Positions 1 through 58,616 of a stretch of DNA of 58,616 nucleotides are shown here, piece by piece (position 1 is the stretch's first letter; each line of letters starts with the position of its first letter). Location of the stretch: the NCBI GenBank assembly GCA_022510605.1, contig JAFLTB010000007.1:1-58616 (forward strand), given 5' to 3'. The position numbers and the translations under genes are program-made. The notes beneath the pieces are model-generated. The model saw only the letters and a list, made by a program, of their open reading frames with translations. It searched no databases and was not told where the DNA came from. The stretch is from Lachnospiraceae bacterium (GTDB lineage Bacteria; Bacillota; Clostridia; Lachnospirales; Lachnospiraceae).

Positions 1-1
1 C

Positions 2-709
2 TGCATTTCCGGCGGAAAGGATTCCATGCTGATGGCAAAGCTGTTTCAGGAATTGAAACGCCACAATCAGGTACCCTTTGAGGTAAAATTTGTCGTCATG
101 GACCCCGGCTACAACCCTGTGAACCGGGGGGTTATTGAGGAAAATGCCAAAAAACTGAACATACCCATTACCATATTTGAATCGGATATTTTTGAAGCCG
201 TGTACCATGTGGAAAAATCTCCCTGCTATCTCTGTGCCCGAATGCGAAGGGGGCATTTATACAGTTATGCAAAAAGCCTTGGCTGTAACAAGATTGCCCT
301 GGGACATCATTACGATGATGTGATCGAGACCATTCTGATGGGAATGCTGTACGGCGCCCAGGTGCAGACCATGATGCCCAAGCTGCACAGTACCAATTTT
401 GAGGGCATGGAACTGATACGCCCTATGTATCTGGTTCGGGAGGAGCATATAAAGGCCTGGCGGGATTACAACGGCCTTCATTTTATCCAGTGTGCCTGTA
501 AATTCACCGATACCTGTACCACCTGCGACAATGAGGAAAGCAAGTCCAAACGCCTTGAAATAAAAGAACTGATTCAAAAACTGAAGCAGACCAATCCCTT
601 TGTGGAGGGGAATATTTTCAAAAGCGTGGAAAATGTGAATCTGGATACAGTGATTGCCTATAAGCAGAAGGGAGAGAAGCACTGGTTTCTGGATTCCTAT
701 GAGGAATGA
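2..709 (+). CDS. TtcA-family tRNA 2-thiolation protein (5' end outside window)
   Basis: PP-loop ATPase of the TtcA/TilS superfamily, expected to adenylate a tRNA base before sulfur insertion (2-thiocytidine in the TtcA family). The reading frame is open from base 2 and begins inside the P-loop signature SGGKDS, so the true start lies upstream of the window. A CYLC pair follows at about residues 70-73 of the visible part, then GHHYDDVIET, then a second cysteine group, CACKFTDTCTTC; such cysteines bind the Fe-S cluster in TtcA enzymes. The chain ends at a TGA just before a strong hairpin terminator. The family call is firm; the exact tRNA target is inferred from TtcA and could differ in Clostridia. 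Confidence 0.85.
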   Translation, partial: CISGGKDSMLMAKLFQELKRHNQVPFEVKFVVMDPGYNPVNRGVIEENAKKLNIPITIFESDIFEAVYHVEKSPCYLCARMRRGHLYSYAKSLGCNKIALGHHYDDVIETILMGMLYGAQVQTMMPKLHSTNFEGMELIRPMYLVREEHIKAWRDYNGLHFIQCACKFTDTCTTCDNEESKSKRLEIKELIQKLKQTNPFVEGNIFKSVENVNLDTVIAYKQKGEKHWFLDSYEE

Positions 710-743
710 GGGTGAAATGGACAATTCCTGTTTCTATAGGGAA

Positions 744-781
744 AAAGTAGCAGATTAGTTAATCTGCTATTTTTCTTTTTT
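744..781 (+). terminator. Rho-independent terminator after the TtcA-like gene
   Basis: A perfect 10-bp stem (TAGCAGATTA paired with TAATCTGCTA, two-base loop) is followed by a T-rich run interrupted by one C. An A-run on the other side could let it work in both directions. It separates the upstream gene from the heat-shock promoter of clpB. Confidence 0.85.
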
Positions 782-785
782 CAAT

Positions 786-812
786 TTAGCACTCAACTAT
801 TGACAGTGCTAA
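786..812 (+). promoter_or_regulatory. CIRCE operator (HrcA site)
   Basis: TTAGCACTC, nine bases, then CAGTGCTAA. This matches the CIRCE inverted repeat consensus TTAGCACTC-N9-GAGTGCTAA at all but one position. The right half overlaps the clpB -35 box, so bound HrcA would block RNA polymerase. Known targets of HrcA are groESL and dnaK operons and, in some Firmicutes, clpB. Confidence 0.93.
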
Positions 813-828
813 TAATACGTGTTATATT
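800..828 (+). promoter_or_regulatory. clpB promoter (sigma-A type)
   Basis: -35 TTGACA at 800-805, 17-bp spacer, -10 TATATT at 823-828. The -35 lies inside the CIRCE element. Transcription would start near 835, giving a leader of about 33 bases before the clpB ATG. Confidence 0.88.
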
Positions 829-867
829 TGGCATAGAACAAAACACGCACTGAAAGGAGTGAGCCTT

Positions 868-3447
868 ATGAATATTTCAAAATTCACCCAGAAATCCGTA
901 GAAATTCTGAACAGTCTGGAAAAGACTGCCTACGATTTTGGCAATCAGGAGATTGTGCAGGAGCATCTTCTCTATGGTATGCTCACCATAGAGGACAGTT
1001 TGTTTGCCAAGCTGCTGCAAAAAATGGAAATTGAGCCGGAGGTATTCCAGGCTCAGGTGGAGGGGCTGCTCCGTAAGCGTCCCAAGGTGGAGGGCGGACA
1101 GGTCTACATCGGCAGTGAATTAAACAAAGTTTTGATATATGCGGAGAATGAAGCCAAGGCCATGGGAGATGAATATGTCTCGGTGGAACACCTTTTTCTG
1201 AGCCTGCTTCGTAAGCCTTCCTATGATGTAAAAAAACTGCTGAAAGAATTTGCCATCGACAGAGAACGTTTTTTACAGGCTCTCTCCAAAGTCAGGGGCA
1301 ACCAGAAGGTAACCAGTGACAACCCGGAGGCCGTATATGAAAGTCTTGCGAAATACGGCTATGATTTGGTGAAACGGGCCAGAGACCAGAAGCTGGACCC
1401 GGTGATTGGACGGGATGGGGAAATACGCAACATGATTCAGATTTTGTCCCGGAAAACAAAAAACAATCCGGTGTTAATCGGAGAGCCCGGCGTGGGAAAA
1501 ACTGCCGTAGTGGAAGGGCTGGCACAGCGGATTGTCCGGGGGGATGTGCCGGATGGATTAAAGGATAAGCAGGTCTTTGCCCTGGATATGGGAGCCCTGA
1601 TTGCCGGCGCAAAATACCGGGGCGAATTTGAGGAGCGGCTGAAAGCCGTTTTAGAAGAAGTCAAGGAAAGCGACGGACAGATTATCCTTTTTATTGACGA
1701 ACTGCATACCATTGTGGGAGCGGGCAAGACAGAGGGAGCCATGGATGCCGGCAACCTGCTTAAGCCGATGTTGGCAAGAGGGGAACTGCACTGTATCGGA
1801 GCCACTACCCTGGATGAGTACCGTATGTATATTGAAAAGGATGCGGCTCTGGAGCGTCGGTTCCAGCCGGTGATGGTGGCGGAGCCTACGGTGGAGGACA
1901 CCATTTCCATTCTCCGGGGATTGAAAGACCGCTACGAAGTATTCCACGGAGTAAAAATAACTGACGGTGCCCTGGTGTCGGCGGCGGTGTTGTCAGACCG
2001 CTATATTTCCGACCGCTTTCTGCCGGATAAGGCCATAGACCTGGTAGATGAAGCCTGTGCGCTGATTAAGACGGAACTGGATTCCCTGCCGACAGAGCTG
2101 GATGATGTGCAGCGGCGCATTATGCAGATGGAGATTGAAGAGGCGGCTCTGAAAAAAGAGACCGACCATCTGAGCCAGGAGCGTCTGGCGGATTTGCAGA
2201 AGGAACTGGCGGAACTGCGGGAGGACTTTGAGGGGCAAAAGGCAAAATGGGACAATGAAAAATCCGCCGTGGAAAAAATTCATGACCTGAAAGCTCAGAT
2301 TGAAGAGACCAATAACCAGATAGAGGTGGCAAAGCACAACTATAATCTGGACAAGGCGGCGGAGCTGCAATACGGAGCACTGCCAAGGCTCCAGCAGCAG
2401 CTGCACCAGGCAGAGGACGCCATGCAGGCCGGAGAACAGACCATGGTACATGAGAGTGTCAGAGACGAAGAAATTGCCAAAATTATTTCCCGCTGGACAG
2501 GAATTCCGGTGGCCAAGTTGACGGAGTCCGAGCGGAACAAAACCCTGCATCTGGACGAGGAATTGCACAAGCGGGTGATTGGACAGGACGACGGCGTGAC
2601 AAAGGTGACAGAGGCCATCATCCGTTCCCGGGCAGGCATCAAGGACCCGGGCAAGCCCATTGGCTCTTTCCTGTTTCTGGGGCCTACGGGCGTGGGCAAG
2701 ACGGAACTGGCCAAAAGCCTGGCAGAGTGCCTGTTTGATAACGAGAGCAACATGGTACGCATTGACATGAGTGAATATATGGAAAAATACTCCGTGTCCC
2801 GGCTGATTGGAGCCCCTCCGGGCTATGTGGGCTACGAGGAAGGCGGGCAGCTGACAGAGGCTGTACGGAGAAAGCCTTATTCGGTGGTACTCTTTGATGA
2901 GATTGAAAAGGCGCATCCCGATGTATTCAATGTCCTTTTGCAGGTGTTAGACGACGGACGGGTGACGGATTCCCAGGGGCGGACTGTGGATTTCAAAAAT
3001 ACCATTCTGATTATGACCTCCAATCTGGGAGCCGAGTATCTGCTAGAGGGAATTAACGAAGAGGGAATGTTATCCCAGGAAAGCGAGGATGCAGTAATGA
3101 ATCAGCTGAAAAACAGCTTTCGGCCGGAGTTTTTGAACCGCCTGGATGAGATTGTCATGTTCAAACCGCTGTCCCGTCAGGACATTAGTGGAATCATTGA
3201 TTTGCTTTTGCAGGAGGTCAATAAGCGGATTGCAGATAAAGAAATATCCCTGACGCTGACAGAGGGCGCCAGGGAGTATATTACAGAACAGGCCTATGAC
3301 CCGGCATACGGGGCCAGACCGCTCAAACGCTATTTGCAGAAAAATGTGGAAACCCTGCTGGCAAAGAAAATCCTTGCCGATGAGGTTCACGCCGGACAGG
3401 TGTTGACGCTGGATGCATCAGAGACCGGTCTTGTCTTCCTTGCCTGA
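868..3447 (+). CDS. clpB: ATP-dependent chaperone ClpB
   Basis: Cytoplasmic AAA+ disaggregase that rescues aggregated proteins together with DnaK. The 859-residue chain has the Clp N-domain, a first AAA+ module (Walker A GEPGVGKT near residue 205), a long charged coiled-coil middle domain (about 400-520) that marks ClpB rather than ClpC, and a second AAA+ module (GPTGVGKT near 605, [21 protein letters not shown] downstream). The ATG at 868 is chosen because AAAGGAG at 853-859 is eight bases upstream; the GTG at 859 overlaps that Shine-Dalgarno. Controlled by the CIRCE promoter just upstream. The 3' end overlaps the convergent permease gene by 30 bases. Confidence 0.97.
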
Positions 3448-4749
3448 CACTTCCTTTGGCATAACCAGATTCATAATGATAGCCACGAGAAATACAGTGG
3501 CTACACAGTTTGCCGCAAAGATATCCTGGATAATGGCAGGGAAAATATGGAAAATTTCAGGCACCTGGGTAAAGCCAAGTCCTATGCTTAAAGACAGGGC
3601 GGCGATGGTAATGTTTCGCTGGGTAAATCCACAGCGGCTAATCATTTCCAGACCGCTGAGGATGATATTTCCAAACATCATAATCGTACAGCCGCCCAGT
3701 ACAGCGTCCGGCAATGTGTTCAGCACCGCTCCCACATAAGGGAAAAAGCCGGCCAGAATCATAATACAGGCGCCGGTGGCAATGGCAAAGCGGTTTACTA
3801 CCTTTGTCATGGCAACCAGTCCCACGTTCTGGCTGAAGGAAGTAATGGGCAGACAGCCAAACAAACCGGAGATAACGCTGATGAAACCATCGCAGGCCAG
3901 GGAGCCGGAGATTTCTTTGTCCGACACATCCCGGCCCAGCCCTGACATGGCAAGAGCGGAGGTGTCGCCTATGGTCTCTGTGGCTGATACCAGGAAAATC
4001 AGTGTCACGGTAATAATTGGCCCAATCTGAAATTCCGGTGTAAAAGGCAGGATGTGGGGGAGACTTACAATGGAGTTGCCTGCCAGTGCGCTAAAGTCTA
4101 CCTGTCCCATGCAGCAGGCGGCGATATAACCTACAATCAGTCCGAACAATACCGACAACTGCTTGAAATAGGATTTGGCAAAAATATTAAATACAATACA
4201 ACTAACGAGAGTAATGCTTCCCAGTGTGAGATTTTGCCAGGAGCCAAAGTCTTCGGCTCCCTGTCCGCCGCCAAAGGAATTGGCTCCCACGGAGAGAAGG
4301 GAAAAACCGATGGCGGTTACTACGCTGGCCGCCACAATGGGAGATACAATTTTACGCCAGTATTTGGCAAATAATCCCAGAAGGCCTTCCACACAGCCGC
4401 CTACGAGAATCGCGCCAACCGCTGTGCCATAGCCATAGGTGGAGGCTACAGTACACAAAATGGTGACAAAGGTAAAGCTGATACCCATGACAATGGGAAG
4501 CCCGGAGCCCACCCGCCACAGTGGAAACAGCTGTATCAGTGTTCCGATACCGGCAATCAGCATGGCGCACTGAACCAGATTGGTAGTCTGCGCCGTGGAC
4601 AGTCCTGCCGCTCCGGACACAATAAAAATCGGAGCAATATTGGCCACAAACATCGCCAGAATGTGTTGAAGCCCAAAAGGTATGGCTTTGCCAATTGGTA
4701 CTTTTCCATCCAATTGATAGATGTTCTGAATACTTGATTTTGCGTTCAT
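3418..4749 (-). CDS. pbuX: Xanthine/uracil permease (NCS2 family)
   Basis: Integral membrane nucleobase:cation symporter of 443 residues with 12 or more hydrophobic segments. The family signature regions are visible: [13 protein letters not shown] near the start and [13 protein letters not shown] in the middle. It lies 42 bases downstream of xpt on the same strand, matching the xpt-pbuX pair known in Bacillus for xanthine uptake and conversion to XMP. Start: ATG five bases after GGAGG. Its stop region overlaps the convergent clpB 3' end by 30 bases, with no obvious terminator between. Xanthine specificity is inferred from context; guanine or uracil transport is possible. Confidence 0.88.
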
Positions 4750-4791
4750 ACTAACCTCCGTTTTGAAGCATTTATTTATTGTTGTTTCCTG

Positions 4792-5376
4792 CTAAGCACG
4801 ATGGCGAAATTCAATGGTTCCTGTGGATTCGTCCATACTGTCCACAATGGCCAGGGATTCCAGCCGGACCCCCTTGGCCCGGATGAGCTCGCCACCCTTT
4901 TGAAAGCCCTTTTCAATGGCAATTCCGATTCCCTCAACGGTGGCTCCGGCGCTCTGCACTAAATCAATCAGCCCGTTTAGGGCACAGCCGTTGGCAAGAA
5001 AATCATCAATAATAAGAATGTGGTCCTGACTGGATATGTATTTTTTGGAAACAATGACATCATAAATTTTACCATGGGTAAAGGACTGGATTTTTGTAGA
5101 ATATACCTCGCCGTCAATATTGATACTCTGTGCCTTCTTGGCAAAGACAACCGGCACATGAAACTGCTGTGCCACAATGCAGGCAATGCCGATGCCAGAG
5201 GCCTCAATGGTCAGAATTTTGTTGATGGGACAATCGGCAAAAAGTCGTTTCAGTTCCTTTCCCATTTCCACAAAAAGGTCAATGTCCATCTGATGGTTGA
5301 GAAAGCTGTCCACCTTCAGTACATTGCCTCCCTTTATGATGCCATCCTGCTGGATTCGTTCTTCTAATAATTTCAT
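4792..5376 (-). CDS. xpt: Xanthine phosphoribosyltransferase
   Basis: Converts xanthine and PRPP to XMP in purine salvage. The 194-residue product is full family length. The PRPP-binding loop is seen as [20 protein letters not shown], and the motif [16 protein letters not shown] lies upstream of it. Start MKLLEER is chosen because GAGGGGA lies eight bases before that ATG; a longer upstream frame lacks a ribosome site. First gene of an operon with the permease. No canonical purine riboswitch (GTTTCTACC-type core) could be found in the 200 bases upstream, unlike the Bacillus operon. Confidence 0.94.
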
Positions 5377-5432
5377 TTGCGTTCCCCTCACGTTTTTGGA
5401 ATATGATTTGCAACAATAGATAATATGACAAT

Positions 5433-5461
5433 ATAATAGCATAATCCGCAGATTTTGACAA
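5433..5461 (-). promoter_or_regulatory. Proximal xpt promoter
   Basis: Minus strand: TTGTCA (5456-5461), 17-bp spacer, TATTAT (5433-5438). This gives a leader of about 50 bases for xpt. The -35 lies inside a CCGCAG/CTGCGG inverted repeat (5447-5494). Confidence 0.65.
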
Positions 5462-5553
5462 TGGAAGGAAACCCAAGAAGGAAATTGCCTGCGGTAGATG
5501 TAAGTGAGGAATAATTCGCATGGAGATGGAATATGATAGCATTACTGGTGTTG

Positions 5554-5596
5554 GTAATAATTAAGTGTTGACAATTTGTCAATTTTAGATTAAACT
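5554..5596. promoter_or_regulatory. Overlapping divergent promoters sharing a palindromic -35
   Basis: The palindrome TTGACAATTTGTCAA (5568-5582) supplies a -35 to both strands. Plus: TTGACA 5568-5573, 17 bp, TAAACT 5591-5596, firing into the AbiF-like RNA. Minus: TTGACA 5577-5582, 17 bp, TATTAC 5554-5559, firing toward xpt with a leader of about 170 bases. The two cannot be occupied at once; a repressor could also bind the palindrome. Confidence 0.6.
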
Positions 5597-5602
5597 AACG
5601 CC

Positions 5603-5670
5603 AGTGATCGTGTTGCAGACACCTGCGAGGCCTGCAACCTGTAAAGGGCTCTTACGGGAGCCCTTTCTAC
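5603..5670 (+). ncRNA. AbiF-associated structured RNA candidate
   Basis: Non-coding region between a good promoter and the Abi-like gene. It folds into two hairpins: GTTGCAG (5612-5618) with CTGCAAC (5632-5638), enclosing a small CCT/AGG stem, and AAAGGGCTC (5643-5651) with GAGCCCTTT (5658-5666). An RNA family called the AbiF motif is known by comparative genomics to precede abiF-like genes, and such RNAs have been reported as antitoxins of HEPN AbiF toxins. The position and the compact two-hairpin form fit. Assignment is by context and fold, not by an alignment I could run. Confidence 0.6.
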
Positions 5671-5679
5671 TTAGGGGGA

Positions 5680-6372
5680 ATGAGTATGAGTATGATGGAG
5701 AAACCGTTTTTGACATATGAACAGCAAATTCAAAAGTTAAAAACAGAGAAAAAACTGGGAATCAACAATGAAGAATTTGCGTTGAAATTATTAAAAGAGT
5801 ACAGTTATTTTGATTTGATTTCTGGATATAAGGGTCCCTTCAAAGGGAAAGATGGAACATATAAACCTCATGTTTGTATTGAGGATGTGCACAGTTTATA
5901 CTGTTTTGATGACCGTTTGCGAGCATTAGTGCTGCAATATATACTGAAAATCGAAAAACATATATACGGCATCAGAAAGATAAGTATAGGAATATTCCGC
6001 TATGGGTTATGATGAAGGCCCTGACACTTGGCATGGTGTCAAAAATGTATAGTTTTTTGCCGCAAAACATACAATATAAAGTGAGTAAAGAATTTGATTA
6101 TGTAAATGAGGGAATGTTGACTCAGATGCTTGATCTGTTAGCGCGGGTTAGAAATGTTTGTGCCCATAATGAAAGGCTTTATGATTATAAATATCACAAA
6201 GGGGTTATTGATAATGAAGTTGCATGAGGTGCTTCAAATTCCAAAAAGAAAAGGACAATATGTTAAAGGGAAAAAGGATTTATTTGCAGTGGTAATAATT
6301 TTCAAATACATGGGTTTCCCTGGCAATTGGGAGAGCATCATGCAAATTAAAAAAAGAGGTTTAGCTCCATAA
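5680..6372 (+). pseudogene. AbiF/AbiD-like (Abi_2) HEPN toxin, degraded
   Basis: N-terminal piece (5686-about 5963) reads like Abi_2 proteins: MEKPFLTYEQQIQKLK, then ALKLLKEYSYFDLISGYK and a partial DDRLRALVLQYILKIEKH helix. The frame then jumps at about 5965 into the C-terminal half (YRNIPLWVMMKALTLG), with the middle of the domain missing. The HEPN nuclease motif R-N-V-C-A-H is retained near 6145-6165. A second frameshift near 6214 moves the end (LHEVLQIPKRKGQYVKGKKD) into a third frame. Thus an internal deletion plus two frame changes; no functional toxin is expected. Intact members act in phage abortive infection. Confidence 0.82.
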
Positions 6373-6391
6373 AGCTAAACCTCTTTTTTAT
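6344..6391. terminator. Bidirectional terminator
   Basis: Perfect inverted repeat with A-run on the left and T-run on the right: arms 6350-6366 and 6373-6389 around a six-base loop. It ends the Abi remnant on the plus strand and the secreted protein gene on the minus strand. Its central 27 bases recur with three changes at 8982-9008. Confidence 0.88.
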
Positions 6392-6399
6392 CTCACTCA

Positions 6400-8826
6400 T
6401 TATTTATTTATTGCAACCTTCTTAACATTACTCCACTCAGAATAATATTTTGTTCCTGCAACGGTCTTATACGCTCTGACCCGAACACTATAGGTCTTGC
6501 CTTTCTTCAGGGAACGAACCGTCTTGGAAACAGTGCGGCCCTTTGCTGCGGAAGCTGTTTTGACCTTGCTTCTGAACTTCCTGTCAGTGGAATACTGGAG
6601 TTGGTATCCCGTTACAGCGGCGGTTTTCTTCCACTTAGCGGATATACTGCTTCCTTTGGTATTCTTTACGCTGGCAAGAGCGGGTTTTGACGGATTGACA
6701 GTAACGTCAATTTTCTTGGAACTGCTGTTATATCTGGCTGTCGATGCAGAATGAATCGTTATCGTCGCTTTGCCCATGAACTTTTCCTTAACAGTAACCC
6801 TGCCAGAGTTGTCAATGGTTACAGACTTATTATCGCTGGTATACGTCAGTTTTGCATTTCCCAGGCTTGTTGCCTCCACCGGGAAACTCTGTACCTTTGT
6901 CGAATAGGTCGTTGATACATCCGATGCTGTAATCGAATTATCTGCTTTATTTATCGGGGAAGGCTTTATTTCAGTACCTGCGGAATCACCTTTTGGGGAA
7001 GCCGGGATAGTGACGATACCTCCGTCTGCATTTACATTGCTGCCATCGTCTGCCCTGGAATCCTGTACGACCTCCCGTTCTGTGGAATCATTTGGTATCG
7101 TAACAAAAGGCTCCTGCACATCCTCGTCACGGGGGAAGTCCAGTCCAGGGAGAATGATAATGCCATCTTCCCATTCGGTTTCTTCGGTATATAAAAATTC
7201 GGTCTTTCCGCATACCCTGCAGGACTGGTAATAGTTTCTTTTCCCAAGATTGAGAGTTACAAACTTGTAAAAGTCATGCTCGCCGGTGGCAGGGTCTGTT
7301 ACCTGTTCGGTCTTTTCTGCTTGGCAGACGGTACATGTATAAGTATCTGTATGAAGACCATCATTTCCACAATCCGCTTCTTTATTTACCACAGTAGAGG
7401 TTTTCTCATAGGTGTGCTGTCCTGTCGCAGGAATGGTTTCCTCCTTCGTCAAGTCGCAGCCTGTGCAGGCATAAGTCATTGTGCCAGCCTCGGCGCATGT
7501 AGGGGAAACTGTTATTTTTCCGCCATCCCAGACATGTATGCCTGTTGCAGGAATCTTAGTTATAACCTGTTCCGTAGCATGGCAGACGTAGCAGGTATAA
7601 ATATCTGTATAGGAACCCTCCGCTACACAGGTAGGTTCTTTGGTTATTCGGTCGGATTTGACGAATCTATGGCCGTCAGGATTTACTGCCACATCCTTTT
7701 TTGCACGTTCATGCTTCGAGCATTGATAATGCTTTACACCCGACTTGTTACAACTGGAATCTTCGTAACTTGCCAATTTCCAGGAATGCCCGATGGTGAT
7801 ATCTGCCTTGCCGCTTAAAGCTGCATTGGTCTGCGACCGGGCAGTAACCGTTACATATTTATTGCTCTGGATAGCATCGGCATTCTCATCAATAACAAGA
7901 GTTATTGTAAGGCCATCCTCCGATACCTTCTGGGATTTTACCACATTGGCGTCACCACTGACCGCCCACTCCAATTCCGGAGCGTCTGCGCTCAGCGGAG
8001 AATAGGATGCCGTGATGGAAACTGTTTCACCAGGCTCTACAAGCCCGCTTTTCTGGGAAAGGCGAATCGTATCAGGCTCTACTCTTCCCGTCCAGTGCGC
8101 ATAAAGGTCAAGGTCTTCCGTTACTACATCATTACTGATATAATATACTTTTCCGTTATCACGATCTGTAACAGCCTTGTCAAATTTCCATTCTTTTCCA
8201 GCTGCCGTATACCACCCTGCAAATTCGTGATTTTCCCAGGCGAGGAAACTTTCCAATTCGGCAAGTACGACAGGGCTGCCATATTCTTTCTTGGTATGTG
8301 TCAGGAAAACTCCCGTGTTTTTCTTCCAGCCGTTGTAATGCCAGCGAATGGTTATATTATTTGTCGGTTTATACATGGCATAGAGGGTTCCGACATTAGC
8401 GGGAAGTTCTTCTCCTGCTTTAACCAGGGTGCCTTCCGATTCCACAATCCAGCTGAAATCTTTTTCCACTGCCGCTTCCCTGTTACCACCACAGTTCGCC
8501 AACAATGCCGAAAACGTCTCGCCTTCCTGGTCACCCCAGTAATTTTCTGTCACCTCAGCAGTATACCAGCCCTCAAAGGTCCAGCCGGCACATACAGCCT
8601 CCGGCAATTGTTCTGGCAATGTTTTGCCATCTTCCAGTATGACAGACTCTGAATCAACTGAGCCCTTGCCTGCGTTCAATTTAATTTCGCGGTTTTTCGC
8701 AGAAATCTCCTGGGCGGTGTTTCTATTTCCATTAAACACAATCTCCATTGCAAAGGCCATACTGGTGTTGGACAGCGGTATCAGTAGGCAAAGCAGGACA
8801 GCCAGTACCTTGTGTAAAATTTTCAT
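6400..8826 (-). CDS. Secreted multi-repeat surface protein (InlB-type, cysteine-pair, Ig-like and Fn3 repeats)
   Basis: 808 residues beginning with a signal peptide (MKILHKVLAVLLCLLIPLS, cleavage after SMAFA). Then Listeria-Bacteroides type repeats (FEGWYTAEVTENYWG; HEFAGWYTAAGKEW) at about 50-250; an Ig-like segment; three or four repeats built on TC-x-G-YTC-x2-C ending in PATG-H at about 370-530; a BIG2-like domain (about 640-710); and a C-terminal fibronectin III domain (WKKTAAVTGYQLQYSTDRKF). No LPXTG or SLH anchor is visible. Start: ATG at 8826 with AAGGGAG eight bases before; the GTG at 8835 overlaps the ribosome site. Likely an adhesin or wall-associated protein; no function can be assigned. 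Confidence 0.8.
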   Translation of the reverse strand: MKILHKVLAVLLCLLIPLSNTSMAFAMEIVFNGNRNTAQEISAKNREIKLNAGKGSVDSESVILEDGKTLPEQLPEAVCAGWTFEGWYTAEVTENYWGDQEGETFSALLANCGGNREAAVEKDFSWIVESEGTLVKAGEELPANVGTLYAMYKPTNNITIRWHYNGWKKNTGVFLTHTKKEYGSPVVLAELESFLAWENHEFAGWYTAAGKEWKFDKAVTDRDNGKVYYISNDVVTEDLDLYAHWTGRVEPDTIRLSQKSGLVEPGETVSITASYSPLSADAPELEWAVSGDANVVKSQKVSEDGLTITLVIDENADAIQSNKYVTVTARSQTNAALSGKADITIGHSWKLASYEDSSCNKSGVKHYQCSKHERAKKDVAVNPDGHRFVKSDRITKEPTCVAEGSYTDIYTCYVCHATEQVITKIPATGIHVWDGGKITVSPTCAEAGTMTYACTGCDLTKEETIPATGQHTYEKTSTVVNKEADCGNDGLHTDTYTCTVCQAEKTEQVTDPATGEHDFYKFVTLNLGKRNYYQSCRVCGKTEFLYTEETEWEDGIIILPGLDFPRDEDVQEPFVTIPNDSTEREVVQDSRADDGSNVNADGGIVTIPASPKGDSAGTEIKPSPINKADNSITASDVSTTYSTKVQSFPVEATSLGNAKLTYTSDNKSVTIDNSGRVTVKEKFMGKATITIHSASTARYNSSSKKIDVTVNPSKPALASVKNTKGSSISAKWKKTAAVTGYQLQYSTDRKFRSKVKTASAAKGRTVSKTVRSLKKGKTYSVRVRAYKTVAGTKYYSEWSNVKKVAINK

Positions 8827-8879
8827 ATTTTCCACTCCCTTCTTATATTCATAATTAAGTAATAAATTGTTTATTATTT

Positions 8880-8909
8880 ACTTTATCACCAGACAATCTT
8901 TTTTGTCAA
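8880..8909 (-). promoter_or_regulatory. Promoter of the secreted repeat protein
   Basis: Minus strand TTGACA (8904-8909), 18-bp spacer, TAAAGT (8880-8885), followed by an AT-rich leader of about 50 bases before the ATG. The spacing is one base longer than ideal. Confidence 0.55.
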
Positions 8910-8973
8910 GAAAATACAGATGAAATCCGGTTAGTAAATTATGCTATTTTTTATATATCTATTAGCTGTTATG

Positions 8974-9012
8974 AAAAAGAGAGGCTTAGCCCCATAAAGC
9001 CAAACCTCCCTT
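8974..9012 (-). terminator. Terminator of the cotJ operon
   Basis: Read on the minus strand, GAGGTTTGGC pairs with GCTAAGCCTC along its whole length using two G-U wobbles, followed by TCTTTTTC. It lies 54 bases after the cotJC stop. It is a near copy of the terminator at 6350-6389. Confidence 0.7.
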
Positions 9013-9065
9013 TCTGACATAGTTCCTGAAATCCTAAAATTCCAGCGGTTCTGTCGTCGTCACTC

Positions 9066-9488
9066 TTAACAATTGCTTTTGTCAAAATCCGGATTGTAAG
9101 CGTAGAAGTTCTTTTTGTTCAAATCGTCCTGAACCAGGCGCAGGCCTTCACCGAAACGTTGGAAATGAACCAGTTCTCTCTGGCGCAGGAAACGAATCGG
9201 GTCACATACCTCCGGATCTTTTACCAGACGGAGAATGTTGTCGTAGGTGGTACGGGCTTTCTGTTCTGCCGCTAAATCCTCTGTCAGGTCGGTAATCGGG
9301 TCACCGGTGCTCTGGAACTGCGTAGCGCTAAATGGCACGCCGCCGGCCGACTGTGGCCAGAGGCCCAGGGTGTGATCCACATAATACTCGGCAAAGCCCT
9401 GTTCCTGGATTTGTTCCGGGGTCAGGCCTTTTGTCAGCTGGTGAACAATTGCGCAGACCATTTCTGCGTGGTTGAGTTCTTCAGTACC
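9066..9488 (-). CDS. cotJC: CotJC (manganese-catalase-like spore coat protein), 3' fragment
   Basis: C-terminal 140 residues of CotJC, the Mn-catalase-family spore protein. Homology starts exactly at GTEELNHAEMV, and residues upstream of that in the open frame are encoded by the inserted element. The fragment carries the ligand residues of TEELNH, TEDLAAEQKAR and RELVHF, but lacks the first glutamate (in GPDGELGA), which sits in the 5' fragment 4.5 kb away. Neither piece could form a dimanganese site alone. There is no start codon or ribosome site of its own near the junction. Excision of the element would fuse it in frame to the 5' fragment, giving a 201-residue protein. Confidence 0.92.
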   Translation of the reverse strand, partial: GTEELNHAEMVCAIVHQLTKGLTPEQIQEQGFAEYYVDHTLGLWPQSAGGVPFSATQFQSTGDPITDLTEDLAAEQKARTTYDNILRLVKDPEVCDPIRFLRQRELVHFQRFGEGLRLVQDDLNKKNFYAYNPDFDKSNC

Positions 9489-9489
9489 T
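9479..9489. repeat. Left attachment core of the cotJC element
   Basis: CTTCAGTACCT matches the right core CTTCTGTACCT (14025-14035) at 10 of 11 positions. Both fall on the same codons of cotJC (Ile-Gly-Thr-Glu), so crossover anywhere in the shared bases restores the frame. Confidence 0.8.
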
Positions 9490-9591
9490 GCAGAGGAGAC
9501 GGAAATGTTCCATTTCAGTCTGAAAAGTCCCCCTCTGGTTATATGGTACAATCATCGGCTCGTATATTGGAAAATGAGGAGGTGTTGACAT

Positions 9592-9780
9592 TTGCGACAT
9601 CGGGAATTCGTTTATATGGGTGATCCTATTCCGGACATCAGCATACAGGAGCATGGAGATTTTCTCATAAATCTTCAAAAAGCAATTCTTTGCTCATTAG
9701 AAAAAAGAAAACTATTGTCCGCCTCAGAGAGGGAGCGCTGCCTGCTTGAACTTGAAAAACAACAGGGAGATTTGCCATGA
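9592..9780 (+). CDS. Small protein upstream of the recombinase
   Basis: 62 residues, charged and mostly helical (LQKAILCSLEKRKLLSASERERCLLELEKQ). A TTG start is chosen because GAGGAGGT (9576-9583) sits eight bases upstream; an internal ATG at 9616 lacks one. The stop overlaps the recombinase ATG by four bases (ATGA), so the two are translationally coupled. I do not recognise a family with certainty; it resembles short SHOCT-like helical proteins. Its place makes it a candidate accessory or directionality factor for excision, which is inference only. Confidence 0.6.
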   Translation: MRHREFVYMGDPIPDISIQEHGDFLINLQKAILCSLEKRKLLSASERERCLLELEKQQGDLP

Positions 9781-11204
9781 ATAAATATGAACGCTTAAAC
9801 CAGGAGAGAGCGACCACCGATGGCAAAAAGCGGGCAGCCGCCTATTGCCGTGTATCTACGGACAAGGAAGATCAGGCCAATTCCTTTGAGAGCCAGCAGC
9901 GGTATTTCAGGGAGTATATTGAGCGCAACCCGGATTGGGAGTTGTATGAAATATTTGCCGATGAGGGATTTTCCGGTACAAACACAAAAAAACGTAAAGA
10001 GTTTAACCGTATGATGGCGTGTGCGAAAGCGGGAGACTTTGATTTGATTCTCACGAAGGAAATTTCCCGTTTTGCCAGAAACACCCTGGACAGTATCTAT
10101 TACACCCGTGAACTTAAAAAACATGGGGTAGGCGTTATTTTTCTGAACGATAATATCAATACTATGGACGGGGACGCCGAACTTCGTTTGGCGATTATGG
10201 CCTCCATTGCCCAGGAGGAGAGCCGCCGGACTTCAGAGCGTGTGAAATGGGGGCAGAGACGGCAGATGGAGCAGGGTGTTGTGTTTGGCAGAGACATGTT
10301 GGGGTACGATGTCCGTGGCGGAAGAATGTATATTAACGAAGAAGGGGCTGGAATTGTACGCCTTATTTTTCACAAATTTGTCAATGAGGGGAAAGGTGCG
10401 CATGTGATTGCCCGTGAACTCCGGGAAGAAGGAATACCGCCGATGCGGCGTGTAAAAGAATGGCAGAGTGCGGTAATTCTCCGTACAATCCGAAACGAAA
10501 AATACTGTGGTGATTTAGTCCAGAAAAAGACCTATACACCCGACTTTTTATCCCATGAAAAGAAAGTAAACCGGGGCCAGGAGGAATTTATTATCATAAA
10601 AGACCACCATGAACCGATTATTTCCCGTGAAATGTTTGAAAAAGCAAATCGTATTCTGGAAGAACGTTCCCTGTCTCAAAAAGGCAGGGCAAAGTACAGT
10701 AATCGCTATCCTTTTTCCGGGAAAATCAAGTGCGGCTGCTGTGGCTCCAGTTATGTGGCACGATATAAGACCAGAAAGGATGGCAGTAAGTATAAGGCGT
10801 GGCGCTGTAATGAGGCTGTCAGACACGGAAGGCCTCATGTGGATGCGGCAGGAAACCAGGCAGGATGCAGGGGGGTGTCTATCCGAAATGAGGATGTGGT
10901 TCATATTATGTATCTTGTGAGCCAGAGCCTTACATATGACAGAGATAAAATCACGAAGAATCTGACTGCCATTATTCAATCGGTAGTGGGAGGTGGGGAC
11001 AGGAAGCAGGGTACAGATGGGAAGAAGGAGTTTATGAGGGAAATTACCAATGTGATTGCCGAAATTGTCGGCGGTATGCAATATGAGGATGAATTTTACA
11101 GGCAGATTTTAGATAAGTTGGTGGTACATGATTGCGATACTATCGATGTATTTTTGAAGCTGATTCCTGTGAAATGGAGTTACAGGTCTGCAGGAAATTC
11201 TTGA
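9777..11204 (+). CDS. Large serine recombinase
   Basis: 475-residue site-specific recombinase. Resolvase catalytic domain at about 18-165, with the nucleophile Ser27 in AAYCRVSTDKEDQ and the motifs RKEFNRMM and KEISRFARN; then the recombinase domain (about 190-290, LGYDVRGGRMYINEEGAGIVRLIF) and a zinc-ribbon region (CGCCGSS ... WRC ... C) at about 325-370. It has the length and order of Clostridial integrases that move skin-like and phage-like elements. Translationally coupled to the small ORF in front. The gene reads toward the interior of the element. Expected to cut and rejoin the GTACCT cores. Confidence 0.95.
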   Translation: MNKYERLNQERATTDGKKRAAAYCRVSTDKEDQANSFESQQRYFREYIERNPDWELYEIFADEGFSGTNTKKRKEFNRMMACAKAGDFDLILTKEISRFARNTLDSIYYTRELKKHGVGVIFLNDNINTMDGDAELRLAIMASIAQEESRRTSERVKWGQRRQMEQGVVFGRDMLGYDVRGGRMYINEEGAGIVRLIFHKFVNEGKGAHVIARELREEGIPPMRRVKEWQSAVILRTIRNEKYCGDLVQKKTYTPDFLSHEKKVNRGQEEFIIIKDHHEPIISREMFEKANRILEERSLSQKGRAKYSNRYPFSGKIKCGCCGSSYVARYKTRKDGSKYKAWRCNEAVRHGRPHVDAAGNQAGCRGVSIRNEDVVHIMYLVSQSLTYDRDKITKNLTAIIQSVVGGGDRKQGTDGKKEFMREITNVIAEIVGGMQYEDEFYRQILDKLVVHDCDTIDVFLKLIPVKWSYRSAGNS

Positions 11205-11229
11205 CAAGTAGTGTCTTATTATGTGATAC
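11201..11229 (+). promoter_or_regulatory. Promoter for the pepD-DUF819 cargo
   Basis: TTGACA (11201-11206) overlaps the recombinase stop codon; a 17-bp spacer leads to TGATAC (11224-11229). The -35 is perfect. It lets the cargo pair be expressed independently of the recombinase. Confidence 0.65.
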
Positions 11230-11276
11230 TATCATCAAATGTAATATTTAATAACTATGAGAAAGGGAGATGCAAC

Positions 11277-12725
11277 ATGGACATACATGAACTTGAACCT
11301 CAAAAGGTCTTTCACTTCTTTTCTGAGATTGCCCGAATCCCTCACGGTTCAGGAAATACAGCGGCTTTAGCAGAGTATTGCCTGAACTTCGCCAGAGAGC
11401 GGGAGCTGGAAGCTTACAGGGACGATTATGGAAATGTGGTGATTTTTAAGGCCGGAACAAGGGGATATGAACAGAGTGAAGCCATCATTGTACAGGGACA
11501 TCTTGACATGGTCTGTGAAAAACATCCGGACTGCTCCAAGGATATGGAGCGGGAGGGAATTGAAGTGGTAGTGGACGGGGAATATCTCCGTGCCAATGGA
11601 ACGACACTGGGGGGCGACGACGGTATTGCGGTAGCATACATTCTGGCTCTCCTGGATGAAAAAGAGATTTCGCATCCGCCCATTGAAGCCCTGCTTACTG
11701 CAGATGAGGAGACTGGCCTGCAGGGAGCATATGCGCTGGATGTATCCAAACTCACTGGAAAACGGATGATTAATATTGATTCCGAAGAAGAAGGTGTTTT
11801 GACGGTAAGTTGTGCCGGAGGAGTGCGTATTAACAGCACTGTGCCCCTGGCTTATGAAAAAACAACTGCTTCCATGTGTGCCAAAAAGATTACCGTAGGC
11901 GGCCTTTTGGGCGGCCATTCCGGCGTTGACATCGGTAAGAATCGTAAAAATGCCGCCATTATACTGGCGGAGGCGCTTTATGAGATTGGCAGCCATGCCG
12001 GATTTCGGATGGCAGAGATGGCATCCGGAGGCAGGACGAATGTGATTCCATCAACAGCAGAAGCAGTAATCTGTATGGAGCCTTCCGAAACTTCCAAGGT
12101 GGACAAGGCTCTTGCAGAGTTTAACGCATGGTTCAAGGCTGCCTGTGCGGATACGGAGCCGGATGCTCAGGTAATAGCCGCCGACACACAACTTCCAGAG
12201 GAATGTCTTGATACTGCTTCCACAGACATTGTTATATCTACGCTGTTGCTCGTGCCAAACGGTATTTCATCCATCAGCCCAGATATCCCGTTTCTTGTGC
12301 AGACCTCATCCAATCTTGGCAGTGTGATGATTCAGGAGGGAAATCTGGAACTTGGATTTTTGATGCGCTCAAACACAGATTATGGAAAAGAAGAAACGCT
12401 GCGGCGTTTTTCCTGTCTGTTTGCCCAGAGAAATGGCAAGATGTTAGCGGAAGACGATTATCCTGCCTGGGAATACAGGCGTACCTCGCCTTTGAGAGAC
12501 ACCATGGTGCAGGTGTATGAGGAAATGTACGGGGAAAAACCCCAGATATGCGCCATCCATGCGGGACTTGAATGCGGGATTCTGGCAGAAAAGATACAGG
12601 GGGCGGATATGATTTCCATCGGCCCTAATATGAAAAATGTCCATACGCCAGAGGAACGGCTGGAGATTGCATCTGTGAAGCGCTGCTGGGAGTATCTTCT
12701 GCGGGTGCTTGCCAGTTTGAAGTAA
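11277..12725 (+). CDS. pepD: Aminoacyl-histidine dipeptidase (PepD, M20 family)
   Basis: Cytoplasmic zinc dipeptidase (Xaa-His and other dipeptides), 482 residues. M20 metal-site motifs are visible: GHLDMVCEK (His and Asp), LGGDDGIAVAY (bridging Asp) and LLTADEETGLQGA (catalytic and metal Glu). GGLLGGHSGVDIGKNRKNA and a C-terminal HAGLECG complete the signature. Start ATG 11277 follows AAGGGAG; the upstream open frame has no ribosome site. It is cargo of the cotJC element, 33 bases ahead of a transporter gene. A function in peptide nutrition together with that transporter is inferred. Confidence 0.93.
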   Translation: MDIHELEPQKVFHFFSEIARIPHGSGNTAALAEYCLNFARERELEAYRDDYGNVVIFKAGTRGYEQSEAIIVQGHLDMVCEKHPDCSKDMEREGIEVVVDGEYLRANGTTLGGDDGIAVAYILALLDEKEISHPPIEALLTADEETGLQGAYALDVSKLTGKRMINIDSEEEGVLTVSCAGGVRINSTVPLAYEKTTASMCAKKITVGGLLGGHSGVDIGKNRKNAAIILAEALYEIGSHAGFRMAEMASGGRTNVIPSTAEAVICMEPSETSKVDKALAEFNAWFKAACADTEPDAQVIAADTQLPEECLDTASTDIVISTLLLVPNGISSISPDIPFLVQTSSNLGSVMIQEGNLELGFLMRSNTDYGKEETLRRFSCLFAQRNGKMLAEDDYPAWEYRRTSPLRDTMVQVYEEMYGEKPQICAIHAGLECGILAEKIQGADMISIGPNMKNVHTPEERLEIASVKRCWEYLLRVLASLK

Positions 12726-12758
12726 TCTAAAAAATGATGACAAAGGAGAATACGTGTT

Positions 12759-13934
12759 ATGATTGAAAATGGTTTTTTGTACATTGCCACATTAATTTTT
12801 ATTGCGGCACTGTTAGTCTGTCTGCCCAAAATTTTCAAGGGCAAAAAAGCACAGCGGTTTTTTGATTTTGCACCGCCTATCGTGCTGATTTACCTGGGAC
12901 TGATGCTGTTTTGTACGGTGAAGCTCTGGAATCTGGATGCCACATCTGAGGCATACAATTCGTTGAAAAATCCTATCCTGTACGCCATGATTTTTATCAT
13001 GCTGCTGCGATGCGACCTCAAAAAAATTGTGCGCCTTGGTCCGAAAATGCTGATTGGATTTTTCTCTGCCACCATTTCCATTGGTCTTGGCTTTGTGGTT
13101 GCCTATGCAATTATGTCAGGACTGCTGGGAGAAAATGCCTGGCAGGCTCTGGGTGCTCTTTGCGGCAGCTGGATGGGCGGCGGTGGAAACATGCTGGCAA
13201 TTCAGGCAGCCCTGGATGTACCGGAATCCATGATGGCATATGCGCTTGTGATGGATTCTATCTGTGCAACACTTTATGTTATGTTCCTTCTCTGGGTCAT
13301 TAACTTTGCAGACAAATTTAATAAATGGACAAAAGCCGATACCAGTCTGATTGACAGTGTAGGACAGGCTCTTGAGGAAGAAGCGAAAGCCAACACGAAG
13401 CCGCTTGTATGGCAGAACATCATGATTCTGATTGGTGCGGGGCTCTTTGTCTCAGCGATATCCCAGGAGATCGGCGGACTGATTGGCAATTACCTGAGTT
13501 TCTTTGATAAGGCAACCTGGACAGTGCTGATTGTAACCGTGCTTGGCGTGGGATTTGCCCTTACACCATTTGGTAAGCTGAGAGGTACGGAAGAAGTTTC
13601 CAATGTAATGCTCTACAGTGTGGTGGCATTAATTGCTTCCCGTGCAGACCTGTCTGCCATGGGAAATGCTCCGGCATGGCTGTTGACAGGACTTATCATA
13701 CTGCTCATCCATGTTACCATTATGATCATTCTTGCCAAACTGCTGAAGATTGATATTTTTACAGCCTCTGTGGCTTCCCTGGCTAATATCGGCGGAACAG
13801 CTACGGCTCCGGTGCTTGCCGGCTCCTATAGCAGCGCACTGGTGCCAGTGGGTATCATCATGGCACTGCTCGGTTACGTGGTCGGAACCGGCGGCGGTCT
13901 GATTGTAGCACATCTTATGAGTTTGTTTGGATAA
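12759..13934 (+). CDS. DUF819 family membrane protein (putative transporter)
   Basis: 391 residues with about ten transmembrane segments and short loops; the family is annotated as DUF819 and is thought to be a carrier of unknown substrate. Seen: an N-terminal hairpin, the glycine-rich segment CGSWMGGGGNMLAIQAAL, and a near C-terminal NIGGTATAPVLAGSY segment typical of the family. AAAGGAG lies 11 bases before the ATG. It directly follows pepD, so the pair may handle the import or export of a peptide or of amino acids released by PepD. It is the last gene before the right end of the element. Confidence 0.85.
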   Translation: MIENGFLYIATLIFIAALLVCLPKIFKGKKAQRFFDFAPPIVLIYLGLMLFCTVKLWNLDATSEAYNSLKNPILYAMIFIMLLRCDLKKIVRLGPKMLIGFFSATISIGLGFVVAYAIMSGLLGENAWQALGALCGSWMGGGGNMLAIQAALDVPESMMAYALVMDSICATLYVMFLLWVINFADKFNKWTKADTSLIDSVGQALEEEAKANTKPLVWQNIMILIGAGLFVSAISQEIGGLIGNYLSFFDKATWTVLIVTVLGVGFALTPFGKLRGTEEVSNVMLYSVVALIASRADLSAMGNAPAWLLTGLIILLIHVTIMIILAKLLKIDIFTASVASLANIGGTATAPVLAGSYSSALVPVGIIMALLGYVVGTGGGLIVAHLMSLFG

Positions 13935-13978
13935 ATTAACGCAATAACAATTAAAAACATTAAAGTAAACGGTATAAA

Positions 13979-14026
13979 AGCCCCTGAAAATGTCATGTCA
14001 AAAGCTGGCGGAACATTTCAGGGGCT
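13979..14026. repeat. Inverted repeat next to the right attachment core
   Basis: AGCCCCTGAAAATGT (13979-13993) pairs with ACATTTCAGGGGCT (14013-14026) apart from one bulged base. The right arm runs into the attachment core and contains the attP arm. It may be an accessory recombinase site or a terminator without a T-tract for the cargo operon. Confidence 0.65.
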
Positions 14027-14217
14027 TCTGTACCTATATCGGTCAAAATACCACAAACCTGTTTGTTGGTATTGGAATACCGCTGGGACAGGTAGCGCTG
14101 GGAAGCACCCAGTTCGCCATCCGGGCCGCCAAACTGGCTGATAATTACCTTTGCCAGCTTTGCATTCGGCCGTGTAATATTAACGGGATATTCTAAAGTT
14201 CTGTCATACGTCCACAT
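13993..14217 (-). CDS. cotJC: CotJC, 5' fragment
   Basis: N-terminal 64 residues of CotJC (MWTYDRTLEYPVNITRPN..., GGPDGELGASQRYLSQRY, LTDIGTE), followed by ten residues (APEMFRQLLT) encoded by the inserted element and a stop. Thus the operon as it stands would give a truncated 74-residue protein. The ATG overlaps the cotJB stop (TAATG), so translation is coupled. The first metal ligand (Glu of GPDGELGA) is here; the others are in the distant 3' fragment. Precise excision links codon 64 to the Glu-Glu-Leu-Asn of the other part. Confidence 0.93.
   Translation of the reverse strand: MWTYDRTLEYPVNITRPNAKLAKVIISQFGGPDGELGASQRYLSQRYSNTNKQVCGILTDIGTEAPEMFRQLLT
14025..14035. repeat. Right attachment core of the cotJC element
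   Basis: CTTCTGTACCT, one base different from the left core at 9479-9489. It lies at codons 62-64 of cotJC. Confidence 0.8.
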
Positions 14218-14480
14218 TAGTTACAGCCTCCTTCCCAAGGCCATGGGTCCCGGACCCAGGTCCATCCGTCGCAGGTATCTACGCCGTTTGAGGTCAGCGG
14301 GCCGAAGCGTTTTTCGTACTCCCGGCGCACCTCCCTGTTAATATCCTGATACTTGTTGTAATAGTCCAAAGCCTTCTCATCCTCCGGATGGCTGTCAAGA
14401 TAGAGACCAATTTCAATCAGGGCAAAAGCCGCTTCTCTTACATTTTGCATCAAGGCCTCTCTTTCATTCTGGTTTTTCAA
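14217..14480 (-). CDS. cotJB: Spore coat protein CotJB
   Basis: Small spore-coat assembly protein, 87 residues with a TTG start, the usual CotJB length. The family core is plain: ALIEIGLYLDSHPEDEKALDYYNKY, REYEKRFGPL and a C-terminal WVRDPWPWEGG. The TTG at 14480 is preferred: it overlaps the cotJA stop (TTGA) and GGAAGGAG lies nine bases before it; the ATG at 14489 is only three bases from that site. Middle gene of cotJA-cotJB-cotJC; expressed in the mother cell in Bacillus. Confidence 0.92.
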   Translation of the reverse strand: MKNQNEREALMQNVREAAFALIEIGLYLDSHPEDEKALDYYNKYQDINREVRREYEKRFGPLTSNGVDTCDGWTWVRDPWPWEGGCN

Positions 14481-14737
14481 TAGCCACATCTCCTTCCATT
14501 GGAGTAATTTTGAGACTGTTGGGAGCGTGACATGTTATTGCCCCGCGAATAATTACCGGAATAATTTCCCTGGCGATTGTTTACATTCGCCTGACAGGCC
14601 GCCTGGGCGCCGATGAAAGGAAAAATCAAATCTTCAAAGATACTTCCCTGGGCCAGGCCGCAGTTGCCATCCATGACATTTTCAAAAGGCTGCCAGGGAA
14701 CATAAGCCATGGCAAGTGGTTTGTTTGAAAGTTTCAT
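14477..14737 (-). CDS. cotJA: Spore coat associated protein CotJA
   Basis: 86 residues; the conserved part is LAMAYVPWQPFENVMDGNCGLAQGSIFEDL, followed by PFIGAQAAC and a low-complexity tail rich in Asn, Ser, Tyr and Arg. AAGGAG is five bases before the ATG. First gene of the operon. A sequence CCATACACAT about 60 bases upstream resembles a sigma-E -10 element, but no convincing -35 at the right spacing was found, so the promoter is left uncalled. Divergent from the rubrerythrin gene. Confidence 0.9.
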   Translation of the reverse strand: MKLSNKPLAMAYVPWQPFENVMDGNCGLAQGSIFEDLIFPFIGAQAACQANVNNRQGNYSGNYSRGNNMSRSQQSQNYSNGRRCGY

Positions 14738-14841
14738 AGTAACTCCTTATTTTTTTATTACTTCATATTATGTAGAAAAAAGTCGAATGTGTATGGTTTA
14801 TGAAGGGAAAATGAAATTTACAGAAAATGGGAAATAGGAGG

Positions 14842-14891
14842 TTGACAAACCCTGTATCGGGATATATTATAGTAACAGTAATTATTACTGT
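14842..14891 (+). promoter_or_regulatory. Rubrerythrin promoter with a PerR/Fur-like operator
   Basis: TTGACA (14842-14847), 17 bp, TATTAT (14865-14870). Just downstream, covering the start site, ACAGTAAT-T-ATTACTGT (14875-14891) is a perfect odd-centred palindrome. Its inner 7-1-7 form resembles the PerR box TTATAATNATTATAA. Peroxide control of rubrerythrin by PerR is known in Clostridia; here it is inferred. Confidence 0.75.
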
Positions 14892-14955
14892 TTTACAGCG
14901 TGTGAGCAGCAGAAGATATTATGTTAAAAAATATATCTAAAAGGAGAGAAGAATC

Positions 14956-15498
14956 ATGAAAAAATTTGTATGTAGTGTATGTGGTTATGTTCACGAGGGA
15001 GACAGCGCACCGGAGCAGTGCCCGGTATGTAAGGCATCGGCTGACAAGTTCAAAGAGCAGACAGGTGAAAGAGAATGGGCAGCAGAGCATGTAGTAGGCG
15101 TTGCCAAAGGTGTAAGCGAGGACATTCTTGCTGACCTGCGTGCAAACTTCGAGGGTGAGTGCTCTGAGGTTGGTATGTACCTGGCTATGGCCCGTGTGGC
15201 ACATCGTGAAGGCTATCCAGAGGTAGGTCTTTACTATGAGAAGGCTGCCTGGGAAGAAGCAGAGCATGCCGCAAAATTTGCTGAGCTGCTGGGCGAGGTA
15301 GTGACCGATTCCACCAAGAAGAATCTGCAGCTGCGTGTAGATGCTGAAAACGGTGCTACCGCAGGTAAATTTGATTTGGCAAAGCGTGCGAAGGCTGCTG
15401 ACCTGGATGCTATCCACGACACCGTTCATGAGATGGCGAAAGACGAGGCCAGACATGGCAAGGCATTTGAGGGACTTCTTAACAGATATTTCGCATAA
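14956..15498 (+). CDS. Reverse rubrerythrin (rubredoxin domain first)
   Basis: Non-heme iron NADH peroxidase protecting against oxygen and peroxide. A rubredoxin-like FeS4 site lies at the N-terminus (Cys6, Cys9, Cys22, Cys25), ahead of the four-helix diiron domain with repeated E-x2-H ([54 protein letters not shown]). This domain order is opposite to classical rubrerythrin and is typical of anaerobic Clostridia. 180 residues, complete. AAAGGAGAG precedes the ATG. Single gene, with its own promoter, operator and terminator. Confidence 0.95.
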
Positions 15499-15518
15499 TA
15501 AAAGAAAAAACAATCTGT

Positions 15519-15571
15519 ACGGGGACGTTTTCAAAGGAGGGTCCGCCCTTCGGGAACGTCTCCGTTTTTAT
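15519..15571 (+). terminator. Terminator after rubrerythrin
   Basis: ACGGGGACGTTTTC pairs with GGGAACGTCTCCGT, with a loop of about 19 bases, followed by TTTTTA. Confidence 0.75.
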
Positions 15572-15598
15572 ATGAGTTATAAATAAAGGAGAGGGACG

Positions 15599-16348
15599 AT
15601 GAAGAAACGAAACATATGGTTTTGCCAGCTTTGTATAGGGGCGATGCTTCTGCTGGCAGGCTGCAGCGCCAATACGGCAGGAAACGTGACAGAAAAAAAT
15701 GGGGAGTCTGCCAGTGACAGTGTTGCCAGCGCCACCTATGAGGCAGTAAAGGACAACCCGACAGCGGAGGAGATGCAGGATACAATTTACAAAATACAGA
15801 TGCGTGTAGGAAATTTCAGTACCGAAGCCTCCGTATATCAGGAGGGTGACGACCGCATCACGGTTGATATTCCGGGTATCAGCGTTTCGGATGAAGTTTG
15901 GGAGGAGTTGGGACAGGCTGGTACTTTTCAATTTATATTGTATGAAAATCTGAAAGATAAAGATGGCATTCCTAACCCTAAGGATGGGGACGAGGTGACC
16001 TTCGATGAAAAAGATGTGAAAATGGATGGCTCCATGATTGAGGAGGTTCAGGCCACCAGACTGCAGCCGGAGGGTACAGATGTTTCAAAAAATGTAGTTC
16101 AGATTAAGTTTACCGGCGAGGGAACGAAAAAATTTGCTGAGGTAACCGGAGAACATGTAGGCGAGCAGCTGGCTATTGTATACGATAATGTGCTGGTGTC
16201 CGCGCCGGTTCTGCATTCTGCGATTACCGATGGTGAAGCGTTTATCGAAGGAGGGTTCGAGGAATTTTCCGAGGCGGAAGAACTTGCCTCCACCCTTCGT
16301 ATCGGTGCTCTTCCGTTGGAACTGAGACTGATAGAAGTAACAAACTAG
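15599..16348 (+). CDS. Lipoprotein carrying a stand-alone SecD P1-like domain
   Basis: 249 residues. Signal peptide II with lipobox LLAGC (Cys22), then about 22 linker residues, then a domain nearly the same as the first extracytoplasmic (P1) domain of the SecDF encoded 106 bases downstream: YEAVKDNPTAEEMQDT, FSTEASVYQEGDDR, LYENLKDKDG, NVVQIKFTGEGTKKFAEVTG, TLRIGALPLELR. It ends right after that domain, without any transmembrane channel part. The duplicated DNA (15734-16327 versus 16610-17203) is 594 bp in both copies with no length change. Membrane-tethered outside the cell. Possibly a helper or decoy for Sec-dependent export; function unknown. Confidence 0.85.
   Translation: MKKRNIWFCQLCIGAMLLLAGCSANTAGNVTEKNGESASDSVASATYEAVKDNPTAEEMQDTIYKIQMRVGNFSTEASVYQEGDDRITVDIPGISVSDEVWEELGQAGTFQFILYENLKDKDGIPNPKDGDEVTFDEKDVKMDGSMIEEVQATRLQPEGTDVSKNVVQIKFTGEGTKKFAEVTGEHVGEQLAIVYDNVLVSAPVLHSAITDGEAFIEGGFEEFSEAEELASTLRIGALPLELRLIEVTN
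15734..16327 (+). repeat. Tandem duplication, copy 1 (copy 2 at 16610-17203 in secDF)
   Basis: From ACCTATGAGGC to TTGGAACTGAGA, both copies run 594 bp in register. Differences are mostly in third codon positions, indicating duplication followed by selection on the protein. Confidence 0.85.
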
Positions 16349-16351
16349 TAC

Positions 16352-16380
16352 TTGAACAACCCCTTTTGTTGTGCTATACT
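16352..16380 (+). promoter_or_regulatory. secDF promoter
   Basis: TTGAAC (16352-16357), 17 bp, TATACT (16375-16380), in the gap between the lipoprotein stop and secDF. The leader holds a small TCGAG/CTCGA hairpin. It allows secDF to be expressed apart from the lipoprotein. Confidence 0.7.
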
Positions 16381-16453
16381 ATAATCTCGAGCAATACTCG
16401 ATAGGGGGAAAACTCCCATACAAGATATTAAGTAAGGAAAAGGAGAAGAAAAA

Positions 16454-18709
16454 ATGAACAGCAAAGCAAAAGGCGTTTTACAGATTCTGCTGGTTGTGAT
16501 ACTGATTGCGGCATTTGCCGTTATTGCGTATCGGGGAATCGGTGGTGCCCATAGAGGAAGCGCAAAAAATATCCGTCTGGGATTGGATTTACGGGGCGGT
16601 GTCAGTGTGACCTATGAGGCGGTAAAGGACAACCCGACAGCGGAGGAAATGCAGGATACTGTCTACAAAATGCAGAAGCGTGTAGAAAACTTCAGTACTG
16701 AGGCCTCCGTATACCAGGAGGGTGACAACCGTGTCACCATTGATATTCCAGGTGTCAGCAATTCGGCTGAGATTCTGGACAAGTTGGGACAAGCTGGAGC
16801 GCTTCAATTTATATTGTATGAAAACCTGAAAGATAAAGACGGCAATCCTAACCCTAAGGAAGGGGACGAAGTGACCTTCGATGAAAAGAATGTGGAGCTG
16901 GATGGCTCCATGCTTCAGGATGCCCGGGCCACCAGACGGCAGCAGGAGGGTACAGGTGTTGCGGAAAATGTGGTTCAGATTAAGTTTACTGGCAAGGGCA
17001 CGAAAAAATTTGCCAAAGTAACCGGTGAACATGTGGGCGACCAGCTGGCGATTGTGTATGATAATGTGCTGGTGTCTGCTCCGGTTCTTCGTTCCGAGAT
17101 TACCGATGGTGAGGCAGTTATTGAAGGAGGATTCAAGGAATTTTCTGATGCAGAGGAGCTGGCTTCCACCCTTCGTATCGGTGCTCTTCCATTGGAACTG
17201 AGAAATATCCATGACAATGTGGTAGGGGCCACCCTGGGAAGCGAGGCGTTGGAGAGCAGTCTTCTGGCCGGTTTGATTGGATTTATCTTAATTATTATTT
17301 TCATGATTGTGATGTACCGTCTGCCAGGTGTGTCGGCGGCTATTGCCCTGGTTTTCTATGTGGGAGCCATGCTTCTGATTCTGAATGGATTGAATGTGAC
17401 CCTTACACTGCCGGGTATTGCCGGAATCATCCTGAGTGTCGGTATGGCCGTGGATGCCAACTGTATTATATTCAGTCGTATCCGGGAGGAACTGGCCACA
17501 GGAAAGACGGTTTCCTCGTCTATTAAAAATGGTTTTTCCAAGGCGCTTTCCGCCATTATCGACGGTAATGTGACTACGTTGATTGCCGCCTTCGTTCTCT
17601 ATTTGAGAGGCTCGGGTACAGTCAAGGGATTTGCACAGACATTGGCTATTGGTATTGTTTTATCCATGTTTACGGCTATTTTTGTCACCCGTCTTTTGAT
17701 GAAAGCGTTCTGCTCACTGGGACTTGACGACGTCAAACTGTATGGTGTCACCAAAGAGAGAAAGACGATTAACTTTATTGGACACTGGAAAAAATATGTG
17801 GCAATTTCCGGCACCATTGTTGTGATTTGTATTGGCGGACTGATTTTTAATGCCACTGTGAAGGGTGAAGCGTTAAATTACAGCCTGGACTTTGTCGGTG
17901 GTACCTCTACTTCGGTATCCATTGACGAGCAGACGGAGATTACCGATGAATTAAAGGAAAATGTATTAACGGTAGTAAAAGATGCCACCGGACTGGATGG
18001 AGAGGTATCCACTTCGGATGATAAGGGCGTGAAGAAAATTACCGTCCGTACCACAGCTCTTACGGAGGAACAGGCGGAAGCAGTGAGAAGCCAGCTGGCA
18101 GAAAACTTCCATGTAGAGCAGGATCAGGTAGAATCCGAGACCATCAGTGCATCGGTCAGCAATGAAATGAAGACAGATGCTGTTGTGGCGACACTGATTG
18201 CCATTGTATGTATGCTGATTTATATCTGGATTCGTTTCCGCAATATCACTACGGGAGCCAGTGCGGTAATTGCGCTGATTCATGACGTGATTGTAGTATT
18301 TACGGTCTACGTGGTGGCCAGTGCGGCGATTCAGGTGGGAAGTACCTTCATTGCCTGTATCCTGACCATTGTGGGATATTCCATCAACGATACCATCGTA
18401 GTGTTTGACCGTATTCGGGAGAACCGGAAGACTGCTTCGGCACGCACCGAGCTGTCCGAGATTGTCAACAAGAGTATTACCGAAACGCTGTCCCGTTCCA
18501 TCAATACTTCGGTAACAACCTTTATTATGATATTTATGCTGGCGCTGTTAGGCGTAAGTTCAGTAAGACAGTTTGCCATTCCGTTGATTGTAGGTATTAT
18601 CGCCGGATGCTACTCCTCCATATGTGTGGCTTCCCCGGTATGGTATCTGTTTATGAAAAACAGTAAGAAGGAAAAAAGAGCGGTTACCTATTCCAAAAAG
18701 AAGAAGTAA
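16454..18709 (+). CDS. secDF: Protein translocase subunit SecDF (fused)
   Basis: Single 751-residue SecD-SecF fusion that uses the proton motive force to pull exported proteins outward. TM1 at about 8-28, the SecD signature LGLDLRGGVSVTYE at about 42, the P1 domain to about 250, five TM helices (about 265-430), then SecF: TM7, the P4 domain with DFVGGTSTSVSI, and five more TM helices with YSINDTIVVFDRIREN. Start ATG with AAGGAG. The upstream gene is a lipid-anchored copy of its P1 domain. Confidence 0.96.
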   Translation: MNSKAKGVLQILLVVILIAAFAVIAYRGIGGAHRGSAKNIRLGLDLRGGVSVTYEAVKDNPTAEEMQDTVYKMQKRVENFSTEASVYQEGDNRVTIDIPGVSNSAEILDKLGQAGALQFILYENLKDKDGNPNPKEGDEVTFDEKNVELDGSMLQDARATRRQQEGTGVAENVVQIKFTGKGTKKFAKVTGEHVGDQLAIVYDNVLVSAPVLRSEITDGEAVIEGGFKEFSDAEELASTLRIGALPLELRNIHDNVVGATLGSEALESSLLAGLIGFILIIIFMIVMYRLPGVSAAIALVFYVGAMLLILNGLNVTLTLPGIAGIILSVGMAVDANCIIFSRIREELATGKTVSSSIKNGFSKALSAIIDGNVTTLIAAFVLYLRGSGTVKGFAQTLAIGIVLSMFTAIFVTRLLMKAFCSLGLDDVKLYGVTKERKTINFIGHWKKYVAISGTIVVICIGGLIFNATVKGEALNYSLDFVGGTSTSVSIDEQTEITDELKENVLTVVKDATGLDGEVSTSDDKGVKKITVRTTALTEEQAEAVRSQLAENFHVEQDQVESETISASVSNEMKTDAVVATLIAIVCMLIYIWIRFRNITTGASAVIALIHDVIVVFTVYVVASAAIQVGSTFIACILTIVGYSINDTIVVFDRIRENRKTASARTELSEIVNKSITETLSRSINTSVTTFIMIFMLALLGVSSVRQFAIPLIVGIIAGCYSSICVASPVWYLFMKNSKKEKRAVTYSKKKK

Positions 18710-18742
18710 TGCTTATGTAAAAAGCAGACAGATTGTTAAGAC

Positions 18743-18774
18743 ACGGGACCGGGTGTAAACCTGGTCCCGTTTTC
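18743..18774 (+). terminator. Terminator after secDF
   Basis: ACGGGACC (18743-18750) pairs with GGTCCCGT (18763-18770), with further pairing inside (AGG with CCT), followed by TTTTC. Confidence 0.75.
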
Positions 18775-18795
18775 AAGCATATTATGGAGGTCACC

Positions 18796-20175
18796 ATGGA
18801 AAAAACAGAAAAAGTACAAGGAATCGAACAAAATCCGCTGGGTACAGCGCCGGTAACCAGTCTGCTGGTGAAGTTTGCCGTTCCCAGCATCATTGCCATG
18901 CTGGTAAGTGCCCTGTATAATATTGTGGACCAGCTGTTTATCGGAAACAGTATTGGAGAACTGGGCAATGCAGCCACGAATATTGCCTTTCCTCTCACCA
19001 CCTCCTGCACTGCGATTTCCCTGGTGTTTGGTATTGGCGGCGCCTCCTGCTTTAACCTTGCCATGGGGGCTGGCAACAGGGAGCGGGCGCCCCACTATAT
19101 TGGCAATGCGGCGTTTCTTTTATTTATATGCGGCAGCGTGCTCTGCCTTGTGACAGAGACATTTCTTACACCGATGCTGCATTTTTTTGGCTCCCCGGAA
19201 AATGTACTGCCCTATGCCCAGACCTATACCTCTATTACGGCCATTGGTTTTCCCTTTTTAATCCTTACCACGGGCGGCGGACATCTGATTCGGGCGGATG
19301 GCAGTCCACGGTTTGCCATGATTTGCAATCTTTCCGGTGCGCTGATTAATACTGTTTTGGATGCCGTATTTATCTTTGGATTCCATATGGGCATGGCGGG
19401 AGCGGCTTTTGCCACCATTACTGGACAGATTTTTTCTGCGATTCTGGTATTCAGGTATCTGCGGCATTATCGGACAGCGTCGCTGAAACTGGTTCATTTA
19501 CGGCTCCGGTGGTGCTATACCGGCCGGGTGATTTCCCTGGGGATGTCCCCCTTTTGCAACCAGATTGCCATGATGGTAGTGCAGATTGTCATGAATAAAT
19601 CGTTGGCCTACTATGGCGCCCTGTCCATTTACGGCGAGTCCATTCCCCTGGCCTGTTCGGGCATTATCAATAAAGTGGGTATGGTATTTTTCTCTGTGGT
19701 CATTGGCATTTCCCAGGGATTACAGCCCATTGCCAGCTTTAATTATGGCGCCAGGAAATACGACAGGGTGTGCCGGGCTCTGAGGAATGCCCTGACAGGG
19801 GCTGGCGTGATTTCAATCATTGCCTTTGTTATGTTTCAGTTGTTTCCCCGACAAATCAGTGCGGCCTTTGGCTCCGGCAGTGAAATGTATTTTCAGTTTG
19901 CCGCCAGGTATTTCCGCATTTACTTCTTTTTCATATTTATTAACTTTGTGCAGCCAATCAGTTCAAATTTTTTTACTGCCATTGGCAAGCCATACAAGGG
20001 AGTGTTTCTCTCGTTGACAAGACAGATTTTATTTTTGCTCCCGCTGCTCCTTCTGTTTCCACTGTGGATGGGAATTGATGGTATTATGTATGCCGGGCCC
20101 TGCGCCGATTTACTGGCAGCTGTCATTGCCATCAGCATGACAGCATTTGAAATTAAAAAATTAAAAAAACTTTAA
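18796..20175 (+). CDS. MATE family efflux transporter
   Basis: 459-residue, 12-TM cation-coupled multidrug exporter. Two MatE repeats are seen, starting LGTAPVTSLLVKFAVPSIIAM and ISLGMSPFCNQIAMMVVQIVMN, with the usual IVDQLFIGNSIGELGNAA after TM1. Start ATG 18796, five bases after GGAGG; the longer frame begins inside the terminator. Substrate unknown. No partner gene nearby; it stands between two independent transcription units. Confidence 0.93.
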   Translation: MEKTEKVQGIEQNPLGTAPVTSLLVKFAVPSIIAMLVSALYNIVDQLFIGNSIGELGNAATNIAFPLTTSCTAISLVFGIGGASCFNLAMGAGNRERAPHYIGNAAFLLFICGSVLCLVTETFLTPMLHFFGSPENVLPYAQTYTSITAIGFPFLILTTGGGHLIRADGSPRFAMICNLSGALINTVLDAVFIFGFHMGMAGAAFATITGQIFSAILVFRYLRHYRTASLKLVHLRLRWCYTGRVISLGMSPFCNQIAMMVVQIVMNKSLAYYGALSIYGESIPLACSGIINKVGMVFFSVVIGISQGLQPIASFNYGARKYDRVCRALRNALTGAGVISIIAFVMFQLFPRQISAAFGSGSEMYFQFAARYFRIYFFFIFINFVQPISSNFFTAIGKPYKGVFLSLTRQILFLLPLLLLFPLWMGIDGIMYAGPCADLLAAVIAISMTAFEIKKLKKL

Positions 20176-20195
20176 GAATAAAAGAGTTATTTCTA

Positions 20196-20224
20196 TTGAC
20201 AAAAGAATACAGCCACGTTATAAT
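20196..20224 (+). promoter_or_regulatory. pfl operon promoter (perfect consensus)
   Basis: TTGACA (20196-20201), 17-bp spacer, TATAAT (20219-20224). It starts transcription directly at the ZTP aptamer. Confidence 0.92.
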
Positions 20225-20230
20225 AAAACC

Positions 20231-20330
20231 ACTATATGACTGACGGAAAAAGTGGAGACATACCACATGGAGTATAGTAGCATGATAAAGCCGACCGTCT
20301 GGGCTGCCGCGCCTGGACTGCGGCTTTTTT
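20231..20330 (+). promoter_or_regulatory. ZTP riboswitch (pfl motif) with terminator platform
   Basis: Closing helix ACTATA (20231-20236) with TATAGT (20273-20278), core GACTGACGG, an inner GTGG/CCAC stem, and the conserved 3' element CCGACCGTCTGGGC. GACGG (20242-20246) can form the family pseudoknot with CCGTC (20295-20299). A GCCGC/GCGGC hairpin with a six-T run (20306-20330) forms the terminator. Ligand (ZTP/ZMP, signalling low 10-formyl-THF) would prevent termination and turn on pflB, which produces formate for one-carbon metabolism. Confidence 0.93.
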
Positions 20331-20354
20331 GATTGGAGAAAAGGAGGATGTGGT

Positions 20355-22583
20355 ATGAGAAAAGAATGGAAGGGCTTCAAAGGTGGCGCATGGGAGAAGG
20401 AGGTCAATGTCAGGGATTTTATCCAGCAGAATTATACTCCCTATGATGGAGATGATACCTTTTTGGAAGGCCCTACAGAGGATACCACGGCATTATGGGA
20501 GCAGGTACTGGCTCTTTCAAAAGAGGAAAGAGAGCACGGCGGCGTGCTGGATATGGATACGAAGGTGATTTCTACCATTACCTCCCATGGGCCGGGATAT
20601 TTGGACAAAGAGAAAGAAAAAATTGTGGGATTCCAGACGGACAAGCCTTTTAAGCGGGCTCTCCAGCCCTATGGCGGTATCCGCATGGCCATTAAGGCCT
20701 GCCAGGACAACGGCTATGAGGTGGAGCCGGAGGTGGTGGAATATTTTACTACCCACCGCAAAACCCACAACGCCGGAGTATTTGACGCCTATACGCCAGA
20801 GATGCGCCGGTGCCGCAGCAACCATATCATTACGGGACTGCCGGATGCCTATGGGCGGGGCAGGATTATCGGTGACTACCGCCGGGCAGCGCTGTACGGC
20901 GTAGACCGTCTTATTGAGGATAAGGAGGAGCAGCTGGCTTCCACCCGTACCATTATGTACTCGGATGTCATTCGGGAGAGGGAGGAGCTCTCGGAGCAGA
21001 TTCGGGCGTTGCATATGTTGAAGGAACTGGCCCGGATTTACGGCTGTGACATCAGCCAGCCCGCCGAGAATGTACAGCAGGCTGTCCAGGCAGTATATTT
21101 TTCCTACCTGGCCGCTGTGAAGGAACAAAATGGAGCTGCCATGAGTCTGGGACGCACCTCCACCTTTTTGGATATTTATGCAGAGAGGGATTTGCAGGAG
21201 GGCCGGTTTACCGAGAAGGAGATTCAGGAAATTATTGACCAGTTTGTCATGAAACTGCGTCTGATTAAATTTGCCCGGACGCCGGAGTACAACTCCATTT
21301 TTGCCGGGGACCCTACCTGGGTAACCGAATCCATCGGCGGTATTGGTGTGGATGGACGCCATATGGTGACGAAGATGTCCTACCGCTATCTCAATACCCT
21401 GAACAACATTGGTACGGCACCGGAGCCGAATATGACGGTGCTCTGGGCCAAAAATCTGCCGGAGAACTGGAAGCGGTTTTGCGCCAGGACCTCTATCAAA
21501 CATTCTGCCATCCAGTATGAAAATGATGATTTGATGCGTGTGAGCCACGGAGACGATTACGGCATTGCCTGCTGTGTGTCCTCCATGCGCATTGGCAAGG
21601 AAATGCAGTTTTTCGGAGCCAGGGCCAATCTGGCAAAGTGTCTGCTCTATGCCATAAACGGCGGTGTGGACGAGATTACCGGCCAGCAGGTAGGGCCGAA
21701 GTACCGTCCGGTCACCTCGGAGTATCTGGACTTTGACGAGGTGTGGAGCCGATATAAGGATATGATGAAATGGCTGGCGGGCGTATATGTCAACGCCCTC
21801 AACATCATTCATTACATGCATGATAAATATTCCTATGAGAGACTGCAGATGGCCCTGCATGACAAGAGAGTAAAGCGCTGGTTTGCCACCGGTATTGCCG
21901 GAATGAGTGTGGTGGCAGATTCTCTGTCGGCCATTAAATATGCTAAGGTAAAGCCGGTGCGGAATGACGATGGATTGATTGTGGATTATGAAATTGAAGG
22001 AGAATTTCCGAAGTATGGAAATGATGATGACCGGGTGGACGAGCTGGCGAAGGAGGTATTGCATACCTTCATGCAGTATGTGAGGGGCAACCATACCTAC
22101 CGGGGCGGCATTCCTACCACCTCGATTCTCACCATTACCTCCAATGTAAGCTATGGACGCAATACCGGTGCTACACCGGATGGACGGAGTAAGGGAGAAG
22201 CCTTTGCGCCGGGGGCCAATCCGATGCATGGACGGGACAGCCACGGTGCAGTAGCCTCGCTGGCTTCGGTATCCAAACTGCCATTTTCCGATGCTCAGGA
22301 TGGTATTTCCAATACCTTTACCATTGTGCCGGATGCCCTGGGCCGGGATGCCGCAGATGCAGAAAATAATTTGGTGGCCATGCTGAATGGCTACATTGCC
22401 AAGGGCGGGCACCACCTGAATGTCAATGTGCTGAACCGGGATACCCTGCTAGATGCCCAGAAACATCCGGAGCAGTACCCGCAATTGACAATTCGCGTAT
22501 CGGGCTATGCAGTAAACTTCATCAAACTGACAAAGGAACAGCAGGATGAAGTCATTGCCCGTACCTTCCATGAGAGGATGTAG
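20355..22583 (+). CDS. pflB: Pyruvate formate-lyase
   Basis: Glycyl-radical enzyme converting pyruvate and CoA to acetyl-CoA and formate under anaerobiosis. 742 residues, full length. Catalytic pair Cys406-Cys407 in [12 protein letters not shown]; glycyl radical site Gly717 in RVSGYAVNF near the C-terminus. Start ATG 20355 with AAGGAGG upstream. Controlled by the ZTP riboswitch in its leader. The activase gene follows after three bases. The acetyl-CoA feeds fermentation and the formate feeds folate-linked one-carbon units. Confidence 0.98.
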
Positions 22584-22586
22584 CCT

Positions 22587-23333
22587 ATGGCCGGGCATAT
22601 TCATTCCATTGAAAGTTTTGGAACTGTAGATGGGCCGGGAGTGCGTTTTGTGGTATTTTTCCAGGGCTGCCCCATGCGGTGCCTGTACTGCCATAACCCG
22701 GACACCTGGGAGCCAGGAGCCGGCCAGTTGGCAGAGACAGGAGAAATCATAGAGAAAATGGAGAGGAACCGTTCCTTTTACGAGACTGGCGGACTGACAG
22801 CTACGGGGGGAGAGCCCATGCTGCAGATGGATTTTCTGACGGAACTTTTTACGGAAGCCAGGGAAAAGGGGTTTCATACCTGCCTGGACACCTCCGGTAT
22901 CTGTTTTCTGCCAGGAGATGAAAAACGTCTGGCCCGGATAGATAAACTGTTAGCCTGCACCAGTCTGGTTATGCTGGACATTAAGCACATGGTTCCGGCG
23001 TCCCACAAATCCCTGACGGGCCATGACAATGCGGGGATTTTGGAATTTGCCAGATATCTTTCCGAAAAGAAGATGCCGGTATGGATTCGTCATGTGGTGG
23101 TGCCGGGCATTACCTGGCAGGAGGAGGAATTGACAGCGCTTGGTATTTTTTTGCGGGAATTGACAAACGTGGAGAAACTGGAAATTCTTCCTTATCATGC
23201 CATGGGCCGTGTAAAATATCAGCAGCTGGGGATTCCTTATCCGCTGGAGGACACGCCTCAGTTAAAAAAAGAGGAGGCGGCCCAGGCAGAGGCCGTTGTT
23301 CGGCGGGCATGGAAAAATGTGTCAGAAAGTTGA
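22587..23333 (+). CDS. pflA: Pyruvate formate-lyase activating enzyme
   Basis: Radical SAM enzyme of 248 residues that installs the glycyl radical on PflB. The cluster motif CPMRCLYCHNPD (C-x3-C-x2-C) is at about residues 30-37, followed by TATGGEPMLQ. It starts three bases after the pflB stop with GAGAGG upstream, so it is co-transcribed with pflB under the riboswitch. Its stop codon overlaps the -35 box of the next gene's promoter. Confidence 0.97.
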   Translation: MAGHIHSIESFGTVDGPGVRFVVFFQGCPMRCLYCHNPDTWEPGAGQLAETGEIIEKMERNRSFYETGGLTATGGEPMLQMDFLTELFTEAREKGFHTCLDTSGICFLPGDEKRLARIDKLLACTSLVMLDIKHMVPASHKSLTGHDNAGILEFARYLSEKKMPVWIRHVVVPGITWQEEELTALGIFLRELTNVEKLEILPYHAMGRVKYQQLGIPYPLEDTPQLKKEEAAQAEAVVRRAWKNVSES

Positions 23334-23359
23334 TAATTCCCCCCAACCTGTGCTATACT
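23330..23359 (+). promoter_or_regulatory. Promoter of the DUF6273 gene
   Basis: TTGATA (23330-23335), 18 bp, TATACT (23354-23359). It overlaps the pflA stop codon and gives a leader of about 60 bases. Confidence 0.6.
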
Positions 23360-23424
23360 ATACAGATAGCAAACTGGCATCGTTATGCCAGGATGAGTGA
23401 TGGATTCTAAGGAGGATTCCAGCA

Positions 23425-24618
23425 ATGGAGGAAAATCGAAAGAAATTGAAAAGGGAACGGAGAAGACTGCGCCAGGAGAGAAAGCGACGGGAGAGGGAAG
23501 CGGCGATGACGCCGGAGGAGAAATTCAACCAGCTGCTGGCCTTGAAAAGGGCTACCCGGTGCATCTTGAGTGTAAATGAGACATATAAGGTGTATGTTCG
23601 TCTGACAGAGGAATTTGCCAAGCTGGCAAAGGAGGCAGAAAAGAATCCCTTTGAGGGTGGGGAACAGTGCCAGGCCTTGAGTGAGGAGTGTAAAAGGAAG
23701 GCCGAGGAGTTATCTAAGGAGCGTTCGGAAGAAGAGGAATACTCCCGCACAGTGACAACTACCGTCCGGGAACGGGAGGCAGAGGAGCAGAAAAAAGGTG
23801 GTAAGGCCAAATGGGTGGTACTGGCAGGGATTGTTCTTGTGGTATTGGCAGGGATTTGTTACAAAATACCTCCTACCCGCTATCTGATTGCCGGTGTGGA
23901 GGAGAGTCTGGGATTGCACCGGCAGGCCAGAGAATCCTACCACAAATTAGGGGATTACAAGGACAGTAAAGAGCGGGAGCAGGAGTCAACCTATGCCTAT
24001 GCTCTTTCCTTACAGGAGGAAGGGAAAGATTCCGAGGCCAGACGGGCCTTCAGCGGTCTGGCAGACCAGGGCTATAAAGACAGTGCTGAAAAGGAACTGG
24101 TTCTGGAGAAAAAAATTCTGGCGGAGGCGAAACCGGGAGAAAAGGTTATCTTTGGCACCCGTCAGTGGATGGTGTTAGATAAAACCGAAACAGCCTCCCT
24201 GTTAATTCTGGATAAAAGCCTGAAGAACGGCGTTTATCATGAAACCGCCGGGAAAACTTCATGGGCGGACTGCTCTCTCCGTGTAAGGTTAAATAAGGAA
24301 TTTTTTGATAAAATCTTTACAGAGCCGGAGCAGGAGGCAGTTTTGAATACACAGTTAAAAAATCAGAATAATCCGGTATATAAAACCGACGGCGGAAAAG
24401 ATACCACAGACCGGGTATTTCTTCTCAGCGCAGATGAGTTGGCAACTTATGAAGAGACATTGGGAGGGAAAAGGAAAAATCTGCGTCTGCGGACACCGGG
24501 AAGAGATGCTTTTGCTACCATGTATGTATCGGGGAAGGGAGAGCCGGTGACCTATGGCTTTCCGGTGGAGCAGAGCGGACTGGCAGTACGTCCTGCACTG
24601 TGGGTATCGAATCAGTAA
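23425..24618 (+). CDS. Single-pass membrane protein with C-terminal DUF6273 domain
   Basis: 397 residues. A very basic coiled-coil N-terminus (RKKLKRERRRLRQERKRRER) to about 110, one TM helix (WVVLAGIVLVVLAGICY) at about 130, a tetratricopeptide-like helical part (ARESYHKLGDYKDSKEREQ; ARRAFSGLADQGYKDS), then a DUF6273 module (VIFGTRQWMVLDK ... WADCSLRVRLNKEFFDK ... VRPALWV). DUF6273 is common in Lachnospiraceae extracellular proteins and may bind sugars or formylglycine-type partners; its role is not established. With a positive-inside N-terminus, the DUF would face outside. Confidence 0.75.
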   Translation: MEENRKKLKRERRRLRQERKRREREAAMTPEEKFNQLLALKRATRCILSVNETYKVYVRLTEEFAKLAKEAEKNPFEGGEQCQALSEECKRKAEELSKERSEEEEYSRTVTTTVREREAEEQKKGGKAKWVVLAGIVLVVLAGICYKIPPTRYLIAGVEESLGLHRQARESYHKLGDYKDSKEREQESTYAYALSLQEEGKDSEARRAFSGLADQGYKDSAEKELVLEKKILAEAKPGEKVIFGTRQWMVLDKTETASLLILDKSLKNGVYHETAGKTSWADCSLRVRLNKEFFDKIFTEPEQEAVLNTQLKNQNNPVYKTDGGKDTTDRVFLLSADELATYEETLGGKRKNLRLRTPGRDAFATMYVSGKGEPVTYGFPVEQSGLAVRPALWVSNQ

Positions 24619-24629
24619 GGGAGAGAGAG

Positions 24630-25133
24630 ATGCGGAATGAGTTGACGGAGAAAGATATTGCCAAAATGCAGGAAGAAATTGACCACCGCAAACTGGTTGT
24701 CCGTCCCAGGGCCATCGAGGCTGTGAAAGAGGCCAGAGCCCACGGAGATTTGAGCGAAAATTTTGAATATTACGCGGCGAAACGGGATAAAAATCAGAAC
24801 GAAAGCCGTATCCGATATCTGGAGAGGATGATTAAAACTGCTGTGGTGGTTTCAGAAGATTCCAAAGAGGATGAAGTAGGATTAAATAATACAGTGGAGG
24901 TATATTTTGAGGAAGACGGTCTTACGGAAACCTACAAGATAGTTACCACTGTACGCACCAATGCCCTGGAGGGGCTGATTAGCACCGAATCTCCCCTTGG
25001 CCGTGCCCTGATGGGCCACAGGGTCGGGGAGCGTGTAGAGGTTACGGTGTCACCGGGCGTTTCCTATTTTGTCACGGTAAAGAGTATACAGAATACAGTG
25101 GATGATGGCTCTGACCCGATTCGGAAATATTAA
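24630..25133 (+). CDS. greA: Transcription elongation factor GreA
   Basis: 167-residue factor that rescues backtracked RNA polymerase by stimulating transcript cleavage. The N-terminal coiled coil carries the tip acidic pair in ARAHGDLSENFEYYAAK; the C-terminal FKBP-like domain contains SPLGRALMGHRVGERVEV. The ATG at 24630 follows AAGGGAG; the longer frame overlaps the preceding gene. GreA has VRPRAIEAVKEA in place of the usual HGAREALKEA-type segment, a normal variation in this group. Confidence 0.93.
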   Translation: MRNELTEKDIAKMQEEIDHRKLVVRPRAIEAVKEARAHGDLSENFEYYAAKRDKNQNESRIRYLERMIKTAVVVSEDSKEDEVGLNNTVEVYFEEDGLTETYKIVTTVRTNALEGLISTESPLGRALMGHRVGERVEVTVSPGVSYFVTVKSIQNTVDDGSDPIRKY

Positions 25134-25187
25134 AAAGGATTGCCGGTGTGTATTTTCTGCCGGCATGTAAGAAGGGAGATATAAAAA

Positions 25188-25625
25188 ATGGAATTTCAAA
25201 CATTGCAAAAGGACATGATTGCTGCCATGAAAGCAAAGGACAAGACGAGAAAGGATGCCATTTCCGCCCTGGTATCGGCAGCCAAAAAGACGGCCATTGA
25301 CGAGGGAGTTCGGGACAACATCACAGAGGAGATTGTAAACCGTGTGATATTAAAGGAATTGAAAACCGTAAAAGAGCAAATTGACAGCTGCCCGCCGGAG
25401 CGCACAGAGCTTCGGGCGGAATATCAGGCCCGCTATGATATTCTTCAGGAGTATGCGCCGAAGATGATGTCAGAGGAAGAGGTAAAAGCGTTTATTCTGG
25501 AGAAATTTGCCGATTTGGCAGCTACGAAAAACAAGGGCCAGATTATGAAACAGGTCATGGGGGAACTGAAAGGAAAGGCGGATGGCCGGGTGATTAACCA
25601 GGTTGTCACAGATTTGTGTAAATAA
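25188..25625 (+). CDS. YqeY / GatB-like domain protein
   Basis: 145 residues, whole length matching the YqeY family: an N-terminal helical segment (AMKAKDKTRKDAISALVSAAKKT) and the GatB/tRNA-binding-like C-terminal half (KGQIMKQVMGELKGKADGRVINQVV). It is thought to bind RNA or aminoacyl-tRNA; its precise role is unknown. It follows greA by 54 bases and is probably co-transcribed with it. Confidence 0.9.
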   Translation: MEFQTLQKDMIAAMKAKDKTRKDAISALVSAAKKTAIDEGVRDNITEEIVNRVILKELKTVKEQIDSCPPERTELRAEYQARYDILQEYAPKMMSEEEVKAFILEKFADLAATKNKGQIMKQVMGELKGKADGRVINQVVTDLCK

Positions 25626-25691
25626 AATGCCTTTCTTTTGTCACGTTTACATGGTTAAATGAGGACTATCAAAGATAAGGGAGTTAAGAAT

Positions 25692-27620
25692 ATGATGAAC
25701 AAAAAAAGATTACTAACGATGATAATGCTTGTTTTTATGGTGGCGGCGGCTCTTGGCATGACAGCCACGGCAGAGGCAAAGAAAAAGAAGCAAAAAGTAT
25801 TGTCACTATCGAAAGCAGAGATTACGCTTTCCCAAACGGCCTATACATATAACGGAAAGGCCAGGAAACCAGCGGTTACTGTTCGTTTGAACGGAAAGAA
25901 ATTAAAGAAGGGCAAGGCTTACAAGGTTAAATACTCCAATAATAAAAAAGTAGGTAAAGCCCGTGTGACCATTACCGCTAAAAATAAAAAACGTTATAAG
26001 GGAAAAAAGAGTAAGACCTTCCAAATTAATAAGGCGGGGCGCACGCTGATACCTGGACGCAGCAGTTATTCCGCCGTGGAAGGAGACGGCGCCTTTAACA
26101 TTACCGCCAAACCTTCCAAGGGCGGAGGGACAATTAGTTATTCCTGTTCTACTACCAACGTGATTAAGGTGTCTAAGACCGGCAAGGTGACGGTGGTAAA
26201 ACGGGGAAGTGCCAAGGTAAAGATTGTGGTGTCGGCCACGGCCTCCTATAAGAGTGCTTCGGTGACAGTGCCCGTTACCATTAACAAAAAGCCGATTCGC
26301 AAGGTGAATACAGCGGACAGCATACGGAATTTTAATTACCAGCTGCCACAGTATTCCTGTGAGACAAAGAAGCTGACTGACTTTTCCTGGAGAATTGTGG
26401 ACAAATATACGATTCCCGGACTGGCGCCTACAGCAGATGATGATTTGACCAAGGGGTATATCCAGTGCAACAATCTCTGTCCGCAGGGCTTAACCTTTGC
26501 CGGGGACTATGTACTGACTACAGCCTATTGCATGGACGGAGTTCACACCAGCTGTGTATTCATTTATAACAAGGAGTCCGGCAATTATCTCAATACGCTG
26601 GTGCTGAAGGAAAAGAGTCATGTGGGCGGCATTACCTTTGATGGAAGCAATGTCTGGATTTGTCATGCCAACCGCACCTCTTTGCAGAGGATTCCTTATA
26701 CTGCTCTGAAGCAATATGCCTCCGGTTCAAAAAAATGTGTTAACTACCAGCCGGAAGAATTGAAACTGCCGGATGGTGACGGGTATCACAGTATATCCAA
26801 TAAGCCCTCGGCCATTGCCTATAATCCAAACGATGGCCATCTCTGGGTGACAGAGTTCATTGCGGAGAAAAAGAATGGGAAAACCACAGAGAAGCCGGTG
26901 ATGGGAGCCTATGAGTATAAAAATAATAAGCTGCAGGCGGTTACCACCTATTTGAATACCATAGAAGAAGATTATCTGGGAATTAAAACAGAGGATGTCC
27001 AGGGCTCCAATACTCAGACGGATGTGGCAAGTGGTGCGGCAGTGACAGCGGTACTGACCAAACGGGATTTTTCCGTAGGGCAGGAAACGCTGACGTTGCA
27101 GACAGGTGACCTTCTGGTTCGTCTGGGAGACAGTGACATTTCCAGTAAGGCAGATTTGGAGACAGCCTTGGAAAAATACGCTGCCGGTGACAAAGTGGCG
27201 CTTACGGTTTTGCGGCAGGAGGCGGGTACGGTTCGCAGGCTGGAGGGCAAGATGAGTCTGGGCGAGCGAAAGACCAATGCGGTAACCCGGCCGATTCCTT
27301 ATTATGTGCAGGGTGTTGCTTTTATGGAAAATGGCAAGACGATATTCAGCCGCTCCTATGGAAGAAACACCACTAAGGATAGATATATTTCCGAGTTGAT
27401 GGTGTATGATGCCACCTGGGATGATAATATTTCCTATACCTGGGAGGCGTCTCTGGCAGTGATACTCCCGCCTATGGCAGAAGAAGTAGAAATCATTGGA
27501 AGTGAAGTGTATATCCTGTTTGAATCGGCGGCCATGACCTATCTGCAGGGAACCGACGGAAGCGGTCAGAGCGAGTGCCCTATTGATAAGATTGTAGCAG
27601 TGGATTTACAACTGGGATAG
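25692..27620 (+). CDS. Secreted protein with Ig-like repeats and an inserted PDZ-like domain
   Basis: 642 residues with a signal peptide (KRLLTMIMLVFMVAAALGMTA, cleavage near AEA). A lysine-rich Ig-like/MBG segment (YTYNGKARKPAVTV, YKVKYSNNKKVGKARVTI) at about 40-115, a BIG2-like domain to about 200, then a beta-propeller-like region (PQGLTFAGDYVLTTAY, GGITFDGSNVWICHA, PSAIAYNPNDGHLWVTEF) interrupted at about 450-520 by a PDZ-like insert (LQTGDLLVRLGDSDISSKADLETAL). No anchor motif; the very basic N-terminal region may bind wall polymers. Start ATG 25692 follows GGGAG by eight bases. Function unknown. Confidence 0.75.
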   Translation: MMNKKRLLTMIMLVFMVAAALGMTATAEAKKKKQKVLSLSKAEITLSQTAYTYNGKARKPAVTVRLNGKKLKKGKAYKVKYSNNKKVGKARVTITAKNKKRYKGKKSKTFQINKAGRTLIPGRSSYSAVEGDGAFNITAKPSKGGGTISYSCSTTNVIKVSKTGKVTVVKRGSAKVKIVVSATASYKSASVTVPVTINKKPIRKVNTADSIRNFNYQLPQYSCETKKLTDFSWRIVDKYTIPGLAPTADDDLTKGYIQCNNLCPQGLTFAGDYVLTTAYCMDGVHTSCVFIYNKESGNYLNTLVLKEKSHVGGITFDGSNVWICHANRTSLQRIPYTALKQYASGSKKCVNYQPEELKLPDGDGYHSISNKPSAIAYNPNDGHLWVTEFIAEKKNGKTTEKPVMGAYEYKNNKLQAVTTYLNTIEEDYLGIKTEDVQGSNTQTDVASGAAVTAVLTKRDFSVGQETLTLQTGDLLVRLGDSDISSKADLETALEKYAAGDKVALTVLRQEAGTVRRLEGKMSLGERKTNAVTRPIPYYVQGVAFMENGKTIFSRSYGRNTTKDRYISELMVYDATWDDNISYTWEASLAVILPPMAEEVEIIGSEVYILFESAAMTYLQGTDGSGQSECPIDKIVAVDLQLG

Positions 27621-27679
27621 AGTATGGATTGACAGTTATTAAGAAAATAATTAAAATATGAAAAAGGAGGAAAACGGTT

Positions 27680-28750
27680 ATGAAAAGGAAATGGCTAGCG
27701 ATATTATTAGCCCTTGGCATGCTCCTGGGACTGCTTGGCGGTTGTGGGCAGAGTGGAGCAGACGAAGGGACAGTAAATGAGCCGGTTGCAACAGAAGATA
27801 GTACAGATGGTTCCTATAAAATAGAGGGACTTGTTGGCACGGCTTCGGACTATTCGGATAAGAATAACTGGCTGAATATTCCGGAGATTACAAAGGAAGT
27901 GGATACATTTTATATTTATCCCACTGTCTTTGCGGATCCTTCTGAGGATGCGCCGGATATTGTTCCGATTGATAATGAGCTTATGCGTACCAATGCTCAG
28001 GGGATATTTGAGCAGCAGGCGTCGGTGTACGAGGAGAGTACCAATGTCTTTGCACCGTACTACAGGCAGAGTAATCTTATAGCGTTGAGCAACTTGCGGG
28101 GCGATGATCTTATGCAATATCAGATGCAGGAACAGCGCACAGACCTGTATGCAGCTCTTGACTACTATTTTGAGAACTATAATGACGGAAGACCATTTAT
28201 CCTGGCAGGACATTCCCAGGGTTCCATTATGTCAATCATTGTGCTGGGCGATTATATGCAGGCACATCCGGAATATTATGAGCGGATGGTTGCCGCATAC
28301 CCGATTGGCTTTTCCGTAACAAAAAAATGGCTCGAGGAACATCCCTATGCCAAATTTGCAGAGGGGGCAGATGACACAGGCGTTATCGTCTCCTGGAATA
28401 CAGAGGGGCCGGGAAATAAGGGGCAGGATAGCATTGTAGTGGAAGAGGGCGCCGTCAGCATAAATCCCCTCAACTGGAAACGGGATGATACTTACGCAGG
28501 GGTTGAAGAAAATCTCGGAAGTCTTGTTCAGAATGAAAAGACCAAGAAATATGAAATTAAAGATGGTATGGCGGACGCTCAGATTGACACCGAGCGGGGT
28601 GTGGTGATCTGTACCACAGACAAAGTTTTTGTTACAAATTCGGAAATATTTGGCAAAGAGAGTCTGCACAATGGTGACTATGCACTGTATTACGCCAATC
28701 TTCAGAAAAATGTGGCAGACCGAATTGACAGTTATTTGAAAAATAAGTAA
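27680..28750 (+). CDS. DUF3089 alpha/beta-hydrolase lipoprotein
   Basis: 356 residues. Lipobox LLGGC (Cys near residue 22) makes it a membrane-anchored extracellular protein. DUF3089 features: DTFYIYPTVF near the start, FAPYYRQ, and the nucleophile elbow GHSQGS. Probably a serine hydrolase or esterase on an unknown substrate. AAAGGAGG precedes the ATG. It begins an apparent operon with a DUF308 protein, a hybrid kinase and a receiver protein (gaps of 23, -4 and 2 bases). Confidence 0.85.
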   Translation: MKRKWLAILLALGMLLGLLGGCGQSGADEGTVNEPVATEDSTDGSYKIEGLVGTASDYSDKNNWLNIPEITKEVDTFYIYPTVFADPSEDAPDIVPIDNELMRTNAQGIFEQQASVYEESTNVFAPYYRQSNLIALSNLRGDDLMQYQMQEQRTDLYAALDYYFENYNDGRPFILAGHSQGSIMSIIVLGDYMQAHPEYYERMVAAYPIGFSVTKKWLEEHPYAKFAEGADDTGVIVSWNTEGPGNKGQDSIVVEEGAVSINPLNWKRDDTYAGVEENLGSLVQNEKTKKYEIKDGMADAQIDTERGVVICTTDKVFVTNSEIFGKESLHNGDYALYYANLQKNVADRIDSYLKNK

Positions 28751-28773
28751 GGTGATACGAAAGGAGATTTCAA

Positions 28774-29295
28774 ATGGATATTGTAATGATTATTTTAGGA
28801 GTGATTATGGTAATCTGCGGCGGCACATGTATGTTCACGCCGGTTGTGACTTTTATGGAGATGGGATATTTTCTCATGATACTGCTGCTTGTTTACGGTA
28901 TTGCAGGAATTGTAAAGGCAATTGTTACAAAGGAATATAGTTTGGCCTTCGGGTTCAGCATAGTGAGCGTGATAGTAGGTATCATTATGGCTGTTACACC
29001 GACTCTGAGACTTGCCACGGACGAATTTCTGATATACATTATGGCGTGCTGGTTCATTTTGAAGGGTGTTCTCTCCATATGGACTTCCGTAAAGGCAAAG
29101 GGAACGCCAGAGGGTAAAAACTGGATTTGGGGCATTGTCATAGGTGCAATCGGTATACTGCTTGGTATTTACTCAATATTCCATCCAATGGTGCTTGCGT
29201 TTGCGATGGGAGTACTGATTGGTGCATATTTTGTGGTAGGCGGAATCGATATGATTGTTGTCGCAACGCAGCTGAATAAAGGAGAAAGCGCTTGA
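28774..29295 (+). CDS. DUF308 (HdeD-like) membrane protein
   Basis: 173 residues with six hydrophobic helices in two or three repeated pairs (GVIMVICGGTCMFTP; SVIVGIIMAVTPT; GAIGILLGIYSIFHP), the signature of DUF308/HdeD proteins; the family's molecular role is unknown. AAAGGAG lies seven bases before the ATG. Its stop overlaps the TTG start of the kinase gene (TTGA), which couples the two. Confidence 0.88.
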   Translation: MDIVMIILGVIMVICGGTCMFTPVVTFMEMGYFLMILLLVYGIAGIVKAIVTKEYSLAFGFSIVSVIVGIIMAVTPTLRLATDEFLIYIMACWFILKGVLSIWTSVKAKGTPEGKNWIWGIVIGAIGILLGIYSIFHPMVLAFAMGVLIGAYFVVGGIDMIVVATQLNKGESA

Positions 29296-31790
29296 CAGAA
29301 GGAATCGCATTGATTGTGGCAACTGCTACACTGACAACAAGTGTGATAATCGTTATCCTGGGTATAATGTTTAGATTCAGGTATCATAAGGAAATTCCTC
29401 TTACATATCTGGGTATAGGGATTGCTGTTATTTCCATATGGAACATGGCATCCTCGTATCTGGCGTTATACATGATGATGATTATGCCGCTTCCGTTTAT
29501 GTTATATATGAACGGCATACAAAATAAACGTTACAGCAAAACCTATCGTATGGTAGGTTTTGCTCTGTTTGTTGAAATTGTTCTGTTTTCCATATTGCTT
29601 CCGGCGGGGCTCCTGACCTTTGATACGAGTTATCTGTATATTACCCTGATTAGTGTGGGGGCCATAATCCCTGTAATCATTACATTTATCATGGATATAT
29701 GCAAAGGCTTTGTGAGAGAATATCTTGTTGCCGCTGTTATTTTGGCATGTATATGGCTTACTGCGTTTTCAAGGATTGCCTTATTTTTTATCAGGGGGAG
29801 TCTGCAAAGAAGCACACTCCTTCCGGCCGGGCTGATACTGCTTCAAATCCTTGCTGTAATCAATGCCCTGCATGAACTATCTGACATGGAAAATCAAAGA
29901 CAGCGTGCCATTTTTGCCAATGAGGCAAAGGGGAAATTCCTCGCAAATATGTCCCACGAAATCCGGACTCCCATAAATGCGGTACTTGGCATGGATACCA
30001 TGATTCTCAGGGAAAGTACCGAGCCGAAAATCAGAGAGTACGCCTTTGACATACAAAATGCAGGGCAGAGCCTTCTCTCATTGATTAACGATATTCTGGA
30101 TTTATCTAAGATAGAATCAGGGAAACTGGAACTTTTGCCCCATGAATATGATCTGGGCAGACTAATACATGACACCATAAACATGATTGACGCAAAGGCG
30201 GAAAGCAAGGGACTTGTGTTACACACGGATATTGACAGAGAGCTTCCCTCTGGGCTTTACGGAGACAGCACAAGGCTTCGCCAGATACTCATTAACTTAA
30301 TGAACAATGCTGTTAAATATACCGAAAAAGGAAGCGTCACCCTGTCAGTAAGCGGCGTGAAAAACGAAGGCATGCTTGACTTAACCTTTCATGTAAAGGA
30401 TACGGGCATTGGAATCCGCAAAGAGGACATGCCAAAACTTTTTGCCGAATTTGAGCGTATAGAGGAAGAGCGCAATCGGAATATTGAGGGTACGGGGCTT
30501 GGAATGAGCATCACTACCCAGCTTCTGGGGCTGATGGACAGCCGGCTGGAGGCAGACAGCGTATATGGTGAAGGCTCTGACTTTTTCTTTACTCTCCGGC
30601 AGAAAATAGTGGATGAAAAACCCGTAGGAGACCTGGCAGAGCAAATCCGCAGGCAGGCAGATAATTATTCCTATAAAGAGGCATTTACGGCGCCCGAGGC
30701 GGTTGTACTGGTGACGGATGATAACGCCATGAACCGCAAGGTATTCATAAACCTGTTAAAATCAACGGGAATAACGACAGAGGAAGCCTCCTGCGGCATG
30801 GAGTGTATTGAACGGACGAAGAAGAAGCATTATGATATAATCTTTCTTGACCATATGATGCCTGACCTTGACGGAATCGAGACACTTCACCGCATTCTTC
30901 AGGACAATGACAATCCCTGCCGGACTTCTCCGATTATAGCACTTACCGCTAATGCCATAGTAGGTGCTAAGGAAATGTATCTGTCGGAAGGATTTCATGA
31001 CTTCCTTTCCAAGCCCATTGACCCGGACGAGCTGGAAAAAATGATTATGAATAAACTGCCGGAGGATAAAATACATCATGCAGGGGCGGCCTCCGATGCG
31101 GCAGTACCGGCGCAGGGCACACCGGCACAGAGCACATCGGAACAGGACAAACTGCCTGAAGTCCAGGGCATTGACTGGAAAGTTGCCTCGCTTCGCTTCA
31201 AAAGCCGTGATTTGCTTCAGGAAGCGGTTCATGATTTTTACAGAATGGCGGGCAGTGAAGCCGATAAGCTGGAGACTTTCTTAGAGCAGATGTCCCGTGC
31301 CATAAGGGACGGGGACAATGAGATTCTTTCCGAAGCAGTGGAGCAGTACGGTATAAGGGTGCATTCCATGAAAAGCTCCTCCGCAACAATTGGTGCAACA
31401 TGGCTGCCGGGAACGGCAAAGCTTCTGGAAGATGCGGCGAAAAATGAAAACACGGAACTCATTATGGCGGTAACCCCTGCCTTCCTGAATGATTGGCGGC
31501 ATACGGTAGAGGCGTTAAAACCGCTCTGCCAGACAGAAGGAGCTGCCAGCACACCGATTACAGAGGAAAATTCCCAGACGGTAAAGGAGGCTCTTACAAC
31601 CCTTGACAGTGCAATGGCAGATTTGGATATAGACACGGCGGATGAAATAATGGAAAAACTGAAGCAGTACATATTTCCTGAGCCTCTGCCTGGTCTTATT
31701 GAAAAACTGGATATGGCAGTTGCCAATCTGGATGGCACGCAGACAGCCGAACTTGTAAAAGAAATCTTAAGCAATGATTTATGGAGGTAA
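29292..31790 (+). CDS. Hybrid histidine kinase (7-TM sensor, HisKA, HATPase, REC, HPt)
   Basis: 832 residues. Seven TM helices in the first about 195 residues form the sensor, with no large outside loop. HisKA follows with His222 in FLANMSHEIRTP; HATPase_c has N-box NNAVKYTEKG, DTGIGI and GTGLGMSI; a receiver domain has Asp520 in IIFLDHMMPD; the HPt has His691 in RVHSMKSSS. The TTG start at 29292 follows AAAGGAG by seven bases and overlaps the preceding stop. The chain is thus a complete His-Asp-His relay in one protein, which should hand phosphate to a separate receiver; the next gene encodes one. Confidence 0.93.
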   Translation: MTEGIALIVATATLTTSVIIVILGIMFRFRYHKEIPLTYLGIGIAVISIWNMASSYLALYMMMIMPLPFMLYMNGIQNKRYSKTYRMVGFALFVEIVLFSILLPAGLLTFDTSYLYITLISVGAIIPVIITFIMDICKGFVREYLVAAVILACIWLTAFSRIALFFIRGSLQRSTLLPAGLILLQILAVINALHELSDMENQRQRAIFANEAKGKFLANMSHEIRTPINAVLGMDTMILRESTEPKIREYAFDIQNAGQSLLSLINDILDLSKIESGKLELLPHEYDLGRLIHDTINMIDAKAESKGLVLHTDIDRELPSGLYGDSTRLRQILINLMNNAVKYTEKGSVTLSVSGVKNEGMLDLTFHVKDTGIGIRKEDMPKLFAEFERIEEERNRNIEGTGLGMSITTQLLGLMDSRLEADSVYGEGSDFFFTLRQKIVDEKPVGDLAEQIRRQADNYSYKEAFTAPEAVVLVTDDNAMNRKVFINLLKSTGITTEEASCGMECIERTKKKHYDIIFLDHMMPDLDGIETLHRILQDNDNPCRTSPIIALTANAIVGAKEMYLSEGFHDFLSKPIDPDELEKMIMNKLPEDKIHHAGAASDAAVPAQGTPAQSTSEQDKLPEVQGIDWKVASLRFKSRDLLQEAVHDFYRMAGSEADKLETFLEQMSRAIRDGDNEILSEAVEQYGIRVHSMKSSSATIGATWLPGTAKLLEDAAKNENTELIMAVTPAFLNDWRHTVEALKPLCQTEGAASTPITEENSQTVKEALTTLDSAMADLDIDTADEIMEKLKQYIFPEPLPGLIEKLDMAVANLDGTQTAELVKEILSNDLWR

Positions 31791-31792
31791 CT

Positions 31793-32188
31793 ATGTATAC
31801 AATACTAATTGTGGATGACACACCCGTTACACTTAGAAACATCAAAAGCCTTTTGGACAAAAAATATGAGGTAATTCTTGCAACCTCTGGTAAGCAGGCC
31901 TTAAAGCTTATTCCTGAAAAAGCGCCTGATATTATACTGTTGGACTACCAGATGCCTGAAATGTCCGGTAAGGAAGTTTTTGAAATCATGCAGGAAGATG
32001 AAGAAATGAAGAAAATACCGGTCATTTTCCTGACAGGGGTATCGGACAGAAAAACCATATATTCCGTTTTGAAATTAAAGCCTGCAGGATATATCCTGAA
32101 GCCGGCGGAAGAAGAAAAACTGCTGGATACCATTGGACAGGTGGCAGCGACTTTGGAGGAATCAGAGGAACACTCTACCAATTCCTGA
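31793..32188 (+). CDS. Stand-alone receiver-domain response regulator
   Basis: 131 residues, only a CheY-like receiver: acidic pair Asp8-Asp9 (LIVDD), phospho-acceptor Asp51 (ILLDYQMPEMSG), switch Thr in IFLTG, Lys in LKPAE. No output domain. Start ATG 31793 is chosen since the GGAGG at 31783-31787 lies inside the longer frame. It starts two bases after the kinase stop, so it is very likely the partner of the HPt domain, possibly an allosteric regulator or phosphate sink. Confidence 0.93.
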   Translation: MYTILIVDDTPVTLRNIKSLLDKKYEVILATSGKQALKLIPEKAPDIILLDYQMPEMSGKEVFEIMQEDEEMKKIPVIFLTGVSDRKTIYSVLKLKPAGYILKPAEEEKLLDTIGQVAATLEESEEHSTNS

Positions 32189-32203
32189 CAGGAAGAAAAA
32201 CTA

Positions 32204-32848
32204 TTACGAAGACACAGGAAGGTGCCAGAGCACAGCGATGGTACCTTTCTGTACGTTTATATAGGCCTTTTTCCCGGTAAATTCATTGCTGATGCCGAGA
32301 GGGAAGGCATTGGTGAGATTGACATTTTCAATTTCATATTTCAACCCCTGAATGGTGACATTGACACTGATATCACTGAGGGAAAAGACGGAACAGAGAT
32401 TGCCCGCTGTGTTTTCCGGCTGGTCTTTGCCAAAGGAAATCGTACCGTCGGAGATTACCTGGAGGGCATAATCCTCGCCGTACAGTGTGCCCACGGCTCC
32501 GTTGCGGGACAGATGGGTAAGAACCTGGATGTTTCCCAGCGTGTGGTCCAGCCGGCCGCCCAGACCGCCATAGATGGCAAATTCCCGGTAGCCCTTTTCC
32601 AGACCCAGTTTGGCAGCCAGCATCAAATCGGTATCGTCCTTGTCTGCCGGATACCGGAGACTGTCCGGGGGGAGTTCCCAGGACAGGACGGAATCAAAAT
32701 CGCCCAGGACAACATCGGCCCGCAGTCCCAGCTTTTCCAGATAATCAAAGCCGCCGTCTGCGGCGATAACCAGGTCTTTGGGGGATAGAGAAATATCGCA
32801 TGTGGTCTGTTCCCCGGCTCCAAAAATATAACAAATCTGTGATTCCAT
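32204..32848 (-). CDS. thiN: Thiamine pyrophosphokinase
   Basis: Transfers pyrophosphate from ATP to thiamine to make TPP. 214 residues. Signature parts: LVIAADGGFDYLEKLGLRADVVLGDFDS, PADKDDTDLMLAAKLGLEKGYREFAIYGGLGGRLDHTLGN in the first half and the C-terminal thiamine-binding sandwich (FPLGISNEFTGKKAYI). AGAGGA precedes the ATG. It lies 21 bases after mrp on the same strand; convergent with the receiver gene, leaving only 15 bases between them. Confidence 0.94.
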   Translation of the reverse strand: MESQICYIFGAGEQTTCDISLSPKDLVIAADGGFDYLEKLGLRADVVLGDFDSVLSWELPPDSLRYPADKDDTDLMLAAKLGLEKGYREFAIYGGLGGRLDHTLGNIQVLTHLSRNGAVGTLYGEDYALQVISDGTISFGKDQPENTAGNLCSVFSLSDISVNVTIQGLKYEIENVNLTNAFPLGISNEFTGKKAYINVQKGTIAVLWHLPVSS

Positions 32849-32869
32849 CCTGTATTTCCTCTTTTCTTC

Positions 32870-33691
32870 TTACTCGATGGCTGCTATGGCATCGGTCATA
32901 TAGTTTTCTTCCAAATCTTCTATGGTGCCGCTGTCGCAGGCGGCCGCCAGTGCAGGGTTTATCGGTATCTGTGTAAGAATCGGCACGTGATAGGTGCGGG
33001 CGGTCTCCTCAATATGGCTCTCACCAAAAGGATACAGCTTTTTCCCGCAGTCCGGGCATGGCATATAACTCATGTTTTCCACCAGTCCTAACACCGGGAT
33101 ATTCATCATCTCTGCCATCTTCATGGCCTTTCCCACAATCATGGATACCAGGTCCTGGGGGCTGGTGACAACCACAATGCCATCCACAGGGATGCTCTGG
33201 AATACCGTCAGAGCCACGTCGCCAGTGCCCGGCGGCATATCTACAAAGAGATAGTCTACGTTGTCCCACAGTACATCCGTCCAGAACTGTTTGACAGTGC
33301 CTCCGATAACCGGTCCCCGCCATACCACCGGGTCTGTTTCATTGGCCAAAAGCAAATTGATGGATATGACATCTATCCCGTATTTTTGGGTCTTAACCGG
33401 GAAAATCGTGGTTTCGTTTCCCATAGCCTTTTCCGTCAGGCCAAAAGCCTTTGGAATGGAAGGGCCGGTAATGTCGGCATCCAGAATTCCGCAGTGGTAG
33501 CCGCGGCGGGCAAACTCTACGGCCAGAAGTTCCGTAACCAGGGACTTTCCTACACCGCCCTTGCCGCTGACCACACCGATTACCTTGCCGATTTTACTGT
33601 TGGGATGCGGAGCCTCCAGAAAACTTTTCGGATCCCTGTTAGCGCAGCTGCTGGCACAGCTTGAGCAGTCATGGGTACATGCTTCGCTCAT
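32870..33691 (-). CDS. Mrp/NBP35-type Fe-S cluster carrier ATPase
   Basis: 273-residue P-loop ATPase of the Mrp/ApbC family, which loads Fe-S clusters onto target proteins. Deviant Walker A VVSGKGGVGKS at about 40, VDMPPGTGD, and the cluster-binding pair C-P-D-C (MPCPDCGKKLYPFG). An added N-terminal cysteine motif (CTHDCSSCASSC) is typical of the Clostridial branch. AAAGGAG is upstream of the ATG. First gene of a two-gene unit with thiN. Confidence 0.93.
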   Translation of the reverse strand: MSEACTHDCSSCASSCANRDPKSFLEAPHPNSKIGKVIGVVSGKGGVGKSLVTELLAVEFARRGYHCGILDADITGPSIPKAFGLTEKAMGNETTIFPVKTQKYGIDVISINLLLANETDPVVWRGPVIGGTVKQFWTDVLWDNVDYLFVDMPPGTGDVALTVFQSIPVDGIVVVTSPQDLVSMIVGKAMKMAEMMNIPVLGLVENMSYMPCPDCGKKLYPFGESHIEETARTYHVPILTQIPINPALAAACDSGTIEDLEENYMTDAIAAIE

Positions 33692-33838
33692 ATTGTTAAT
33701 CTCCTTTACTTTTCAAAATGTCTTAATACCTCTACTCTAGTACGAAATGTGGTGATTTGTCAATGGTTTTGTGTGGGGTTCTTGTAAATTATTGTTAGAC
33801 GGTTTTTATAAGTTTTTGAGTGTTTTTGAGTGTGAAAG

Positions 33839-33955
33839 GTCCGCATTACCGGAGGTGATGCAGAAATCGTATGAGAAACCCGCACTCGGAAAACGAGTTT
33901 TCCAGATGCGGGTTTTCATACGATTGACAGCGCTGCAAATGCAGCGCGTCCCTTT
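33839..33955. repeat. Double-hairpin palindromic element in the 404-base gap before hprK
   Basis: No ORF with coding character. Arm AATCGTATGAGAAACCCGCA (33865-33884) pairs with 33907-33925 with one bulged G; inside it GGAAAA/TTTTCC or CTCG/CGAG can form a smaller stem. Immediately next is a perfect hairpin GCGCTGCA-AA-TGCAGCGC (33930-33947). No T-tract follows, so a simple terminator is unlikely. It could be a REP/MITE-like repeat or a small structured RNA. The rest of 33692-34010 is AT-rich without clear signals. Confidence 0.7.
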
Positions 33956-34010
33956 AACGGGGAAATACTATCTTTCAATATATTTACAAGAACTCATTTG
34001 TGCCAAAATA

Positions 34011-34039
34011 TTGCCAAAAATCCTTTCCTGTGCTATTAT
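34011..34039 (+). promoter_or_regulatory. hprK operon promoter
   Basis: TTGCCA (34011-34016), 17 bp, TATTAT (34034-34039). Leader of about 50 bases to the hprK ATG. No other good promoter is seen before dnaE, so it may serve hprK through crh. Confidence 0.75.
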
Positions 34040-34095
34040 CAGATTAAGTATGCAACGGTTTTAGAATGGAAACAGTGAGAATGGAGGAGTGTGAA

Positions 34096-35019
34096 ATGTA
34101 TACGGTATCCTTGCAGCAATTTATTGATAAAATGAACGTGGAGAACCTGACGCCGCAGCTGGATGTGGACAGTATAGAAATCAGCCAATCGGATGTGAAC
34201 CGCCCGGCATTGCAGTTAGCCGGTTTCTTTGATTATTTTGACCACCACCGGATTCAGCTTATCGGACAGGTAGAACATACCTATATGGAGAAGCAGGGGA
34301 TAGAAAAAAGCACGGAGATGATGGGGCAGATTATGTCCTACAAAGTGCCGGGGATTGTCTTTTGCCGGGACTTGTCTGTACCGGAGGAATTTTTGAAGCT
34401 GGGGGAGCAGTACGGTGTACCGGTGTTCCGTTCCAAAGCAGACACCTCTGCTTTTTCCGCAGAAGTTACCCGCTGGCTGAAGGTGGAGCTGGCGCCCCGC
34501 ATCAGCATTCATGGCGTTCTGGTGGATATCTATGGTGAAGGCGTTTTGATTACCGGCGAGAGCGGTATCGGTAAGAGTGAGGTGGCACTGGAACTGATAC
34601 ACAGAGGACACCGTCTGGTATCGGATGATGTGGTGGAAATCCGAAAGGTCAGTGATGTTACCCTGTTAGGCTCTGCACCGGATATTACCAGACATTTTAT
34701 TGAACTCCGGGGTATTGGTATTATCGATGCCAAGACACTGTTTGGTGTGGAGAGTGTAAAAAACAATCAGTCCATTGATTTGGTTATTAAGTTAGAGGAG
34801 TGGAACAAAGACCAGGAATATGACCGCATGGGACTGGAGGAAAACTACATAGAATACCTGGGCAATAAGGTGGTCTGCCATTCCATCCCGATTCGTCCGG
34901 GACGAAATGTGGCCATTATCTGTGAGTCGGCGGCAGTGAATTTCCGGCAGAAAAAGATGGGTTACAATGCAGCGCTGGAGTTGTATAACCGGGTAACCAG
35001 CAACCTGTCAAATTCATAA
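34096..35019 (+). CDS. hprK: HPr kinase/phosphorylase
   Basis: Bifunctional enzyme that phosphorylates HPr and Crh on the regulatory serine and so drives carbon catabolite repression with CcpA. 307 residues, usual length. Walker A GESGIGKS begins at residue 154, followed by LIHRGHRLVSDDVVEI (catalytic acid/base region) and the family signature ELRGIGIIDAKTLFGVESV. Start ATG 34096 follows GGAGGAG by six bases; the ATG at 34066 lacks a site. Heads the cluster hprK-glcK-murB-rapZ-whiA-crh, with its substrate Crh at the end of the same cluster. Confidence 0.97.
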   Translation: MYTVSLQQFIDKMNVENLTPQLDVDSIEISQSDVNRPALQLAGFFDYFDHHRIQLIGQVEHTYMEKQGIEKSTEMMGQIMSYKVPGIVFCRDLSVPEEFLKLGEQYGVPVFRSKADTSAFSAEVTRWLKVELAPRISIHGVLVDIYGEGVLITGESGIGKSEVALELIHRGHRLVSDDVVEIRKVSDVTLLGSAPDITRHFIELRGIGIIDAKTLFGVESVKNNQSIDLVIKLEEWNKDQEYDRMGLEENYIEYLGNKVVCHSIPIRPGRNVAIICESAAVNFRQKKMGYNAALELYNRVTSNLSNS

Positions 35020-35050
35020 TAAAAAATCCAGAAAGGAATGGAAGTACAGT

Positions 35051-35977
35051 ATGGCGACATATTATATAGGAGTAGACGTGGGAGGAACTACAATCAAGAT
35101 GGGAATTTTTTCCGATACGGGAGAGTTGTTGGAAAAATGGGAAATTCCCACCAGACTGGAAAACCATGGTGAAAATATTCTCCCGGATGTGGTGGAGAGT
35201 ATGGAACAAAAACGGGCAGAACGCGGCGGTAACATCAAAGGGATTGGCGTGGGGATTCCCGGCCCGGTGACAGATGATGGCGTAGTGCTTAAATGTGCCA
35301 ATCTGGGATGGGATGTTTTTTCTGTGAAAAACACACTGGCAAGTCTTACGGGTGTAGGTAATGTCAAGGTGGGAAATGACGCTAATATTGCGGCTCTTGG
35401 AGAAATGTGGAAGGGCGGCGGCCGGGGCTATGACAGCATTGTTATGGTGACACTTGGCACCGGAGTAGGAGGCGGCATTATCCACAAGGGAAAAATACTG
35501 ACGGGAAGCCGGGGAGCCGGCGGTGAGATTGGCCACTTGAAGGTGGAGCTGGAAGAAACGGAAGTCTGTGGCTGTGGATGCCGGGGCTGCCTGGAGCAGT
35601 ATGCTTCCGCCACCGGTGTGGTTCGTCTGGCCAAAAAGTATATGAGGGAAGGCTCCTGTCTGTCCGATGCAAAAAGAATTACGGCTAAGATGGTCTTTGA
35701 TGGGGCCAAGGCAGGGGATGACTACTGCACGGAGATTGTGGAGCGTTTTGGGCGCTATCTGGGTGTGGCTTTGAGCAATGTGGCCCATGTGGCGGATCCG
35801 GAGGCCTTTGTGATTGGTGGAGGCGTATCCAAAGCCGGGCAGATTATTCTGGATGTAGTGCAGAAGTATTATGATGAAAATTCCATGTATGCACTGAAAG
35901 ATAAAGATTTCCATTTGGCAGAACTGGGAAATGATGCTGGTATTTACGGTGCTGTGCGGATGGTATTATTTCAATAA
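35051..35977 (+). CDS. glcK: Glucokinase (ROK family)
   Basis: Phosphorylates glucose to glucose-6-phosphate with ATP. 308 residues. ATP phosphate site DVGGTTIKMG at the N-terminus, the glycine-rich LGTGVGGGIIHKGKILTG, the EIGHL catalytic region, and the ROK zinc motif CGCGCRGCLEQYAS. AAAGGA upstream. It lies 31 bases after hprK, which fits its role feeding glycolysis under catabolite control. Confidence 0.94.
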   Translation: MATYYIGVDVGGTTIKMGIFSDTGELLEKWEIPTRLENHGENILPDVVESMEQKRAERGGNIKGIGVGIPGPVTDDGVVLKCANLGWDVFSVKNTLASLTGVGNVKVGNDANIAALGEMWKGGGRGYDSIVMVTLGTGVGGGIIHKGKILTGSRGAGGEIGHLKVELEETEVCGCGCRGCLEQYASATGVVRLAKKYMREGSCLSDAKRITAKMVFDGAKAGDDYCTEIVERFGRYLGVALSNVAHVADPEAFVIGGGVSKAGQIILDVVQKYYDENSMYALKDKDFHLAELGNDAGIYGAVRMVLFQ

Positions 35978-36003
35978 AGTATGAATAGAAAAAGAGGATT
36001 CGT

Positions 36004-36870
36004 ATGATTATATTAGAGCAGGAACCTATGAAGCGCCATACGACATTTCGCATTGGCGGGCCGGCGGCTTATTATATGGTGCCAGAGGAAGAAGAAGAAA
36101 TCCGCATAGCCATAGAATTTGCCAGGGAGAAAAACCTTCCCTACTATCTGCTGGGACGTGGCAGCAATGTGCTGTTCCATGATGATGGCTATCCAGGGGT
36201 TGTAATCGAAATAGGCCGTGGATTGGCAAAATTTGAAATGTATAAAGGCCTGGTGATGGCACAGGCAGGCATTTCCCTGAGTGCCATGGCTGCGAAGCTG
36301 GCGGAGGAAGGATTTACCGGTTTTGAATTTGCTGCAGGAATTCCTGGCACTCTGGGCGGGGCCATTACCATGAATGCAGGAGCCTATGGCGGTGAAATCC
36401 GGGACTGCATTGTCAGTGCCACGGTTTTGACGGAGGATGGCGATACACAGGTGCTCAGCCGGGAGGAATTGGAACTGGGCTATCGCAGCAGTCTTATCCA
36501 GAGAAGCAGCTATATTGTAAAAAGCGGGACTTTTAACTTCGAAGAGGGAGACCGGGAGGAAATTCAGGCAAAAATGAAAGAGTTAAATCAGAAACGCCGG
36601 GAAAAACAGCCATTGGAGTATCCCAGCGCTGGAAGCACGTTCAAGCGTCCGGAGGGACATTTTGCCGGAAAACTCATTGAGGATGCAGGACTGAAGGGAT
36701 ATCGTGTGGGAGATGCCCAGGTCTCGGAAAAGCATTGTGGATTTGTTGTCAATCGTGGGAGTGCTACAGCGGCCCAGGTTTGTCAGTTGATATCGGACGT
36801 CCAGAGGAAAGTACAAGAAGCCTTTGGGGTGGAGCTGGAGCCGGAAATTCGTTTTGTAGGGCCATTCTAA
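36004..36870 (+). CDS. murB: UDP-N-acetylenolpyruvoylglucosamine reductase
   Basis: FAD enzyme reducing UDP-GlcNAc-enolpyruvate to UDP-MurNAc in peptidoglycan synthesis. 288 residues. FAD-binding motifs GRGSNVLFHDDGYPG and AAGIPGTLGGAITMNAGAYGGEI; the catalytic serine is in SAGSTFKRP; the C-terminal end has HCGFVVN. It lacks the extra loop of the long (type I) enzymes. AGAGGA lies before the ATG, 26 bases after glcK. Confidence 0.96.
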   Translation: MIILEQEPMKRHTTFRIGGPAAYYMVPEEEEEIRIAIEFAREKNLPYYLLGRGSNVLFHDDGYPGVVIEIGRGLAKFEMYKGLVMAQAGISLSAMAAKLAEEGFTGFEFAAGIPGTLGGAITMNAGAYGGEIRDCIVSATVLTEDGDTQVLSREELELGYRSSLIQRSSYIVKSGTFNFEEGDREEIQAKMKELNQKRREKQPLEYPSAGSTFKRPEGHFAGKLIEDAGLKGYRVGDAQVSEKHCGFVVNRGSATAAQVCQLISDVQRKVQEAFGVELEPEIRFVGPF

Positions 36871-36915
36871 CAGGGGTTTCGGGAAAAAATACGGCAGGGA
36901 AAGTGAGGAATAGAC

Positions 36916-37809
36916 ATGAAATTTGTGATAGTGACAGGAATGAGCGGCGCCGGCAGAAGTTCGGTGATGCGTATATTAGAGGACGACGGATATTTTTGTG
37001 TGGACAACCTGCCGGTATCTCTGCTTCCTACCTTCATGCAGCTGACGGAAAATTCCAGCGAGCAGATTGAGCGGGTGGCGCTGGGACTGGACATCCGGGG
37101 CGGACAGAGTGCTTTGAAGGACGCTTCTTCTGTATTGAACCATCTGAAGGAGGAGGGACATGCCCTGGAAATCCTTTTTTTGGAGGCATCGACTCCCGTT
37201 ATTGTCAAACGCTATAAGGAGACCAGACGGATACATCCGCTGGCAGATGGCGGGCGGATGGACAAGGCCATTGAGGATGAGCGGGAACTTTTGATTAACC
37301 TGAAAAAACAGGCGGACTATATCATCGATACCAGCACTATGCTGATTCGGGAGCTGAAGCAGGAAATTGACCGCATTTTTATTGAGGAAGAAAATTTCTG
37401 CAATTTCTACCTGACCTTTGTTTCCTTTGGATTCAAATATGGAATCCCATCGGATGCGGATTTGGTATTTGATGTGCGTTTTCTGCCGAATCCTTTCTAT
37501 GTGGAATCGTTAAAGCCACAGACCGGCAATGATGCCGAGGTGTATGACTATGTAATGGCTTCGGAAAAGGCCAGGGAATTTCTGGTTAAGATGAAGGAAA
37601 TGCTGGATTTTCTCATTCCGAATTACATCATGGAGGGAAAGACCCAGCTGGTGATTGCCATTGGCTGTACGGGCGGGAAGCACCGTTCTGTGACGCTGAC
37701 CAATGCCATTCACAAAGAGTTTGAGAATACGGAATATGGATGCAAGAAGGAACATAGAGATATAGAGAAAGACAGGTTACGAAATATATGTCGTTCGCAG
37801 GAAAAGTAA
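36916..37809 (+). CDS. rapZ: RapZ/YvcJ nucleotide-binding protein
   Basis: P-loop protein of 297 residues, homologue of RapZ (an RNase adaptor and amino-sugar regulator in E. coli) and YvcJ (Bacillus). The nucleotide site has GMSGAGRSS (residues 8-16), an arginine in place of the usual lysine as in many family members. C-terminal signature GCTGGKHRSVTL. Upstream of murB's end by 45 bases; its last 22 bases overlap whiA. Whether it acts on RNA here is unknown. Confidence 0.94.
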   Translation: MKFVIVTGMSGAGRSSVMRILEDDGYFCVDNLPVSLLPTFMQLTENSSEQIERVALGLDIRGGQSALKDASSVLNHLKEEGHALEILFLEASTPVIVKRYKETRRIHPLADGGRMDKAIEDERELLINLKKQADYIIDTSTMLIRELKQEIDRIFIEEENFCNFYLTFVSFGFKYGIPSDADLVFDVRFLPNPFYVESLKPQTGNDAEVYDYVMASEKAREFLVKMKEMLDFLIPNYIMEGKTQLVIAIGCTGGKHRSVTLTNAIHKEFENTEYGCKKEHRDIEKDRLRNICRSQEK

Positions 37810-38711
37810 AAGAAGAATTACGGGAGCAGACCGGAAAAGCGAAGCACTGTCAGCTGGCGGAACTGGCGGCGCTGTTTGCCTGCTGTGGGCAGGTGGTAAT
37901 GGGGGAAGACGGCAGCGATATCATTCTCTTTACAACGGAAAACTTGACAGTTGCAAAAAAATGCTATATTTTAATTAAGAAAGCCTTTCATATTGTGCCG
38001 GATTTGTCAATCCGGGGGCATCATCAGTATCTACTCTATCTTTTGGAGGATCATGACGTGCTGGCCTTTATGGAAGCCCTTCGGGTTTTTGACGGTGCGT
38101 ATTTCGTATCGGAGGCGCTGATTCAGCGTTCCTGCTGTCTCAGGGCATTTTTACGGGGGCTTTTTCTGGCCATTGGTTCAGTTACGAATCCCAACAGTGG
38201 GTATCATCTGGAACTGGCGGCTGGAAGTCACGACCGCGCTGTTCAAATACAGGAGATGATGGGTGTTTTTGAACTGGAAGCAAAAATTACAGAGAGAAAG
38301 AAAAACTGTATCGTGTATATGAAAGAGGGTGCCAGTATCGTTGATTTTCTGAATGTGATTGGCGCTCATGTGGCACTGATGGAATTTGAAAATGTGCGGA
38401 TTTTAAAGGAGATGCGCAATTCCATCAACCGTCAGGTCAATTGTGAGACCGCCAATATTAAAAAGACGGTTTCGGCGGCTTCCCGCCAGACCAGTGATAT
38501 TCAGTATATCCATGATACAATTGGTTTTGGAACTCTTTCCGAGAATCTTGCTCAGATTGCCAGACTGCGTCTAGCCAATCCGGAAGTCTCTCTGAAGGAA
38601 CTGGGGGAAATGCTGAACCCGCCGATTGGGAAATCCGGGGTGAACCACCGGCTGCGGAAGCTAAGCGAAATAGCGGAAGGTCTGCGAAGACAAAGGAGTA
38701 CAGAGATCTGA
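37788..38711 (+). CDS. whiA: DNA-binding protein WhiA
   Basis: 307-residue sporulation and cell-division regulator: an N-terminal degenerate LAGLIDADG homing-endonuclease fold (RAFLRGLFLAIGSVTNP, LEAKITERKKNCIVYMKEG) and a C-terminal helix-turn-helix (VSLKELGEMLNPPIGKSGVNHRLRKL). Its start lies within the 3' end of rapZ, so translation is coupled. The rapZ-whiA-crh order is also that of Bacillus (yvcJ, yvcL, crh). Confidence 0.96.
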   Translation: MSFAGKVKEELREQTGKAKHCQLAELAALFACCGQVVMGEDGSDIILFTTENLTVAKKCYILIKKAFHIVPDLSIRGHHQYLLYLLEDHDVLAFMEALRVFDGAYFVSEALIQRSCCLRAFLRGLFLAIGSVTNPNSGYHLELAAGSHDRAVQIQEMMGVFELEAKITERKKNCIVYMKEGASIVDFLNVIGAHVALMEFENVRILKEMRNSINRQVNCETANIKKTVSAASRQTSDIQYIHDTIGFGTLSENLAQIARLRLANPEVSLKELGEMLNPPIGKSGVNHRLRKLSEIAEGLRRQRSTEI

Positions 38712-38768
38712 TTGCCGTTCCCGGTCTGGGATACGGCTGCTGTAGGAAACAGCAGGATGGAGGAAAAC

Positions 38769-39020
38769 ATGATTAGGAAAAGTATTGATGTCAGTGTGGA
38801 AAAGGAAGGAGCACGGCCCATTGCCATGCTGGTACAAGTGGCAAGTCAGTACAGGAGCAGTGTAAATATCTGCCAGGATAACAAGACGGTGAATGCCAAG
38901 AGTATCATGGGGATGATGACACTGGGACTGATTCCGGGACGGGCCCTGGAAATTACCGTAGACGGTGAAGATGAAGAAATTGCCATGAAAAGCATCGAGG
39001 AATATTTGACAGGAAAATAG
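38769..39020 (+). CDS. crh: HPr-like catabolite repression protein without the PTS histidine (Crh-like)
   Basis: 83 residues of the HPr fold. The regulatory serine is kept (Ser45 in NAKSIMGMMTLG), but the PTS phospho-histidine is absent: KEGARPIAMLVQ replaces the G-x-H-ARP motif, so the His15 place is Gly14. Crh in Bacillus has Gln there. It thus cannot pass phosphate in sugar transport, but can be a substrate of HprK and a CcpA partner. GGAGG is before ATG 38769. It closes the hprK cluster and is followed by a terminator. Confidence 0.88.
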   Translation: MIRKSIDVSVEKEGARPIAMLVQVASQYRSSVNICQDNKTVNAKSIMGMMTLGLIPGRALEITVDGEDEEIAMKSIEEYLTGK

Positions 39021-39026
39021 TAATAA

Positions 39027-39093
39027 AAAAAGAGGAACTGTCACACGGACGAAAGGACGGATGAGGACTGGTGTGTGGGACAGTTCCTTTTTT
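39027..39093 (+). terminator. Terminator after crh
   Basis: AGGAACTGTC (39033-39042) pairs with GACAGTTCCT (39079-39088), extended inward by ACAC/GTGT, with an A-run before and six T after. Confidence 0.85.
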
Positions 39094-39102
39094 GTAAGGG
39101 TA

Positions 39103-39119
39103 GTTAGCACGATGGCGCC
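39103..39119 (+). repeat. Dispersed short repeat, copy A
   Basis: GTTAGCACGATGGCGCC, between the crh terminator and dnaE. Related copies follow directly at the stop codons of pfkA (43675) and of the EamA transporter (51756, one base changed). Confidence 0.6.
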
Positions 39120-39152
39120 AATGTGCTATGCTGGTACAGAGGGGAGAAAAGG

Positions 39153-42100
39153 ATGAATTTTACACATTTACATGTTCATACGGAATACAGCCTTCTGGAC
39201 GGTTCCAGTAAAATAGGGGAGATTGTAAACCGGGCCAGGGAACTGGGAATGGACAGTCTGGCCATTACAGATCATGGCGTCATGTATGGCGTCATTGATT
39301 TTTACCGTGCTGCCAAAGCAGCAGGCATCAATCCGGTTATCGGATGCGAGGTCTATGTGGCGCCGGGCTCCCGCTTTGACAGAGAGCCGGGAAATGACAA
39401 TGAGGAACGGTATCACCATATGGTTTTGCTGGCGGAGAACAACACCGGCTATGCCAATCTGATGAAAATCGTATCCCGGGGGTTCACCGAGGGTTTTTAC
39501 TACCGTCCCCGGGTGGACTATGAGGTATTAGAAGAATTTCATCAGGGAATTATTGCGCTCAGCGCCTGCCTGGCCGGGGCAGTGCCCTCCCTTTTGCGCC
39601 GGGGGCTCTACCAGGAGGCAAAGGCGGAGGCTTTGAAACTGCAGAACCTGTTTGGGGAAGGGAACTTTTTCCTGGAGCTGCAGGACCACGGCATACCAGA
39701 CCAGCAGACCGTCAATCAGGGTCTGCTGCGTATGAATCAGGAAACGGGCATTGAGCTGGTGGCCACCAATGACGTTCACTATATTTACGATACCGATGCG
39801 GAGGCCCATGACATCCTGCTCTGTATACAGACCGGTAAGAAGGTGACAGACGAAAACCGGATGCGCTATGAGGGAGGCCAGTATTATCTGAAATCCCCGG
39901 AGGAGATGGCGGAGCTGTTTCCCTATGCCAAAGAGGCGTTGGAGAATACCCATAAAATTGCTTCTCGCTGTCATGTGGAAATTGAGTTTGGCGACTACAA
40001 GCTGCCCCGCTTTGATGTGCCGGAGGGCTATACCTCTGAATCGTATCTGCGCAGTCTCTGTGAGGAAGGGCTGGTGCGCCGTTATGGAGATGAGGCGGAC
40101 AAGCTTCGGGAGCGCCTGGATTATGAACTGGACACCATTGTTACCATGGGCTTTGTGGATTATTTTCTCATTGTGTGGGACTTTATCAAATATGCTAAGG
40201 ACAATGATATTCCTGTGGGGCCGGGCCGTGGCTCTGCGGCGGGAAGTCTGGTGGCATATTCTTTGAACATAACGGATATTATTGACCCGATTCACTACAA
40301 TCTGCTTTTTGAGCGGTTTCTTAACCCGGAGCGTGTAACCATGCCGGATATTGATGTGGACTTCTGCTATGAGAGACGGCAGGAGGTCATTGACTACGTG
40401 ACGAAAAAGTACGGGGAAAAACATGTGGTGCAGATTGTGACCTTTGGCACCATGTCCGCCCGGATGGTAATACGGGATGTGGGCCGTGTGCTGGACATGC
40501 CCTACGCCTATGTGGATTCCGTGGCAAAAGCCGTGCCCATGGAACTGGGGATTACCATTACCAAGGCGCTGCAGATGAACCCGGAATTAAAGCAGATGTA
40601 TGACCAGGACGAGCAGACGAAAAAACTCATCGACATGTCCCTGCGTCTGGAAGGCCTGCCGCGGCATACCTCCATTCATGCCGCCGGTATCGTCATCAGT
40701 CCCAAGGAGGTAGATGAATTTGTTCCCCTGTCCCGGGCGGCAGACGGAACCATCACCACCCAGTACACCATGGTGACACTGGAGGAGCTGGGGCTTCTGA
40801 AAATGGATTTTCTGGGACTTCGTACCCTGACAGTGATTAAGGACGCCGTAAATGGTGCCTTTGACATTGACCACATTAATTATGAAGACCCGGCCGTCTA
40901 TGAGATGATTTCCGCCGGACGAACCGAAGGTGTATTCCAGCTGGAAAGTGCGGGAATGAAAAGCTTTATGAAGGAGTTAAAGCCTCAGAGCATGGAGGAT
41001 ATTATTGCCGGTATCTCCCTGTACCGTCCGGGGCCTATGGATTTCATTCCGAAATATGTCCAGGGAAAAAATTCCCAGGGCAATATCCAGTATGACTGCC
41101 CGGAGCTGGAGCCGATTCTGTCTCCTACCTATGGCTGTATTGTGTACCAGGAACAGGTTATGCAGATTGTGCGGGATTTGGCAGGCTACAGTTATGGCCG
41201 AAGCGATTTGGTACGCCGTGCCATGTCAAAGAAAAAGGCCTCAGTAATGGAAAAGGAAAAAAATAATTTTATCTACGGCAACGAAGAAGAAGGAGTCGAG
41301 GGCTGTATCAAGCGGGGGATTCCCGAGGAGGTGGCCCGGAAAATCTATGACGACATGACGGATTTTGCCAAATATGCCTTTAACAAATCCCATGCGGCAG
41401 CCTATGCGGTGGTCTCCTACCAGACCGCTTACTTAAAATGCCACTATCCGGTAGAATTTATGGCGGCGCTTATGACTTCTTTTATGGAACATACTGGTAA
41501 AATTACAGAGTATATCATGAACTGCCGGCAGATGGGAATTGAGATTGTGCCGCCGGATATCAACGAGGGAGAGTATCGGTTTACTCCGGATGGCAATACG
41601 ATACGCTATGGACTGGCGGCCATCAAGGGAGTGGGCAAACCAGTGATAGATGAAATTGTGGAGGAGCGTCAGGCCGGGGGCCCCTATCAGTCCCTGAAGG
41701 ATTTCTGCCTGCGTGTATCCGCCAAGGCTATTAACAAGCGGACCATGGAGAGCTTTATCAAAGCGGGGGCTCTGGACAGTCTGCCAGGCACCAGAAAGCA
41801 GAAAATGAGCGTCTATGTCAGTGTCATTGACGGTGTGAGCCAGGAGCGCAAGCACACCATGAGCGGGCAGATGTCTCTCTTTGACTTTGCTGCTCCGGAG
41901 GAGCGGGAAGATTTTGACGTGGCACTGCCGGAGGTGGGCGAGTATGACAAGGAGATGATTCTTGCTTTTGAAAAAGAGGTGTTGGGCGTCTACATCAGCG
42001 GTCATCCGCTGGAGGAATATGTGTCGTTATTAGAGCGCAACATCACCCGCACCACGGCGGATTTTCTTCCTGCTGAGGGCGAAGAGGAGCCGAAGGTCAA

Positions 42101-42617
42101 GGATCAGGAGAGGGCAGTGATTGGCGGCATGATTACGGCCAAGACCGTAAAGACAACCCGCACGAACAACCTGATGGCCTTTATTACCATTGAAGATTTG
42201 TACGGTACGGCCGAGGTGATTGTTTTTCCCAAGGATTATGAGAAAAACCGCAATGTGCTGGAAGAGGACCGCAAGGTCTTTGTCCAGGGGCGCGTGACAG
42301 TGGAAGAGGACAAGCCGGCCAAGCTGATTTGCTCCCGGATTATTCCCTTTGATGAAATGGATAAGGAGCTGTGGATTCAGTGCCAGACCAAAGAGGAATA
42401 CATGGGGAAGGAGCCATGGCTGTTCCAGACGCTGGCAGCGTATGACGGCCGGGACGGAGTTAACATTTTTCTGTCTGGAATCCGGGCGAAAAAACGTCTG
42501 CCAAACAGCCATTCCACCCACGTCTGCCCGGAATTATTGGAGAAACTTTATGAAAAATTCGGGGCAGAAAATGTGAAAGTGGTGGAAAAGAGTATTGAAA
42601 AAAACTGGCAGTCATAG
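39153..42617 (+). CDS. dnaE: DNA polymerase III alpha subunit (DnaE type)
   Basis: 1154 residues, complete. PHP domain first (FTHLHVHTEYSLLDG), polymerase core with the catalytic aspartates in MPDIDVDFCYERR and a PGPMDF motif, helix-hairpin-helix (ALIKGVGKP-like AAIKGVGKPVIDEI), and an OB-fold near the end (AVIGGMITAKTVKTTRTNNLMAFITIEDLYG). Lacks the exonuclease domain of PolC, so it is the error-prone or primer-extending second replicase of Firmicutes. ATG 39153 is chosen by GGGGAG six bases upstream. Followed by pfkA, 87 bases away. Confidence 0.97.
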   Translation: MNFTHLHVHTEYSLLDGSSKIGEIVNRARELGMDSLAITDHGVMYGVIDFYRAAKAAGINPVIGCEVYVAPGSRFDREPGNDNEERYHHMVLLAENNTGYANLMKIVSRGFTEGFYYRPRVDYEVLEEFHQGIIALSACLAGAVPSLLRRGLYQEAKAEALKLQNLFGEGNFFLELQDHGIPDQQTVNQGLLRMNQETGIELVATNDVHYIYDTDAEAHDILLCIQTGKKVTDENRMRYEGGQYYLKSPEEMAELFPYAKEALENTHKIASRCHVEIEFGDYKLPRFDVPEGYTSESYLRSLCEEGLVRRYGDEADKLRERLDYELDTIVTMGFVDYFLIVWDFIKYAKDNDIPVGPGRGSAAGSLVAYSLNITDIIDPIHYNLLFERFLNPERVTMPDIDVDFCYERRQEVIDYVTKKYGEKHVVQIVTFGTMSARMVIRDVGRVLDMPYAYVDSVAKAVPMELGITITKALQMNPELKQMYDQDEQTKKLIDMSLRLEGLPRHTSIHAAGIVISPKEVDEFVPLSRAADGTITTQYTMVTLEELGLLKMDFLGLRTLTVIKDAVNGAFDIDHINYEDPAVYEMISAGRTEGVFQLESAGMKSFMKELKPQSMEDIIAGISLYRPGPMDFIPKYVQGKNSQGNIQYDCPELEPILSPTYGCIVYQEQVMQIVRDLAGYSYGRSDLVRRAMSKKKASVMEKEKNNFIYGNEEEGVEGCIKRGIPEEVARKIYDDMTDFAKYAFNKSHAAAYAVVSYQTAYLKCHYPVEFMAALMTSFMEHTGKITEYIMNCRQMGIEIVPPDINEGEYRFTPDGNTIRYGLAAIKGVGKPVIDEIVEERQAGGPYQSLKDFCLRVSAKAINKRTMESFIKAGALDSLPGTRKQKMSVYVSVIDGVSQERKHTMSGQMSLFDFAAPEEREDFDVALPEVGEYDKEMILAFEKEVLGVYISGHPLEEYVSLLERNITRTTADFLPAEGEEEPKVKDQERAVIGGMITAKTVKTTRTNNLMAFITIEDLYGTAEVIVFPKDYEKNRNVLEEDRKVFVQGRVTVEEDKPAKLICSRIIPFDEMDKELWIQCQTKEEYMGKEPWLFQTLAAYDGRDGVNIFLSGIRAKKRLPNSHSTHVCPELLEKLYEKFGAENVKVVEKSIEKNWQS

Positions 42618-42704
42618 TAAAATAATGATTGTATGTGGCTTATGTTGCGGAAAATTTTTATACAGATAACGATACATTTGGAATGAGCATTGGAGGAAAG
42701 TATT

Positions 42705-43679
42705 ATGGCGAAAGAAGTAAAGACAATTGGTGTACTGACCAGCGGGGGAGACGCTCCTGGCATGAATGCTGCCATCCGTGCGGTAGTACGTGCCGGTATT
42801 GCCAGCGGTCTGAAAGTAAAGGGAATCTGCCGCGGTTATGCGGGGCTTTTAGAAGAGGATATTATGGATATGGGTACCATGAGTGTTACAGATATTGTCC
42901 AGAGGGGTGGGACGATTTTATTTACCTCCCGCTGCAAGGAGATGCTCACGCCGGAGGGACAGAAAAAAGCGGCAGATATCTGTCGCAAACACGGTATTGA
43001 CGGTATTGTGGTAATTGGCGGTGACGGTTCCTTCCGTGGTGCACAGAAATTATCTGCAAACGGAATTAATACGATTGGTCTGCCGGGCACCATTGATTTG
43101 GATATTGCCTGTACGGAATACACCATTGGTTTTGATACAGCCTGCAACACGGCTATGGAAGCCATTGATAAGGTGCGTGACACCTCTGCGTCCCATGAGA
43201 GGTGCAGTATTATTGAGGTAATGGGCCGGACAGCCGGACACATCGCTCTCTGGTGTGGTATTTCCAACGGTTCGGAATACGTAATGATTCCAGAGCGTTA
43301 TGACAACGACGAGAAAAGAATTATCGATAAAATTCTCTCCAAACGGAGAATTGGAAAGAAGCATCACATTATTGTCAATGCAGAGGGAATCGGTGACTCC
43401 CACGGACTGGCTGAGCGGATTGAGGCAGCTACGGGAATTGAAACCCGTGCCACTGTCATCGGTCATATTCAGCGTGGCGGCAATCCTACCTGTCGTGACC
43501 GTGTGTACGCTTCTGCCATGGGTGCGCTGGCGGTAGACCTTCTGCTTGAGGGTAAGACAAACCGTGTAGTAGCATACCGGGATGGAGAATTCTGCGATTT
43601 TGATATTGATGAAGCACTGTCCATGACAAAGGACATTGACGAGCATCTGTTCAGCATGACCCGCCGACTCTCCCGTTAG
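42705..43679 (+). CDS. pfkA: ATP-dependent 6-phosphofructokinase
   Basis: Committing step of glycolysis, 324 residues. ATP site TSGGDAPGMNAAIRAVV, GGDGSFRGAQKL (Gly before Ser favours ATP over pyrophosphate), and the catalytic loop GTIDLDIACTEYTIGFDTA, where the usual Asn of TIDND is Leu. Later motifs EVMGR and RPTCRDR-type HIQRGGNPTCRDR are present. Start ATG 42705 after GGAGGAA. The dnaE-pfkA adjacency is common in Clostridia. Followed by a strong terminator. Effector response cannot be judged. Confidence 0.95.
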   Translation: MAKEVKTIGVLTSGGDAPGMNAAIRAVVRAGIASGLKVKGICRGYAGLLEEDIMDMGTMSVTDIVQRGGTILFTSRCKEMLTPEGQKKAADICRKHGIDGIVVIGGDGSFRGAQKLSANGINTIGLPGTIDLDIACTEYTIGFDTACNTAMEAIDKVRDTSASHERCSIIEVMGRTAGHIALWCGISNGSEYVMIPERYDNDEKRIIDKILSKRRIGKKHHIIVNAEGIGDSHGLAERIEAATGIETRATVIGHIQRGGNPTCRDRVYASAMGALAVDLLLEGKTNRVVAYRDGEFCDFDIDEALSMTKDIDEHLFSMTRRLSR

Positions 43680-43691
43680 CACGACAGTGCC
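43675..43691 (+). repeat. Dispersed short repeat, copy B
   Basis: GTTAGCACGACAGTGCC, starting with the last base before the pfkA stop TAG. Three differences from copy A. Confidence 0.5.
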
Positions 43692-43766
43692 ATCCTGCCA
43701 GGAGAGTGAGACGACTGCTTTTGGGCGGTCAAGTGATTATTTTTGAATACAGGAACGGAATAGAAA

Positions 43767-43800
43767 ACCCCCGGATGGTACTCCGGGGGTCTTTGTTTTG
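43767..43800 (+). terminator. Terminator after pfkA
   Basis: ACCCCCGGA (43767-43775) pairs with TCCGGGGGT (43782-43790), followed by CTTTGTTTTG. Confidence 0.85.
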
Positions 43801-43854
43801 TTGTTCATTAGGGAACTACACTATCTTTTTGCCAAATTGCCATAATAGAAAATT

Positions 43855-44112
43855 CTATTCTTCCATCTCTGGTTCTATCTCGGCCTCAGCCTCATCAGCA
43901 GCATCGTTCGCTTTGGCTGCGTCACTGTCCGGTGTGATGGTTACATAGTCCCGATTTTCTTCTTCCTCGTCATAGAGGTCGTTATCAAAATCATCGTCGT
44001 CGTAATCATCCAGATAATCTTTCATCAAAATGTTTTTCAGAAAATATAAAACTCCCCCAATTGCTGCAATGGCTGCTGAAACGCAAAGGAGAAATTTAAA
44101 AAACTTTTTCAT
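43855..44112 (-). CDS. Small acidic single-pass membrane protein
   Basis: 85 residues: a short basic start (MKKFFK), one TM helix (FLLCVSAAIAAIGGVLYFL), then an extremely acidic tail with long Asp/Glu runs and a few Tyr. GGATGG-type weak ribosome site upstream (GAAAGAAAGG). The family is not recognised, though acidic-tail small membrane proteins are common in Lachnospiraceae. Standing alone between two plus-strand units, with pfkA's terminator as a possible end on the minus side. Confidence 0.7.
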   Translation of the reverse strand: MKKFFKFLLCVSAAIAAIGGVLYFLKNILMKDYLDDYDDDDFDNDLYDEEEENRDYVTITPDSDAAKANDAADEAEAEIEPEMEE

Positions 44113-44336
44113 CTTATTTATCCATCCTTTCTTTCCGTATGTTATTATATCCCATACGTTTTTATTTATCCTTATTTTACGGGATTTTCAGAAAAAAGTA
44201 AAGGTTTTTTGGTAAAAGTGTTGAGAATATTTTAAAATTTAGGTTTTTTTTAGTAAAATTTAAGATTGTAAAATTGATACGATGGGTGTATAATTTCATT
44301 ATGTAATTATTGTAAAAGTTATTGTGGAGGTTTATT

Positions 44337-44822
44337 ATGGTAGCAAGTAAAACGACGGTGCCATCAAAGGCATCAGCAGAAAAAGCAGTACAGACTACAT
44401 TAAAGACAGGGACAGAAGCCGGCATGAAAAAACCGGTAGCAGAAGAGCCGAAGGCAGAGACCAAGAAAGAGACAGCAGCAGAGAAGAAGCCGGCAGAGAA
44501 AAAGACAACAACAAAGAATACAACAGCAAAGAAAACTACGACTCGTAAATCTGCAGCCAAGAAGACGACCACCCGCAAGACCACTACCCGTAAGACGACA
44601 GCGAAGAAAAAAGACACTATGGAAGTATTTGTGCAGTATAAGGGCAATGAGACTTCCCAGAGCGAGATTATGAAGAAGGTAAATGCGGCATGGGAGGCAG
44701 AGGGCAAAAAACTCACAGCCATTAAGCGTGTTAAGCTTTATATTAAGCCAGAGGATGGCAAGGCTTACTATGTCATCAATGAAGGCCTGAAGAATGGCTC
44801 CACAGGTGCAGTTGACCTGTAA
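44337..44822 (+). CDS. DUF6465 family protein with a Lys/Thr-rich repeat N-terminus
   Basis: 161 residues. The first about 95 residues are low-complexity Lys, Thr and Ala with repeats such as KKTTTRKTTTRKTTAKK, similar in composition to histone-H1-like or nucleoid proteins. The C-terminal about 65 residues form the DUF6465 core (MEVFVQYKGNETSQSEIMKKVNAAWEAEG, LYIKPEDGKAYYVINEG). Start ATG 44337 follows GGAGG. A strong terminator follows. Role unknown; the basic tail suggests binding to DNA, RNA or acidic surface polymers. Confidence 0.85.
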   Translation: MVASKTTVPSKASAEKAVQTTLKTGTEAGMKKPVAEEPKAETKKETAAEKKPAEKKTTTKNTTAKKTTTRKSAAKKTTTRKTTTRKTTAKKKDTMEVFVQYKGNETSQSEIMKKVNAAWEAEGKKLTAIKRVKLYIKPEDGKAYYVINEGLKNGSTGAVDL

Positions 44823-44898
44823 TTTTGATTGTAAGCAGTTCATACGCGTTACTCCTTCTGCGTTAATGATAGATGGCTCAGCATAGAAGCTGGGTCTG

Positions 44899-44954
44899 CA
44901 TGCTAAAAAAACCCGTCATTGTCGGTAGAACAGATGACGGGTTTTTTTAGCATG
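44899..44954. terminator. Long bidirectional terminator
   Basis: Perfect 21-bp inverted repeat (44899-44919 with 44934-44954) with seven A before and seven T after the GC-rich core ACCCGTCAT/ATGACGGGT. Confidence 0.9.
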
Positions 44955-45025
44955 ATGATGTCAATTTACTAACATAAGGGCGGCGCGCTTCAGGGGCGCT
45001 CGTTGTTTGTACATGGAGGTGGATT

Positions 45026-46030
45026 ATGCCAGAAGAAAAAGGGAACGAAATATGGGACATCTATACAAAAAACAGAGAGAAGGCCGGATATACCCGCCGG
45101 AGGGGCGACCGGTTAGAAAAAGGCGAATTTCACATGGTCGCTAATGTATGCATCTTTAACAGCAAAAACCAGCTGTTGATTCAGCAGAGACAGCCATTCA
45201 AAAAAGGCTGGCCTAATATGTGGGCGTTGTCGGCAGGGGGCTCTGCCGTGGCTGGGGACTGCAGCTACCAGGCGGCGGAGAGAGAAGCCTGGGAGGAACT
45301 GGGATTAAAGCTGGACTTGTCAGATGCACGGCCGGATTTTACGATATATGGTGACCATTCCTTCAACGATTATTACATAGTGGAGCAGGATGTGGACTTA
45401 ACCAGACTGCATCTGCAGGAGGAAGAAGTGAAAGCAGTTCGATGGGCAGACCGGGAAGAGGTTCTAAAAATGCAGGAGCAGGGCCTCATGATTCCCCGCT
45501 GGTTTTTAGGACAGTTGTTTGAAATCCGGCAATGGTACGATGCCCATGGAAAAGAGTGTCACAAGGTTCAGATAGATTTTGCTGCAATGAAGAATCTGGC
45601 CGCCTGGATGAATCTGGTGGAGATTATGAGAGACCATTTTCCGGGACTGGAGACAGAAGAAAAATGGGAGGATTACCAAAGGACGGTAGAGAAAAATATA
45701 CAGCGAGGGACTGCCATTTGCGCAGTTGATGGATATATGCTGGTAGGAGTGTTGCTTTTCTCTACAGAGCAAAACCGGCTTTCCTTTATGGCAGTGCATC
45801 CGGAATTCAGGCGACGGGGTATTGCTACAGAGATGATTCGGCTTATGTATACCAAAATGAACCGGAGCCGGGACATTGTTCTCGAGACCTTTCGGGAGGG
45901 GGATGAACGGGGAACTGCTCCGAGGGCATTGTACCAGTCTCTTGGTTTTGAGCCGGAGGAATTGTGTGTATTTGATAATCAGTACGAGATGCAACGGTTT
46001 ATATTAAAAGCTGAGCAGAAAGGGAGATAA
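45026..46030 (+). CDS. Nudix hydrolase - GNAT acetyltransferase fusion
   Basis: 334 residues in two domains. Nudix at about 30-165 (the box is GGSAVAGDCSYQAAEREAWEELGLKL, a slightly altered G-x5-E-x7-REUXEE-x-G-U), most like the IDI/YfcD branch since QRQPFKKGWPNMWALSAGG is seen. GNAT at about 185-325, with acetyl-CoA loop HPEFRRRGIATEMIRLMY and a C-terminal ALYQSLGFEP. GGAGG is upstream. The stop TAA touches the next ATG. The combined activity is unknown; perhaps metabolite repair or detoxification. Confidence 0.88.
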   Translation: MPEEKGNEIWDIYTKNREKAGYTRRRGDRLEKGEFHMVANVCIFNSKNQLLIQQRQPFKKGWPNMWALSAGGSAVAGDCSYQAAEREAWEELGLKLDLSDARPDFTIYGDHSFNDYYIVEQDVDLTRLHLQEEEVKAVRWADREEVLKMQEQGLMIPRWFLGQLFEIRQWYDAHGKECHKVQIDFAAMKNLAAWMNLVEIMRDHFPGLETEEKWEDYQRTVEKNIQRGTAICAVDGYMLVGVLLFSTEQNRLSFMAVHPEFRRRGIATEMIRLMYTKMNRSRDIVLETFREGDERGTAPRALYQSLGFEPEELCVFDNQYEMQRFILKAEQKGR

Positions 46031-46700
46031 ATGAGTACAAAGAAACAGATACTGTCTGGAACTGGCAAAGAATATTGTAGATGCCTTTAATAAAAAAGAT
46101 GTGGAGGCCTTAAAGGCACTTTTTTGTGCGAAAACCAATGCACTGGAGGATATAGAGGAACAGGTGTCCCAGGGCATGGATTTTCTGGACGACAAAATTG
46201 TCTCCTTCGATGAAAACGTGCTGGGGGTAGAGGAGGAGTCAGAGGTTATCATTGGTTATGAATGGCCGGATTACTATGATGAGGGTTCCCAGATGGCCTA
46301 CGATATTGTAACAGCACTGAATGAGGACGATGCCGAAAGCCTGAAAGGAGTTTTGACATGGGAGACAAGAATGGAGGAAAATGTGGACGGACAAATTGCC
46401 CGGGCCATGGACTTTGTGGAAGGGCGTGCCCTGATGGGGCGTGTAGAGGGAGACGGGCTGGAATACAATGGAAAGCATGATTATGACACGAAGGTGCGGG
46501 AAGAGGAGGAGGCAGAAAACCATGAACCGGTAAAGACCACCCTTACCGTACACTGCACGAACATCGAAACCGATGCAGGGCGGGTGTATGAGATGAAATT
46601 CACCTATCTTTTACGGGAGCCGGGCGCCTCGGAACCGCCGGGAGTTACTGAATTAGTTCTTTATGATGAAAAGGGAAATGGGTGCCGGATTGGAGTGTAG
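46031..46700 (+). pseudogene. DUF5104-like protein with an early frameshift
   Basis: An ATG at 46031 follows AAAGGGA directly after the Nudix-GNAT stop but reads only 19 codons to a TAA. In the +1 frame from about 46050 the sequence continues as YCLELAKNIVDAFNKKDVEALKALF, which fits the start of a DUF5104-type domain, and stays open to 46700 with a second copy (YDIVTALNEDDAESLKGVL ... LTVHCTNIETDAGRVYEMKFTYLL). So a one-base change near 46050 separates start and body. A signal peptide, usual in such proteins, is missing. Start at an internal codon (GTG 46092 or ATG 46101) has no ribosome site. Could be a sequencing error. Confidence 0.6.
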
Positions 46701-46703
46701 AAA

Positions 46704-47951
46704 TTATTCCTCCTCCGGGGAATCCTTTCCGGAGGAATCCTCTAAAGCGGCCTCTTCCCTGCTGGAAGGGAGAAAACTGGCCCGCATAACGGCATTATCG
46801 CCAAATTTTTTTCGGAGACCGTCGATGGCGGTCTCTAATTTACTTTGGCGGAGATATTTATCCTGATCAAATAAATTTAACTGGCGAAGGGCTTCCTTTG
46901 TAATTTTTGCGGTGGAGACGCCAATCAGGCGGATGGGAGAGCCGTCCCAGTATTCCTCAAAGAGCCGGCAGGCGTGGTCGTACAATTCGCCGGTTACATT
47001 GGTGGGAGAGGCCAGGGTACACTGGTGGCTTCCTCTGGCAAATTCGGAATCCTTGATGGACACGGCTACCACGCCGGCCATGACCCGGTCTGCCCGCAGG
47101 CGGCGGCCCACAGACTCGCAGAGGGAAAGCAGATGCCTTTTTGCCTCGGCAGAATCTGTTACGTCGTGGGGCAGGGTGATGGAATTGCCATAGCCCTTAC
47201 TGTCAGCAGGCTCGGCAGACACCGGAGAATGGTCGATGCCATTGGCATAATCGTGTATCAGGGCGCCGTGCTTGCCCAGGTGGGCGCGTATAATTTCCCG
47301 GTCAAAAGAGGCCAGCTCGCCTATGGTGCGGATGCCCAGGTTGTATAATTTATTTTGAGTGGCCCGCCCCACGAAAAAGAGTTCTCCTACAGGAAGGGGC
47401 CACATTTTCCTCTGAATCTCGTCAGGGAAAAGGCTGTGAACCCTGTCCGGCTTTTCAAAATCTGAGGCCATTTTTGCCAATAGTTTATTAGAGGAAACCC
47501 CGATATTGACAGTAAAGCCAAGGGTATCACAGATGGTCTGCCGGAGCGTGTTAGCGGCCTCCACCGGAGTGGCCTGCCGTACCAGCGCAGTGCCGGTCAT
47601 ATCCGCAAAGGCCTCGTCAATGCTGTACTGCTCAATCACGGGAGAAAACTCGTGAAGCAGGGCGATTAGCTTGCGGGAGTACTCCCGGTATATGTTCATG
47701 CGGGGCGGCACAATGTGCAGTTCCGGGCATTTCTTTCTGGCGTCCCCCAGAGTCTCGGCCGTTTTTACACCGTAAGCCCGGGCCGGCATGGACTTTGCCA
47801 GGATAATGCCGTGGCGGCTGGCTTTGTCGCCGCCAATGGCGGAGGGGATGGTGCGCAGGTCCAATGTTTCACCCAGTTCCTCAATCCGGTAAAGGGCTTC
47901 CCAGCTCAGATAGGCATTGTTGACGTCAATATGAAAAATAATCCGCTCCAT
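46704..47951 (-). CDS. dinB: DNA polymerase IV (Y family)
   Basis: Translesion polymerase, 415 residues. Catalytic acidic residues in HIDVNNAYLSWEA and YSIDEAFADMTG; thumb helix-hairpin-helix in NLGIRTIGELASFD; little-finger domain later; the clamp-binding peptide QLNLFD lies near the C-terminus. A low-complexity acidic tail follows. Start MERIIFH is chosen because GGAGGGG lies seven bases before it. Convergent with the DUF5104 gene, only three bases apart. Confidence 0.95.
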   Translation of the reverse strand: MERIIFHIDVNNAYLSWEALYRIEELGETLDLRTIPSAIGGDKASRHGIILAKSMPARAYGVKTAETLGDARKKCPELHIVPPRMNIYREYSRKLIALLHEFSPVIEQYSIDEAFADMTGTALVRQATPVEAANTLRQTICDTLGFTVNIGVSSNKLLAKMASDFEKPDRVHSLFPDEIQRKMWPLPVGELFFVGRATQNKLYNLGIRTIGELASFDREIIRAHLGKHGALIHDYANGIDHSPVSAEPADSKGYGNSITLPHDVTDSAEAKRHLLSLCESVGRRLRADRVMAGVVAVSIKDSEFARGSHQCTLASPTNVTGELYDHACRLFEEYWDGSPIRLIGVSTAKITKEALRQLNLFDQDKYLRQSKLETAIDGLRKKFGDNAVMRASFLPSSREEAALEDSSGKDSPEEE

Positions 47952-48055
47952 GGAGACCCCTCCCTTCCGTATATATAGAAACTCCCTATGCAACAGGATT
48001 CCTTTGGCTTCTGTCATATATTATAGCAAAGGAACGTATGTTTGTAAACAGGGGC

Positions 48056-48084
48056 TTGCATAATATGTTTTTTTCATGTAAAAT
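48056..48084 (+). promoter_or_regulatory. dapL promoter
   Basis: TTGCAT (48056-48061), 17 bp, TAAAAT (48079-48084). Leader of about 75 bases without an evident lysine riboswitch. Confidence 0.65.
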
Positions 48085-48165
48085 GAGCAGTGAAAAAGAA
48101 CAACATTGGACGTTTTATGGAGGTGGCGTGCCCTCTCCGCTGACGCTCCGGAATGGAGGTATACT

Positions 48166-49380
48166 ATGTTTAAAATCAATGACAATTATTTAAAACTGCC
48201 AGGCAGTTACCTGTTTTCAACCATTGCGAAAAAGGTTGCGGCGTACCGGGAGGCCAATCCTGACAAAGAGATTATCAGTCTTGGCATTGGTGATGTGACA
48301 CAGCCTTTGGCGCCGGCGGTAATTGATGCGCTGCACAGTGCAGTGGAGGAGATGGCCCATGCAGAGACCTTCCACGGCTATGCGCCGGATTTGGGATATG
48401 AGTTTTTGCGCCGTGCCATTGTGGAAAACGATTATAAAGCCAGAGGAGTCGATATTGCTCTGGATGAAATTTTTGTCAGTGATGGAGCCAAAAGCGATTC
48501 CGGAAATATTGTGGACATTTTTGCTAAGGATAATACCATTGCCGTGACGGACCCGGTATACCCGGTATATGTGGACAGCAATGCCATGTCCGGGCGAAAC
48601 GGTGAGTACCTGACGGATAAAGAGTGCTGGTCGAATGTGATTTATATGCCATGTACTGCAGAAAATGATTTCGTGCCGGAACTGCCGGAGCAGACGCCGG
48701 ATATTATTTATATCTGCTGTCCGAACAATCCGACGGGAACCACGTTGAATAAAGAACAGCTGCAAAAGTGGGTGGACTATGCCAATGAACATAAATCCGT
48801 GATTATTTACGATGCCGCTTACGAAGCGTACATTTCCGAGGAAAATGTACCTCACAGCATTTTTGAGTGCGATGGTGCCAGGACCTGTGCCATAGAGATG
48901 CGCAGCTTTTCCAAGAATGCCGGCTTTACCGGAACCCGTCTTGGCTTTACTGTGATTTCCAAAGAACTGAAATGCGGGGATGTATCGGTGAACAGTCTGT
49001 GGGCCAGACGCCACGGCACGAAATTTAACGGTGCGCCGTATATTATCCAGAAGGCTGGAGAGGCTGTTTACAGTGAGGCGGGAAAAGCACAGACAAAAGA
49101 GCAGATTGCCTATTACATGGAAAATGCCAGAAATATCCGTGATGAACTGGCAGGTATGGGCTATGCCGTATTTGGCGGTGTGAATGCGCCGTATATCTGG
49201 CTTCAGACCCCAGAGGGAATGAAGTCATGGGAGTTCTTTGACCTGCTGTTGGAGAGAGCGAATGTAGTGGGTACACCAGGCTCTGGTTTTGGACCTAGTG
49301 GAGAAGGATATTTCCGGCTTACTGCCTTTGGTTCTGCCGAGAACACGCAGAAGGCGCTGGAAAGAATCCGGAGCCTGTAA
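48166..49380 (+). CDS. dapL: LL-diaminopimelate aminotransferase
   Basis: PLP enzyme making LL-diaminopimelate straight from tetrahydrodipicolinate and glutamate, for lysine and peptidoglycan. 404 residues. N-terminal INDNYLKLPGSYLFSTIAKKV and LGIGDVTQPLAPAV are diagnostic; the PLP lysine is in RSFSKNAGFTGTRLGF; the substrate Arg region FRLTAFG is near the end. Start ATG 48166 after GGAGG; the longer frame has no ribosome site. Followed after 24 bases by a DUF1002 gene, likely cotranscribed. Confidence 0.96.
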   Translation: MFKINDNYLKLPGSYLFSTIAKKVAAYREANPDKEIISLGIGDVTQPLAPAVIDALHSAVEEMAHAETFHGYAPDLGYEFLRRAIVENDYKARGVDIALDEIFVSDGAKSDSGNIVDIFAKDNTIAVTDPVYPVYVDSNAMSGRNGEYLTDKECWSNVIYMPCTAENDFVPELPEQTPDIIYICCPNNPTGTTLNKEQLQKWVDYANEHKSVIIYDAAYEAYISEENVPHSIFECDGARTCAIEMRSFSKNAGFTGTRLGFTVISKELKCGDVSVNSLWARRHGTKFNGAPYIIQKAGEAVYSEAGKAQTKEQIAYYMENARNIRDELAGMGYAVFGGVNAPYIWLQTPEGMKSWEFFDLLLERANVVGTPGSGFGPSGEGYFRLTAFGSAENTQKALERIRSL

Positions 49381-49404
49381 AACAGGGAAAGGTAAGGTGA
49401 AAAA

Positions 49405-50307
49405 TTGAGACGAACCATATTTTCAGTTTTGGCTGGCACACTGGCGCTGGCAATGTGTCTGGTGCCGGGACAGCAGAGTCTGGCAGACGCTGTATCAGTA
49501 AAGCCCTATATTGCTTTTGGGGCGGATTTGAACAAAAGCCAGAAAGCCACAGTAATGGAACAGCTGGGGGTTACATCTGAGGAACTGGCAGATTATGAGA
49601 CAGTGGAGGTAACCAACGAAGAAGAACATAAATATCTGGATTCCTATCTGGATACCAGTGTCATTGGCACCCGGGCGTTGTCCTCTGTGAAAATCGAGGA
49701 AGAGGATGCCGGCAGCGGTATTGTTGTGGAAACCAACAATATTTCCTTCTGTACGGAGGAGATGTATACCAATGCCCTTGTGACGGCCGGAATCAGTGAC
49801 GCCCATGTGACAGTGGCGGCGCCCTTTGAGATTTCGGGTACGGCGGCATTAGTAGGAGCTATGAAGGCCTATGGAATCATGACCGGCGAGGAAATCGATG
49901 CTGACAGTGCCGATGCGGCCACCAATGAACTGGTGCTTACCGGCGAATTGGGAGAGAGCATCGGTATGGAAAAAGCCTCCCAGCTGGTAGCTCTGGTAAA
50001 GGATATGGTAGTCAGTGAAGACTTATCCTCAGAGGAAGAGATTTCAGGCGCTATTGACGAAGCAGTGGAAGAACTGGGTATTACTCTGAATGAGGAGCAG
50101 AAAGCGGGGTTAACATCCCTGATGCAGAAAATTGGTGGTCTGGATTTGGATTTAGACACCCTGCAGGACCAGGCCCAGGGAATCTATGATAAATTAAAGG
50201 ATTTGGACATCGATTTAAGTGGGGCCCAGGGGATTCTGGAACAGATTGGCGCCTTTTTCAAAAAAATCTTTGAGGCGATTGCGGAATTTTTCCAAAATCT
50301 TTTCTGA
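49405..50307 (+). CDS. DUF1002 secreted protein (YpuA-like)
   Basis: 300 residues with a signal peptide (RTIFSVLAGTLALAMCLVPG, cleavage near LADA), TTG start with AAGGTG upstream. The DUF1002 core is seen (AFGADLNKSQKATVMEQLGV, RALSSVKIEEEDAGSGIVVETNNISFCTEEMYTNAL, SGTAALVGAMKAYGIMTG). The C-terminal part is helical and ends with an amphipathic FFKKIFEAIAEFFQNLF that may bind membrane. The family function is unknown. A terminator follows. Confidence 0.9.
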   Translation: MRRTIFSVLAGTLALAMCLVPGQQSLADAVSVKPYIAFGADLNKSQKATVMEQLGVTSEELADYETVEVTNEEEHKYLDSYLDTSVIGTRALSSVKIEEEDAGSGIVVETNNISFCTEEMYTNALVTAGISDAHVTVAAPFEISGTAALVGAMKAYGIMTGEEIDADSADAATNELVLTGELGESIGMEKASQLVALVKDMVVSEDLSSEEEISGAIDEAVEELGITLNEEQKAGLTSLMQKIGGLDLDLDTLQDQAQGIYDKLKDLDIDLSGAQGILEQIGAFFKKIFEAIAEFFQNLF

Positions 50308-50332
50308 CAAAAATGCAAGACGCTGTTAAAAA

Positions 50333-50370
50333 CGGTGCGGGAGAATTTTGCTTCTCCTGCACCATTTTCT
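50333..50370 (+). terminator. Terminator after the DUF1002 gene
   Basis: GGTGCGGGAGAA (50334-50345) pairs with TTCTCCTGCACC (50352-50363), followed by ATTTTCT. Confidence 0.8.
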
Positions 50371-50424
50371 AACTTATAGGAAAGACCGTTTATGCGGATG
50401 GGGTGCGTTTTTCAGCCGCCCCTT

Positions 50425-50637
50425 TTACATATCCTCCGTATCGGTAAAAAGAATTACGGGTTTAGCCAGATTATACTGATAAAATTTTATTACATTTCCA
50501 CTGAACATACGCAGAGGTTTCCAGTTACACAAATCAAAATCCTTGACATAGGGCAGATTGTAGTAAAAGGAGTCGTTGGTGCTATATGCCTTATCATAGG
50601 TAAGCAATGCTTTTTTAAATAATTCCTGTGGTTCCAT
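50425..50637 (-). CDS. Small protein of unknown function
   Basis: 70 residues: MEPQELFKKALLTYDKAY, NDSFYYNLPYVKDFD, then MFSGNVIKFYQYNLAKPVILFTDTEDM. Rich in Tyr, Phe and Lys; no TM helix, no signal. Not recognised. Supported as a real gene by AAAGGAGG seven bases before its ATG and by lack of a competing frame. Isolated on the minus strand between a terminator and the EamA gene. Confidence 0.6.
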   Translation of the reverse strand: MEPQELFKKALLTYDKAYSTNDSFYYNLPYVKDFDLCNWKPLRMFSGNVIKFYQYNLAKPVILFTDTEDM

Positions 50638-50770
50638 GGCGGACCTCCTTTAACTGTCTGATATATATAAGGGAAAAATAATCAATCTTTATAGTATTAT
50701 TATAAAACAAATGGGCTCTGGTTGCAATTGGAAAAATATAAAATTGCAGGAGATTATAAGGGGAGAGTTT

Positions 50771-51760
50771 ATGAAGGAGAAAAAAATATTTCAAAACCGA
50801 AAGGTGGTAGTGCTTTGTGCCGTTATCAGCACCCTCTTATGGGGAAGTGCTTTTCCCTGTATTAAGACGGGGTATCGGTTATTTGGAATCGAAGCCGGCG
50901 ACGTGGGGAGCCAGCTTCTTTTTGCCGGGATTCGCTTTTTGCTGGCGGGACTGCTGACATTGCTCCTGTCCCTCTTTCTGGAAAAAAGAGGCGAAAGGCA
51001 AAAAGTAGACCGGGCGCAGAACAGGGAAAGGGGCGACTTTTACAAACTGGTAGGCGGTGTTCTTTTGCTGGGGCTGGTACAGACCGGGTTACAATATATA
51101 TTTTACTATATTGGTATGGCTCATGTGTCGGGAGTGAAGGGAGCAATATTAAATGGCACCTCAGCCTTTCTCTGTGTACTGATGGCCCGTATCTGTTATG
51201 GAAAAAAGGAAACCTTGTCCCGGGAAAAAATTGTGGGATGCATTGTCGGACTGATGGGAGTTATCCTTGTAAATCTTGGGGGAAGCGGTACAGGAGCAGG
51301 AGAAATGTTTACTGGCTCTTTTTCCCTGTTAGGCGAAGGCTTTATGCTGATTAGTGCTGTCATGGTGGCCCTGGGCGCATGGCTCAGTAAAGAGGTATCA
51401 CAGAAAATAAAGCCGGTGACCCTTTGCGGCTGGCAGTTACTGGCGGGCGGTCTCCTGTTAGTGATAATCGGAGAACTGGCCGGAGGCCGGGTAGACTGGC
51501 AGTGCGCTGGCGTCACCGGTATTTTTCTCATGGGATATATGATTTTTATTTCGGCAGCGGCATTTGCCCTGTGGACAATTCTTCTGAAATATAACCGGAT
51601 GGGGCAGGTAACCGTCTTTCAATTTCTGATTCCGGTATTTGGCACCCTGTTATCGGCGGTATTTCTAAACGAGAGCATCGGAAACCCCGTCACTCTCATA
51701 TCATTGCCCTTAGTGTGTGCCGGTATTTATTTTGTGAACCGGGACACAGCCGCTTGTTAG
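50771..51760 (+). CDS. EamA/DMT family transporter
   Basis: 329 residues with ten TM helices in two EamA repeats (VISTLLWGSAFPCIKTGY; GEGFMLISAVMVALGAWLSKEVS). A charged 20-residue loop (EKRGERQKVDRAQNRERGD) separates TM2 and TM3. Start ATG 50771 follows GGGAGAG. Exporter of amino acids or metabolites by family; substrate unknown. Its stop codon is the TAG of a dispersed repeat (51756-51772). Confidence 0.9.
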   Translation: MKEKKIFQNRKVVVLCAVISTLLWGSAFPCIKTGYRLFGIEAGDVGSQLLFAGIRFLLAGLLTLLLSLFLEKRGERQKVDRAQNRERGDFYKLVGGVLLLGLVQTGLQYIFYYIGMAHVSGVKGAILNGTSAFLCVLMARICYGKKETLSREKIVGCIVGLMGVILVNLGGSGTGAGEMFTGSFSLLGEGFMLISAVMVALGAWLSKEVSQKIKPVTLCGWQLLAGGLLLVIIGELAGGRVDWQCAGVTGIFLMGYMIFISAAAFALWTILLKYNRMGQVTVFQFLIPVFGTLLSAVFLNESIGNPVTLISLPLVCAGIYFVNRDTAAC

Positions 51761-51772
51761 CGCGATGGCGCC
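51756..51772 (+). repeat. Dispersed short repeat, copy C
   Basis: GTTAGCGCGATGGCGCC, one base different from copy A. It contains the stop codon of the EamA gene and lies just before the end of the convergent GH13 gene. Confidence 0.6.
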
Positions 51773-51793
51773 GTTATACTGGTGCAATGGTGC

Positions 51794-53137
51794 CTAGGCG
51801 AGGATATCTCCTTCGCAGGCCGATAATGTCACGGCAATTCTTCCGTCTTCTACCGGGTAGGTCTTACCGCTCAGGACACCGGTGAGAGCCGTCTTGCTTC
51901 CGGCATAGGGAATAGAAAGAGAGGCCTCATTATCATCGTTGTTTACAGCAGTAATGACTTCCTCTCCCTCGTAACTGCGGGCATAGGCATACTGCCGGTT
52001 TGTCAAAAGCAGTTCCCGGTACTCTCCGTAGGAGAGGACTTTGGAGCTTTGGCGGAAGGCCCCCAGTTTGGCAACCAGTGCGGTGGCGGGATTGGTCTCC
52101 AGAGCGTCTGCGTAGTTCTCCAGGTGCAGGCAGGGACGCAGAGAGGCGTCGGAGCCCTGCTCCTTCCTTCCCTCAATGGCAAATTCCGAACCATAGTAAA
52201 TGGACGGAATCCCCGGCAGGGTGTACATCAGGATATGCACAATAGAAAAATGCTTTTTGTTCTGCAGTTTGTTATAAATCCGTTCCACATCGTGGTTATC
52301 GGCAAAATTATACAGTTTCAGGTTTTCATACCGGCCGCCGCCCATGTCATACAGGCGTTTTACCGTATGGGCAATCTCAAAAAAGTTGTGCTCATTGCAT
52401 CCGGACCAGAGGGCCTTGTTCAGATGGTAATTGGTGACAGAGTGCAGGGTATCCGAATTCACCCAGCGGTTGTATTCCCCGTGGATAACCTCTCCCATCA
52501 GCCAGAAGTCCGGCTTGATTTCATTAGCCACCTGGCGCATTCCCTTCATAAAGTCAAAGTCCAGTACGTCAGCGGCGTCCAGACGGATGCCGTCAATATC
52601 AAATTCCGATACCCAGAACCGGATTACCTCGTAAATATAATCCCGTACCTGCGGATTTCTCTGGTTGAGTTTGACTAACAGATTGTAGCCGCCCCAGTTA
52701 TCATAGGAGAATCCATCGTTATATTCATTATTTCCTCCGAAGTTTACATTGCAGTACCAGTCACGGTAAGGAGAGCCCTCCCGTTTTTCCTTCAAATCCC
52801 GAAAGGCAAAAAATTCCCGTCCCGTGTGGTTGAAGACGCCGTCAAATATAACCCGGACGCCCTTTTCATGGCAGGCCTGAACAAAATGTGCCAGGTCATC
52901 GTTGTCTCCGAGGCGGCGGTCCAGAGTTTTGTAGTCGGTGGTTTCATAACCGTGGCCTACGGATTCAAAGAGGGGGCCGATGTAGAGGGCGTTGCAGCCA
53001 ATGCTTTTAATGTGTTCAATCCATGCCTCCATGTCCCGAAGCCGGTGTGTCACCTCAGCTCCTTCGTTGAGAGCCGGTGCTCCGCTTAATCCCAGTGGAT
53101 ATATGTGATAAAATACTGCTTCGTCGTACCATGCCAT
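51794..53137 (-). CDS. GH13 alpha-glycosidase (cyclomaltodextrinase-like)
   Basis: Intracellular alpha-amylase family enzyme of 447 residues without signal peptide. Conserved regions: DGVFNHTG (I), GIRLDAADVLDFD (II, nucleophile Asp), GEVIHGEYNRW (III, acid Glu) and FADNHDVERI (IV). Start MAWYDEAVFYHIYPLG is typical of such maltodextrin-degrading enzymes; AAAGGAG lies before this ATG, and the upstream frame is not needed. Likely releases glucose or maltose from oligosaccharides taken up. Confidence 0.92.
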   Translation of the reverse strand: MAWYDEAVFYHIYPLGLSGAPALNEGAEVTHRLRDMEAWIEHIKSIGCNALYIGPLFESVGHGYETTDYKTLDRRLGDNDDLAHFVQACHEKGVRVIFDGVFNHTGREFFAFRDLKEKREGSPYRDWYCNVNFGGNNEYNDGFSYDNWGGYNLLVKLNQRNPQVRDYIYEVIRFWVSEFDIDGIRLDAADVLDFDFMKGMRQVANEIKPDFWLMGEVIHGEYNRWVNSDTLHSVTNYHLNKALWSGCNEHNFFEIAHTVKRLYDMGGGRYENLKLYNFADNHDVERIYNKLQNKKHFSIVHILMYTLPGIPSIYYGSEFAIEGRKEQGSDASLRPCLHLENYADALETNPATALVAKLGAFRQSSKVLSYGEYRELLLTNRQYAYARSYEGEEVITAVNNDDNEASLSIPYAGSKTALTGVLSGKTYPVEDGRIAVTLSACEGDILA

Positions 53138-53210
53138 AATTTTATAGCTCCTTTCTGTGTTGTGCTCAAAGCACAGTATAACATAAAATTGGCAAAAAAG
53201 GAAAGAGTTC

Positions 53211-53239
53211 TTGTAGAATTGTCTCCTTTTTGGTAAACT
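53211..53239 (+). promoter_or_regulatory. Promoter of the DHH gene
   Basis: TTGTAG (53211-53216), 17 bp, TAAACT (53234-53239), with the ATG 22 bases further. Confidence 0.6.
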
Positions 53240-53261
53240 AATAGAGAAAGGGAGTGATATA

Positions 53262-54251
53262 ATGTTTTTGGAAAAATTTGACGACTTCCAATCCGTATAC
53301 ATCCAGTGTCATGACTGCCCGGATGCGGATGCTATCGGCTCCGGGTTTGGCCTGTATGAATACTTTCGCCAGAAGGGGAAAGAGGTTCACCTGATTTATA
53401 CAGGAAATACACGGATTACCAAGCCAGCGCTGCAGCTGATGGTGGAAAGGCTTTCCATTCCGATTGAATATGTGGATGAATTGCCGGAGTGTGAGGTGCT
53501 GATTACCGTAGACTGCCAGTACAAAGGAGGAAATATTACTCCTCTGCCAGCCGGACAAGTCGCCATGATTGACCATCATCCGCCTTGTGTACCCACGGAT
53601 GAGTGGTGTTATATTGTCAGTGACTGTGGCAGCTGCAGTACGGTAGTGTGGATGCTTCTGTCAGAGGCTGGGTATGATGTCAGGGAAAACCGCAATGCGG
53701 CTACGGCTCTCTATTACGGTCTGTATAGCGACACCGGCCAGTTGTCGGAGATTTATCATCCGAAGGACCGGGAGATGAGGGACTGTCTGACAGCAGACGG
53801 ACAGATTATAGACAGGGAAACGGTTGAGACTATGATAAATTCCAACCTTTCCATGAAAGAGCTGAAGATAGCGGGAAGGGCGCTTTCCAATTATTATTAT
53901 GATGAGGAATACCAGTTTGCCGTTATGCGCACAGAGGCCTGTGACCCGAATATGCTGGGGGTTATCAGTGATCTGGTGATTCAGGTGGCCGGTATTGATG
54001 TCTGTGTGGTCTACAATGAGACGCCGATTGGCTACAAAATGTCGCTGCGGACCTGCCGGAAACACATGAAGGCCAGCAAACTGGCCAGTTATATCAGCGA
54101 TGGAATTGGCTCCGGCGGCGGCCACAATACGAAAGCGGGCGGTTTTATACTGAAAAAGATATTTTTGGAGGCCTATCCGGACTGTCTGTTTGGGGAAATG
54201 CTCCAAAAGCGGCTTCGTGTCTATATGAAAGAGGCGGAGGATGCAGATTAA
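53262..54251 (+). CDS. DHH/DHHA1 phosphoesterase (NrnA-like)
   Basis: 329 residues; the family degrades short oligonucleotides, pAp or cyclic dinucleotide products. Metal-site motifs: CPDADAIGSG (motif I), TVDCQ (II), MIDHHPP (III, the DHH), and SDTG; the C-terminal DHHA1 nucleotide-binding signature is GSGGGHNTKAGG. GGGAGTG precedes the ATG. Its end overlaps the next lipoprotein gene by 11 bases, indicating one operon. Whether oligoRNA or pAp is the target cannot be told. Confidence 0.9.
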   Translation: MFLEKFDDFQSVYIQCHDCPDADAIGSGFGLYEYFRQKGKEVHLIYTGNTRITKPALQLMVERLSIPIEYVDELPECEVLITVDCQYKGGNITPLPAGQVAMIDHHPPCVPTDEWCYIVSDCGSCSTVVWMLLSEAGYDVRENRNAATALYYGLYSDTGQLSEIYHPKDREMRDCLTADGQIIDRETVETMINSNLSMKELKIAGRALSNYYYDEEYQFAVMRTEACDPNMLGVISDLVIQVAGIDVCVVYNETPIGYKMSLRTCRKHMKASKLASYISDGIGSGGGHNTKAGGFILKKIFLEAYPDCLFGEMLQKRLRVYMKEAEDAD

Positions 54252-55593
54252 AAAAAGAGGGTTCGCCAGGTACGTTAACATTCTGGTTTTCCTTCTGTTT
54301 GCCTGTCTCTGTTTCGGATGCCAGAAAGAGAGCGGGAAAAACCAGGGAAATTCGGCCAGCGATGTGGCCACAGGCGGAGCGGTAACAGGTACTGCGGTTA
54401 CCGGCGGTATGATAACTCCCGATGATGGGACGGATACATATATTGCGGATGAAACCGAGCTGGAGACGAAAAGCCGGGAGTATGCCGAGCAGATTGCCTC
54501 TGGGCTGTATGGAGCGGTGACAGAGGCTTTTTCCGATGGATTGGCAGGAGTGCTGTCTGAGGAACAGGTGCAGGCTTACTGGGAGAGCGTAACCGATGGG
54601 TTGGCGGAATATCAGGGTCTCGAGAAAATAGAAAACTTTGACAGAGATGGTTACCGGGTGGTGGAGGTCACCTTCCGCTACCAGGATAATCAGGGACGGC
54701 TGCTTCGTTTTGTCTATGAAGAAGATGGGAAAATTGCAGGTTTGTGGTTTTATCCTGTCACTTTGTCCGCCTCGGGGACGGCGGGAGAGGTGGCTGATTC
54801 GGATGCGGCCGCTCCTGGAAGTATGGATTTTACCGAACAGGCTCTTACTGTAGGACGTACCCCCTATACTTTGGATGGGAAACTTACCCTGCCTACCGGT
54901 ACGGATAAGGCCCCGGTGGTGATTCTTCTCTCTGCCGGAGATGCCATGGATATGGACGGCACCATTGGTCAGTCCGGAAATACCCCGTTACAGGACCTGG
55001 CAGAGGGGCTTGCCAGACAGGGGATTGCCAGCCTGCGCTATCACAGGCGGGGGTATCAGTATGCCTCCTCCATGCCAGAACAGGCCGGAATCTATGAGAC
55101 TTTGTTAGAGGATGCCTGGTATGCCATCGACCAGATGTATAACGCCAGAGAGATTGACAGCAGCCGGATATATGTGGCGGCCATGGGAAAAGCCGCCGAT
55201 TATCTTCCTGCTCTGATAGAAAGAAAAGCCGGGCGGCTGTCCGGTGCTATTTTGATGGGAGCCAGACCTCTGCGGGCCACAGAACAGTTCTACGGAGAGG
55301 CTCCCCAGACAGTGGATTGCGATGCCAGATATTTTATGGATGAGAATTCCACTCTGCCGCTGCTGGTGCTGCAGGGGGAGGCGGATTTTGAGACGCCGGT
55401 GTCCTACTATGAGGCCTGGCAGGAATTGTTGAAGGGACGTTCCCATATTGCGTATCGTTCTTATAAAAACCTGAACCACTATTTCCTTCCCACCAGACAG
55501 CAGAAGGATGCCACGGATTATGATGGAAGCGCTGTTATGGGTACTGCGCCCATTGCCGATATTGCTTCCTGGTGTCAGCAGGGGGAGAAATAA
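54241..55593 (+). CDS. Lipoprotein with DUF3887-like and degenerate alpha/beta-hydrolase domains
   Basis: 450 residues with lipobox CLCFGC (Cys about 27), a Thr/Gly-rich linker, a DUF3887-type domain (about 75-190; EQIASGLYGAVTEAFSDG, YRVVEVTFRYQDNQG) and an alpha/beta-hydrolase domain (about 205-445). In the nucleophile elbow, where G-H-S-x-G is expected, the chain reads AAMGKAA, so the serine is replaced by glycine. The acid (GEADFETP) and the histidine (LNHYFLP) places are kept. Likely a pseudoenzyme with binding or sensing function. Overlaps the DHH gene by 11 bases. Confidence 0.82.
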   Translation: MQIKKRGFARYVNILVFLLFACLCFGCQKESGKNQGNSASDVATGGAVTGTAVTGGMITPDDGTDTYIADETELETKSREYAEQIASGLYGAVTEAFSDGLAGVLSEEQVQAYWESVTDGLAEYQGLEKIENFDRDGYRVVEVTFRYQDNQGRLLRFVYEEDGKIAGLWFYPVTLSASGTAGEVADSDAAAPGSMDFTEQALTVGRTPYTLDGKLTLPTGTDKAPVVILLSAGDAMDMDGTIGQSGNTPLQDLAEGLARQGIASLRYHRRGYQYASSMPEQAGIYETLLEDAWYAIDQMYNAREIDSSRIYVAAMGKAADYLPALIERKAGRLSGAILMGARPLRATEQFYGEAPQTVDCDARYFMDENSTLPLLVLQGEADFETPVSYYEAWQELLKGRSHIAYRSYKNLNHYFLPTRQQKDATDYDGSAVMGTAPIADIASWCQQGEK

Positions 55594-55613
55594 ATGGAAC
55601 AATTTATAATCAT

Positions 55614-55694
55614 AGCGCCCCTCTAATCGACTTGAACCGGCAATAGTGAGGCAGAGTCTCGCATTAAGGTTCCCGCTGATTGGAGGGGCTTTTA
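55614..55694. terminator. Large branched terminator
   Basis: AGCGCCCCTCTAATC (from 55614) pairs with GATTGGAGGGGCT (55678-55690), followed by TTTTA. The 48-base interior itself can pair GAACC with GGTTC and GAG with CTC. More elaborate than an ordinary terminator. Confidence 0.6.
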
Positions 55695-55698
55695 CTAC

Positions 55699-57177
55699 CT
55701 ACTTTATATATTTTTCAAGAATGGTATCTTTAGCTCCATATTTTTTCAGGATATCTATTAAATCCTGTCCGTATGCCTCTTTCAACCTATACGTCTTATA
55801 GTATTCCTGCAATGCTTTCTTAAAATTTTGCTCTCCCATAGAAGTTTTTAATTCATAGAACAGAAGGGAGGCACGATCGTAGGTATTTTCTGCATAATCC
55901 TCCGGCGAAGCATACTCGTCATATGCTCCGTTTATTTTTGTATCCGTTGTTACCATTTGAGTTATCTCCATATCCTTCATATCTGCATATTCCATTCCGT
56001 ATTTCTTTTTATATTTGCTTGCCGGATTCGGTGCTGATTTTGTTTCGGAATTGCCATACAGAATATCTCCCAGAAATGTGGCTAAGCCCTCATCAAGCCA
56101 TGCTTCCTTATACTGATCATTTCCCACTGCGCCATAAAACCATTCATGAGCTATCTCATGTGCCGTTAATATACTATACTCGTCCGCATCCAGATACTTA
56201 TCCACGTCCCCCTTATGAAAATCGGTTCCTAACATGATAAGACCCGGATACTCCATTCCGCCGGAAAATTTGCATTGTACGATATCCAACTCTGTATATA
56301 CATATTTTCCTATGTATTTTGTATATATTTGAAAAGAATCTTTAGCCGCTTCCCGAATGCATTTCATATAGTTATCAGAGTTTTTATTCTCATTCAGATA
56401 GTAGTGGTTTATTTTTGTACCATTGACTTCAAAGGAATCACATTCCAGCATATCGGAAACAACGACTGCCATCTCACGCAGGTTTTTTCCCTGAATGGTA
56501 ACCGTATTTTTCTCTCGTTTTTCATCCCCTGTACCAACTGCCTGATAGCCTTCTGGGATATCTAAAGTCAGGTTGTAATTACTGCAACGATTAAAAGTGC
56601 ACTCCGCGCCATGTGTAATATATGGATGCAGAATCCACTCTTCCTGATCAAACATACCCAGCTGCGGAAAACAAAAAGACAGCTGGTAAATATGCTTTCC
56701 GTGGTTGGAATAATAACCAAAACGTTCTGTCTGGTTCGGTACAGTCGTTTTTGTCTCAATTTCTATTTTAGTCGAATTTTGGGGCAAAAGTTCTTTGGAC
56801 AATTTTACAAGTATTGTAGAGGCATCTTTTTCCTGCTTAATTGCCAGTTCCTTCGTCTCTTCCTTTGCAGACAGGATGTTTCCGTCGGAAGAAACGGCAG
56901 GAAAATAACGAATATATATTTCGCTGAAAGCCGTATCCGTATTGTTTTGAATTACCATTTCTGTTTTTCCTGATAATATACGGGCAGCTTCATCCAGCTG
57001 GTATTCCATATTGTATTCCTCAACATAAATTGACTGGTTTTCTGCGGCTTGTTCGATTTTTGGCACTGTCTCCGTTGGCTCATTTGTTGTCTCCGTTTTC
57101 TGCGCCGGTTCCTTTGTACAGCCTGTTACCATCGCACAGATTGCTATTGACATAAATATCATACCTATTTTTTTCAT
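55699..57177 (-). CDS. M1-type (gluzincin) metallopeptidase lipoprotein
   Basis: 492 residues with lipobox VTGC (Cys about 20) and a Thr/Glu-rich linker. An N-terminal beta domain (about 50-290) is followed by the gluzincin domain: GGMEYPG exopeptidase-like motif and zinc site HEIAHEWFYGAVGNDQYKEAWLDEG (H-E-x2-H, 18 residues, E). A C-terminal helical end follows. Start: ATG 57177 with AGGAGG just upstream. An outward-facing membrane-bound aminopeptidase is expected. Possible activator-type direct repeats lie about 100 bases upstream. Confidence 0.92.
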   Translation of the reverse strand: MKKIGMIFMSIAICAMVTGCTKEPAQKTETTNEPTETVPKIEQAAENQSIYVEEYNMEYQLDEAARILSGKTEMVIQNNTDTAFSEIYIRYFPAVSSDGNILSAKEETKELAIKQEKDASTILVKLSKELLPQNSTKIEIETKTTVPNQTERFGYYSNHGKHIYQLSFCFPQLGMFDQEEWILHPYITHGAECTFNRCSNYNLTLDIPEGYQAVGTGDEKREKNTVTIQGKNLREMAVVVSDMLECDSFEVNGTKINHYYLNENKNSDNYMKCIREAAKDSFQIYTKYIGKYVYTELDIVQCKFSGGMEYPGLIMLGTDFHKGDVDKYLDADEYSILTAHEIAHEWFYGAVGNDQYKEAWLDEGLATFLGDILYGNSETKSAPNPASKYKKKYGMEYADMKDMEITQMVTTDTKINGAYDEYASPEDYAENTYDRASLLFYELKTSMGEQNFKKALQEYYKTYRLKEAYGQDLIDILKKYGAKDTILEKYIK

Positions 57178-57273
57178 CCTTGTACCTCCTGTGGACTCAG
57201 TTATCAATTTCTGATTTCTTTCTTACTGCTGATACTACCACATCGGATAGAAAAACTTTTTCCATTTTTCTGG

Positions 57274-57317
57274 TGAATTTCTTACTTTTTTCTAATGAAT
57301 TTCTCACTTTTTTCTGA
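57274..57317. repeat. 22-bp direct repeat pair upstream of the metallopeptidase gene
   Basis: TGAATTTCTTACTTTTTTCT and its neighbour with C for T recur at a 22-base period, with a poorer third copy at about 57252-57273. The 22-base phase is two DNA turns, which is suggestive of tandem regulator binding, about 100-140 bases before the minus-strand ATG at 57177. The rest of 57178-57493 is AT-rich; TATAAT at 57375 may be a plus-strand -10. Confidence 0.5.
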
Positions 57318-57493
57318 TATTTGCAAAAATGAAACTGTCAGAAAATTTTCTATTCAAAAAATAGTATCCGATGTATAATGAAAATAGAAGAAGGTGATGT
57401 TTTTGAATACATTTTGAAGTGCTTGCGAAAAAAGCAAGGTATTTCAAGCAGGATGAGAAAGGAGTGGCGGCTATGTGCAAAATGGTGTAAGAT

Positions 57494-57637
57494 ATGAGAA
57501 ATGAAACAACAAAGAACAATGCTCGCAGACTTTTGAAATTAGGAAAAATTAAAGTTGAAGAAATATCCGAGTGCTTACCTGAGTTGTCTGCTGATGATAT
57601 TAAGGAGTTTGAAACGGAAGTTATGCAGTTAGTATAA
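57494..57637 (+). pseudogene. C-terminal remnant of an Rpn/PD-(D/E)XK transposase-like protein
   Basis: 47-codon frame MRNETTKNNARRLLKLGKIK, then VEEISECLPELSADDIKEFE. The pattern ARRLLKLGK-x-EEIS is the end of Rpn (recombination-promoting nuclease) proteins of Clostridia, where a helical tail follows the nuclease domain. No nuclease domain is found upstream, so this is a leftover. It could also be an intact small protein, but it has no good ribosome site. Confidence 0.45.
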
Positions 57638-57665
57638 TCACTAATAAACAAAAAGAGGATAAGAG

Positions 57666-58424
57666 ATGAATCCATACGTCAAAAATCTGAACCGAATTGA
57701 ATTTTTAATAACACTTGCCTGCACAGGACGCTGCAAACACTGCTCCGAGGGGGAGCATACAGCAGGGGGCGAATATATAAACGGCGATGCTGCCGCCCAG
57801 GTTGTTTATGAACTGTGCGGGACATTCAACATAGAATCCCTGATGACATTTGGCGGAGAGCCATTGCTGCACCCGGATGAGGTATGCAAAATACATACTG
57901 CCGCCAGAGAAATGAATATTCCGAAAAGACAGCTTATTACAAATGGCTTTTTCAGCAAGGATGAGAAAAGGATAAAAGAAACAGCGGAGAAACTGGCAGA
58001 GAGTGGAGTAAACAATATTTTGCTATCCGTAGATGCCTTTCATCAGGAAACGATTCCCCTGGAGCCTGTAAGGGCCTTTGCAGAAGCAGTGAAAGCCACA
58101 GGGATTCCACTCCGCACGCAGCCTGCCTGGCTGGTGGATAAAGAGGACAAAAACCCATATAACCAAAAAACACTTGAAATTTTGAAGACCTTTGAACAAA
58201 TGGACATTATGTCTTCCAAGGGAAACCTCATCTTTCCCAGTGGAAATGCACTGAAATATCTGGGTGAATACTTTGACCCTGACAAAGAGTATATCAATCC
58301 ATACGACGAGAACCCGGAGGATATACGTGCCATCTGCCTTTCCCCAGACGGCAGTGTTCTCGGTGGCAACATGTATCAATCAGATATCTTACATATTCTT
58401 GAACACTATTCCCCGCCAGCATAA
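57666..58424 (+). CDS. Radical SAM protein
   Basis: 252 residues. Cluster motif CTGRCKHC (Cys19, Cys23, Cys26), GGEPLL (SAM binding) at about 64, and SVDAFHQE in the barrel. The C-terminal part has ICLSPDGSVLGGNMYQSDIL, like a shortened SPASM-type end with only one cysteine visible. AGAGGA precedes the ATG. Its substrate is unknown; no precursor-peptide gene was found just upstream (only the Rpn remnant), so a peptide-maturase role is unsupported. Confidence 0.85.
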   Translation: MNPYVKNLNRIEFLITLACTGRCKHCSEGEHTAGGEYINGDAAAQVVYELCGTFNIESLMTFGGEPLLHPDEVCKIHTAAREMNIPKRQLITNGFFSKDEKRIKETAEKLAESGVNNILLSVDAFHQETIPLEPVRAFAEAVKATGIPLRTQPAWLVDKEDKNPYNQKTLEILKTFEQMDIMSSKGNLIFPSGNALKYLGEYFDPDKEYINPYDENPEDIRAICLSPDGSVLGGNMYQSDILHILEHYSPPA

Positions 58425-58561
58425 TGATGCCAGATGCAGAAAGGAAAGATTAACTCCCTCATTTTCTGAAGACTCCTCTCCCCTGGCTTTTTTAAGCGGC
58501 TATCAGCTCTTTTTCTTCTTGTGAGGCTGTCCCTTTAGTAGCGTGAAACTAGAAAAAATTC

Positions 58562-58616
58562 ACAAATCAGCGAGAGCATTTGATGCGAAGCATCACCTCT
58601 GCTCGAGTCGATTTGT
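58562..58616. repeat. Palindromic element at the window end
   Basis: ACAAATC (58562-58568) pairs with GATTTGT (58610-58616), CGAG-AGCA with TGCTCG inside, and TGATGC-GAA-GCATCA at the centre. Read on the other strand it contains GAGGTGATGC, also present at the double-hairpin element near 33852. Nothing else is seen in 58425-58616. Confidence 0.6.

Follow-up and report, generated by a model that had tools for sequence, protein, structure and literature searches.

The gene cotJC is split by a 4.5-kb element with its own large serine recombinase in the window analysed here, a 58,616-nucleotide stretch of contig JAFLTB010000007.1 from a Lachnospiraceae bacterium. The sequence features described below suggest that this is probably a small, non-prophage gene-intervening element that would be excised in the sporulating mother cell before sigma-K-type transcription of the cotJ operon.

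The 5' part of cotJC (N-half, residues 1–64) lies at 14026–14217 and the 3' part (C-half, from GTEELNH to the stop) at 9066–9488, both on the reverse strand, as found from the ORF list, Pfam and rejoining; coordinates and sequences are those given in an earlier note on this DNA. The break falls at codons 62–63. Rejoining of the window flanks at the common core gives a single open frame of 201 codons, with the junction stretch LTDIGTEELNHAEMV, which is collinear with an uninterrupted cotJC of the same genus (L087, 97% amino acid identity) and has no gaps over the junction, confirming the in-frame 201-residue CotJC that the note had proposed. On the Mn_catalase profile (Pfam PF05067) the two halves are complementary, with the N-half covering positions 1–65 and the C-half 59–197, and the split falls between what we take to be the metal-ligand motifs. 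Judged from these comparisons, the arrangement is far beyond chance, because the junction is gap-free against an intact gene of the genus and the same codon split is found in dozens of genomes. The split gene is preceded by cotJB (14217–14489, PF12652) and cotJA (14477–14737, PF11007) and by a putative sigma-K-like promoter of the operon (CAC-N16-CATA, 14762–14791), all on the reverse strand. All 16 upstream rows of genus-type cotJA genes contain this motif, against a mean of 1.71 in mononucleotide shuffles; in 15 it lies at -52 to -59 (in L107 it lies elsewhere, and L088 and L099 are one gene). The window genome also contains an intact cotJC paralog (61% amino acid identity).

The C-half att site (9470–9512) consists of the core CTTCAGTACCT (9479–9489) and a left attP arm GGAAATGTTCC (9501–9511, plus orientation), and the N-half att site (14010–14040) of the core CTTCTGTACCT (14025–14035) and a right attP arm GGAACATTTC. 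The cores are in direct orientation and are the sole matches to CTTC[AT]GTACCT on either strand of the window, and the attP-like arms are, by sequence, divided between the two ends of the element. The left-arm motif CATT[TA] was present in all 15 C-half att rows (named loci and the window) and in none of 24 rows from genes uninterrupted at the same site; the right-arm motif was present in 39 of 45 rows, its loose pattern occurring also in 4 of the 24 intact rows. Overlapping the right arm is an inverted repeat (13980–14025) that, from sequence and folding, reads as an intrinsic terminator just past the truncated cotJC, with an 81-base stretch folding at -24.0 kcal/mol.

Four genes, all on the forward strand, lie between the halves, in agreement with the recombinase and three other genes noted earlier: a 62-aa ORF (9592–9780), the recombinase (475 aa, 9777–11204; PF00239, PF07508, PF13408) and two cargo genes, for a protein of the aminoacyl-histidine dipeptidase family (M20; 11277–12725; Pfam, TIGR01893) and a DUF819 protein (12759–13934, PF05684). 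No phage-structural Pfam match was found among the four, and on this ground, together with the NCBIfam searches and a PHROG search of the small ORF and the recombinase, identity as a prophage was rejected. Placed immediately before the recombinase gene, as skr is in B. subtilis, the 62-aa ORF is a candidate recombination directionality factor (RDF); it is conserved in the family at this position (the alignment comprises the loci other than L013), had no match in Pfam, NCBIfam or PHROG (the latter searched with this ORF and the recombinase), and a Foldseek comparison of its model with the PDB found nothing at E ≤ 0.001. The attP pattern had 0 matches in IMG/VR, and a scan of viral_contigs with the recombinase returned 2 loci and no free circle.

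The recombinase has Resolvase, Recombinase and zinc-ribbon domains (Pfam) but lacks the direction-controlling coiled coil of the C-terminal domain: the corresponding region is 68 aa long, whereas of 47 family members 37 have 124–161 aa there and 10 have a short one (counted among recombinases of at least 400 aa and 60% identity). Coiled-coil loss has apparently been repeated among the recombinases of the family. The structural model of the window protein is poor (mean pLDDT 68.4), and its best NCBIfam match, XisF, scored 124.7 bits against a cut-off of 375. According to the portion of one report available to us, deletion of the coiled-coil motif left LI integrase weak and direction-less and phiC31 inactive, and LI integrase without it recombined attL with attR as well as attB with attP in the absence of an RDF (PMC10754689). 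Natural serine recombinases lacking a coiled coil would offer a test for current models of integrase directionality.

A search with the recombinase gave 57 loci; 49 have a cotJC piece, and at 37 an N-piece ending at site A lies no more than 400 bp from the recombinase. Carriers include Hespellia stercorisuis DSM 15480 (L044), Blautia sp. An249 (L033) and Lachnospiraceae bacterium 3-2 (L020). The 8 loci with no piece are L029, L034 and L052 (none within about 8 kb on each side), L054–L056 and L059 (24–39% identity) and L060 (a fragment). The attP-like arms, the small upstream ORF and the sigma-E-type promoter described below recur in the family. The site-A halves are 3.0–12.0 kb apart at 18 loci, and 28–43 kb separate the hits in some genomes. 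Of 18 loci that hold both halves, 15 were rejoined by script and 14 gave an open frame; the lone stop, in L092, lies at site C, where that gene is broken a second time. Other recombinases cut cotJC at two additional sites, some genomes are cut at two sites, and the single-contig genomes G319, G356 and G428 have breaks at the same places. Re-examination of 75 family genomes with no strong single match (one of which, G390, proved intact) showed pieces flanking a break and no better match in 54, the breaks being read from profile positions only and the count covering genomes other than those with an intact paralog plus pieces. In G033 and G037 (97–99% complete), the split copy is the sole PF05067 match. 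Uninterrupted cotJC genes, which the earlier note had proposed to seek in related genomes, are present in the genus (L087 and others). The same-genus genome G011 shares cargo and right end with the window; since its recombinase and left arm differ, its arms are mismatched. Since an attC pattern had matches in only 7 of 397 family genomes, the window not being among them, it is no measure of frequency. The earlier note concerned one copy; the elements are now seen in many species and at two further sites, with horizontal spread and, apparently, more than one loss of the coiled coil.

A putative sigma-E-type promoter (GTTATAT-N16-CGTATATT, 9538–9568, forward strand), whose spacer contains a SpoIIID-like box (GGTACAA), precedes the small ORF and recombinase. 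The window sequence fits only the loose motif, its -10 being CGTA against CATA in the strict family motif. The strict motif was found upstream of the small ORF at 28 of 43 loci, against 0.12 in shuffles, and was missing from the other 15 (the rows being loci with a detectable small ORF, minus L002, a copy of the window); it was present in 4 of 28 control recombinases. When sought upstream of A2-type (0/9 rows) and site-B (0/4) recombinases, the motif was not found, and for site-C recombinases a sigma-E-like motif was seen in 2 of 11 rows. The host encodes SpoIVA, and its own spoIVA promoter reads ATA-N16-CATATATT. The -10 of CGTA, the missing coiled coil and the intact paralog call for caution over the window copy.

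In pairs with computable dS, dN/dS of the split halves was 0–0.052. The cleanest pair, L091/L096, in which both genes are split, had dN 0 over 129 codons, and its dS differs little between cotJC, recombinase and cargo (0.16–0.45). The 79 N and 55 C pieces extracted (which include intact genes and some duplicates) contain no stop except at the second break of L092. In four split pairs, synonymous divergence was lower in the element than in host genes, making the element the younger of the two by this measure: 0.45–0.63 for cargo in window/G011 against 1.06 for the N-half and 1.90 for cotJB (values above 1 being rough, and dS being saturated in some comparisons), and 0.26–0.28 for the element in L032/L053 against 0.53–1.08 for cotJ; recombinase dS was also below N-half dS in L020/L024 and L021/L025. 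Part of the measured selection may therefore predate insertion. With element dS as yardstick, dN/dS was about 0.01–0.03 in L032/L053 and 0 in L091/L096; in window/G011 it was 0.05–0.07 for the N-half and 0.14–0.2 for the C-half. An old shared insertion in window/G011, in which cargo and flanks form one BLAST block (84%), was unsupported by the per-gene dS, which thus weakens the selection argument. Among 20 locus pairs whose recombinases are 95–99% identical in nucleotides, 19 have cotJC N-halves that are just 63–73% identical, and by these comparisons the element has spread horizontally.

We propose that in growing cells the element would stay integrated, the truncated cotJC transcript stopping at the terminator on its edge. 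During sporulation the 62-aa ORF and the recombinase would be turned on in the mother cell by sigma-E, perhaps aided by SpoIIID. The recombinase would join the cotJC halves at the common GG(TAC) core and free a 4.5-kb circle, and sigma-K-type transcription would then yield full-length CotJC. In the forespore the element would be kept and therefore inherited. The developmental gene-intervening element put forward in the earlier note has gained support from the relatives, the att arms, the ORF in the RDF position and the sigma-E-type promoter, whereas the excision event, the moment at which it would happen and the action of the small ORF as an RDF are what we infer.

We regard as unlikely a selfish integrative element for which cotJC is merely a convenient conserved attB, inactivated and tolerated thanks to the paralog. 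Its horizontal spread, with near-identical recombinases beside divergent N-halves, its lower dS than that of host genes in four split pairs and the intact paralog of the window genome would all fit, as would the frequent targeting of single conserved genes by serine recombinases described in the accessible part of one report (PMC10083194). However, the extracted pieces contain no stops apart from that in L092, dN/dS of the halves stays low even with element dS, save for the window/G011 C-half, the split copy is the only one matched in G033 and G037 and the pieces have no better match beside them in the 54 genomes, and the promoter is of mother-cell type. A dead insertion, of which the earlier note would have taken a lack of junction or circle reads in sporulating cells together with "only split cotJC in all relatives" as a sign, is argued against by the intact relatives and by the halves in split relatives, which are open and conserved in protein; it was set low, although dS per gene weakens the argument from the halves.

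We know of no vegetative role for the coat protein CotJC, which, together with the sigma-E-type promoter before the operon in most family members, makes it very improbable that the element is a reversible on/off switch, excising and reintegrating in growing cells independently of sporulation. Such a switch would agree with the absence of a coiled coil from the window recombinase and with the two-way, RDF-free activity of coiled-coil-less LI integrase, as far as the consulted portion of that report goes (PMC10754689). Separate translation and assembly of the halves would account for the conservation of both, and a TTG is present in the window C-half frame, but it has no ribosome-site match. No C-half start and no ribosome site is conserved, a start codon is lacking at 8 of 24 distinct loci (9 of 29 rows), only one start has a ribosome-site match, and the split parts what we presume to be metal-ligand motifs; this explanation, barely credible, was rejected. 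The fragmentation of the window genome (123 contigs) might suggest an assembly artefact, the probability of which is negligible, since the same break, with matching att arms, occurs in many genomes and single-contig genomes carry breaks at the same places.

Excision in the mother cell thus remains our preferred reading, and we tentatively extend it, at somewhat less than even chances: in gut Lachnospiraceae and their kin, cotJC may be multiply interrupted by independent serine-recombinase elements at three fixed sites in codons of presumed metal-binding motifs, sometimes two per genome, so that several excisions would be required for one mother-cell protein, and in some lineages repeated coiled-coil loss may have led to RDF-free excision. 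The sporulation intervening elements in the literature, as covered by the parts available to us, are isolated cases with one element per gene. In major gut bacteria, cotJC seems to be hit repeatedly and across a whole lineage, with three sites, several recombinase families and elements down to 3 kb, which opens the question of why such elements persist, through regulation or through addiction of the host to excision. To a reader unaware of excision, the split genes would look like broken fragments.

Elements of this kind are known from skin and gin; for cotJC as the target, no case was found in the literature searched, and none had been known to the author of the earlier note. As in skin-like elements, a sporulation gene is interrupted with a short common core, its frame is restored by rejoining, and the element has its own recombinase and, by sequence, attL and attR. 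XisF, the best NCBIfam match of the window recombinase though far below the family cut-off, is the serine recombinase of the heterocyst fdxN element of cyanobacteria, which is likewise excised in development but belongs to another phylum and another developmental programme. The following comparisons are based on those parts of the cited reports that were available. In skin, which interrupts sigK in B. subtilis and C. difficile, a serine recombinase likewise restores a mother-cell gene, and in B. subtilis the recombinase gene spoIVCA is immediately preceded by skr, which encodes a 64-aa RDF and has a sigma-E promoter, the order skr-spoIVCA matching the layout here (PMC6957869); the window element, unlike the prophage-like skin, comprises four genes without a phage-structural Pfam match and targets a coat enzyme. 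The gin element in gerE of B. cereus ATCC10987 is, like the present one, a non-prophage element with a serine recombinase, and has a directionality factor where we have a candidate (PMC5595907), but it is 28.6 kb long with three recombinases, against 3.0–12.0 kb between the site-A halves at 18 loci. SPbeta in spsM, vfbin in spoVFB, vrin in spoVR and yin in yabG follow the same principle (PMC4191935, PMC10747680) but differ from the cotJC elements in that they occupy other genes, are phages or phage-like, and occur as one element per gene.

On the minus strand of the window, cotJC lies in the order cotJA-cotJB-cotJC and is interrupted at codons 62–63 (site A), with its N-half (residues 1–64) at 14217–14026 and its C-half (from GTEELNH) at 9488–9066, both matching the Mn_catalase family (PF05067) at complementary profile positions. 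The pattern CTTC[AT]GTACCT has exactly two matches in the window, both at the break and in direct orientation, and rejoining at these cores gives a single open frame of 201 codons, as the earlier note had claimed in describing cotJC as split by a recombinase element whose exact excision would restore the gene. The uninterrupted gene which that note proposed to seek in relatives is present in a genome of the same genus (G031, locus L087), with 97% protein identity to the rejoined window gene; the rejoined DNA matches it at 82% over 1,308 columns, crossing the junction without a gap. The 4,546 bases between the halves encode a 62-aa ORF, a large serine recombinase (475 aa, with Resolvase, Recombinase and zinc-ribbon domains), a protein of the aminoacyl-histidine dipeptidase family and a DUF819 protein, with no phage structural genes among them by Pfam. 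Since SpoIVA is encoded in its genome, the host is probably a spore former.

The same genome carries a second, intact cotJC paralog (contig C1:7249–7806; 61% amino acid identity to the split copy) adjoining a cotJB-like gene. Similar paralogs occur in several genus-mates, and G033 and G037 have split pieces only. Elsewhere in the window, a 249-aa ORF (15599–16348), presumably lipoprotein-like, by eye duplicates the N-terminal part of the neighbouring 751-aa protein (16454–18709), which we take to be SecDF-like.

Using the recombinase as query against one genome per species, 57 loci were obtained, 49 with a cotJC piece in the locus DNA examined; an N-piece ended at the same cotJC position in 44 of the 57 and lay within 400 bp of the recombinase in 37. 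Strain-named carriers include Hespellia stercorisuis DSM 15480, Blautia sp. An249 and Lachnospiraceae bacterium 3-2. Between them, the element ends carry both arms of a single long inverted repeat, approximately GGAACATTTC..GCTTCTGTA-GGTA-CAGAAGC..GAAATGTTCC. The left-arm motif was found in 15/15 C-half rows versus 0/24 rows of genes whole at site A, and the right-arm motif in 39/45 N-half rows, the same loose pattern occurring in 4/24 intact rows. Both halves were present at 18 loci, 3.0–12.0 kb apart at site A; 15 were rejoined by script, giving 14 open frames, the sole stop being that of L092 at its second break (site C). The other three (L053, L097 and L098) failed the script's core test, but by eye their sites share a GG in phase and could be joined in frame. 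In some genomes of the family 28–43 kb separate the cotJC pieces. The ten cargo proteins scanned comprised histidine kinases, an ABC transporter, surface or transglutaminase-like proteins, a GDSL lipase, a WYL regulator, an AAA_14/DUF4143 protein and a trimethylamine methyltransferase, with no phage proteins among them.

In 19 of 20 locus pairs with recombinases 95–99% identical in nucleotides, the cotJC N-halves were just 63–73% identical (the exception, L021/L025, had N-halves 95.6% identical), which indicates that the element moves between species. A second recombinase type in the genus (A2), 44–57% identical to that of the window, occupies the same codon with different arms. The G011 copy (L090, 4785–10455) shares its cargo and right end with the window (84% nt) but differs in recombinase type and left arm; as its arms derive from different recombinase families, it may not be excisable in its present form. 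By eye, L033, L093 and L096 hold composite arrays at site A, also with ends bearing arms of different families, which look as if elements had inserted in tandem at one attB. Three serine recombinase genes lie in tandem in Hespellia (L044, 5025–9290), the third, without a coiled coil, being the cotJC-type, and also in the window's own genome (contig C90:1139–4822).

Two further break points have their own recombinases and allow in-frame rejoining by sequence: site B after residue 31 (ISQYGG/PDGE) and site C near residue 135 (AAE/QKAR, core GCAGCAGA). All three sites presumably fall in metal-ligand motifs of manganese catalases. Among the 39 genomes searched in the genus, 25 had a PF05067 match and 15 of these had pieces; two sites are broken in each of G012, G014, G021, G022, G026 and G036, some of these genomes having their pieces on separate contigs, and G035 is cut at site C with site A whole. 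Across the family, a match was obtained in 244 of 397 genomes and 75 were without a strong single one; by profile position only, 54 of the 75 have pieces flanking one or more breaks, 15 have one side only and 6 have neither, the breaks among the 54 being 28 at A, 17 at B and 12 at C, with double cases counted twice. An IMG/VR contig classed as viral (L111), which is probably chromosomal and not phage, has a cotJC piece (residues 30–64) between two oppositely oriented recombinases, which share 59% and 33% identity with that of the window, an arrangement resembling site A plus B loci.

The dN/dS ratios of the cotJC halves were 0–0.052 wherever dS was computable, several comparisons being saturated: 0.005 and 0.018 for the window against intact L087, 0.034 and 0.052 against intact L077, and, for split pairs, 0.013 and 0.004 (L032/L053), 0.004 (L020/L024), 0 (L021/L025), 0 and 0 (L091/L096) and 0.03 (window/L090, N-half). 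Among the extracted pieces (79 N and 55 C, intact genes included), only L092 had a stop, at the site-C break. Of 24 distinct loci, 8 have no start codon in the C-half frame and one has a ribosome-site match. For window/L090, dS rose from cargo (0.45–0.63) through N-half (1.06) to cotJB (1.90); for L032/L053 it was 0.26–0.28 in the element versus 0.53–1.08 in host genes, and for L020/L024 and L021/L025 it was lower in the recombinase than in the N-half. These four pairs of elements therefore probably moved after their hosts diverged, so part of the measured selection may predate insertion. Rescaled to the element's own dS, the ratios were about 0.01–0.03 for L032/L053 and 0.05–0.07 for the window/L090 N-half, and less low (0.14–0.2) for its C-half. 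In L091/L096, with an A2-type element at site A and a cut at site C, the dS values of cotJC, recombinase and cargo are close to one another (0.16–0.45) and dN is 0 over 129 codons; this pair is the cleanest case of selection acting on a gene while split.

The coiled-coil region is 59–93 aa long in 10 of the 47 family A (window-type) recombinases, including that of the window, versus 124–161 aa in 37. Its label changes 7 times on the tree (5–7 in bootstraps, at least 2 being forced by well-supported branches), and the coiled coil was therefore probably lost more than once, on a tree with unsettled bootstraps and several short-form rows on long branches. With this motif deleted, LI integrase recombines attL x attR without a recombination directionality factor at low efficiency, and phiC31 integrase is inactive (PMC10754689); by analogy, the window enzyme may excise without a directionality factor or may be weak. 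The L032/L053 pair, in which both recombinases lack the coiled coil, the halves are intact and recombinase dN/dS is 0.096, argues for function of such enzymes.

Promoter motifs were considered against the consensus sequences for sigma-E and sigma-K and the B. subtilis SpoIIID box; spoIVA is a sigma-E gene in B. subtilis, and that of the host carries ATA-N16-CATATATT. A sigma-E-type motif (ATA-N16-18-CATA.A.T) precedes the small ORF in 28 of 43 loci with a detectable one (shuffle mean 0.12), these loci being related and hence not independent cases; the window element has GTTATAT-N16-CGTATATT, one base from the strict -10. Measured from the recombinase start, the strict motif occurs in 17/47 of family A versus 4/28 control recombinases, 3 of the 4 being from cotJC-bearing loci (L033, L035 and L057). 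It was found in 0/9 A2 rows, 0/4 site-B recombinases and 2/11 site-C rows. A sigma-K-like motif (AC-N15-17-CATA) precedes cotJA in 16/16 genus-type rows (mononucleotide-shuffle mean 1.71), 15 at -52 to -59, with one gene counted twice (L088, L099). Transcription of the recombinase ahead of its target would be the sequence of events required for excision, and transcription of truncated cotJC would end at the inverted repeat that overlaps the right arm. The sigma-E-type spacer frequently contains the SpoIIID-box-like GGTACAA or GGGACAA, the C. difficile SpoIIID consensus being KRTAACARK (PMC5025042).

Described targets of sporulation elements include sigK, spsM, spoVFB, spoVR, gerE and yabG (PMC6957869, PMC5595907, PMC4191935, PMC10747680). 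Among the open-access papers listed, none described such an element within cotJC. In skin, skr and spoIVCA (PMC6957869) have the same layout as the small ORF and recombinase under a sigma-E-type promoter here, and the cotJC element, with its predicted excision, belongs with the gene-intervening elements as a new variant.
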